Source: Candidatus Sumerlaeota bacterium (GTDB taxonomy: Bacteria; Sumerlaeota; Sumerlaeia; MWCT01). Taken from it: a DNA stretch of 36,712 nucleotides. Below, piece after piece: positions 1 through 36,712 of the stretch. The stretch is from positions 1-36,712 of the forward strand of contig JAFGFK010000402.1 in the NCBI GenBank assembly GCA_016931135.1. Direction: 5' to 3'. A program made the position numbers and the translations under genes. The number at the start of each line of letters is the position of its first letter. Positions within the stretch are counted from its first letter, which is position 1. The notes under the pieces are model-generated. The model was not told the origin of the DNA. It saw only the letters and a list, made by a program, of their open reading frames with translations, and searched no databases.

Positions 1-240
1 AAAAAGGTGGACATTCCGTCTTATACCGTTTCGGTGGGTCAGGCGATAAGCCTCGAGGAAAAGTTAAAACAATCAAAATCTGTTCTTACCGCCCTGGAGC
101 GGATTGATAAAAATGGGAGAGTCGCCTGGCTGGAATACAATCCCGAAACCTTTACGTCTCGTTTACTCACGATACCAGCCCGGGAAGATATCCCTGTGGA
201 TATTCAGGAGCAGGTTATTGTTGAACTTTATTCCAAGTAA
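1..240 (+). CDS. rpsD: 30S ribosomal protein S4, C-terminal part (5' end outside window)
   Basis: The frame is open from the first base and ends with TAA. The reading K-V-D-I-P-S-Y-x-V-x-V-G-x-x-I is the characteristic end of the S4 RNA-binding (S4/alpha-L) domain, and the tail with R-x-D-I-P-V-D-I-x-E-Q-x-I-V-E-L-Y-S-K is the normal S4 C-terminus. S4 is a primary 16S rRNA binder that nucleates 30S assembly and in many bacteria autoregulates its operon. About 80 residues are present, so more than half of the gene lies upstream. It precedes rpoA by 49 nt, the classic rpsD-rpoA-rplQ order, which supports the call. The first in-frame GTG at position 7 is internal and not the true start. Confidence 0.95.
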   Translation, partial: KKVDIPSYTVSVGQAISLEEKLKQSKSVLTALERIDKNGRVAWLEYNPETFTSRLLTIPAREDIPVDIQEQVIVELYSK

Positions 241-289
241 CGCCTTTTTAAATTTTTTATTCCTGCCCTAAAAGGGGGTAATATTTCCT

Positions 290-1312
290 ATGGAATTAAA
301 ACCACTTGTCGTCCCAAGCCGTTTATATTGCGATCAGGAAACTCTGACCGCTCATTATGGCAAATTTTTCGCGGAACCGTTTGAACAGGGATTTGGCGTC
401 ACTATGGGGAATTCCATCCGGCGCGTCCTCTTATCCTCCATCCAGGGCGCAGCTCCCGTCTCCCTCAAAATCGAAGGCATTCCCCATGAATATTCCGTTA
501 TTGAAGGCATGAAGGAAGATATTCAGGAATTGATCCTGAATCTCAAGGCTGTAAAATTCAAGATGCTCGGCACCAAGGGCTTTACCACCATTTACCTGGA
601 TGTCAAAGGCGCGAAGGATGTTACTGCCAGTGAATTCGAACTGAATGAACATGTGGAAATCCTGAATCCGGAACAGCATCTGATGACCCTCTCCCGAAAT
701 GGCCGCGTTAAAATGGAAGTCAAAGTCGCTCAAGGACGCGGCTACAGCCCCGCCAACGAACATAAAAGCTCCGAAGAGGAGGAAATCGGATTGATCCCCC
801 TCGATTCCGCTTTCTCACCCATAACAAATGTCAAATACAGAGTGGAAAACGCGCGTTTGGGGCAGAAAATCGATTACGATCGTCTGATCCTCGAAGTCTG
901 GACAAATGGCAGCGTAAGACCCGAAGAAGCTATCAGCTATGCAGGCCTTATTCTGAGAGATCATCTGTCCATTTTCATCCGCATGGAAGAAGAACAAAAA
1001 CAGGTCGAGGAATACAAGGAAGAGGAAGAATCTATCACTCCCATTATGGAACTCGAAGAAAAACTGGATAAAAGCATTGAGGAATTGGAATTATCGGTCC
1101 GTTCCTTCAATTGTCTGGAAGCGGCGGGCATCAAGACGATTCGGGATCTCATTCAGAAAACCGAGTCCGATATGCTGAAATACCGCAATTTCGGACGTAA
1201 ATCCTTGAATGAAATCAAGAATATTCTCAAAGAGATGGGACTGAGTTTCAATATGAAGCTGGATGAACGGGGATTGCCGATGAATTATCCCCTGAAGGAA
1301 AAGGAGTCTTGA
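290..1312 (+). CDS. rpoA: DNA-directed RNA polymerase subunit alpha
   Basis: The 340-residue protein has the usual length and both domains of the alpha subunit, which forms the dimer scaffold for beta and beta' and contacts promoter UP elements and activators. The N-terminal domain shows the G[14 protein letters not shown] signature near residue 40, and the C-terminal domain (about 250-330) has two helix-hairpin-helix stretches, including [11 protein letters not shown]. The linker at about 230-250 is unusually rich in Glu and Lys. The ATG at 290 follows a G-rich stretch (AAAGGGGGTAA) about 10 nt upstream, an acceptable ribosome binding site. It sits between rpsD and rplQ, so it is very probably co-transcribed with them. 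Confidence 0.98.
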
Positions 1313-1342
1313 TATTTTTGTTGAAGGAGTGGAGTTGCAATC

Positions 1343-1753
1343 ATGCGTCACAGAAAAATTAAAAGCAAATTGAGTCGTCCTACAGCCCACAGGAGGGCAT
1401 TGATGAGGAATCTGGCGGCTGCCCTCATTCATGAGGGAAGGATTCATACAACCGTGGCAAAAGCCAAAAACCTTCGACCTTATATTGAAAGGCTCATAAC
1501 TTTGGGAAAACGCGGCGACCTTGCTGCAAGAAGACTTGTTTTCAACCGCCTTGGTCAAAAAGAAGCGGTCCATAAACTCTTTCTGGAAATTGCGCCCCGT
1601 TTCACGGAAAGACCCGGCGGCTATACCCGCATCGTCAAAGACAACTATCGCCCCGGAGATTCCGCCCCTATGGCGTATATCGAATTCGTCGAAGGGGTCC
1701 AGAAAGAGATGGTTAAAAAGAAGAAGTCCAAATCCCTTATGCCCAGATTATAA
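1343..1753 (+). CDS. rplQ: 50S ribosomal protein L17
   Basis: The 136-residue protein starts M-R-H-R-K and carries the L17 pattern [16 protein letters not shown] followed by H-E-x-I-x-T-T-x-A-K-A-K. L17 lies near the polypeptide exit of the large ribosomal subunit. It begins 30 nt after rpoA, with GAAGGAGTGGAG about 10 nt before the ATG as ribosome binding site. The C-terminus ends in a basic run (KKKKSKS) a little longer than in short L17 proteins. It is the last gene of the ribosomal operon here; the next gene downstream is a decayed ABC transporter. I see no convincing hairpin-plus-T-run terminator after it. Confidence 0.97.
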
Positions 1754-1866
1754 CCGTTTCTTTTTTTCCTTTGATCATTGACGCCCCCCTCCCGGAAAAT
1801 GATCGGGATCACTCCCTTCAAATCGCAGGCTCATAAATTGGGGCTATCCCCGGATATGCTGTATTT

Positions 1867-2828
1867 ATGAAACACGTCCTCAAACTCGCCTCCTTTGTCA
1901 AACCTTACTGGAAGCGGTCATTGATGGCTTTGGCATGTCTGACCCTCCTTGTTTTTCTCGATCTCTCGATTCCCGCCTCGTTCAGAGAATCATTGATCAG
2001 GGAATCGCAAAGCACAACCAGACCGTTGTTGTACATACAGGGCTTTTAATGTTGGGCATTTCTCTTTTAAGCGCAACCATAGCTGTAGGCAATAATATCT
2101 TTTCCGTTCGTGTGGGGGAGAGCGTGGCAAGGGATATAAGAGACGCCCTTTTTCTCAAGATACAGACTTTTTCCTTCTCCAACCTTGACCGGTTGAAGAG
2201 TGGCGAGCTGATGGCGCGTCTCATCAAGGCATTTGTCCGTTCCGATTTGGAAAACAAGAATTTTCAAACCGCGAATGATTCCTTTACCGAATACTCGATC
2301 CGTGTGATGCGTTTCGTGGCAGCCATGTCCCCAGCTCTGACCATGTGCGTCAACATCGGCATGGTCGCGGAAGTTTTGGATACGGCGCCGGATGTCCAGG
2401 ATCAAAAGGACGCTGTGACACTGCCGGAAACGTCTCCGGGGCGAATCCTCATGAAGGATGTTTCCTTTCGTTACGATAAACACGGCAGCGAGTCCGTACT
2501 CGAGGATATCAATCTGGTTGTGAAACCTGGACAGACCGTTGCCATACTGGGAGCGACCGGTTCAGGAAAGTCCTCCCTGGTAAACCTGGTTCCCCGTTTC
2601 TACGATGTCTCGAAAGGTAGCGTTTCGATTGACGGAGTGGATGTCCATAAGGTACGGCAGGATTCACTTCTCGAACAGATTGCAATGGTTCCCCAGGAGA
2701 CAACGCTTTTTTCCGGAAGCGTGCGGGATAATATCCGGTATGGGGCGCCGGACGCCAGTGAAGAAGATGTCATCGAAGCTGCAAGGAACTTCTTGAAAGA
2801 AAGGGTTTTTATCATCATTTGTATATGA
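1867..2828 (+). pseudogene. ABC exporter (MsbA/MdlB-type) remnant: frameshift, two in-frame deletions, truncated
   Basis: The first about 35 codons (frame of 1867) encode a normal N-terminus for a fused membrane/ATPase exporter, M-K-H-V-L-K-L-A-S-F-V-K-P-Y-W. The homology then moves to another frame at about 1970, where the expected L-S-I-P-R-L-V-Q-R-I-I-D-Q needs one more C in the run before GCCTC. The continuing frame is open to 2828 but lacks about 100 residues of the membrane domain between G-E-L-M-A-R-L and I-K-A-F-V-R (about 2214-2225), and about 50 more after C-V-N-I-G-M-V (about 2367). Walker A (GATGSGKSS) and the Q-loop region are present, but the ABC signature, Walker B and H-loop are gone because the homology stops near 2795. 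It cannot encode a working transporter. The lengths of the missing pieces are estimated from general knowledge of the family. Confidence 0.85.
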
Positions 2829-2871
2829 GTCAATTCAAAGGGCGACAGATATAATTCGAAGGAAATTGTAT

Positions 2872-2894
2872 TTGTCAATTGATGAATTTATATA
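2872..2894 (+). promoter_or_regulatory. Possible promoter block upstream of the GH116-like gene
   Basis: A TTTGTCAATT block (2871-2880) is followed eight bases later by TATATA (2889-2894). The same ten bases recur at 5751-5760, again with a TATA box (TATAAT, 5769-5774) at exactly the same distance, before the PilB/GspE-like gene. The spacing of TTGTCA to the TATA box (11 nt) is too short for an ordinary sigma-70 -35/-10 pair, so this may be a -10 element with an upstream activator or repressor site. The call rests on two copies only. Confidence 0.3.
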
Positions 2895-2965
2895 CGGAAA
2901 TACCTGAATTTTTATAGGGTTTGACCCCGATTTTTTTTGATACCTTCAGAAAGGAACACGTCCCT

Positions 2966-5644
2966 ATGAATACGAATACATCTTATTCCTTGTTTATTTT
3001 ACTTTTCCTGTCGCTTCCTTTTTGTGATCTTGTTCAGGATTCCGCCTTCGGGGATGATACAGACTATGGGGCGGATGCGGCGAACGCCGCCTTTCCTTCC
3101 TCGATACGCCGAACCGATTCCCCTTTCAATTATCTGGCGCTCAGGGATCATATCGGCCCCAGCGGCGTTCCCCTGGGAGGAATCGGCGTGGGATGTTTCG
3201 ACATCGCCCCGGATGGGAGGTTCACGCGCATCGCCCTCAATAATACACACGAGGATGGCGTTCTCAAGGATGTCAAGGGAACATTCATGGCTGTTTGGGA
3301 ATCGGGATATCCTGTTGCCCGAAGACTGGTTCGGGATAAAAATATTTTCCTTGGGATGTCCGGATTCGAGCACACGACTTATCGGGGATTGTTTCCCACA
3401 ACGCGCATTGCGTTTGATAATGGAGGGAATACGCGCATTTCGCTTCACGCCTTCTCCGGGTGCATTCCGCATAATATAAAGGATTCCAGCCTCCCTGTCG
3501 CCTTTCTGGAGGTAACTTTCGTCAATACCATGGGTAGTGATTGCGAGGTTTCCGCAGCGCTTTCCTGGGAGGACATCTTCGGCCGCGGCATCCGGGATAT
3601 CAAGGATGATCGCACCCTTTCCGAACTCAAGAATGACGCATGGGGCATGTGGGGAAATGGCGCGACATGGAATGAAATCTGGGGGGACATCGAACGCAAA
3701 CCGTCCTTTGCAGAGGCGTTTGCCATGGATGGGTGGAAGGGAATCCGGCAATATACGCAAGGGAACTTCAAACCGCGCAAATGGAGCTATCAAAATTATG
3801 TGAGCGAGGTCGCGATTCTGACGGAATCCTCCCGAGACGCCCAGGTTACCTTCCTGCCCTCCTATGACGTCGATCAGGGCGACCTATCCTGGGAATCGTT
3901 CGTAAAGACCGGGCTTTTATCAAACATGAATCAAGGGGGAGAATTGTTTCAATCCGGCAGCGCAAAGCGAAAGGCGAGCGCTGTCGCCATGAAGATCAAA
4001 TTGAAAGGCGCCGAGATGAAAACCATTCGGTTTCTTATCGCATGGCATTTCCCTGAACCGAAAATCGATCGGGAAAAGGATCATCCAAACAGCTGGTTCG
4101 GCTCCGCTGATTATGCAAGATATTTTCACAACTTTTTCCCTGATTTCAAATCCCTTCTGAAATACGCCATCAATGAACGCGAACGCATCCTCGATGAAAC
4201 GCAGGAGTGGCGGAAGCCCGTTCTGGAAAGCTCATTTCCAAACTGGTTGAAATTCAAACTCATCAACTCTTCCTACACGCTTTTTACCAATACGATCCTG
4301 AACAAGGCGGGCGATTTCACGGTGATGGAGGGAGGCATGTTCGGCCTTGCGGGAACCATGGATCAACGCATCTGCGCCCATCCGGTTTATCAGAAATTCT
4401 TTCCTCTCCTGAACCGATCCGAAATGGAACTCTTTTCCTGCACCCAGGGGGAAAAAGGCGATATCCTTCACTTCGACGCCAATTATTATATCGGCATGGC
4501 GTCGAAAGATGGGAAAACGCCCACACCGCACAGCAGCATGCTGGACAATACAATGGGCTGGATCATCCAACTGGCGAAGGATTACAGAGAAACCGGCGAT
4601 TTGAAATATCTGGAAACCAACCTTGATCGCATTCGGAAAGGCTTCGTTTATTTGAAGTCGCAGATCAAAGTCGAAATTCAAATCCCTGTGGGTGATACGA
4701 CGTATGACGATTATCCTCATCCGCCGATTTACAGCTATACGGCGGGGATGTACCTGGCGACCCTGAATGCGGGAAAGGAAATAGGATCGGCGTTGAACGA
4801 TCCGAAAATGGCGAAGGATTGCAAAGAACAGTTCGAAAAGACGCGTTCGGATTTTATCAGGCGTCTTTGGAACGGCAGATTCTTTTCCTATGGCTGCGAA
4901 ATGGACGGTACGGGGCGCCAGGATCACCGGATGTTCACCGGGCAGATCGCAGGACAATTTGTCAGCAGACTGTGCCACTGGGGCGATGTCATTCCCCTTG
5001 ATATGGCGCGAGCCTCTCTTATTTCCCAATTCAAGACCTCCCTCGCGTCTTCTCCTGATTTTTACGCCAACAAGGTGTTCGATCTGAATCTCATGAGGGG
5101 AGTCGATATGCCCGGTTCCCAGTGCTGGCCCTTCTATCTTGAAAGTTATACTGCCATGGCTGCGCTTCAAGCTGGATATGTCGATGAAGGACTGGATATT
5201 ATGAAAAACATCCAGATGGTTCATCTCAGGAGCGGCTGGACATGGACGCAGAATCTCTGGAATCCGGGAGAGATGACCTATATGACGGCGCCTGTAACCT
5301 GGTTCATCACGGATGTCATCGCCGGCGCCGGATTGGATGTCAACAAGGGCGTCCTTTATCTTGCCCCGATCGTTTCCCGGGATGCGGACAGGATCGCCTA
5401 TCCCATTTATTATCCCGGTTTCTGGGCGTCTCTGGTATGCGTCGTCGGAAATAAAGATATGAAACTGCGGATTATTGAAACTTTCGGAGACGGAAAAATC
5501 ATAATCCGGAAGATTGTCTGCGAACCGGCAGGCTTACCAGCGGAAAACCGTTCCATTATAGATATTGAACCATTTGTAATGGAGCGGAACGCTGCGCTCG
5601 ATCTTTCCCCTTATTGGGATATTCTGATAGATTCGAATTTATGA
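2966..5644 (+). CDS. Secreted GH116/DUF608-family glycoside hydrolase-like protein
   Basis: The 892-residue protein starts with a clear signal peptide (hydrophobic stretch about residues 8-20). The mature N-terminus has G-P-S-G-V-P-L-G-G-I-G-V-G, matching the start of the non-lysosomal glucosylceramidase-like beta-sandwich domain, and the second half is an (alpha/alpha)6-type catalytic region. By comparison with GH116 enzymes, E455 (in V-M-E-G-G) and D581 (in T-T-Y-D-D-Y) are plausible nucleophile and acid/base; this alignment was made by eye. A Y-A-N-K-V-F-D-L-N segment and several Trp-rich stretches follow. Family members hydrolyse beta-glucosides, xylosides or glucosylceramide; the substrate here is unknown. 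The start at 2966 has AAGGA about 8 nt upstream; an in-frame TTG at 2921 would bury the signal peptide. It stands alone between the ABC remnant and the secretion ATPase. Confidence 0.75.
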   Translation: MNTNTSYSLFILLFLSLPFCDLVQDSAFGDDTDYGADAANAAFPSSIRRTDSPFNYLALRDHIGPSGVPLGGIGVGCFDIAPDGRFTRIALNNTHEDGVLKDVKGTFMAVWESGYPVARRLVRDKNIFLGMSGFEHTTYRGLFPTTRIAFDNGGNTRISLHAFSGCIPHNIKDSSLPVAFLEVTFVNTMGSDCEVSAALSWEDIFGRGIRDIKDDRTLSELKNDAWGMWGNGATWNEIWGDIERKPSFAEAFAMDGWKGIRQYTQGNFKPRKWSYQNYVSEVAILTESSRDAQVTFLPSYDVDQGDLSWESFVKTGLLSNMNQGGELFQSGSAKRKASAVAMKIKLKGAEMKTIRFLIAWHFPEPKIDREKDHPNSWFGSADYARYFHNFFPDFKSLLKYAINERERILDETQEWRKPVLESSFPNWLKFKLINSSYTLFTNTILNKAGDFTVMEGGMFGLAGTMDQRICAHPVYQKFFPLLNRSEMELFSCTQGEKGDILHFDANYYIGMASKDGKTPTPHSSMLDNTMGWIIQLAKDYRETGDLKYLETNLDRIRKGFVYLKSQIKVEIQIPVGDTTYDDYPHPPIYSYTAGMYLATLNAGKEIGSALNDPKMAKDCKEQFEKTRSDFIRRLWNGRFFSYGCEMDGTGRQDHRMFTGQIAGQFVSRLCHWGDVIPLDMARASLISQFKTSLASSPDFYANKVFDLNLMRGVDMPGSQCWPFYLESYTAMAALQAGYVDEGLDIMKNIQMVHLRSGWTWTQNLWNPGEMTYMTAPVTWFITDVIAGAGLDVNKGVLYLAPIVSRDADRIAYPIYYPGFWASLVCVVGNKDMKLRIIETFGDGKIIIRKIVCEPAGLPAENRSIIDIEPFVMERNAALDLSPYWDILIDSNL

Positions 5645-5751
5645 ATGAATATCAGATTTTGCTTGAATAAAATGATAACAATGGAGATATTGTAAGTTAT
5701 TAAAATTTGGGAATTGATTTCCGATTTTGTTCGCTAAATAGGGATTATTGT

Positions 5752-5774
5752 TTGTCAATTCAGGTTTGTATAAT
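5752..5774 (+). promoter_or_regulatory. Candidate promoter of the PilB/GspE-like operon
   Basis: There is a perfect TATAAT at 5769-5774. TTGTCA lies at 5752-5757, part of the TTTGTCAATT block also found before the GH116-like gene, and TTGTTT at 5748-5753 gives a poor -35 at 15 nt. Transcription from this -10 would start about 10-15 nt before the ATG at 5796, leaving just enough leader for the AAGAGGTG ribosome binding site. No experimental support; call made on sequence alone. Confidence 0.4.
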
Positions 5775-5795
5775 AAACGATAAGAGGTGATTATC

Positions 5796-7790
5796 ATGGT
5801 CGATAAACTTCAGGATACTCAATCGAGCGATCAATTGGGCGCCTCTCTTGTCAAGGAGGGGATACTGTCCCAGCCCCAGCTTCAACACGCCCTTCAGGTC
5901 CAATTGGACTCCTTTGAGAAAAAACGACTCGGTCAGATACTTGTCGATCTGGGTTATGTGGATACCAGCCAGATCAGAGAAGTATCCCGTAAATACGGAC
6001 TCAGACAACCTCTTGGGGAATTGCTGATTGAATGCGGATTTCTTACTGAAGAGGAACTCGATTCCGCGCTGGAGATGCAGAAACCTTCCGGGAAACGTCT
6101 GGGAGAGTATCTGCTGGAAAGTAACCGGATCACCGAGGAGCGTCTTGCCCGCGCCTTGAGCCTTCAGACCGATCTTCCCTACATCCTTCCCAATAAACGC
6201 CTTGTTGACCAGGCGGTCTTTCAAAAATTCACCCCCGCTTTTCTAAGGCAATTCAACGTTTTGCCTCTCTTTAAAAATGAGGATGTCACAACCGTGCTGG
6301 TTCATGATCCTTTCGACAAGGAAATGCTGCGAATGCTGAATAGCCTGGTAAAAGGGAAAACGGAATTCGCCATAGGACCAAAATCAAACATTGTCAAGGT
6401 GTTGGGCGAGATGCTGGAGGAGCGCGCCCTGATTTCGCAAACGGGCAGAATCGCCACGGAAGATAATGCGATCAATACCTCCTTTCAGAGGTACGATCTG
6501 GACAAGGCAATGAGCGGCTCGATATCCAGCGCGCAAGCTGTGAGCATCGTGGATTATATCATGTCCAACGCCTTTTCCCAAGGCGCCAGCGATATTCATA
6601 TCGATTCCATGTATAACAAGCTCAGGGTAAGGCACAGGGTGGATGGCGTCCTGATTTTTGATACGGACCTTCCGAAGAATGTTTCGGAAGCTGTCATCCG
6701 CAGGATCAAGGTTCTTTCCAAGATCGAGATCAGTGACGCATCTACCGCTTCGGATGGCCATATCTATGTAAAGTACCTGGATAAAAATATCGATTTGCGC
6801 GTTTCGATCTTCCCTACAGTTCTTGGACCATCGATTACGATCCGTTCCCTCAGTAAAGAGATAGGTTTGAAAAACCTCGAAGACCTGGGAATGCTGCCCA
6901 GGGGGCTTACGACCTTGAAACAGATTCTGGATTCCCCGGCGGGACTGATCCTTTTTGCGGGGCCAACCGGATCGGGCAAAACAACTTCTCTTTATGCGTG
7001 CCTGAATTATTTGAATCATGATGACCTGAAAATATGCACCGTGGAATCGCCTGTAGAGTACAGCATCGAAGGCGTGGCGCAATGCCAGCTCCGTTCCCAG
7101 GAACGGGATCAGATAGGCGAGCGGGTGAAAGCCATGCTGCATCAGGATGCGGACATCATTGTTCTGGGAGAGATCAATGATGAGGATTCCGCAAAGACCG
7201 CCGTGGTCGCCGCTTTGACCGGGCACAAGGTCTTTTCCACCATTCATACAGAAGATACCTTCGGCGCGATCTTAAGGCTCATGGATATGGGTATGCGGAA
7301 ATATCTTCTCACAAGTACGGGAGTGGCTTCCATAGCCCAGCGGCTCCTTCGTAAGGTATGCGGGCAATGCCAAAAGCCCTACAGACCGGAGAGGAGCCTC
7401 TTCCGGCATTATAACCTGAAACATTTCGATCCGGACAATTGGGAATTTTATCGCGGCGCAGGATGCGCCGCCTGCCACCAGAATGGATTCCTGGGGAGAA
7501 CCGGAGTATTTGAGATTCTGACCGTCAATGAGGAAATCCGCAACGCCTTCCTGGATAATCAGAGCGCCTCTTCCCTTCGCAAACTTGCCCAGAACACGAA
7601 ATCATATCTATCTCTGCGGGAAGCCGGTTTTATCAAATCGCTTCAGGGGGAAACTACGCTGGAGGACGCCTTGGGAATATTGTCTTACAGTGAAAAGCAA
7701 TCCTTTGGCGCCATGGAACTTACAGAAGAAGATATTAAGTATTGGATGAATATAACCGGAGATGCGGAACATGATAAAGTGGCTTTATAA
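5796..7790 (+). CDS. Type IV pilus assembly / type II secretion ATPase (PilB/GspE family)
   Basis: The 664-residue protein is the cytoplasmic hexameric motor that drives pilus extension or type II secretion. The first about 200 residues carry repeated MshEN-type L-G-x-x-L-x-x-x-G-x-x-x-x-x-x-L motifs, the c-di-GMP-binding module of some PilB/GspE proteins. The catalytic half has A-S-D-I-H-I-D, R-H-R-V-D-G-V-L, Walker A GPTGSGKTT (K395), a Walker B-like D-I-I-V-L-G-E-I and the His box S-T-I-H-T. Two C-x-x-C pairs near residues 515-565 form the usual zinc site of this family. The start at 5796 follows AAGAGGTG by about 6 nt. The next gene begins before this one stops, so the two are translationally coupled. 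PilB and GspE cannot be told apart here because no pilin, PilC/GspF or secretin gene is in the window. Confidence 0.93.
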   Translation: MVDKLQDTQSSDQLGASLVKEGILSQPQLQHALQVQLDSFEKKRLGQILVDLGYVDTSQIREVSRKYGLRQPLGELLIECGFLTEEELDSALEMQKPSGKRLGEYLLESNRITEERLARALSLQTDLPYILPNKRLVDQAVFQKFTPAFLRQFNVLPLFKNEDVTTVLVHDPFDKEMLRMLNSLVKGKTEFAIGPKSNIVKVLGEMLEERALISQTGRIATEDNAINTSFQRYDLDKAMSGSISSAQAVSIVDYIMSNAFSQGASDIHIDSMYNKLRVRHRVDGVLIFDTDLPKNVSEAVIRRIKVLSKIEISDASTASDGHIYVKYLDKNIDLRVSIFPTVLGPSITIRSLSKEIGLKNLEDLGMLPRGLTTLKQILDSPAGLILFAGPTGSGKTTSLYACLNYLNHDDLKICTVESPVEYSIEGVAQCQLRSQERDQIGERVKAMLHQDADIIVLGEINDEDSAKTAVVAALTGHKVFSTIHTEDTFGAILRLMDMGMRKYLLTSTGVASIAQRLLRKVCGQCQKPYRPERSLFRHYNLKHFDPDNWEFYRGAGCAACHQNGFLGRTGVFEILTVNEEIRNAFLDNQSASSLRKLAQNTKSYLSLREAGFIKSLQGETTLEDALGILSYSEKQSFGAMELTEEDIKYWMNITGDAEHDKVAL

Positions 7791-10700
7791 AAAATACGCC
7801 GACGGGCTCGTTGCCAAGGGACAAAAAAGAAAAGCCCTTGTCTGGTATCGCAAGGCTGGCGATCTCAAACGCATGGCGGATATTCTCTTTGACTTGGGCG
7901 ATTACGAGGAGGCGATGAAGCAGTACGCATCCCTCTCCTTTTTTGAAAGAGCTGCGCAGGTCGCCCTGAAAGCCGGGCGGAACGATCTTGCCTTGGAGTA
8001 TTTTCGCAAAACTTCCAATCTGAAAGAGGCGGCAAGGCAACTCCTGGAAGCGGGAGACATCAAATCCTACGCCGTTTTGATGTCTGAACAGGACATGAAA
8101 CAGGAGGCTGCCGAAACGCTGGAAAAAATGGGGCAGCTGACCAGCGCGGCAAGGTTGTATGCTGAGATGGAAAATTTCGAGAAGGCAATCGCCCTTTTCC
8201 GTCAATGTCAGAGCTGGGATCAGATGATATCTGCTTATAAGGCAAGAGGGGACCTGGAAAAAGCGGCGGAGGAATGCCTGGAACATGAGGAGTTCCAGGT
8301 GGCCGCGGCGCTCTATACCCTCAATGAACAATTCAGCCACGCCGCAGAGGTCTATATGCGTCTTGGAAGGAAGGACAAGGCTCTGGAGTTGTTTGAAAAT
8401 GCTGGGGATTTTGAGTCTATTGCACAGATCCATATTGGTTCTGGGAGATTGGACATGGCAGCCCTGGCTTATGAAAAAATTCCAGGCATGGATCATATGG
8501 CGGGAGAAATCTATGAAAAACTTCTCATATTGGATGAGATGGATGTCATTAGCTTCAAAAATAATATTCAATGCGGAGTGGCGTCTTCCGATGGATCCGG
8601 CTTTGTGCTTTGTAAAGTCAACCGGTCTGTCACCTATACGACATCCGATTTGAATCCCAAATGGAGAATTATCGCTGGGGGCGATGGCATTCCCAGGGCG
8701 GTTGACATGACAAAGGAAGGCAAGCATATAATTGTCGGTACGGAAGGGACAGTCCTCGGTAAAGACAATTTCCTGACGCTTATTACGAATAAGAAAGAAA
8801 TCTTATGGGAAAAAAGCCTTCCGGAACCGGTCAAGGCGGTCAAGTTTCTTGCCAATGATACTGACTTCGTCGCTGCTATCGGCGACGAAGTCTATTGCTT
8901 TTCCATAAAGGGAGAGGAAAAGTGGGCGAGAGAGGTCGATTTCAAACCCTGGTCGATCGATGTGTCATCCGGGGGCGACCGGCTGCTCGTGGGGACTCTG
9001 GGGGGAACCGTTTATCTCTTGAATTCCCTGGGAGATGAAAAGGGGCGCTATTCCTTCGGAGAACGCATCCATCGCATCCAGTTTACTCCGGATGGGGAAA
9101 ATTTCATTGCCGCATGGGGCGATAAAAGTATTATTTATTGCAATATGAACTTCGAGAAAATCTGGGAATATTCGAGCGATGACCAGGTTCGCATGATGAA
9201 AGTCTATCCGGGAAGGGATGCGATCATATCCCTGACCACCCGGGAAATATCCCTCATAAACCTGGAAGGCGACAGGATTTACGCTGCGCCTTTCGAACAG
9301 AAAATCATGACATTTTTTACCGATGACTTCTCGAAAACGCTTTATGTCGCGCTGGAAGACAAAACCCTCCACAAGTATTCTATACGGGATTGCAAGATCA
9401 AGGCGGCGGAGTGTTTCACGCGCGCCGGGAATAAAAGCAGGGCTGCGATCATTTATCGGAGCGTGGAACGCTATTCGGAAGCCTATAACCTGTTCAAGGA
9501 AATCGGAGATTTTGAAAATGCGGCCAGCACCCTGCATCTTACCGGAGACCTGCTGACTTCGGCAAGGCATTACGAGGTCATCGGAAAATATGAAACGGCA
9601 GCGGATATTTACAAGGAGATCGGAGAACTCAACCTTGCCGCCAAGTGCTATGGCAAAGCCGGGAAGTATCAGGACGCAGCGACCTTGTATGAAGAATTGG
9701 GAGATTATATCCTGGCTGCGGATTTTTATGAAAGAGTCGGGCAATACAAGAAGGCGGGGATTCTATTCTCCAACGCCCAGCAGGATGAACGCGCCGTCCT
9801 CAACTATGAATCTCATATCAAGGAATTCCCTCAGGACAAGGAAACCATGTTCGAACTGGGGAAAAATTATCAGAAGATGGAAAGGTACGATGACGCCATC
9901 AGGATGTTTCAGAAGATTACCGAAACGCCGGAATATAAAAAGGATTCCCTGAAAAGACTCGGACAATGTTTCCTCTCCAACAAGATTTACGACGTGGCTC
10001 TCGATCGTTTCTTTGAATGCCTCGGGAAGGACGCCAAACCATCGCAGGACAATATCGACGTTTTATATGATATCGGCAAAACGTACCTTGAAAAAGGCGA
10101 TTATGAAAACGCCAAAGCGACCTTCGGGAAAGTCATGGCAATCGACTATTATTACAAGGATATCCAGGAACGCCTGAGAACCTCCGAGAGACTCGCAACC
10201 CGCCAGATTCAGGAAGCGGAGGTCGCCGCCACGCGCATGGTGGATACGGCGCAGGCTCCCGCAAGCGTCGTCGAGACGCAGCCCCATATACGGTATAAAA
10301 TCATCAAAAAACTCGGCGAAGGCGGCATGGGAGTCGTCTATCTGGCAAATGACACCAAACTCAATCGCCAGGTCGCCTGGAAGGTTTTGCCGCCCGCCAT
10401 GGCGAAAGATGAAGACATGAAGAAGCGTATGTTGAACGAAGCGCGCGCTGCGGCAAAACTCTCTCATCATAACATTATTTCCATCTATGATATCATCATG
10501 ACCGAAAACGAGTGTTCCATTATCATGGAATATATTGATGGAATAACATTAAGAACATTGATATACAGACAGCCCCAGCTTCCCCTGGATAAGGTGATGC
10601 GTTATGGAACTCAGATTTCCCAGGCGCTTCAGGCTGCGCATCATTCCGGCATCATCCACAGGGATCTGAAACCGGAAAATATCATGATTACATCGGAAAA

Positions 10701-11073
10701 CGATGAAGTAAAAGTGGTGGATTTCGGTCTGGCGCGCCTCGGCGATGATATGCATTTGACAAGAGAGGGGTGCATCCTGGGAACTATTCCTTACATGGCG
10801 CCCGAGCAGATCATGGCGCGCGATATTGTTCCCCAGACCGATCTTTACGCCCTGGGAATCATTCTCTATGAAATGCTTGTCGGCAAGACCCCGTTTACCG
10901 GCGAGAATGTGCTTGCCCAGCATCTTAACAACGCGCCTCCGAATCTTCTTGAATTGCGCATTGATACGCCCGCCTTTCTCAACGATCTGGTAATGGATTG
11001 TCTGGAAAAAGACCCCAAGAGCCGCCCCATTGGATCTTCTCAGATTATCGAAAGACTCAAGGGCGATAAGTAA
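7771..11073 (+). CDS. TPR / beta-propeller / TPR / C-terminal Ser-Thr protein kinase fusion
   Basis: In this 1100-residue protein, residues about 1-255 are TPR-like helical repeats, about 263-540 are a WD40/PQQ-like beta-propeller with repeated blade motifs, and about 545-805 are further TPRs (A-A-D-F-Y-E-R-V-G-Q-Y-type units). Residues 842-1100 are a complete Hanks-type kinase with G-E-G-G-M-G-V-V-Y, K871 in V-A-W-K, H-R-D-L-K-P-E-N (D965), D-F-G (D984) and M-A-P-E-Q. All catalytic residues are present, so it should be active. The V-A-W-K triad replaces the usual V-A-I/L-K. No signal peptide or membrane segment is evident, so it is probably cytoplasmic. Most bacterial kinases of this type have the kinase at the N-terminus; here it is at the end. 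It overlaps the ATPase gene by 20 nt; GGAG at 7758-7761 favours the ATG at 7771 over that at 7762. I infer that it senses or scaffolds and phosphorylates the neighbouring motor or its partners. Confidence 0.88.
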   Translation: MIKWLYKKYADGLVAKGQKRKALVWYRKAGDLKRMADILFDLGDYEEAMKQYASLSFFERAAQVALKAGRNDLALEYFRKTSNLKEAARQLLEAGDIKSYAVLMSEQDMKQEAAETLEKMGQLTSAARLYAEMENFEKAIALFRQCQSWDQMISAYKARGDLEKAAEECLEHEEFQVAAALYTLNEQFSHAAEVYMRLGRKDKALELFENAGDFESIAQIHIGSGRLDMAALAYEKIPGMDHMAGEIYEKLLILDEMDVISFKNNIQCGVASSDGSGFVLCKVNRSVTYTTSDLNPKWRIIAGGDGIPRAVDMTKEGKHIIVGTEGTVLGKDNFLTLITNKKEILWEKSLPEPVKAVKFLANDTDFVAAIGDEVYCFSIKGEEKWAREVDFKPWSIDVSSGGDRLLVGTLGGTVYLLNSLGDEKGRYSFGERIHRIQFTPDGENFIAAWGDKSIIYCNMNFEKIWEYSSDDQVRMMKVYPGRDAIISLTTREISLINLEGDRIYAAPFEQKIMTFFTDDFSKTLYVALEDKTLHKYSIRDCKIKAAECFTRAGNKSRAAIIYRSVERYSEAYNLFKEIGDFENAASTLHLTGDLLTSARHYEVIGKYETAADIYKEIGELNLAAKCYGKAGKYQDAATLYEELGDYILAADFYERVGQYKKAGILFSNAQQDERAVLNYESHIKEFPQDKETMFELGKNYQKMERYDDAIRMFQKITETPEYKKDSLKRLGQCFLSNKIYDVALDRFFECLGKDAKPSQDNIDVLYDIGKTYLEKGDYENAKATFGKVMAIDYYYKDIQERLRTSERLATRQIQEAEVAATRMVDTAQAPASVVETQPHIRYKIIKKLGEGGMGVVYLANDTKLNRQVAWKVLPPAMAKDEDMKKRMLNEARAAAKLSHHNIISIYDIIMTENECSIIMEYIDGITLRTLIYRQPQLPLDKVMRYGTQISQALQAAHHSGIIHRDLKPENIMITSENDEVKVVDFGLARLGDDMHLTREGCILGTIPYMAPEQIMARDIVPQTDLYALGIILYEMLVGKTPFTGENVLAQHLNNAPPNLLELRIDTPAFLNDLVMDCLEKDPKSRPIGSSQIIERLKGDK

Positions 11074-11366
11074 AAAAAATTGCCCGCCAGTAAGGTTATT
11101 ATATCCTCGGAATATCCTCTTTCTTTTTAATCTGATTTACCCGTGGTGATTCTGTGAATTCCCTTTCCTGAGTTCGTGAGTTCCAGATTCAAATTTATTT
11201 TTTTCCGTGGTTTTATTAAGATTATGCCATTCAGGTTTGACTCCCTTTGTGAATTATTATTCATTAAGATATTGACGTCAACTCCGAGAATAGGGTAAAC
11301 ATTCTTTGTTTAAATTTACGGAAAAGAACGATCCGTCAGTTACCGTTCTTGAGGGAGAAAAGGAAT
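11074..11366. other. Non-coding gap between the kinase gene and tatA
   Basis: 293 bases, A+T-rich, with no convincing open frame. It holds a perfect 10-bp palindrome TTGACGTCAA (11272-11281) whose left half could act as a -35 element; the best -10 at the right distance is poor. A GAGTTC repeat lies near 11170-11185. No terminator with a T-run is clear. It probably contains the promoter of the tat operon. Confidence 0.5.
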
Positions 11367-11579
11367 ATGCCGGGACATTGGGAAATCATTGTAATCATAT
11401 TGATTGCGTTGCTGATTTTCGGACCTAAAAAGATACCGGAGCTCATGCGCGGCCTTGGAAAGGGCATCAGGGAATTCAAGGATTCCATGAAGGAAGAACC
11501 CACGAAGCATGAAGAACCGCGCAAATTCAAAACAACAAATCATGATGATGACAATAACCATCAGGATTCTGGAGATTAA
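11367..11579 (+). CDS. tatA: Sec-independent protein translocase TatA
   Basis: The 70-residue protein has one N-terminal membrane helix (W-E-I-I-V-I-I-L-I-A-L-L-I-F-G), the conserved F-G-P-K-K-I-P-E-L hinge, an amphipathic helix (M-R-G-L-G-K-G-I-R-E-F-K) and a charged, His/Asp-rich tail. TatA oligomers form the pore of the twin-arginine pathway for folded proteins. The ATG at 11367 follows GGGAGAAAAGGAAT; an in-frame TTG 18 nt upstream would only add a charged run. tatC follows after 23 nt. No tatB-like gene is seen, so this looks like a minimal TatA-TatC system in which TatA does both jobs. Confidence 0.95.
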   Translation: MPGHWEIIVIILIALLIFGPKKIPELMRGLGKGIREFKDSMKEEPTKHEEPRKFKTTNHDDDNNHQDSGD

Positions 11580-11602
11580 AGCATTGTCAGGTAGATTGTC
11601 TG

Positions 11603-12505
11603 ATGATTGAAAATCGCCCCGCCGAGTTATCCGTATGGGATCATTGGGAGGAATTACGAACCCGGATTATTCGCTGCATTATCGCTTTGTCGCTTTCCGC
11701 CATCCTGGGATTGTTTTTATCGAAAAACGCCCTGGAGGCGCTTGTACAGCCCCTGGCGCGATCCCTGAACCATCTTGAGGAAAATTATCTTACGCTCCGA
11801 ATATCTCCTGAGGGAACGCTCTGTGTAGAAAACCTCCCTGATCCCGAATCAATAAATAAATTATCCCGATTTCGGCTCATTTTCCATTTCGAGAAAAATG
11901 ATAAAACCTTTGTCTTTGGCCCCGATTATCGCACTAATTTCTATTACTTCAATCCCATCGATCCCTTTACATTATGGCTGAAGGCTTCCCTGATCCTGGG
12001 CGTTCTGATCGCCCTTCCCTATGTTTTATTCCAGGTTTGGGCATTTGTAAGCCCCGGATTGACCAATAGTGAAAAGAGAGGAGTAAAACCGGTTCTCTGG
12101 ATGGGGTTCCTCCTGTTTCCGATCGGGGCTTGTTTTGCTTATTTCATGCTGCAATTCGCCCTCGGTTTCTTTACGCGTTATACATTCCCGGGGCTGGAAC
12201 CGCGCCTGGGAATTCATTCTTATATTGGTTTCGCCCTGACGCTGATGCTTGCGTCAGGGGTTGTTTTTGAACTACCTGTGGTTGTGGTGATTTTAACGTC
12301 AATGGGACTGGTTCATCCCGCTTTTTTAAGAAAATATCGCAGACATGCGATTATTTTATTGTTTTTACTTGCAGCGGTAGTTACCCCTCCGGATGTTTTT
12401 ACCATGTTTGCCGTTGCCATTCCTTTACTGGTATTGTATGAATTCTCGATAATACTTTCGAGTTTCATTGTGAAAAAAAGGAACATGGATAAAGGTAATA
12501 TCTGA
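11603..12505 (+). CDS. tatC: Sec-independent protein translocase TatC, with enlarged first periplasmic loop
   Basis: The 300-residue protein has six predicted membrane helices. The N-terminus has the conserved W-D-H-W-E-E-L-R-T-R-I, which binds the twin-arginine signal; later landmarks are A-L-P-Y-V-L-F-Q-V-W-A-F-V-S-P-G-L and a conserved P-P-D-V-F near the last helices. TatC is the signal-peptide receptor of the Tat translocon. Between the first helix (P50) and the family P-x-x-P-F position (P121) it has about 70 residues where many TatC proteins have 25-30, so the first periplasmic loop carries an insert of roughly 40 residues. It overlaps nothing, starts 23 nt after tatA and is followed after 25 nt by the receiver-HATPase gene. 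An ATG at 11603 is used; the ribosome binding site is weak. Confidence 0.95.
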   Translation: MIENRPAELSVWDHWEELRTRIIRCIIALSLSAILGLFLSKNALEALVQPLARSLNHLEENYLTLRISPEGTLCVENLPDPESINKLSRFRLIFHFEKNDKTFVFGPDYRTNFYYFNPIDPFTLWLKASLILGVLIALPYVLFQVWAFVSPGLTNSEKRGVKPVLWMGFLLFPIGACFAYFMLQFALGFFTRYTFPGLEPRLGIHSYIGFALTLMLASGVVFELPVVVVILTSMGLVHPAFLRKYRRHAIILLFLLAAVVTPPDVFTMFAVAIPLLVLYEFSIILSSFIVKKRNMDKGNI

Positions 12506-12530
12506 TTCCGGCTTTTCAAGCGAATAGAAA

Positions 12531-13439
12531 ATGAATAAGAGCATTCTGATCATAGATGAGGATCAATCTTCCAACGAGCATCTTCGCGGGATACTGCATC
12601 CGCAGTATGACGTTGTCGTATCGCCCACCCTGGATGGCGCAAGGGAACAGATAACCAGCCGGAAATTCGATCTGGCTATCGGCGATTTTGAAGTTTACTT
12701 TAATTCAGGTTTGAATTTTCCCAAAGAGATCAGGCAAATCCAGCCCTCTTTGAAAACAGCCCTGATTTCACGGGTGGATACGGAGTATTACATTTCCCAT
12801 TTGCTTCCCTGGGGTTGTCTCCATGCGTTTCCCAAACTTCCCTTTTACAACGCCCGCGACGTCTTCCTTTTCATCGACAACATCCTCGATCCCATGAGCG
12901 CTTTCGGGCTTCAAAGGTATCTGGCGCCGGATGCGGAAACAGAAAAAGTCCGGATAGGAAACCGTCTTGAAAAGAACAAAACCGTGGATCATGTCATCAA
13001 TTTCTTTGCGGAATGCGAGTATGAAATTCATGAACTGTACGACATCAGGCTCATTATGGAAGAGCTCATTAACAACGCCATTTTCCACGCCTTTATTGAT
13101 CAAAACGGGCAACCCAAGTATCATGTCAAGAATTTTGAATCCCTCGAATCTTCCGAAGAGGTATGGCTCAGGTATGGCGCCGATGCCACAACGATCGGAT
13201 TCAGCATAACAGACAACAGGGGGCTTCTCACGCCACAAATGATAATTGACAAACTTTCGCGACAATATAACCGTGAGGGATTATATGATGAACGGGGGAG
13301 GGGGCTGTACCTTGCCAGGCTTCTGGCGGGAAATATGGTTTTTAACATAGAGGCGCAAAGACGCACCCAGATCGCCTGTATTTTCTATGAAAAACGGATC
13401 AATATCCCGAAATCCTTCAGTATCAATTATATACAGTAG
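12531..13439 (+). CDS. Receiver domain fused to a GHKL (RsbW-like) ATPase domain
   Basis: In this 302-residue protein, residues about 1-115 are a CheY-like receiver with all key positions: acidic pocket D9/E10/D11, phospho-acceptor D52, S80 and K102. Residues about 160-290 form a HATPase_c domain: the N-box has E-E-L-I-N-N-A (177-183), the G1 box has T-D-N-R-G, and G2 has G-R-G-L-Y-L-A. There is no HisKA helix or obvious phospho-accepting His between the two, so it is not a classical histidine kinase; the ATPase half looks like the anti-sigma factor kinases of the RsbW/SpoIIAB type. A phosphorylation-controlled anti-sigma or partner-switch protein is the most likely role, but no STAS or PP2C partner gene is in the window. 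It is 25 nt downstream of tatC and probably in the same operon; the start has only a weak ribosome binding site. Confidence 0.8.
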   Translation: MNKSILIIDEDQSSNEHLRGILHPQYDVVVSPTLDGAREQITSRKFDLAIGDFEVYFNSGLNFPKEIRQIQPSLKTALISRVDTEYYISHLLPWGCLHAFPKLPFYNARDVFLFIDNILDPMSAFGLQRYLAPDAETEKVRIGNRLEKNKTVDHVINFFAECEYEIHELYDIRLIMEELINNAIFHAFIDQNGQPKYHVKNFESLESSEEVWLRYGADATTIGFSITDNRGLLTPQMIIDKLSRQYNREGLYDERGRGLYLARLLAGNMVFNIEAQRRTQIACIFYEKRINIPKSFSINYIQ

Positions 13440-13448
13440 CGCGATTCA

Positions 13449-14522
13449 TTATATAATGAGCATGGCGTCCCCGTAACTGTAGAAGCGATAGCCTTTTTCC
13501 ATTGCCTCATGATAGCATTTCATGATCAACGAATTTCCCGCAAAGGCGCAAACCAGCGTCAAAAGCGTGGAACGGGGAAGGTGAAAATTGGTCAAAATGA
13601 CGTCGCAGCATTGAAAACGATATCCGGGAACGATCATGATCTGCGTTTCTTTTGTTTCCGCTTTCACTAATCCCTCCTTATTGGAGGATGATTCCAGCGT
13701 TCTGACAACGGTCGTTCCCGCAGCAATCACCCGTCTTTTCTCCTTTCTGGCAAGATTGATCCGTTCCGCCGTTTCTTCCGGAATGAAATATCGTTCCTTG
13801 TGCATGATGTGATCTTCCACGTTTTCGGAGGTTACAGGGACAAATGTGCCAGGTCCCACATGAAGGGTGATATAAACGATTTCCACGCCGAAACGCCGAA
13901 GACGTTCGAGCAGTTCCATGGAGAAGTGGAGTCCTGCCGTAGGCGCTGCCACGCTCCCTCTTGTATGCGCATAAACTGTCTGGTAACGTTCCTGGTCCCC
14001 GGGTTCTTCCGGTGAAAGATGGGAAAAATCGGTGTGGAGATCGTCGCGTCTTGCCTTGAGGATATAGGGTGGAAGGGGGGTATGTCCGATATTTTGAAGC
14101 GTTTCCCACCATTCCCCCCTGCAGGAAAAACGGATGATCCTTTGTCCGGGTTGCTGGTAATGGAGGATTTCCCCTTCGAGGACATTTTTCTGGAATACAA
14201 TTTTATCTCCCGGTTTGATCTTTTTTCCCGGGCGGACCATGGCTTCCCAAACGAGGGGTTCTCGTTCCTGTATCAGGAGAACCTCGGCTTTACCTCCTCC
14301 GGGACTCCTGCGCCCCAGGAGTCGGGCGGGTATGACCCGGGAATCGTTTAAAACCAGGACATCACCCGGATCAAGATAGCGTTCAATATTGTAGAAATGA
14401 TCGTGTTGAATCGTTTCACAAGCCCTTTTGACGCAAAGCAGGCGGGATTGACTTCTCTCTTTTGCCGGATATCGCGCGATCAGGCGCTCAGGCAGATGGT
14501 AATCAAATAATCTGGTTTTCAT
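13449..14522 (-). CDS. queA: S-adenosylmethionine:tRNA ribosyltransferase-isomerase QueA
   Basis: The 357-residue protein starts M-K-T-R-L-F-D-Y-x-L-P-E-R-L-I-A-R-Y-P, the standard QueA start, and continues with the family blocks D-S-R-V-I-P-A-R-L-G-R, T-A-G-L-H-F and H-V-G-P-G-T-F. QueA transfers the ribosyl part of SAM to preQ1-modified tRNA, the penultimate step of queuosine synthesis, in the cytoplasm. The start at 14522 was chosen because the 21 residues encoded upstream do not match the family. The gene is convergent with the receiver-HATPase gene (gap 9 nt) and divergent from pilT. No other queuosine gene (tgt, queC-F) is nearby. Confidence 0.96.
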   Translation of the reverse strand: MKTRLFDYHLPERLIARYPAKERSQSRLLCVKRACETIQHDHFYNIERYLDPGDVLVLNDSRVIPARLLGRRSPGGGKAEVLLIQEREPLVWEAMVRPGKKIKPGDKIVFQKNVLEGEILHYQQPGQRIIRFSCRGEWWETLQNIGHTPLPPYILKARRDDLHTDFSHLSPEEPGDQERYQTVYAHTRGSVAAPTAGLHFSMELLERLRRFGVEIVYITLHVGPGTFVPVTSENVEDHIMHKERYFIPEETAERINLARKEKRRVIAAGTTVVRTLESSSNKEGLVKAETKETQIMIVPGYRFQCCDVILTNFHLPRSTLLTLVCAFAGNSLIMKCYHEAMEKGYRFYSYGDAMLII

Positions 14523-14623
14523 ATTTTTTCTCAATTTTTTTAAATTGTGATTTGACTTTAACATGGCAAATATCGTACTAGTCAAATCTAAATCAAATTT
14601 AATATCAAAGGAGGAAATCGAAT

Positions 14624-15691
14624 TTGTTTGATATAACCGATCTATTGAAAATGGCGGTTGAAAGGGATGCTTCCGACCTTCATGTTGTCGTGGGAAGACC
14701 TCCGGTTTTAAGAATGGACGGCCTCCTTCGCGATGTGGAAGACATGCAGTCCCTTTCAGCAGCGGATACCCACCGTTTTATTTACAGTATCCTGACCGAC
14801 CTTCAAAAGCAGAAATTCGAGCAAAACAAGGAGCTGGATTTCTCGCTTTCCATTTCCAATGTGGCAAGGTTCCGCGTGAATGTTCACTTTCAAAGGGGGA
14901 GTGTGGCTTCCGCTTTCAGAACCATTCCTTCCATTATCCGGAATTTCGAGGAACTTCACCTTCCCAAGCAGGTCTGTGAGAGGCTGGCGCGCAGACCTGC
15001 AGGCTTGATCCTTATCACAGGTCCTACAGGTTCCGGAAAGTCCACCACGCTTGCCGCCATGGTCGATCTCATCAACAAGGAACGAGAATGTCATGTGATA
15101 ACGATTGAAGACCCCATCGAGTATCTGCATTCGCATAAAAAGGCTTTGATCGAACAGCGGGAAGTGAACGAAGACACATATTCCTTTGCCAACGCCTTGA
15201 AATATGTCCTGCGCCAGGACCCGGACGTCATCATGGTGGGTGAAATGAGGGATCTCGAAACTATCAGCGCAGCGATTACCGCTGCGGAAACCGGACACCT
15301 TGTTTTTTCCACCCTGCATACCGTTGACGTATGCCAGACAATTGACCGTATTATCGATGTTTTTCCTCCTCATCAGCAGGAGCAGATCAGAATCCAGATG
15401 GCGGGAGTGCTGGAGGGAGTGCTCTGTCAGAAACTGCTTCCCTCCTCGCATGGACGCGGCAGGGAAATCGCCGTTGAGATCATGGTGGCGACGGAAGCCA
15501 TCCGAAGCCTGATCCGGGAAGGCAAGACCCATCAGATTTACGCCATGCTGGAAGCGGGAGGACAATGGGGTATGCAGACCATGGATCGCGCGCTTTTGAA
15601 TCTTTACAAAAAGGGACGCATTACCAAGGAATTGACTCTCCTGAACGCCAGAAACCAGGAAGAGATGAGAAGACACATGTTCAGTCCATAA
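14624..15691 (+). CDS. pilT: Twitching motility / pilus retraction ATPase PilT
   Basis: The 355-residue protein belongs to the retraction ATPase branch of the PilT/PilU family. Markers are an N-terminal A-S-D-L-H, Walker A GPTGSGKSTT (K139), the Asp box E-D-P-I-E-Y, the Walker B-like D-P-D-V-I-M-V-G-E-M-R-D, the His box S-T-L-H-T, and the C-terminal A-I-R-S-L-I-R-E-G-K motif typical of PilT. It has none of the N-terminal MshEN or zinc modules of PilB/GspE. The TTG start at 14624 follows AAAGGAGG (14608-14614) at 9 nt. It leads a run with the bifunctional-nuclease-family gene and is divergent from queA. The paired extension-type ATPase at 5796 is about 7 kb away. Confidence 0.93.
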   Translation: MFDITDLLKMAVERDASDLHVVVGRPPVLRMDGLLRDVEDMQSLSAADTHRFIYSILTDLQKQKFEQNKELDFSLSISNVARFRVNVHFQRGSVASAFRTIPSIIRNFEELHLPKQVCERLARRPAGLILITGPTGSGKSTTLAAMVDLINKERECHVITIEDPIEYLHSHKKALIEQREVNEDTYSFANALKYVLRQDPDVIMVGEMRDLETISAAITAAETGHLVFSTLHTVDVCQTIDRIIDVFPPHQQEQIRIQMAGVLEGVLCQKLLPSSHGRGREIAVEIMVATEAIRSLIREGKTHQIYAMLEAGGQWGMQTMDRALLNLYKKGRITKELTLLNARNQEEMRRHMFSP

Positions 15692-15764
15692 GATATTTTC
15701 CATTAATGGCGTCAAGACTCCGGGAATGGGGAGAAACGAGATATTTCCCAAAGGAGTGGAAACT

Positions 15765-16223
15765 ATGTTTGTTGAAATGGAACTGGCGGAAATTCAGATG
15801 TCGGAGGTTATCAATCACCATCAGATCATCATTTTATCCGAAAAAGGAGGAACCCGCGCCTTTCCGGTTTTTATAGGTTTCTATGAAGCTTCCGCCATGG
15901 AACTTTCCATCAAAAAGTATCAAACCCCCCGACCCATGACCCATGATCTTATTTTCAATATTTTGGACGCCTTTCATCTCGATTTGGTTCGTGTCCTGAT
16001 CGATGACTTGCGCAATGACACTTTCTTCGGTAAATTAGTGATACGAAAAGATGGGGAAGAAGATGAATCTCTGATTGATACCCGCCCTTCCGATGCCATT
16101 GTTCTTGCCAGTAAGAGGGGCATACCCATTTTTGTCGAAGAAGACGTCCTGAACCAGGTGACACGGGCAGCCGATCAGGAAGATGAAAACCAGGAACCTC
16201 CTTCTCCCGAAGATGCCTTTTGA
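15765..16223 (+). CDS. Bifunctional nuclease (DUF151/BFN) family protein
   Basis: The 152-residue protein shows the domain of this family: an N-terminal V-E-M-E-L-A-E-I-x-M-S, an A-F-P-V-F-I-G-F-Y-E-A-S-A-M-E block and the conserved D-T-R-P-S-D-A-I-V-L-A-S-K segment. Members in plants have RNase and DNase activity; in bacteria the function is largely unknown. The C-terminal 20 residues are acidic. The ATG at 15765 is preceded by AAAGGAGTGG at about 7 nt; a GTG-type extension upstream is rejected. It lies 73 nt after pilT, so it may be co-transcribed, and its end overlaps the start of the following gene. Confidence 0.88.
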   Translation: MFVEMELAEIQMSEVINHHQIIILSEKGGTRAFPVFIGFYEASAMELSIKKYQTPRPMTHDLIFNILDAFHLDLVRVLIDDLRNDTFFGKLVIRKDGEEDESLIDTRPSDAIVLASKRGIPIFVEEDVLNQVTRAADQEDENQEPPSPEDAF

Positions 16224-16770
16224 TTACGCAGAATTCATCGAGCGTCATCCTCTCCGATATTCATGCCGTGAATCGTCGGTTGATATCATTTACAATCAGG
16301 CGGTTCTCTTTTCGGAGCGCATGATCGATTTTCTTTCGAAATCCTGTAAAATCCCGGTTTCTCCTGAATCTCTGGAAGAGTTGTTGAAATCCCGTAATAT
16401 CACGATTGAAAGGCGGGAGCGGACAAAACCTCATCATCATGCCTCATGGCATAGATTGGCATGGACGGATTCCGATAAAAAAATCATTCATATTGATGAA
16501 AACGCCCTGCAAAAAATAGTTGAATCCTCATCAGGAAGGAACAATCCCTCCCGTCCGTCCTTTCAGGAAATAAGGGGAATCATACTGGCTCACGAATGGT
16601 TCCATATTCTATCGGAGAATTTGGAAGAATCAACGGATTGGCAATCCCTGAAAAAGGGGGAACGGATCATAATGGAGGAAATAGCCGCCCGGTTATTCAG
16701 CGTACGCTTGACAGGAAAATATACGAATCCCTTTCTTATAGACGATATGGTTCACATTTCATTGACATGA
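16213..16770 (+). CDS. Putative zinc metallopeptidase, HExxH, M78-like context
   Basis: A 185-residue protein that I do not recognise as a whole. It contains G-I-I-L-A-H-E-W-F-H (H127, E128, H131), a textbook zinc-peptidase motif, followed about 24 residues later by M-E-E-I-A-A-R-L-F-S (E155/E156), which could supply the third zinc ligand as in ImmA/IrrE-type M78 peptidases. No signal peptide or membrane segment is visible, so it is probably cytoplasmic. It overlaps the previous gene by 11 nt when started at 16213; an ATG at 16183 is an alternative. Neither start has a good Shine-Dalgarno sequence, so translation may be coupled. The M78 resemblance rests on motif spacing only. Confidence 0.6.
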   Translation: MPFDYAEFIERHPLRYSCRESSVDIIYNQAVLFSERMIDFLSKSCKIPVSPESLEELLKSRNITIERRERTKPHHHASWHRLAWTDSDKKIIHIDENALQKIVESSSGRNNPSRPSFQEIRGIILAHEWFHILSENLEESTDWQSLKKGERIIMEEIAARLFSVRLTGKYTNPFLIDDMVHISLT

Positions 16771-16818
16771 CATGTGACATGAATAACAATCATTTAACTT
16801 TATTGGGAGCTGTTTTCA

Positions 16819-17526
16819 ATGAAGCAAAGAGCCATTTTTTGCATGGGCGTAATCCTTTTCTTCGGGAGCGTCGCCGCATATCCACAGGAAACAGCCGGGC
16901 GTCAGGAATCGAAGGAAACAACGCCCGCCGCCATACAGTCTCTTTTTCCCATGGAACAGGACTTTTCCTGGCGTTATGAACGCATCTCCAAAGAGGGCGT
17001 TTCCCACTATACGACCAGTTATAGGGGCTCCCGCGAGATGGACGGGCATACCTATCACATATTATCCAATCCCTATGGAGTCAGTTATTATATATCGAGT
17101 CCGGATTTTCTGAAAATCGGAGGCATGGTTCAGAACGAGGATGTAAACAAAGTCAATTTCTACGAGGAGGGAGACATTGTCCGGCTCAAAACCCCTCTTG
17201 CCAGCGGGAACAGATGGCAGGGACGCGCCGTCCTGGAAAAAGAGGAAGATGTCATTATAACTGCGTATCATACGGAGATTTTAGGCTGGGAGAAAGTGAC
17301 AGTTCCTGCGGGTGATTTCGATTCGATTGTTACCAGCTCCACACAACACACGATTTTCATAAAGAAGAAAACGGGCGTAGGCAGGGGAATGCTCACGTTT
17401 GAACAGGCGTGGTACAGTCCCGGAACGGGAATGGTGAGGAGAGACATGCATCTTCTTTATCCCGGGGATGTTCGCGTCCCTTTACGGGATGACCGGCTGG
17501 AGGAATTCATAAGGAAGAAAAAGTAG
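16819..17526 (+). CDS. Secreted protein of unknown function
   Basis: A 235-residue protein with a signal peptide (M-K-Q-R then a hydrophobic core about residues 7-20, possible cleavage after A-A-Y). The mature part is mostly predicted beta-strand with many Tyr, Gly and Thr residues and one W-R-Y-E block at about 51-54. No cysteine pattern or known catalytic motif is visible. Family cannot be named. GGGAG about 9 nt before the ATG supports the start. It ends a four-gene run with pilT, the BFN gene and the HExxH gene, separated from the last by 48 nt, and is convergent with the GNAT gene (gap 4 nt). Export by Sec is likely. Confidence 0.75.
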   Translation: MKQRAIFCMGVILFFGSVAAYPQETAGRQESKETTPAAIQSLFPMEQDFSWRYERISKEGVSHYTTSYRGSREMDGHTYHILSNPYGVSYYISSPDFLKIGGMVQNEDVNKVNFYEEGDIVRLKTPLASGNRWQGRAVLEKEEDVIITAYHTEILGWEKVTVPAGDFDSIVTSSTQHTIFIKKKTGVGRGMLTFEQAWYSPGTGMVRRDMHLLYPGDVRVPLRDDRLEEFIRKKK

Positions 17527-17530
17527 GGAA

Positions 17531-17986
17531 TCAGCGATGCCGAATTTTTTTTCCTGCAGGAGGATTCAAGGGAAGAACCAGTTCATAAGCGGATTTGCCA
17601 TCGGCATAATATTCATGCAGGATTTGCCGGATTTCGAATCCAAAATCCTGGTGCAGTTTGATCGAGGGAAGATTGTCGAGGGCGATCTGGCTGATGGCAA
17701 AGGATGTTTTCCGGGATTTGAATTCATCGAGAATGGTTTTGAGAAGTTTACGCCCGAGTCCGCGCCGCCGGAAATCCGGGTGCACATCGATGGTGATGAT
17801 ATTTCCGCTGTCCGCATCGCCCAGACAGAAGGCGATCAAACGTTCGCCTTCATATTCCCGGATGAGAACGGCGTTTTTGACGCCTGTATAAATTGCAAGG
17901 TCGCGAAAGACGTAATTGATGGGAGGATCGAAGCAAAGGGCGTCCAGGGCAACCATATCTTTTATTTCTTTTCGCGTCAGTTTCAT
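17531..17986 (-). CDS. GNAT-family N-acetyltransferase (RimI-like)
   Basis: A 151-residue single-domain acetyltransferase with the acetyl-CoA binding motif A written V-H-P-D-F-R-R-R-G-L-G-R-K-L-L, and N-L-P-S-I-K-L-H-Q-D-F-G-F-E downstream, the usual motif B. RimI-type enzymes acetylate the N-terminus of ribosomal protein S18, but other GNATs share this pattern, so only family is assigned. The substrate is not shown by context. It is convergent with the secreted-protein gene and divergent from the flippase gene (56-nt gap), with a weak ribosome binding site. Confidence 0.82.
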   Translation of the reverse strand: MKLTRKEIKDMVALDALCFDPPINYVFRDLAIYTGVKNAVLIREYEGERLIAFCLGDADSGNIITIDVHPDFRRRGLGRKLLKTILDEFKSRKTSFAISQIALDNLPSIKLHQDFGFEIRQILHEYYADGKSAYELVLPLNPPAGKKIRHR

Positions 17987-18042
17987 GTTAAAAAGAATTA
18001 CATTGTATTTCAGTTGATGAACAAGAAAAAAATACCGATTAT

Positions 18043-19536
18043 ATGAAAAATCGACAATCCTATAACCAGGCTCTTTCCGGGGAATCCGGAGATACGACGG
18101 GGCTTATCAGCCGCAACGCCATGAGCCTGTTATCATCCAGAATTTTTGAATATATTGGACTTTTCGCCTTTTCGATTTATTATATACCCAAGCTGGGACC
18201 CCAGCAATATGGTTTATTCAAATACGCGACATCATTCACGGGATTCTTTTTCAATCTGGCGGATTTCGGGCTGGGTATGATGATCATTCGCGAAATCGCT
18301 CACCTCGATCAGGAAAAAAGAAAACGCATAATCGGTTTAGGGCTGAGTTTGAAGATATTCCTGGCGTTCCTGACATTCGGACTCATTCTCTTTCTATCCC
18401 TGCTTATTCACAGAGACCCCCATGTTCGTTCCATCATCTGTCTTTTGGGAATCACCACAATTTTCAATTCCATGGTCTATTTTTTTTATGGCGTATTCCA
18501 GGGATATGAAAAAATGCATCTGACCGCCCTGGTCAGAGTTCTTACCACTGCGCTAATCTGCCTTGCCGGATGGGGGGCGTTGGAACAGGGATTCGGGATC
18601 ATGGGTCTGGCCGTCGCCAATATTATAGGCAATGCGGCAGGCGTCGTCTTCTCTCTTTTCTTTGCCCGCAAATTATGGAAAGGACTTTTTATCAGATTCG
18701 AGAGGGGAAGAATTGTCTCTCTTTTGAAAACCGCATTTCCCTTCGGACTTTTCACTTTCTTCAGCGTCATCTACATCCAGATTGATAATGTCATGATTTA
18801 TCACATAAGGGGGGAAGAAGACCTGGGAATCTACGCCGCAGCCACGCGCATTGTCATCGCTGTCTGCTTTTTTACCGAAGCCTTTATGGGCACCCTTTAC
18901 CCCATGTTTTCCCGGTTTTTTATCGAAGATCGGAAGAAACTGGAAAAGACCTACGAACGCGCTTTCTGGTTTTTGTACATCACGGGCTTGCCGGCGGTCA
19001 TCGGGCTCTGGCGCATCGCCAATCCGCTCATTGTGTTTTTATTCGGTCAAACTTATGAAAAGTCCGGACCCATTCTGTCCCTGTTGAGCGTCTTGATCTT
19101 TCTTCGTTTTATCGACAATGTCCCCGCAACCCTGCTTTCCGCCATTGGCAAACAGTTTATACGTACATGGATGGTGATCGGGGCTTCGGCGATGAATATC
19201 ATACTGAACCTTTTTCTCATTCCCCGGTACAGCTATTATGGCGCCGCCTATTCTTCCCTTCTGGTCAATTTCCTGCTCGTGATCATCTATTATTGTTATG
19301 GATATAAAGCGGGGATGAACATCAACAGGATGATTCCCCGAATCGTCAAACCCACAATTGCCACAGGTATCATGCTCGTATTTCTTATGATGACCCCTCA
19401 AATCCATGTCGTATTTCGGTTTTTTCTCGGAATTATCATTTATGCGCTCTCCCTGATTTTATTGGGAAGTTTCAATTCCGAGGAAAAGGAACTCTTCCGT
19501 CGCGCCATTGGCGGAATTATCAGGGGCGCCTCTTGA
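18043..19536 (+). CDS. Wzx-like polysaccharide / lipid-linked oligosaccharide flippase
   Basis: A 497-residue integral membrane protein with about 12-14 hydrophobic helices and the family N-terminus R-N-A-M-S-L-L-S-S-R. The middle part has G-P-Q-Q-Y-G-L-F-x-Y, usual in the polysaccharide biosynthesis (PST/MVF) transporter family. Members flip undecaprenyl-linked sugar units across the inner membrane. No glycosyltransferase is nearby, so the polymer is unknown. The ATG at 18043 has no clear Shine-Dalgarno sequence; a nine-codon open frame at 18017-18046 ends in a TGA that overlaps the start as ATGA, which could allow translational coupling. It is convergent with recA. Confidence 0.9.
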   Translation: MKNRQSYNQALSGESGDTTGLISRNAMSLLSSRIFEYIGLFAFSIYYIPKLGPQQYGLFKYATSFTGFFFNLADFGLGMMIIREIAHLDQEKRKRIIGLGLSLKIFLAFLTFGLILFLSLLIHRDPHVRSIICLLGITTIFNSMVYFFYGVFQGYEKMHLTALVRVLTTALICLAGWGALEQGFGIMGLAVANIIGNAAGVVFSLFFARKLWKGLFIRFERGRIVSLLKTAFPFGLFTFFSVIYIQIDNVMIYHIRGEEDLGIYAAATRIVIAVCFFTEAFMGTLYPMFSRFFIEDRKKLEKTYERAFWFLYITGLPAVIGLWRIANPLIVFLFGQTYEKSGPILSLLSVLIFLRFIDNVPATLLSAIGKQFIRTWMVIGASAMNIILNLFLIPRYSYYGAAYSSLLVNFLLVIIYYCYGYKAGMNINRMIPRIVKPTIATGIMLVFLMMTPQIHVVFRFFLGIIIYALSLILLGSFNSEEKELFRRAIGGIIRGAS

Positions 19537-19711
19537 GCACGGCGAGGCAAGCCAGCGCATTTTAGGCTGTGCGCGATCATTGCTCCTTGAGGTTTCCAGG
19601 GGCTATTACCCTATCATCCCGCCTCTATCATATCATTGTCGCGCACATCCTGAACCTCCATGGGAAACAATAGATTTCCCCTCCCAATTCAAGGGCGTCT
19701 TGGGGATCGAG

Positions 19712-20746
19712 TCAGGATGCGTCCTTTTCGGGTTTGGGGTTGAGAATATCCTTGATCTGTTGTTCGATCTTCAGCGTGATTTCAGGATTTTCAATCAGAA
19801 AGGCGCGGGCGTTTTCCCTGCCTTGCCCCAAACGCGTTCCCTCATAAGCGAACCAGGCGCCGCTCTTTTCGACTATTTTATGTTCTATCGCCAGATTGAT
19901 AATATCTCCCTCGCGGCTGATGCCTTTGCCGAAAATGATGTCGAATTCGGCGTCACGGAACGGGGGCGCCAGTTTGTTCTTGACCACTCTGGCTCTGACG
20001 CTGTTTCCGATGCTGACGCCCTGCTCCTTGATCGTGCTGATACGCCGGACTTCGATCCTCACCGAGGAGTAAAACTTCAAAGCCCTGCCGCCCGGAGTGG
20101 TTTCCGAAGGGCCGAACATCACGCCGATCTTTTCCCGAATCTGGTTGATGAAGATCACGCATGTTTTCGAACGACTGATGGATGCAGTGAGCTTTCTCAA
20201 TGCCTGAGACATGAGGCGAGCCTGCAAACCCACATGGGTATCTCCCATTTCTCCTTCCAGTTCCGCTTTGGGAACAAGGGCGGCAACGGAATCGATCACG
20301 ATGATATCCACGGCATTCGAGCGAACGAGGGTTTCCGCAATATCCAAAGCCTGTTCGCCCGTATCAGGCTGGGATATGAGCAGTTCCTCAAGTTTGACTC
20401 CCAGGTTCTTGCAATAAACGGGATCCATTGCATGTTCCGCATCGATGAAAGCGGTCACGCCGCCGCGGGCTTGGGCGTTGGCGATGGCTTGTAAAGCCAG
20501 CGTGGTTTTCCCGGAAGCCTCCGGTCCGAATATTTCAATCACCCTCCCCATAGGATAACCCCATACACCCAGGGCGTGATCCAAAGACAGGGCGCCCGAA
20601 GGAATGACGGCTATCCCCTCCAGAGTCGCCATTTCATCAAAGCGCATGATGCTGCCTTTGCCGTAATTATGCTGTATCTGACTTATCGCCAGATCGAGGG
20701 CTTTGGTTTTCTGCTCCTTCTCGTTCTCGTTTTTTTCTTTAGCCAA
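19712..20746 (-). CDS. recA: Recombinase RecA
   Basis: The 344-residue protein has Walker [10 protein letters not shown] (K80), the Y-C-K-N-L-G-V family block, loop regions and a slightly acidic-to-basic C-terminus shorter than that of enteric RecA. It catalyses strand exchange and co-activates LexA self-cleavage. The start is TTG at 20746, supported by AAAGGAG 7 nt upstream on the minus strand; there is no nearby ATG that fits. It is convergent with the flippase gene (175-nt gap) and divergent from tsaD. No recX follows, and no obvious LexA box is visible in the 178-nt divergent region, though A+T-rich direct repeats are. Confidence 0.97.
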
Positions 20747-20830
20747 GGGATTTCTCCTTTCATCAAATATAAAAATATATAGACTTTTGAATTACTACGA
20801 TATTTTATTAAAATCTGTTTTTTCATAAAT

Positions 20831-20854
20831 TCAATTAGGAAATCAATTAGGAAA
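20831..20854. repeat. Tandem 12-bp direct repeat in the recA/tsaD divergent region
   Basis: The sequence TCAATTAGGAAA occurs twice head-to-tail with no mismatch and no spacer. It lies 85-108 nt before the recA start codon and 71-94 nt before tsaD, in the only non-coding stretch between the two. It could be a regulator site, or a replication slippage product. Confidence 0.85.
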
Positions 20855-20924
20855 CAAAAAAAAGAGCTGAAATGTTACAAAAAGCGGTATTTTGATTTTT
20901 TCAAAGGAATGGAAAAAAGAACGA

Positions 20925-21950
20925 ATGCTTGTTCTGGGCGTTGAAACATCCTGTGATGAAACGTCTTGCGCGATCGTGAAGGATGGCAGGATCATTTTAT
21001 CCAATATCATCGCCTCCCAGGTGAAATCCCACGCTCCTTATGGGGGCGTGGTTCCGGAGCTTGCCTCCCGGCTGCATATCGAAAACTGCATTCCCATCCT
21101 CGATCGAACCCTGGAAGCGGCTGATCTGACTTTATCCGAGATAGATTTATTCTCCGTAACAGCTGGTCCCGGGCTGGTTGGCTCTCTTCTTGTGGGCGTG
21201 GAATTGGCAAAGGCGCTGTCTTATGTTTGTCAAAAACCTTTGATACCGATTCACCATATAGCAGGACATCTTTATACGCCCTTTCTTGCATCGGAGCTGA
21301 ATCATGAAGATAATGGCTTCGATTATCCTTACCTGGGACTCGTGGTTTCAGGGGGGCACAGCAGCATTATTCTTGTCAAGTCGCCGCTTGTTTATGAAGA
21401 GATCGGAAGAACTTTGGATGACGCTGCGGGCGAGGCGTTTGACAAAGTGGCAAAACTCATGGGTCTGGGCTATCCCGGGGGACCCATGATCGACCGTTTG
21501 AGTGAAAAGGGCGATCCTCAATTTGTCGATTTTCCAAGACCCGGTTCAAAATCAGACAACTGTGATCTGTCTTTCAGCGGATTGAAAACCGCGGTTGTCC
21601 GGTATGCGCATAACTGGAAAAAGGACAAAGAATCCATTACGGAAACGGATATGGCAAATGTTGCGGCGTCTTTCCAGTTTGCGGTCATTGACACGCTTCT
21701 TGGAAAAACCCGGATGGCGCTTGAAAAAACAGGGATGGAAAGACTGGCTATTGTCGGAGGCGTCGCCTGCAACAGGACTTTACGAAGAGAGGCGTTCAAG
21801 ATGTTTTCCGGGATCCGGATCCATATTCCTCCGCCTGTTTTATGTACGGATAACGCCGCCATGATTGCCGGATTAGCCCCCCATTATTTCGATGCCGGGA
21901 AAACAGCGCCCCTTACGTTGAACGCCGATGTGAATTTAAGATTGTATTGA
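20925..21950 (+). CDS. tsaD: tRNA N6-threonylcarbamoyladenosine synthase subunit TsaD
   Basis: The 341-residue protein starts M-L-V-L-G-V-E-T-S-C-D-E-T-S and has the metal-binding I-H-H-I-A-G-H block (H111, H115) and the G-G-H-S and D-D-A-A-G-E-A-F-D-K motifs of the ASKHA fold. TsaD transfers threonylcarbamoyl to A37 of ANN-decoding tRNAs with TsaB and TsaE, which are not in the window. The ATG at 20925 matches the family start; 11 residues upstream do not. It is divergent from recA, with only a weak ribosome binding site. The following gene starts 84 nt later and is of a different type. Confidence 0.97.
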   Translation: MLVLGVETSCDETSCAIVKDGRIILSNIIASQVKSHAPYGGVVPELASRLHIENCIPILDRTLEAADLTLSEIDLFSVTAGPGLVGSLLVGVELAKALSYVCQKPLIPIHHIAGHLYTPFLASELNHEDNGFDYPYLGLVVSGGHSSIILVKSPLVYEEIGRTLDDAAGEAFDKVAKLMGLGYPGGPMIDRLSEKGDPQFVDFPRPGSKSDNCDLSFSGLKTAVVRYAHNWKKDKESITETDMANVAASFQFAVIDTLLGKTRMALEKTGMERLAIVGGVACNRTLRREAFKMFSGIRIHIPPPVLCTDNAAMIAGLAPHYFDAGKTAPLTLNADVNLRLY

Positions 21951-22034
21951 TTTCCGTCTTGCTTTTTTTCGGCGACTTGGCGATTCTCCTGATATGACTT
22001 GTAGGGAAACATTTTTCTTTCAAAACAGGAAAAT

Positions 22035-25000
22035 ATGATCGATATGTCTGAAACATTGAATGACAGGATATCGCATCTCTTTCAGGAATTCAGATACTGC
22101 GAGATTCGAAAGATCTTCATGGATTCCCGCACTGGGCTTTTTTCCGGCGATACCGCGCCGTCTTCTAATCTGAAGAATCTCCTGCTTCTCTTTTCCCGGA
22201 GTCTTAAGGAACTGGGATATCGCCGGATGTCTCATAAATTGCTTTCTCATATCCTGAAAAAAGATTCGGATGTGGATTATCTTCTCGAATACGCCCAATC
22301 CTGCCTTGAATATCAGAATGTGATCAAGGCGCTGAAAACCCTCGATCAGGTACGGGAATCCGGAACGACGCGCGAAGATCATATCTTCATGATGCACGCC
22401 CTTTATAGCTGGATGTACGCCCTGATGGACGCTTTTGAGTCTGCGGAATCAAGCCTTGCTCGGGCTTCGGAATATGCAACGCCTTTGAATGAAGAGTTCT
22501 TTACCGTAACGCAATCCCGCATATTTTTCATCAGAGGCGACTGGGAAAAAGCTCAAAGCCCCCTGGTTTCGCTCCTTGCCGGAAAACCGGCGTTCTTCTC
22601 CGCGCTCCTGAGGCTGGCTTTCATCCAGGCGCAGTCCGGGCAATGGGACCTGGCGATCAAGAATTATACCCACGCCCTCCAGATTCGTCCCGAATCTTTT
22701 TCGCCGATCTATGAATTGGGCTATCTTTTCCTCAAAACCGCCCATTATGAAGAGGCTTATGAAGCGCTCCTGAACGCAAACAATCTCTCGCCGGATAATG
22801 ATTATTCCCGATCCCTTTGTTGGGGCATTGGATTTTCCCTTTTTCAACAGAAACAATGCGAAAAAGCCCTTTCCTGGTTCCGCAAGGCGCAATCGAAGGA
22901 TATGGTGAAAGCCTGCCTGAATCTCCAACTGGGGAAGACGGAAGAACAAATAGAGATCCGGTTGCCCTTTCCTGAAATGGACACGGCTCATTTCCCGGAA
23001 AAACCGCCTGTCGAATATCTTTTGAATTACTGGAAAAGAGATTTCAAGCCCCCTCGGGAAACGGATGATATTTCCCTGATTTCCAATTTCCGCGCGATTC
23101 TTGAACGCAATCAACTCAAGACGCGCAGTTTCATTGCTACGCCCGAAAGAATCATCCGACTCTTAAGAATGGAACTGCCCGTTGTGGTTCTGCTTTCGGA
23201 TTTCGACGGACGCCATTATCATATCGTTACTGGATACAATTCCCTTACAGATTGTTTCGCAATGGATATAGCCGGTGAAATGGAATATTCCAGAGATGAT
23301 CTTTTCGAAAAGATGCGCTCCACAGATTATTGGGCAATGGCGGCTTTTCCCGAACACAAGGCGGATATTGTTTCTTCGGTTTGTCCGGTGGAAGATGATG
23401 AATGTTTTCGAGCGCTGGAAAAAGCGGAAGAGGATTTGTCTTACCTGAGACTCGCCATTTCCAAAAGGCGGATCGAATCCGTCCCCCCCGGACATGGTTA
23501 CATGATGAGGCTGAGGCTTCTGCATTCCCTGAGGAAACTGAACAGACCCGCCGCCTCCCTGGAACCAACCATAAAAATCATACTCAAGGCGTCCAATTAT
23601 TCCGAGCCGGAACTGGGATTTGCCGCAAGGGAATATTTCATGATGAAGCGTTATTCCGATTGCATGGACACGGCGAAAAAATCCCTCTGCGCAAAAAGTC
23701 CCGGAGCCGCTTTCCTCTGCGCCCAGTCAGCGCTGGAAATGGACTTGATTCCGCAAGCCCTCAGATACAACGCCCTGGGTCTTTCACGATTTCCCGATGA
23801 TGTCGATCTGATCATCCAGAGAGGCGCCGCTTTTCGCAGGAATTATGATTACAGGGAATGCTTCCGTTTCTTCCGGATCGTACAGGAATCATGTCCGGAT
23901 TATCCCCCCCTCCTGAGGGAAGTCGGTGAAACATACCGCCTGATGCGGCAATACGACAAGGCGGAGGAATATCTGAATCGCTCTATCGAACTGACGCCGG
24001 ATGACAGCCTTTCCTGGCAGTCGATCCTCGCTGTTTATGAGGAACAATACCGTTATCAAACCGCTGAGAAAACATGTCAGAATGTCTTGCAACAGAATCC
24101 GGATAAGGAATGGGCGTATATTTTTGTGAGTAATTTCTATCTGCGTCAATCCATGTTTCCCGAGGCTCTCTCGATTCTGGATGAGGGGCTTCGCAACCAT
24201 CCGGATTCGATTCAATTGAACTTGATTCGCCTGGAAATCCTGGAAAGATCCGGAGAGACAGGCAAAGCCGAAAAAGGCTACCGGCTGCTTTTGGACAAGC
24301 GACATAACAACAAGTTGATCCAGGTTCATTATGCGATCTTCCTGACGAACAAGGATAGCTATGAAGAAGCGTACCCGATTTTTGAAAATGTGACGATGAC
24401 GGATCCGGACTTCCAGCCCGCGATCATCGGAATGGCCCGGTGGTATGCCCTGCAAAACAATCTTCAGCTCGCCCTTGACCTTGTCAAACGCTCTCTTACC
24501 ATGAATAAATCCGATTCCGAGCTGGTTACCTTTCTTTATCGCCTGTGTATTCCCCTGGATGCGATCAAGGAGGGAGCTCATTTTCTCCTGGCTTTATCAC
24601 GGGATTCCTCCAGTTACCTCAATGCGGGATATCTTTTTGAAATCACGGATGATTTCGATCAGGCGTCGAGACTGTACCGAAAGGCGCATACCTTACAGAA
24701 AAACAATCCCCAGCCCTTATTCCGGATTGCTCAAATCCATCATAAAAAGGGGGACATCGAGGAAGCGGAGAAGATTTACAAAGAGGTCCTGGAGATCGAT
24801 CCCCGCCATGACTTCGTTCTGGAAGGACTGGCATTGATTTCCCTGGAAAAAACCGATATTTCCAATGCCATGGGTTACCTGGAACGATTGTTGACCGTCT
24901 ATCCGGATTATGAAAGGGCGCAGGAATTATACGTTGAAATTGCGGAGGCGAGGCAGCGGTTCGAACGCTGCCGCGCCTTTCTCGAGGCGCTGTCTCCCCA

Positions 25001-26282
25001 ATCGGAGTATCCCGCCCATTTTTCGCTTCTTCTGGGCAAGATCGCGGAAGCGGAAAATAATTTCGACTTAGCCTTTCACTACTACAATCAATCCCTGCAA
25101 TTCGATGACGCTTATATCCCTTCCCATCTTCAGATGGCGCTCTTTGAAATGAAAAGAAAAAATTATGAGGCGTCCAAGTCTATACTGGATAAATGTGTGG
25201 CGTTACAGCCCTATTTACCCGAAATCTTCGTTCTCAGGGCGCAGTTATGGGAAAAAATGGGGAAAAGAAGTCTTGCCATCAAGGATTGCTGTAAGGCGAT
25301 GGAACTGGGCAAAACGGACGATGAAATGGAATTGGAACCTTACGATTTGCTTGCCGAGCTGACAAGCGCGGAAGAAATCAATCGCGATTCGCTTGAAAAG
25401 CATTATCGAGTCATTCTTCCAGGACAGTTCTATTCCCTTCTGGGGGGGGCGTACGAGAGGAAAGGGGATATGAACGGCGCCAAGCGTTTGTATGAATTGG
25501 CGGAGCCTTTCAATCCCAATCAGGGCGACTTCGAGGCTATCATAGGCTTGACGTATATCGCTCGATATGAAAACGATCACGCCGCCTTATCCACGATAAG
25601 GGAATATACCCAGTCCCTCCTCGATGAATCTGAAACCCATCCAGAAATGTTCAGTCCCATCGAGCAAGCCAATCTTCGCGAGGCAATCGCCTTTATCCTG
25701 GAAGGAGAGCGTTCCTTGAGCGAACTGAAGGAGTCGCTGAATCATTGGCGGTATGCCCTTAAACTAACGCGTTCCCTATGGGCGCTGGAACACGCCGCGT
25801 ATGCCTGCCTGGATCTCGGGGAACTCACAAAAGATGGAAGCTATTTCCGGGAAGCCATTGTCTATCTGCGTGAACTACGCAATCCCGTAGATGTCCAATC
25901 TATCTTTTCACCCGCCCTGGGAGACGCCTTTTACTTTTTGAACCGATACCAGGACGCTGTACGGGAATATAATACGTTTTTCAACATGGAAGAGAGGGAC
26001 CCCTCCCTTCAGCCCGTCTTTTTTCGTTACCTGGACGCCATGGAAAGAATTCATTCACCGGTAAGCGACATCACGGAACTCGCCGTTCAGAAACTCGAGT
26101 CGCTCCCTACGGACAGGATTTCCGCATCATACCGGAACGCGCTTCAGGAACGCATATTCCATAACTATGTCAGAACCCACCAGCACAGGGCGGCTTTGAG
26201 AACCGCCATTCGAGCAAAGGGATTATTCCAGGGGCTCTTCCGATATTTCAAATCAATCTTCCGAATGGAATCCTCGCCGTAA
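22035..26282 (+). CDS. Giant TPR protein with embedded degenerate C39-peptidase-like domain
   Basis: A 1415-residue protein with TPR-type helical repeats over almost its whole length (for example A-I-K-N-Y-T-H-A-L-Q-I-R-P-E-S near residue 215 and A-E-K-I-Y-K-E-V-L-E-I-D-P near 920). Between about 315 and 450 the repeats are interrupted by a domain that matches the C39 papain-like fold: a P-P-V-E-Y-L-L-N-Y-W helix, a V-V-V-L-L-S-D-F strand, R-H-Y-H-I-V-T-G-Y (H394) and A-M-D-I-A-G-E (D411). The cysteine expected in the first helix (about position 321) is absent, so it should not be a peptidase. No signal peptide or membrane segment is evident. AGGA about 5 nt before the ATG supports the start. 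It is convergent with the YraN gene (18-nt gap). I infer a scaffold that binds a peptide or protein through the dead domain. Confidence 0.8.
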   Translation: MIDMSETLNDRISHLFQEFRYCEIRKIFMDSRTGLFSGDTAPSSNLKNLLLLFSRSLKELGYRRMSHKLLSHILKKDSDVDYLLEYAQSCLEYQNVIKALKTLDQVRESGTTREDHIFMMHALYSWMYALMDAFESAESSLARASEYATPLNEEFFTVTQSRIFFIRGDWEKAQSPLVSLLAGKPAFFSALLRLAFIQAQSGQWDLAIKNYTHALQIRPESFSPIYELGYLFLKTAHYEEAYEALLNANNLSPDNDYSRSLCWGIGFSLFQQKQCEKALSWFRKAQSKDMVKACLNLQLGKTEEQIEIRLPFPEMDTAHFPEKPPVEYLLNYWKRDFKPPRETDDISLISNFRAILERNQLKTRSFIATPERIIRLLRMELPVVVLLSDFDGRHYHIVTGYNSLTDCFAMDIAGEMEYSRDDLFEKMRSTDYWAMAAFPEHKADIVSSVCPVEDDECFRALEKAEEDLSYLRLAISKRRIESVPPGHGYMMRLRLLHSLRKLNRPAASLEPTIKIILKASNYSEPELGFAAREYFMMKRYSDCMDTAKKSLCAKSPGAAFLCAQSALEMDLIPQALRYNALGLSRFPDDVDLIIQRGAAFRRNYDYRECFRFFRIVQESCPDYPPLLREVGETYRLMRQYDKAEEYLNRSIELTPDDSLSWQSILAVYEEQYRYQTAEKTCQNVLQQNPDKEWAYIFVSNFYLRQSMFPEALSILDEGLRNHPDSIQLNLIRLEILERSGETGKAEKGYRLLLDKRHNNKLIQVHYAIFLTNKDSYEEAYPIFENVTMTDPDFQPAIIGMARWYALQNNLQLALDLVKRSLTMNKSDSELVTFLYRLCIPLDAIKEGAHFLLALSRDSSSYLNAGYLFEITDDFDQASRLYRKAHTLQKNNPQPLFRIAQIHHKKGDIEEAEKIYKEVLEIDPRHDFVLEGLALISLEKTDISNAMGYLERLLTVYPDYERAQELYVEIAEARQRFERCRAFLEALSPQSEYPAHFSLLLGKIAEAENNFDLAFHYYNQSLQFDDAYIPSHLQMALFEMKRKNYEASKSILDKCVALQPYLPEIFVLRAQLWEKMGKRSLAIKDCCKAMELGKTDDEMELEPYDLLAELTSAEEINRDSLEKHYRVILPGQFYSLLGGAYERKGDMNGAKRLYELAEPFNPNQGDFEAIIGLTYIARYENDHAALSTIREYTQSLLDESETHPEMFSPIEQANLREAIAFILEGERSLSELKESLNHWRYALKLTRSLWALEHAAYACLDLGELTKDGSYFREAIVYLRELRNPVDVQSIFSPALGDAFYFLNRYQDAVREYNTFFNMEERDPSLQPVFFRYLDAMERIHSPVSDITELAVQKLESLPTDRISASYRNALQERIFHNYVRTHQHRAALRTAIRAKGLFQGLFRYFKSIFRMESSP

Positions 26283-26300
26283 CAGTTTTTTTCGAGCAAA

Positions 26301-26711
26301 TCAAATCGCTCTTTTATAATGTTTGAGTTCCAGAAGAGAATTGTCCGAATTGACTATTACAGTAATGACATCGATGCGGCATTCGGTTCCTGGCGTAAGG
26401 CGGGTATGTTGATAGAAGCGAAAGAGAGAATATAGTTTCTTTTTTTTCCTGCCGTTTATCTTCCATTCGATTGGAATATTCACATGGGAATACTGGGTTT
26501 TGACTTCCACTATCACTATCCTGTGATTTTCCCTTGCGACAATGTCGATCTCTCCCAGGAAACAGCGGAAATTCCTTTCCAGTATGGCGTAGTTTTCCTT
26601 TTCCAGATATTGGCATGCCAAATTTTCTCCCAGGACGCCAAGTTCCCGGGGCGAAAGATGTCCGGGCGAAGTCCTTTTCCGGAAAAGCAGATTTTTCAAT
26701 CGGTTCAGCAC
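26301..26711 (-). CDS. YraN/UPF0102-family endonuclease-like protein
   Basis: A 136-residue protein with the UPF0102 pattern: G-x-x-G-E-x-x-A-x-x-Y-L near the start, then G-E-I-D-I-V-A-R and I-V-E-V-K-T, a restriction-endonuclease-like catalytic core (E/D-x-K type). Members are often next to rnhB or lep, but here the neighbour is a secreted protein. Its function is unproved. Start GTG at 26711, four nt after the stop of the upstream minus-strand gene, probably coupled; the ribosome binding site is weak. The C-terminus is normal in length. Confidence 0.88.
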   Translation of the reverse strand: MLNRLKNLLFRKRTSPGHLSPRELGVLGENLACQYLEKENYAILERNFRCFLGEIDIVARENHRIVIVEVKTQYSHVNIPIEWKINGRKKKKLYSLFRFYQHTRLTPGTECRIDVITVIVNSDNSLLELKHYKRAI

Positions 26712-26715
26712 TTTC

Positions 26716-29700
26716 TCATGGAAAATCCGGAAGTTTGCTCGAATAAATCGTTACGCGCTCCAGCCAGATGATGGCTCTGCCGTCGTCTTTCAGATTGAAA
26801 TTGATCATGTCCAGGGCAAGTTGCAAGCCACGGGCATCGCCAGCAACGTATTCAGACAAGGGGACAAAATAATAGCTGTATGCGCGATTCGCCTGAGTGA
26901 GGGTTACGCTGGCGTCCGCCGTACTGTTGAGAACGCGCATATAAGTCAAGTTGCCATCCTGTGAGAATATGCGGATACGCAAGGTGGGAATAAGATCGGA
27001 CGCCACATTCCCCCGCATCACGTATTCTACGCGATACAGAAGGCCGGGCTTCAACTGAAATCCATCCACCAGAGTCGCCCAGAATCCATAGCAATCCCAA
27101 TTGTTCTGTGATTGCATGGCAAGGGAGTTATATTGCGTATAAAAATACGGTTCGGTATATAAGGGTTCCGCGCCCTCGGTTTCCCAACCCTCTGATCCCA
27201 GGTTGAAATCATAGCGCTTCTCCAGATTTTCCGGAAGGAGTGAAGATGTTGGAAGGGCGTCGATTTTGACTTCTTCGAGAAACAGCGACGCCTGGGCGTC
27301 GTCATGGATATCAAAGTTAACCATATCCACGCTTAGAGTGAAGTCTTCTTTTTCCCTGGGATACAGGGGGATCCTTTCTGCAGGAATCATATACATATCG
27401 TAATTTCGCGCTTCAGCAGGAGGTGACGCTATGCCTTCTCCTACGCTGAAAACGTCGAATTCGTCAATCCACTGTGAATCGAGACTGTTGATCCGGAAAC
27501 GAAGCCCGGGGGTTTGGGAAAGAGTTGTGGCGTTTCCCCTTACCCGAAACCTGATTCGATACATTTTCCCGGGATCAACTACGATAGCCCCTGGCGGAGT
27601 TTCCCACGCTCCATACGTCTTGCTGTCTGTACATCGAGAGGAAAGAGAGCCTCCTGATGAATCGAATACGGGGGGAGTGAAAATGGCTGGAATGGACAAG
27701 GGTCGCCAATTCTGCGCATCATCGGTAAATACGTATTGCCAGGAATCGGTGAATTCATCGGCGCCGATATCGATTTTATTTCCCATGGGGCGGGATTCGC
27801 CCTCAAAATCCCTGAAGAAGATTACCGTGTCGTTTCCCGAATCGATACAGGGGGAACCCGAGGACAAGTGGAAGTCCCTTTGGATGGGATCGGCAAAAAG
27901 GGGGTCTGCATCGAAATTTCCCTCTCCGGAGGTACATCCGGAGACGTTGGAATATCGGGCGCTGCAGTTGGAAAGAGAGAAAAGGTTGTTCTCCCGGATA
28001 ACGCAGTTCAGAATATCGACAGCCGCTTCATTGCGGCAAGACACGCCTGCCTCGTTGAAACAAATTGTGTTGTTGAAAATGGTTGCGGTTGAAGTCGATG
28101 TAATATCCACGCCGATCGTTGCGTTGTCGTGAATGAGATTGCCGGAGATATCGGCATGGGCGTAATCTATGGTTCTGATTGCGACTTCATTATCATTGAA
28201 ACGGTTCATCACAAGGGTCGCCCGGGATTGTCCCGCTGCCAGAACGCCATACTCAGCGTTGCCTGAAAACAGGGATTCCCGAACATTCAGGATCGCGTCA
28301 GCGACGCAGTCAATTCCATTCATGTTGGAATTGAATTGAGACTGGACGACGTTTGGGACAGCCCCCCAATCACATACAAGACCCACTGAATTGTTTTCAA
28401 TGATACAATTATCGATCAAGTGAGAGCCATTTCCCAGTCGAATTCCCTTGCCGCAGTTTTGAATCTTATCATTGATACATGATATGTCGCCGTTCTCGGA
28501 AAATACCGCAAAATCAAGGGAGCATGAAAAATCAGAATCCTCGATGGAAAGATTTCCTCCCATTTGCTGAGCGCAGATAATACCGCCATTTATGGTAAAG
28601 GAAGATACGCTGCCCACGGTCCTCCACAAAAAGCCATTTTTAAAGCCCGGCGACAGAACGGGATTATATCCAGGGATTCCCGTCATGTTGACTGGAACGG
28701 ATACGACGATTCCTCCCTCGGAATAATTTCCCGGTAGAACAAGTAGTTTCCCCGCGTTTCCCCTGTAGGGTCCATACTCGCCAGGTTCGGGATAAGCCCC
28801 TGCATCCTTTCCATCTGATGCGTAGTCGATATAAGGGGAAGTTGAGCAGAGACGATAGCTGTAGAACGCCATTGCCTGCCGTAAATGTTTCATGGGCGAT
28901 TGCGCCTCGCCGGTTCCCAGATCGCTTCCATCTGCGGAGACATACAAAGGATTATTTTCGTTGAAACCCGACCATCCCACAAGGAGCGGATTCTCCATTG
29001 AATTCCCCAAATAATAGAAATCTCCTTCACTGACGCATGAATGAATGGCGTGGCAATTCACCAGGTCATCGCCATTCTCCCATACGATGGAATTATCGAT
29101 CCAGACGCTGGAGGTATCCTCGACACGCGCCCCGGCAAAGATATTATGGGCAACAGTGGCGTGATTCAGGGTAGGATGACTGTTGTTACTTATGAACAAT
29201 CCATCGCAGCCGCACATGGCTATCACCGTGTTTTCGATAAGAGGAGAGGAACCGGAGGATATATTCATGCCATGCCCGATACACTGTTTGATAGCGCAAT
29301 TGATGACATGAGGAGCGGAATTACCGAGACACAGAATCCCGTCGTATTCGCTCATCATAATTCTGCAATTGGATATGACCGGGGAGGCGTTTATACATTG
29401 CAATCCCACATACAGAACGCATCCATCCAGTATCATGTTATTCTTCAAACTAAAGGGGGCGTTATCCGGTTTTTTAATGAAGGTAGGATAATCTTCGATC
29501 CGCCTGTTCCATAGCTCGGGATTGAAACCGCCATATAGATTGACATATTCCTCAAAGGAGAAGTTCTCATCGTAAAAACCCGAAGCCGCCATAAGATTGT
29601 GCGGTTGAATCTGAGATCCTTCAATCATGGACATGGCATGGGTTATGGTTCGCCATGGGAACTCGATAGATCCATCATAGGCGTCATTTCCGAGGGGAGA

Positions 29701-29781
29701 TACAAAATAATCATTTGCCCCCAGGGGAGAAGCCAGAACAAGAAAAACGATGAGAGGCGACAGCAAAAAAGTTTTAAACAT
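26716..29781 (-). CDS. Secreted right-handed beta-helix protein with two C-terminal beta-sandwich domains
   Basis: A 1021-residue protein with a signal peptide (hydrophobic residues about 4-22). The mature part begins with N-D-Y-F-V-S-P-L-G-N-D-A-Y-D-G-S, the DUF1565-type start of parallel beta-helix proteins, and a second similar start (N-P-L-Y-V-S-A-D-G-S-D-L-G) occurs near residue 275. Many short I-x-N-x and N-C-x-I-x units follow, as in pectate-lyase-like solenoids, ending with D-I-G-A-D-E near 675. Two related sandwich domains follow (about 682-845 and 852-1015), each closing with a D-M-V/I-N-F block and an L-E-x-V-x-I strand. It could bind or cut polysaccharide; no catalytic residues can be named. 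ATG at 29781 has AAGG about 8 nt upstream. Confidence 0.8.
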   Translation of the reverse strand: MFKTFLLSPLIVFLVLASPLGANDYFVSPLGNDAYDGSIEFPWRTITHAMSMIEGSQIQPHNLMAASGFYDENFSFEEYVNLYGGFNPELWNRRIEDYPTFIKKPDNAPFSLKNNMILDGCVLYVGLQCINASPVISNCRIMMSEYDGILCLGNSAPHVINCAIKQCIGHGMNISSGSSPLIENTVIAMCGCDGLFISNNSHPTLNHATVAHNIFAGARVEDTSSVWIDNSIVWENGDDLVNCHAIHSCVSEGDFYYLGNSMENPLLVGWSGFNENNPLYVSADGSDLGTGEAQSPMKHLRQAMAFYSYRLCSTSPYIDYASDGKDAGAYPEPGEYGPYRGNAGKLLVLPGNYSEGGIVVSVPVNMTGIPGYNPVLSPGFKNGFLWRTVGSVSSFTINGGIICAQQMGGNLSIEDSDFSCSLDFAVFSENGDISCINDKIQNCGKGIRLGNGSHLIDNCIIENNSVGLVCDWGAVPNVVQSQFNSNMNGIDCVADAILNVRESLFSGNAEYGVLAAGQSRATLVMNRFNDNEVAIRTIDYAHADISGNLIHDNATIGVDITSTSTATIFNNTICFNEAGVSCRNEAAVDILNCVIRENNLFSLSNCSARYSNVSGCTSGEGNFDADPLFADPIQRDFHLSSGSPCIDSGNDTVIFFRDFEGESRPMGNKIDIGADEFTDSWQYVFTDDAQNWRPLSIPAIFTPPVFDSSGGSLSSRCTDSKTYGAWETPPGAIVVDPGKMYRIRFRVRGNATTLSQTPGLRFRINSLDSQWIDEFDVFSVGEGIASPPAEARNYDMYMIPAERIPLYPREKEDFTLSVDMVNFDIHDDAQASLFLEEVKIDALPTSSLLPENLEKRYDFNLGSEGWETEGAEPLYTEPYFYTQYNSLAMQSQNNWDCYGFWATLVDGFQLKPGLLYRVEYVMRGNVASDLIPTLRIRIFSQDGNLTYMRVLNSTADASVTLTQANRAYSYYFVPLSEYVAGDARGLQLALDMINFNLKDDGRAIIWLERVTIYSSKLPDFP

Positions 29782-29820
29782 CAAGACATCCTTGAATCCA
29801 TATTTATGATAATATCTAAT

Positions 29821-32800
29821 CTATATTCCCGGAATTTTGCAAGGGCATTCATCGGTTGAGGAATACCCGCAACGACTGCAGGTTTGATCCATGATTTTAC
29901 TCATGGCTTTCCTTCCATAATCAGCGTTTTTCCCGGCGTATTCATTCCGGAAATTTATTTCTTTTTGAATCAAATCTTCAATTCGCCTCCGGATCGCCTG
30001 TATATCAGATCGCGTGAATTCTTTTGTCTCCGTGTGATCCGCTTCGACAAAAAAAAGAGAGATAGGACATAGTTCCTGTTCCGGAGAAAAAATGGATAGA
30101 AAAAGACCATAACTTTCCACCTGGATTTCATAATCCGTTGTTCCGGCAGCCTTTTCCCGGGAGGAAAGGTATCCGGTTTTGAAGTCCAGGATGTTCCATC
30201 TCCCGTTCTCGAAGAAACAAAGATCCACCCGGCCTTGAAGAAAACCCTTCTCGAGGGAAATGGTGAAGGGGAGTTCGGTATGTTTCCTTTCAAGTCGTGA
30301 TAATTCCCTGAATCGTTTTGTGGTTTTTATACGATCCCAGGCTTTTTTAATATCTTTGATGAGGAGGTCATGCTCTTTTTGAGAAAGGAACGACTCCCTG
30401 TCAATGGCGGAAGCGATCGTAAGATTTTCGTCCGCAAGACCTTCGCCATTCATGAAGTCCTGAATCAGGCTGTGCAAAGCAGTTCCCCGGAGAAAATATC
30501 TGGCGCTTCCGGAAGGAGTCCGCTGATTCGGGGTTTCCTCCCGGGAAAGCATCCTGTTCAACATGTCCTCCCTCCATCCCAGCAAATGACTCAAGTAATA
30601 CTTCAAGGCGCATCGATGAAAGAGGTTAAGGCGAGTAACCGAGATGATCTCTCTTTCGGGTGTTCTGGGAACGGGAAGAATCAAAGGCAGGATTGTTCGT
30701 TTCATTGTACGCTCGGTTTCAGGTTGAACGGAGGCTTTTGCTTCGGGTTTTTCATCGCGCCGGGAAGTATCTGATTTCAATTCAGGCAAAATGACATGTA
30801 CGGGGATATGATGCGTACTTTCATTTATGGAGAATGTTATGGGCGTTTCTGATTTTAGAGATTGTTTCAGACCGAATACGTCATCGAGCCAGGATTGCCT
30901 GGTTTCCGGGATGTTTTTTCCGGGAGTGGAGCAGGATAGAATCAGGATTTTTTCAGCGCGCGTGGCTCCGACATAAAAGAGCCTCTTTTCTTCACAAATC
31001 CGTTTCCTGGCGTCTAATTCCTTCAGGGCGGAGAAAAGACACGTCTCCGTCGATTCAAAGTCAGATTCCGGATCGGCGATTTTGACAGCCAAGCCGTGCG
31101 ATTCATCAACGAGGAAGGGCGCGCTCGAGGTTTTCAGGGAGGAGGAAAGTCCGGGCAGAATCACAACGGGGAATTCCAGCCCCTTTGCCTTGTGTATGGT
31201 CATGATTTTCACAGCGTCAGACATGGTTTCCGGTTGAGGCGCTTCCCCTTCCTTTTCCGCATTTTCGATCCGGTTCATCAATTCCTCTGTAAAATCCGCC
31301 AGGGATCGGAATCCCGATTGATCGAATTGACGGGCGTGATCGAGCATTTTTTCGACATTTTCCAGGCAACGGGTTCCATCACTGCTTGAAGCCAGGGATA
31401 ACCATCCTCCCGTTTCCGTGAGAAAATCCTTGAGCAAAAGGGAAAGGGGTTTCCTCTGAGATTCATACATGTATCGCGTCAAAAGGTTGATAACCCCCTG
31501 GAGGAGATTCTTATCTTTGCAGGAGCAGGATTCATCCCCGATAAAGGTCTGGATTCGATCCCATAAACTATCTTTTTTGATTTGAGCGGCTCGGAAAATC
31601 AGGGGATCGGGGATGCGGAGAAAAGGGGAGCGCAATAAACCGAACAGAGCCGGATCATTTTCAGGCAATACAAGGAATTGCAGAAAATTGGCTATATCGA
31701 AGATTTCCTGGCGTTCATAAAAACCCATGCCTCCTATTGTCACAAACGGAATCTCATGGCGGAATAAAGCCTCTTCGTAGGATTTCAAATAACCACGGGA
31801 TCTGAGAAGAAGGGCAAAATCTCCGGGAGTATATGGTTCACCGCCCGATGAGAGAAGGAGTTCCTTTATCCTCAGGGCAATGAATTCCCCTTCGAGTTCC
31901 TCTCTAGGAAGAGAACGAAAGGGGTGATCCTCTTTCAAACGGTCTTGATCGGCGTAAAGAATTTCGACGCCCCCTTTTCCGGAAGGTTTTTGAGCAATCA
32001 GAGGTTCATAGGAAACATCATGGGAGATGTCACTATCAGGGTTCAGGGAAGGCATGATTCTGGAAAAGAAATAATTCACGAAATCCAGGAGCGCCGGATC
32101 GGAACGGTAGTTTTCCTGCAATTGAACCAATCCGAAATCCTCCTCGCATTGTGATTGGGAAGCCTTGAATTCAGAATTCCCGCCCTTGTTTCCGGGCGAT
32201 TCCGTCAAGGAAGAAATTTTTCTGTTTTTTTGATAGATATGATCCTGCGCCTTGTAGAAAAGACGGACATCCGCGCGGCGAAAACCGTAGATCGATTGTT
32301 TTGGATCTCCCACAAGGAAAAGGGCTCCGGGATCGCGATCATTCGTCAAATGATAAAACAATCTCCACTGCAGCGGGTCCGTATCCTGAAATTCATCCAC
32401 CAGAAAATAACGAAAACGTCTTTTTAACGAGGCGCGGATGGCGGAATTGGTTTCCACCAGTTGAACCGCCCTGATGAGAAGATCGTCAAAATCGAGCGCC
32501 GTTCCATATCCCTTTCTTTTTTCATATTCCCCGGATGTCTTTATATGGATTTCGGCAATGGCTTTGAGACACAAGGCGTTGAGGAGTTCGAAGTCATCCC
32601 GGAATTCATATTCCTCCCCGAGAATGGATTCCGCCGCTTTATGATGGGCTTTGGCAATTTCATCCGGAGAACTATCGAGCAGGTTTTGAATATGGGGCTG
32701 CATGATATCGCGTCGGGTTAGGATATGATAAAGGATGGACTTCAGTTTTGCGGAATCGAAATAACGCAGGAGAATTTTCAAAAAGCCGGCTTCGGGCTGC

Positions 32801-33252
32801 ATGGGATTTCGGGCAAGGGAATATAATATGAAATCTATGGAATCACGCATCAATACATCCGTTTCATCCTCATCCAGGATTTGGAAATCGGAGTCAATGC
32901 CGGCTTCCATAGCGAATTCTCCGAGGATGCGGCGGCAAAAACTGTGTATGGTGCCTATATAGGCGCCTCCGAGTTCTTCGCGAAAAAAGACGGACGTCAT
33001 CCGTGATTGCGGGAATGAATCGCCTTGATGCAGACTCCCCAGTTCCTTTTGAATACGTTCCCGAAGTTCCGCAGCGGCTTTTTCCGTAAAGGTGATGGCG
33101 ACAATATTCTCCATGGAAATTCCCGGAATGGTTTCCAATAAATGGATAAAACGCGCCACCAGAACCCGGGTTTTCCCCGATCCGGCGCCCGCGGAAACCA
33201 GAATATCCCTCGTTGTATCCAGGGCTCTTTTTTGAGAAGAATTCAACTCCAT
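29821..33252 (-). CDS. addA: AddA-type ATP-dependent helicase/exonuclease (RecB family)
   Basis: The 1143-residue protein is a UvrD-like helicase fused to a RecB-type nuclease. Motifs: Walker A A-G-A-G-S-G-K-T (K27), F-T-E-K-A-A-A-E-L, V-D-E-F-Q-D-T-D, G-D-P-K-Q-S-I-Y-G-F-R, I-H-K-A-K-G-L-E-F and V-G-A-T-R-A. The last about 250 residues carry the nuclease motif V-D-L-x-F and L-D-F-K-T-G-Y near residue 1020. The C-terminal 20 residues have four Cys in C-x-x-C and C-x-C form, possibly a metal site. The AddAB complex resects double-strand breaks for RecA; the AddB partner is not in the window. It is divergent from dut. ATG at 33252 is preceded by AGAGG and GGGAAAG, both moderate. Confidence 0.92.
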   Translation of the reverse strand: MELNSSQKRALDTTRDILVSAGAGSGKTRVLVARFIHLLETIPGISMENIVAITFTEKAAAELRERIQKELGSLHQGDSFPQSRMTSVFFREELGGAYIGTIHSFCRRILGEFAMEAGIDSDFQILDEDETDVLMRDSIDFILYSLARNPMQPEAGFLKILLRYFDSAKLKSILYHILTRRDIMQPHIQNLLDSSPDEIAKAHHKAAESILGEEYEFRDDFELLNALCLKAIAEIHIKTSGEYEKRKGYGTALDFDDLLIRAVQLVETNSAIRASLKRRFRYFLVDEFQDTDPLQWRLFYHLTNDRDPGALFLVGDPKQSIYGFRRADVRLFYKAQDHIYQKNRKISSLTESPGNKGGNSEFKASQSQCEEDFGLVQLQENYRSDPALLDFVNYFFSRIMPSLNPDSDISHDVSYEPLIAQKPSGKGGVEILYADQDRLKEDHPFRSLPREELEGEFIALRIKELLLSSGGEPYTPGDFALLLRSRGYLKSYEEALFRHEIPFVTIGGMGFYERQEIFDIANFLQFLVLPENDPALFGLLRSPFLRIPDPLIFRAAQIKKDSLWDRIQTFIGDESCSCKDKNLLQGVINLLTRYMYESQRKPLSLLLKDFLTETGGWLSLASSSDGTRCLENVEKMLDHARQFDQSGFRSLADFTEELMNRIENAEKEGEAPQPETMSDAVKIMTIHKAKGLEFPVVILPGLSSSLKTSSAPFLVDESHGLAVKIADPESDFESTETCLFSALKELDARKRICEEKRLFYVGATRAEKILILSCSTPGKNIPETRQSWLDDVFGLKQSLKSETPITFSINESTHHIPVHVILPELKSDTSRRDEKPEAKASVQPETERTMKRTILPLILPVPRTPEREIISVTRLNLFHRCALKYYLSHLLGWREDMLNRMLSREETPNQRTPSGSARYFLRGTALHSLIQDFMNGEGLADENLTIASAIDRESFLSQKEHDLLIKDIKKAWDRIKTTKRFRELSRLERKHTELPFTISLEKGFLQGRVDLCFFENGRWNILDFKTGYLSSREKAAGTTDYEIQVESYGLFLSIFSPEQELCPISLFFVEADHTETKEFTRSDIQAIRRRIEDLIQKEINFRNEYAGKNADYGRKAMSKIMDQTCSRCGYSSTDECPCKIPGI

Positions 33253-33373
33253 GCTTTCCCATACCTCTTGATATATTCAGTTTTAAAACAAGTTTGAAGT
33301 CAAGAATCATTTAAGCGTTGACTTTCAGGGGGGCGCGCATCAGTTTTTCGAGTATGAGTATGCGGTTGGATTA

Positions 33374-33407
33374 CGGGATTATGCTTTATAAAGATTCAAT
33401 AATCCCG
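33374..33407 (+). promoter_or_regulatory. Perfect 9-bp inverted repeat over the dut promoter region
   Basis: CGGGATTAT (33374-33382) and ATAATCCCG (33399-33407) are exact complements, separated by 16 bases that contain TATAAA (33387-33392), a likely -10 element. The right arm abuts the Shine-Dalgarno GGGAGG of dut. It may be an operator, or, if transcription starts upstream, a hairpin masking the ribosome binding site. Confidence 0.55.
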
Positions 33408-33417
33408 GGAGGCGATT

Positions 33418-33864
33418 ATGCTTGAAATAAAAATCAGGCGCGAAGCCGGATGCGAGGATATCGCCCTTCCGGAATACAAATCCGAGGGAGCGTCAGGAAT
33501 GGACCTTCCCGCAGCTGTGGAAGGCGATACCTTGATTCATCCCGGGGAAATCCTTTGTGTTTCCACCGGTTTGCGTATGGCGATTCCTGCCGGTTATGAA
33601 GGGCAGGTAAGACCTAGAAGCGGGCTGGCGCTCAAACATGGCGTCGGAGTGTTGAATGCCCCGGGTACGATTGATTCGGATTACAGGGGGGTGATCGGCG
33701 TGATTCTGATCAATCTGGGAACGTCGCCTTTTACAATCCGGCGAGGCGATCGGATCGCCCAGCTGGTGATTGCGCCTGTGGCGCGCGTTGAAATCAAAGA
33801 GGCGGCGGAAATAGAAAATACAACCAGAAACAGCGGCGGATTTGGACATACGGGAATTTGTTGA
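33418..33864 (+). CDS. dut: dUTP diphosphatase
   Basis: The 148-residue protein has the trimeric dUTPase motifs in order: G-A-S-G-M-D-L-P-A (motif 1), R-P-R-S-G-L-A (2), G-T-I-D-S-D-Y-R-G (3), [10 protein letters not shown] (4) and N-S-G-G-F-G-H-T-G (5). It converts dUTP to dUMP and pyrophosphate. The usual motif 1 reading A-G-L-D is S-G-M-D here, a mild change. GGGAGG lies about 5 nt before the ATG. It is divergent from addA, and csrA follows after 74 nt on the same strand. Confidence 0.97.
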
Positions 33865-33938
33865 ATCGCGCCCGCGCCCGCTTGCCATGCCAAAGTATGG
33901 TTTTTTATTCAATAAATTACAGGAGAAAGGAAAGAAAC

Positions 33939-34106
33939 ATGCTTATTTTGACAAGGAAGTCGGGACAAAGCGTTCATATCGGCGATGAGATCAAGGTAAC
34001 GGTTATTGAAATAAAGGGGAATCAGGTGCGGATCGGGGTTGACGCCCCAAGAAGCGTCGCTGTTCACAGGGAGGAAATTTACAGGTCGAATAATAAGGAA
34101 GAGTGA
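33939..34106 (+). CDS. csrA: Carbon storage regulator CsrA
   Basis: A 55-residue protein starting [16 protein letters not shown], with the RNA-binding residues L4 and R44 (in V-H-R-E-E-I-Y) intact. CsrA binds GGA motifs in mRNA leaders. Its own leader holds two GGA motifs, at 33922-33924 and 33929-33931, around the Shine-Dalgarno sequence, so autoregulation is likely. The start is set by this family N-terminus; an upstream frame extension of 27 residues has no support. No flagellar gene or fliW is nearby, unlike in many species. It is convergent with the DUF4870 gene. Confidence 0.95.
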
Positions 34107-34136
34107 AATCTCTTATTCAGGTTTGCCAAACTACCG

Positions 34137-34547
34137 TTATTCATGATCTTTTGGGGGAGCGTTTCCGCTGTTTTCTCTGAGTTTGGAGCCTATGAAGGGA
34201 TATTCGAAATCCCTGCCCTGGATCACGTTCCATATTGCGTAAATACAGGTGATTTCATACAGGATAAAAAGGATGACGATCACGAGCCAGTTGCCGCTTC
34301 GGATAAGGGACGCAATGGATTCATTGATGACCCCGACAAGTTGAGCGAAAAGGAAAACCAGAAGCCCAACAAGGGTCATAGCTAAAAAAGCAACCTGGAA
34401 GAATATCCCCTGATGCGCGTGAAAAACCACCTTCCTGCTTTTTTCCTGAAAACTGATCCATATTATCCCGTTGAAGAGTATTCCCCACAAGGGAATGGCG
34501 GCGAAAAGATGAGTCAATAAGACGTATCCCCGCTCTTCATCTTTCAT
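34137..34547 (-). CDS. DUF4870-family small membrane protein
   Basis: A 136-residue protein with three hydrophobic helices (about residues 10-30, 50-72 and 85-108) and the V-V-F-H-A-H-Q-G-I-F-F-Q block that matches the F-H-A-x-Q-A/G motif of DUF4870 proteins. The family has no known function. The C-terminal 20 residues are polar. AAAGGTGG lies about 6 nt before the ATG at 34547. It is convergent with csrA; YgjP-type gene upstream is on the same strand, with an 89-nt gap. Confidence 0.8.
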   Translation of the reverse strand: MKDEERGYVLLTHLFAAIPLWGILFNGIIWISFQEKSRKVVFHAHQGIFFQVAFLAMTLVGLLVFLFAQLVGVINESIASLIRSGNWLVIVILFILYEITCIYAIWNVIQGRDFEYPFIGSKLRENSGNAPPKDHE

Positions 34548-34636
34548 GGAATCACCACCTTTAAAATGTTACAAATAAACAAGGAAACGATTAATTCATT
34601 ATATAAAGTAAATAAAAAGTCCACAGAAAAAATATA

Positions 34637-35365
34637 TTACTTGTGTACCCACGAGGGGAGGGATTTCCAAGCCTCGCGTAAATCCCTGTCGAATTTCAGA
34701 TAATCGGGTTCTTTTCTTTCAACTAATGCCCAGAAGGCGTTCGAATGGTTTAAATGTACGGTATGGCATAACTCATGGATCAATACATAGCGTACCAGTT
34801 CCCGGGGAATCATGAGAAGCTTGTAATTCACGCTGATGTTTTTCCTGCGGGAGCAGCTTGCCCAGATCGTATTTTGTCCCTTCACGCTCGCTGTATTGAA
34901 AGGAAGCCGCAGCTTGACGCTTAACCGCCTGAGCCAGGGAATCATTTGAACCTCCGCTTTCCGCCGCAGCCATTCTCGAAGCGCCTCCCTGCAATTTGCC
35001 TGATTTCCAATATTACCGGATACGGTCAAAGTGGAATTATAATTATGAGCGATTCGGATCATGGGATATGACGTTTTGTGGTATTTCACCTGCCAGATTT
35101 CGCCCAGCGCCCTCAAATGAATCCGGCTCGGTAGCTGTACGGGAGTTTCCCGGATCAGGTTCTCCTCTTCCTTCAATCTTTTTGAGGTCTGTTTGATCCA
35201 GTCGCTTTCCTTTCGTAAAAGTTCAGGAATGCCCCTGCGATTGTACCATCGGGGAACAACCACCTCGATGCCCTTTTCCACAGAAACCCGTATCCAGACA
35301 TTTCTTGCCCTCGGGCTGACTTTCAGGGTATAATCCGGAAATAAAATTTCTGCATTTTTCGCCAT
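34637..35365 (-). CDS. YgjP-type (DUF45) metallopeptidase
   Basis: A 242-residue protein whose N-terminus R-A-R-N-V-W-I-R-V-S-V and C-terminal block V-L-I-H-E-L-C-H-T-V-H-L-N-H-S fit the YgjP/M48-like domain. H-E-x-x-H plus a further His six residues on gives a zinc site. No signal peptide is seen, so cytoplasmic. The substrate is unknown; the family is often near restriction or DNA-repair genes. The start at 35365 has no clear Shine-Dalgarno sequence. It is divergent from the flavodoxin gene, across a 214-nt gap. Confidence 0.9.
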   Translation of the reverse strand: MAKNAEILFPDYTLKVSPRARNVWIRVSVEKGIEVVVPRWYNRRGIPELLRKESDWIKQTSKRLKEEENLIRETPVQLPSRIHLRALGEIWQVKYHKTSYPMIRIAHNYNSTLTVSGNIGNQANCREALREWLRRKAEVQMIPWLRRLSVKLRLPFNTASVKGQNTIWASCSRRKNISVNYKLLMIPRELVRYVLIHELCHTVHLNHSNAFWALVERKEPDYLKFDRDLREAWKSLPSWVHK

Positions 35366-35438
35366 AGTGGATTCGTATCTATCTGTCTTGATCTGTAAAA
35401 TTCAATAAGAAAAATAACAAAAATAAAAAAACCTTTCA

Positions 35439-35467
35439 TTGACATGTCGATACCATTTTATTATCAA
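35439..35467 (+). promoter_or_regulatory. Sigma-70-like promoter candidate for the flavodoxin gene
   Basis: TTGACA (35439-35444), 17 bases, then TATCAA (35462-35467). The -35 is perfect and the -10 is 4/6. The start codon lies about 110 nt downstream, with two inverted repeats in between. Confidence 0.45.
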
Positions 35468-35495
35468 TATCCGTTAATCTTTCATAAGATCACAA

Positions 35496-35508
35496 ATGTA
35501 TTATACAT
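35496..35508 (+). promoter_or_regulatory. Inverted repeat ATGTAT-T-ATACAT, operator-like
   Basis: A 13-base perfect inverted repeat with a single central T (6-1-6), lying about 30 bases downstream of the candidate -10. The odd-centred layout resembles sites of Fur-family regulators but the sequence is not their consensus. Confidence 0.45.
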
Positions 35509-35531
35509 GATTGAAATTAAAAGATTTATGG

Positions 35532-35548
35532 AAAGTTTATTAAACTTT
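35532..35548 (+). promoter_or_regulatory. Inverted repeat AAAGTTTA-T-TAAACTTT, operator-like
   Basis: A 17-base perfect inverted repeat with a single central T (8-1-8), flanked by further imperfect symmetry (TTTATG and CATAAA outside it). It lies about 20 bases before the Shine-Dalgarno sequence of the flavodoxin gene and could be an operator or an mRNA hairpin. Confidence 0.5.
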
Positions 35549-35579
35549 TTCATAAAGTAAAACCATAAGGAGAAAAATG

Positions 35580-36056
35580 ATGGCAAAGATACTGGTCATG
35601 TATTATTCCCGTACGGGAAATACGGAAAAACTGGCTAAGGAAGTTGCCGAAGGGATTCAGTCAACCGGGCTTGAAGTCGATGTAAAAAAAGTGCAGGAGG
35701 TCGATCCTGAAAAAGCCCTCGAATATGAGGGAATTGTCATGGGTTCACCGGTTTATTACGGCTCCATGAGCGCTGAATGTAAGAAATTTCTCGATGAAAG
35801 CGTGAAATTCCACGGCAAATTCAAGGGCAAGGTGGGAGGCGCCTTCGCATCCAGCGGCAATATAGGCGGCGGGAACGAGACAACCATCATGGATATCCTC
35901 AAGGCGTGGTTGATTCATGGCATGATCGTGGTTGGGGATCACCAGGGGGATCATTATGGCGCTGTAGCAATCGGCGCGCCGGATCAACGCGCCATTAAAA
36001 ACGCCCGAAACCAGGGCAAAATCATTGCAACGCTCGTAAAAACCCTTTTCAAATAA
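35580..36056 (+). CDS. Flavodoxin-fold protein (WrbA/flavodoxin family)
   Basis: A 158-residue protein with the FMN phosphate-binding loop Y-S-R-T-G-N-T near residue 10, M-G-S-P-V-Y-Y-G-S-M at about 55-64 and A-F-A-S-S-G-N-I-G-G-G near 90, matching NAD(P)H:quinone oxidoreductase WrbA-like flavodoxins. It carries electrons or reduces quinones in the cytoplasm. AAGGAG at 7 nt favours the second of two adjacent ATGs (35580). The truncated MBL fragment begins 2 nt after its stop codon, suggesting that the intact pair was once an operon. Confidence 0.85.
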   Translation: MAKILVMYYSRTGNTEKLAKEVAEGIQSTGLEVDVKKVQEVDPEKALEYEGIVMGSPVYYGSMSAECKKFLDESVKFHGKFKGKVGGAFASSGNIGGGNETTIMDILKAWLIHGMIVVGDHQGDHYGAVAIGAPDQRAIKNARNQGKIIATLVKTLFK

Positions 36057-36058
36057 TC

Positions 36059-36304
36059 ATGAAACCTCATCCATTCGGTATGGAATGCCTGTGCGTTGGC
36101 GCTTTACAGGTCAATTGCTGCCTTTTGTGGGATAAAACCGGTAAAGACGCCATTATCATCGATCCGGGCGATGACGCCCATGAGATTATAGCCCTGATCG
36201 ATAAAAAAGGAGTGAATGTTCGCTATATCCTCGATACCCACGGGCATTTCGATCATACAGGGGCGAACGTCGAGATTCGTAAGCATACAGGCGCCCGAAG
36301 ATGA
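36059..36304 (+). pseudogene. Truncated metallo-beta-lactamase-fold hydrolase (glyoxalase II-like) N-terminal fragment
   Basis: Only 81 residues, against a usual length of about 200-220. It has the correct N-terminus for the family (N-C-C-L-L, then I-I-I-D-P-G-D-D) and the first metal motif T-H-G-H-F-D-H-T-G, and then stops eleven codons later at 36304. The third and later metal ligands are missing, so it cannot be active. The homology ends near 36297 at H-T-G-A, with no continuation that I can see in the other frames before the HU gene. It follows the flavodoxin gene by 2 nt. Confidence 0.75.
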
Positions 36305-36345
36305 ATTTAATACTTTTTTTATCCCGTTTATCCCAGTTAATTTCT

Positions 36346-36618
36346 CTAAAGAACATCGTCGATCTTGGGCGAAGGTTTAAAGGAAACGGTTCGTGATAAC
36401 TTTTCTTTAATTTTCGATTCCGCCGCTTTTCGATTTTCTCCAATATTTTTCTTCCGTCGCTGAACGGCAAATGATCCAAATCCAGCTATTGTAATTTTCT
36501 TGTTTTCCTTCAGAGATGATTTTATGAAATCAAATGTTCTATCAATGGCAATACTTGCCGCATCCTGTGAAATATGCGCCGAGTCAGAAATCTTTTTGAC
36601 CAGTTCAGATTTTTTCAT
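36346..36618 (-). CDS. HU/IHF-family DNA-binding protein lacking the usual arm proline
   Basis: A 90-residue histone-like protein with the usual length: M-K-K-S-E-L-V, I-A-G-F-G-S-F and a C-terminal V-S-F-K-P-S. In most HU and IHF proteins the beta-arm tip reads R-N-P at 61-63 and the proline intercalates and kinks DNA; here positions 61-63 read E-N-R, followed by K-A-A-E-S-K. The arm core is therefore divergent, and DNA bending may be weaker or different. GAGGAGG lies about 11 nt before the ATG. It is convergent with the MBL fragment. A possible upstream reading frame ends 36 nt before its start. Confidence 0.88.
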   Translation of the reverse strand: MKKSELVKKISDSAHISQDAASIAIDRTFDFIKSSLKENKKITIAGFGSFAVQRRKKNIGENRKAAESKIKEKLSRTVSFKPSPKIDDVL

Positions 36619-36654
36619 TTCTTGTATTACCTCCTCAAAATTTTAGCAAAACTC

Positions 36655-36711
36655 TTAATTTTTATATACAATGCTCTTCTCTAACAGTTCAACCTCAGAA
36701 TGTTCTTCAAT
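36655..36711 (-). CDS. Possible C-terminal end of a gene entering from the right edge
   Basis: On the minus strand an open frame runs in from the window edge and ends at TAA (36655-36657), encoding a charged 18-residue tail that includes E-E-H-S-E-V-E-L-L-E-K. The composition looks protein-like and the end is 36 nt before HU, a plausible operon distance. It is too short to name, and chance cannot be excluded. A rival reading of the same bases is a promoter for HU (TTGAAC, 18 nt, TATATA). Confidence 0.3.
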   Translation of the reverse strand: MEEHSEVELLEKSIVYKN

Positions 36712-36712
36712 C

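Follow-up and report, generated by a model that had tools for sequence, protein, structure and literature searches.

We find that a motor ATPase of the PilB/GspE superfamily and a large Ser/Thr kinase built on a repeat scaffold, encoded by adjacent genes in a Sumerlaeota genome, very probably form a dedicated module. The pairing is conserved and specific, the kinase is intact, and the ATPase keeps its complete set of catalytic residues, shows changes specific to its clade and carries c-di-GMP-type motifs. Known tuning of bacterial pilus and secretion motors is by c-di-GMP and small adaptor proteins; if a motor in two phylum-level lineages has a Ser/Thr kinase scaffold genetically fixed to it, phosphorylation would join these controls. 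Both genes lie in the window, by which we mean the whole 36,712-nucleotide stretch analysed, contig C8 of a 4.66 Mb Sumerlaeota MAG that is 89% complete.

The upstream gene (positions 5796-7790, forward strand) encodes an extension-type T2SSE ATPase of 664 residues, assigned by its Pfam T2SSE match of 330 bits and its orthologues. Its longest open reading frame runs from GTG 5787 (667 residues) to the stop at 7790; ATG 5796 is the likelier start, with AGAGGTG about 7 nt 5' of it. The downstream gene (7771-11073, forward strand) encodes the 1100-residue scaffold kinase, identified by Pfam and an AlphaFold2 model (mean pLDDT 84.9, pTM 0.53). Here the longest frame begins at ATG 7762 (1103 residues) and stops at 11073, and ATG 7771 is the likelier start, having a GGAG at 7758-7761 with 9 nt spacing and several orthologues that begin at about the same place. 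Residue numbers below count from the longest frames, that is from 5787 for the ATPase and from 7762 for the scaffold kinase. Direct reading of the overlap region (7758-7790, forward strand) places the GGAG, the alternative ATG 7762, the likely ATG 7771 and the ATPase stop codon at 7788-7790 within it. With the likelier starts the genes overlap by 20 nt (7771-7790), exactly as the original prediction had it. Promoter and terminator scans returned counts near chance.

A full-length scaffold kinase is present in 10 of 40 Sumerlaeota genomes, the window's genome included; in one of these, G032, it was counted from two contig-end pieces, with the ATPase and the N-terminal half of the kinase on one contig. 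Orthologous ATPases occur in the same 10 genomes and in G035, with 49-55% identity in the 10 genomes other than the window's, and ATPase paralogues reach at most 40% identity over part of their length. In 10/10 Sumerlaeota genomes with a full scaffold kinase, the gene immediately upstream, on the same strand, encodes the cognate ATPase, and the ATPases of the pairs group as a single clade (SH-aLRT 99-100). The remaining neighbours vary, and none recurs beyond close relatives. Among the 40, the pair is missing from two members of the same family. Conservation of the gene pair, set beforehand as a test, thus holds in 10/10 Sumerlaeota genomes and in the two genomes of a second lineage described below. 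Translational coupling, which had been proposed from the overlap, fared less well: the overlap is present here, but elsewhere the genes are 0-174 nt apart (1-174 nt between longest open reading frames at the Sumerlaeota loci), so the overlap is peculiar to the window's genome and coupling is rejected as a rule for the orthologous loci.

Closer inspection of G035, a one-contig genome, placed its ATPase at a locus syntenic with that of G028, with flanking genes kept; a full-length scaffold kinase is absent both from the ATPase locus and from the rest of the genome. In the tree G035 falls within the paired clade, together with G028 and G029, so the scaffold kinase was likely lost from G035, and the ATPase can therefore persist without it.

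We found the pair outside Sumerlaeota as well. A profile search of 193 further genomes returned G583, in which the gene for a full-length scaffold kinase comes directly after that for the ATPase; two other hits of the same search, G604 and G458, proved by coordinates to be G030 and G035 again. A search of the G583 phylum (68 genomes) yielded one further pair, in G651 (2/68 in total), ruling out a distribution confined to Sumerlaeota. An rpoA tree, which is short and has long branches, separates G583 from the Sumerlaeota branch (83/85 support). Pair order is constant in both lineages, with the ATPase first and both genes on the same strand. Related ATPases without a scaffold kinase occur in G531, G487 and G066, and a profile search of 392 Planctomycetota genomes (the phylum of L022) returned no clade member and only two paralogue-level matches. 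Three candidate distant pairs (L013, L014 and L032) were rejected, there being no orthologous ATPase with an adjoining scaffold kinase, and L150/G038, the closest unpaired ATPase of the first tree, has a masked N-terminus and adjoins no kinase. By inspection, the unpaired relative in G038 lies near a secretin-like gene. In G651, a gene for a stand-alone MshEN protein lies just upstream of the pair.

The ATPase had been predicted to be a PilB/GspE-like motor, and this stands at the level of the superfamily but not of the family. The T2SSE match (residues 251-628, 6537-7670) reaches 1.7e-98 and 330.2 bits against a gathering score of 24.9, which places the protein in the PilB/GspE superfamily, but it remains below both curated family cut-offs, scoring 414.7 for NCBIfam PilB (TIGR02538, cut-off 675.65) and 409.5 for GspE (TIGR02533, cut-off 630.25). 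The same genome, which holds 15 T2SSE ATPase matches, has an ATPase on C125 that passes the PilB cut-off (705.5) and one on C482 that passes the GspE cut-off (638.6). The best PDB match is Thermus PilF, over the third GSPII domain and the ATPase core (E 7.8e-109); structure prediction of the ATPase (pLDDT 64) was too weak for a fold search.

We then compared alignment columns of the core among 13 kinase-clade ATPases, their 4 nearest unpaired relatives and 24 other ATPases, the first set being judged against the remaining 28. Unchanged in 13/13 clade members are the Walker A lysine (Walker A, 6960-6989), the Asp-box residues E420 and E424, the Walker-B glutamate E462, the arginine fingers R338 and R353, the His-box residues H480 and H487 and the four cysteines of the C4 zinc site; positions were mapped to Geobacter PilB R271, R286, E357, E395 and R257 by reading of the alignment, in the numbering of PMC5424180. 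The arginine two residues past the Walker-B glutamate, present in 28/28 other ATPases, is gone in 13/13 clade members and is Asn464 in the window (codon 7176-7178). This loss of an otherwise invariant arginine beside the catalytic glutamate is an immediate mutational handle. R319 is kept in just 1/13 clade members, position 325 of the QDG[RK] motif is His in 8/13 where ATPases outside the clade have Arg or Lys, and loss of E348 is restricted to the Sumerlaeota members. The G583 ATPase, which misses the strict Walker-A pattern, was considered as a pseudo-ATPase and rejected, since its alignment reads GPPGTGKTTS.

MshEN-type repeats had been predicted at the N-terminus of the motor and are indeed present as four 24-residue motifs (residues 16-39, 47-70, 75-98 and 104-127; 5832-6167). 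Scored against the published consensus (PMC5013675, PMC11731258), motifs 1-4 match 10, 7, 10 and 9 of 11 key positions, with spacers of 7, 4 and 5 residues, and the NCBIfam c-di-GMP motif NF053729 scores 101.2 bits in two stretches against a cut-off of 38. A Pfam MshEN match (PF05157, 2.2e-11) to the C-terminal subdomain follows at residues 129-211 (6171-6419). Motifs 3 and 4, joined by the 5-residue spacer, have fewer key positions in some orthologues than the 10 and 9 of 11 seen in the window; in G033 and G030 a glycine of motif 4 is replaced by cysteine. At the same threshold the unpaired ATPase of G531 has four motifs and that of G487 three, so on this comparison the motif array is older than the association with the kinase. 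The genome has seven GGDEF matches. The further proposal that kinase, propeller and c-di-GMP modules share one unit holds for the presence of motifs above a curated cut-off, but these sit on the ATPase and the kinase protein is without them.

The partner protein combines a Pkinase match (9e-56, 189.6 bits, cut-off 31.7) with TPR, Clathrin/WDR35-type solenoid and weak propeller models in Pfam. An AlphaFold2 model built on 11 aligned sequences lays it out as short helices (2-253), 28 strands (255-543), further helices (545-818) and the kinase (845-1100), the last two joined by a disordered linker (819-842). Solenoid 1 (residues 22-254, 7825-8523) consists of 13-residue single-helix repeats that run without an indel and agree with the helices of the model; the beta-propeller (255-543, 8524-9390) comprises seven four-stranded blades; and solenoid 2 (9394-10215) passes from 13-residue repeats at 545-674 to TPR-type repeats at 675-818, as judged from Pfam, the model and autocorrelation. 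The linker (10216-10287) is variable in the alignment and modelled with pLDDT below 50. Autocorrelation gave an exact helix-repeat period of 13/26/39 in residues 22-254 and 545-674, above every shuffle, with a best repeat similarity of 0.35 in solenoid 1 against a shuffle maximum of -0.12. The two TPR blocks originally described are therefore, for the most part, exact 13-residue helix repeats, and repeats that look like the 34-residue, two-helix TPR type lie at about 675-818; the predicted propeller and complete C-terminal kinase were borne out.

The kinase domain itself (residues 845-1089, 10294-11028) is of RD type, with GEGGMG, VAWK, HRDLKPEN, DFG and APE motifs. Its Pkinase fold, full set of catalytic motifs and best fold match, to PknB, identify it as a Hanks-type (PknB-like) kinase; it scores 304.9 against the cut-off of 450 for PknB/Stk1 PASTA kinases (NCBIfam NF033483), and a PASTA domain was not found among its Pfam matches. 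Catalytic motifs are intact in 10/10 Sumerlaeota orthologues and in the inspected second-lineage members. Among the Sumerlaeota orthologues mean pairwise identity falls from 58% in the kinase, the most conserved domain, through 46% in solenoid 2 and 35% in solenoid 1 to 29% in the propeller, the least conserved. The C-terminal position of the kinase, first taken to be unusual, is ordinary in the phylum and no novelty, with 20/20 related Sumerlaeota TPR-kinases arranged in the same way.

The genes around the pair were searched for parts of a machine. With the genome's own proteins as queries, which a distant homologue could escape, no GspF/PilC homologue was found at 11 Sumerlaeota loci or in the window, so the link to pilus or secretion comes from ATPase homology alone. 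A PilT-type gene lies 3.5 kb downstream of the pair in the window only. A same-strand gene for an FHA-GAF-histidine kinase, the FHA domain of which could read phospho-Thr, adjoins the pair in two genomes, about 40 nt upstream in G006 and about 12 nt downstream in G013. Because similar genes are common in the phylum this neighbourhood is suggestive only, and as a third obligate component the gene was rejected, since it adjoins two loci only and is not co-distributed.

As to the direction of control, regulation of the motor by the kinase is the likeliest, and we regard the case for it as evenly balanced. The ATPase would then be a c-di-GMP-responsive, probably hexameric PilB/GspE-superfamily motor outside both curated families, probably serving a pilus or type II secretion-like machine; as there is no platform gene nearby, that machine is probably encoded elsewhere. 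The solenoid-propeller-solenoid would be a docking scaffold, keeping an active Ser/Thr kinase in place at the motor. We infer physical contact between the two proteins, with the scaffold binding the ATPase and the kinase phosphorylating as its substrate, most likely, the ATPase itself or one of its partners at the base. c-di-GMP, through the N-terminal motifs, and phosphorylation would jointly set the timing of motor work. The pairing of these genes in uncultured bacteria suggests a motor that may be under phosphorylation control of its own, and would offer a defined test case for second-messenger and kinase signals meeting on one motor.

Control might instead run from the ATPase to the kinase, a reading we consider rather unlikely. 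The ATPase would be no pilus motor; it would be an ATP- and c-di-GMP-sensing hexamer that clusters and switches the scaffold kinase, the output being phosphorylation of other proteins. This would fit the loss of otherwise invariant residues in the clade (R464 in 13/13, R319 in 12/13, QDG[RK] mostly to His, E348 in Sumerlaeota), scores below both curated cut-offs, the platform protein not found nearby and a kinase better conserved than its own scaffold, and there is a precedent in Myxococcus PilB, which is described as doubling as a signalling protein (PMC5544727). However, 13/13 clade members have every core catalytic residue and the zinc site intact, and G035 has the ATPase without the kinase. 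It is unlikely, too, that a class of secretion-superfamily ATPases has gone off pilus or secretion duty to become the c-di-GMP/ATP-sensing hexameric platform of a Ser/Thr kinase; were this true, second-messenger and phosphorylation systems would be joined in one complex.

Alternatively, both proteins could belong to the same envelope machine and exert no mutual action, a coat- or assembly-like scaffold building or localising the machine while the kinase targets other parts. Pairing with one ATPase clade among the 15 T2SSE matches argues for a specific partner and leaves this improbable, even though the solenoid-propeller resembles IFT-A in fold searches and could bind many partners, the propeller and solenoid 1 diverge fast, and the ATPase stands alone in one genome. 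That the genes are mere operon neighbours through shared transcription or joint horizontal transfer, without shared function, is very improbable: their occurrence is patchy (10/40 Sumerlaeota genomes, with two of the same family lacking them, and 2/68 in the G583 lineage), but the pair stays while other neighbours change between genera, over two phylum-level lineages, and catalytic positions are well conserved in both proteins.

Among known systems, PilB/PilF (Thermus PilF, 6f8l; Geobacter PilB, 5tsg) and MshE resemble the ATPase in the T2SSE core, the catalytic set, the C4 zinc site and the N-terminal MshEN/GSPII motifs. Unlike PilB, the ATPase falls below the PilB cut-off, is without the arginine after the Walker-B glutamate and further residues that do not vary across the comparison set, has no platform gene found adjoining and is followed by the scaffold kinase. 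GspE likewise shares superfamily and core motifs, and the ATPase falls below its cut-off. The kinase regulating its motor, as we favour, would find a parallel in PilZ/FimX of Pseudomonas and Xanthomonas, cytoplasmic proteins described as dedicated to coupling a signal to the extension ATPase (PMC11656802), although these are not Ser/Thr kinases; looking through that review for kinases and phosphorylation turned up histidine-kinase pathways only. Eukaryotic-type kinases tied to a type IV pilus or pilus-like machine are reported in abstracts for ArnC/ArnD of the Sulfolobus archaellum, which phosphorylate the repressor ArnB (PMC5300886), and for Stk1 of Pseudomonas aeruginosa, loss of which alters pilus protein levels (PMC8560001). 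The effects given there are indirect, and those abstracts describe neither a kinase acting on the motor nor this gene pair. In the open-access full-text literature we found no description of a Ser/Thr kinase paired with a PilB-type ATPase.

For the scaffold, Foldseek returned PknB-like kinases, and IFT-A chains as the best non-kinase matches. A propeller joined to alpha-helical repeats is also described for membrane-coat-like proteins of the PVC group (PMC2799638), whereas here the order is solenoid-propeller-solenoid plus kinase; as TM-scores are only 0.1-0.24, we treat the modelled likeness to IFT-A and coat proteins as resemblance, not kinship. In Sumerlaeota and in other phyla, TPR Ser/Thr kinases (such as L002, L105 and L013) likewise join a repeat N-terminus to a PknB-like kinase at the C-terminus, with about 35% identity over TPR and kinase. 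Those examined do not occur paired with this ATPase, and the L013 and L216-L218 kinases are without a full solenoid-propeller-solenoid match. In three Pseudomonadota MAGs, a HEAT-repeat protein with a C-terminal kinase is encoded directly upstream of two PilT-type ATPase genes, and linkage of repeat kinases to pilus motors therefore seems to have arisen more than once.

The scaffold-kinase gene is absent from the Sumerlaeota genome G035, where approximately 180 nt remain at its position (locus L170:9989-10164) and the rest of the locus is syntenic with that of the pair-bearing genome G028. We also observed shorter solenoid-TPR-kinases of 765-828 aa in the phylum of G583, the second pair-bearing lineage (L216:8005-10323, L217:7274-9760 and L218:6000-8297). 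None of the three possesses a matching propeller or an adjacent ATPase gene, and they are possibly relatives of the scaffold-kinase ancestor.

In three Pseudomonadota MAGs, the gene for a HEAT-repeat protein whose C-terminal domain is a Ser/Thr kinase (L017:8483-13216, L026:8390-13082 and L027:8399-13130) is directly followed, 16-53 nt 3', by two PilT-type ATPase genes, which seems to represent an independent linkage of a kinase to a pilus motor. A CHASE2-Ser/Thr kinase from Desulfobacteraceae (L032:6440-11149) is divergently oriented relative to an MshEN-T2SSE ATPase bearing a double zinc ribbon at its C-terminal end.

Among genes adjoining the pair elsewhere, a co-oriented FHA-GAF-histidine kinase gene occurs in two families (L163:12860-14497 and L167:4949-6655), and a stand-alone MshEN protein of 265 aa lies just 5' of the pair in G651, a genome of the second lineage (L215:13060-13857).

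Within the window, a 13-bp hairpin with a T-rich stretch after it falls inside the scaffold-kinase gene (8863-8892); terminator-like sites in the region were no more numerous than expected by chance. Approximately 3.5 kb 3' of the pair is a PilT/PilU-family ATPase gene (14624-15691; TIGR01420, 473.7 bits against a cut-off of 319.1), after which comes a gene with a bifunctional nuclease domain, and a large TPR protein of 1415 residues is encoded downstream of tsaD (22035-26282).
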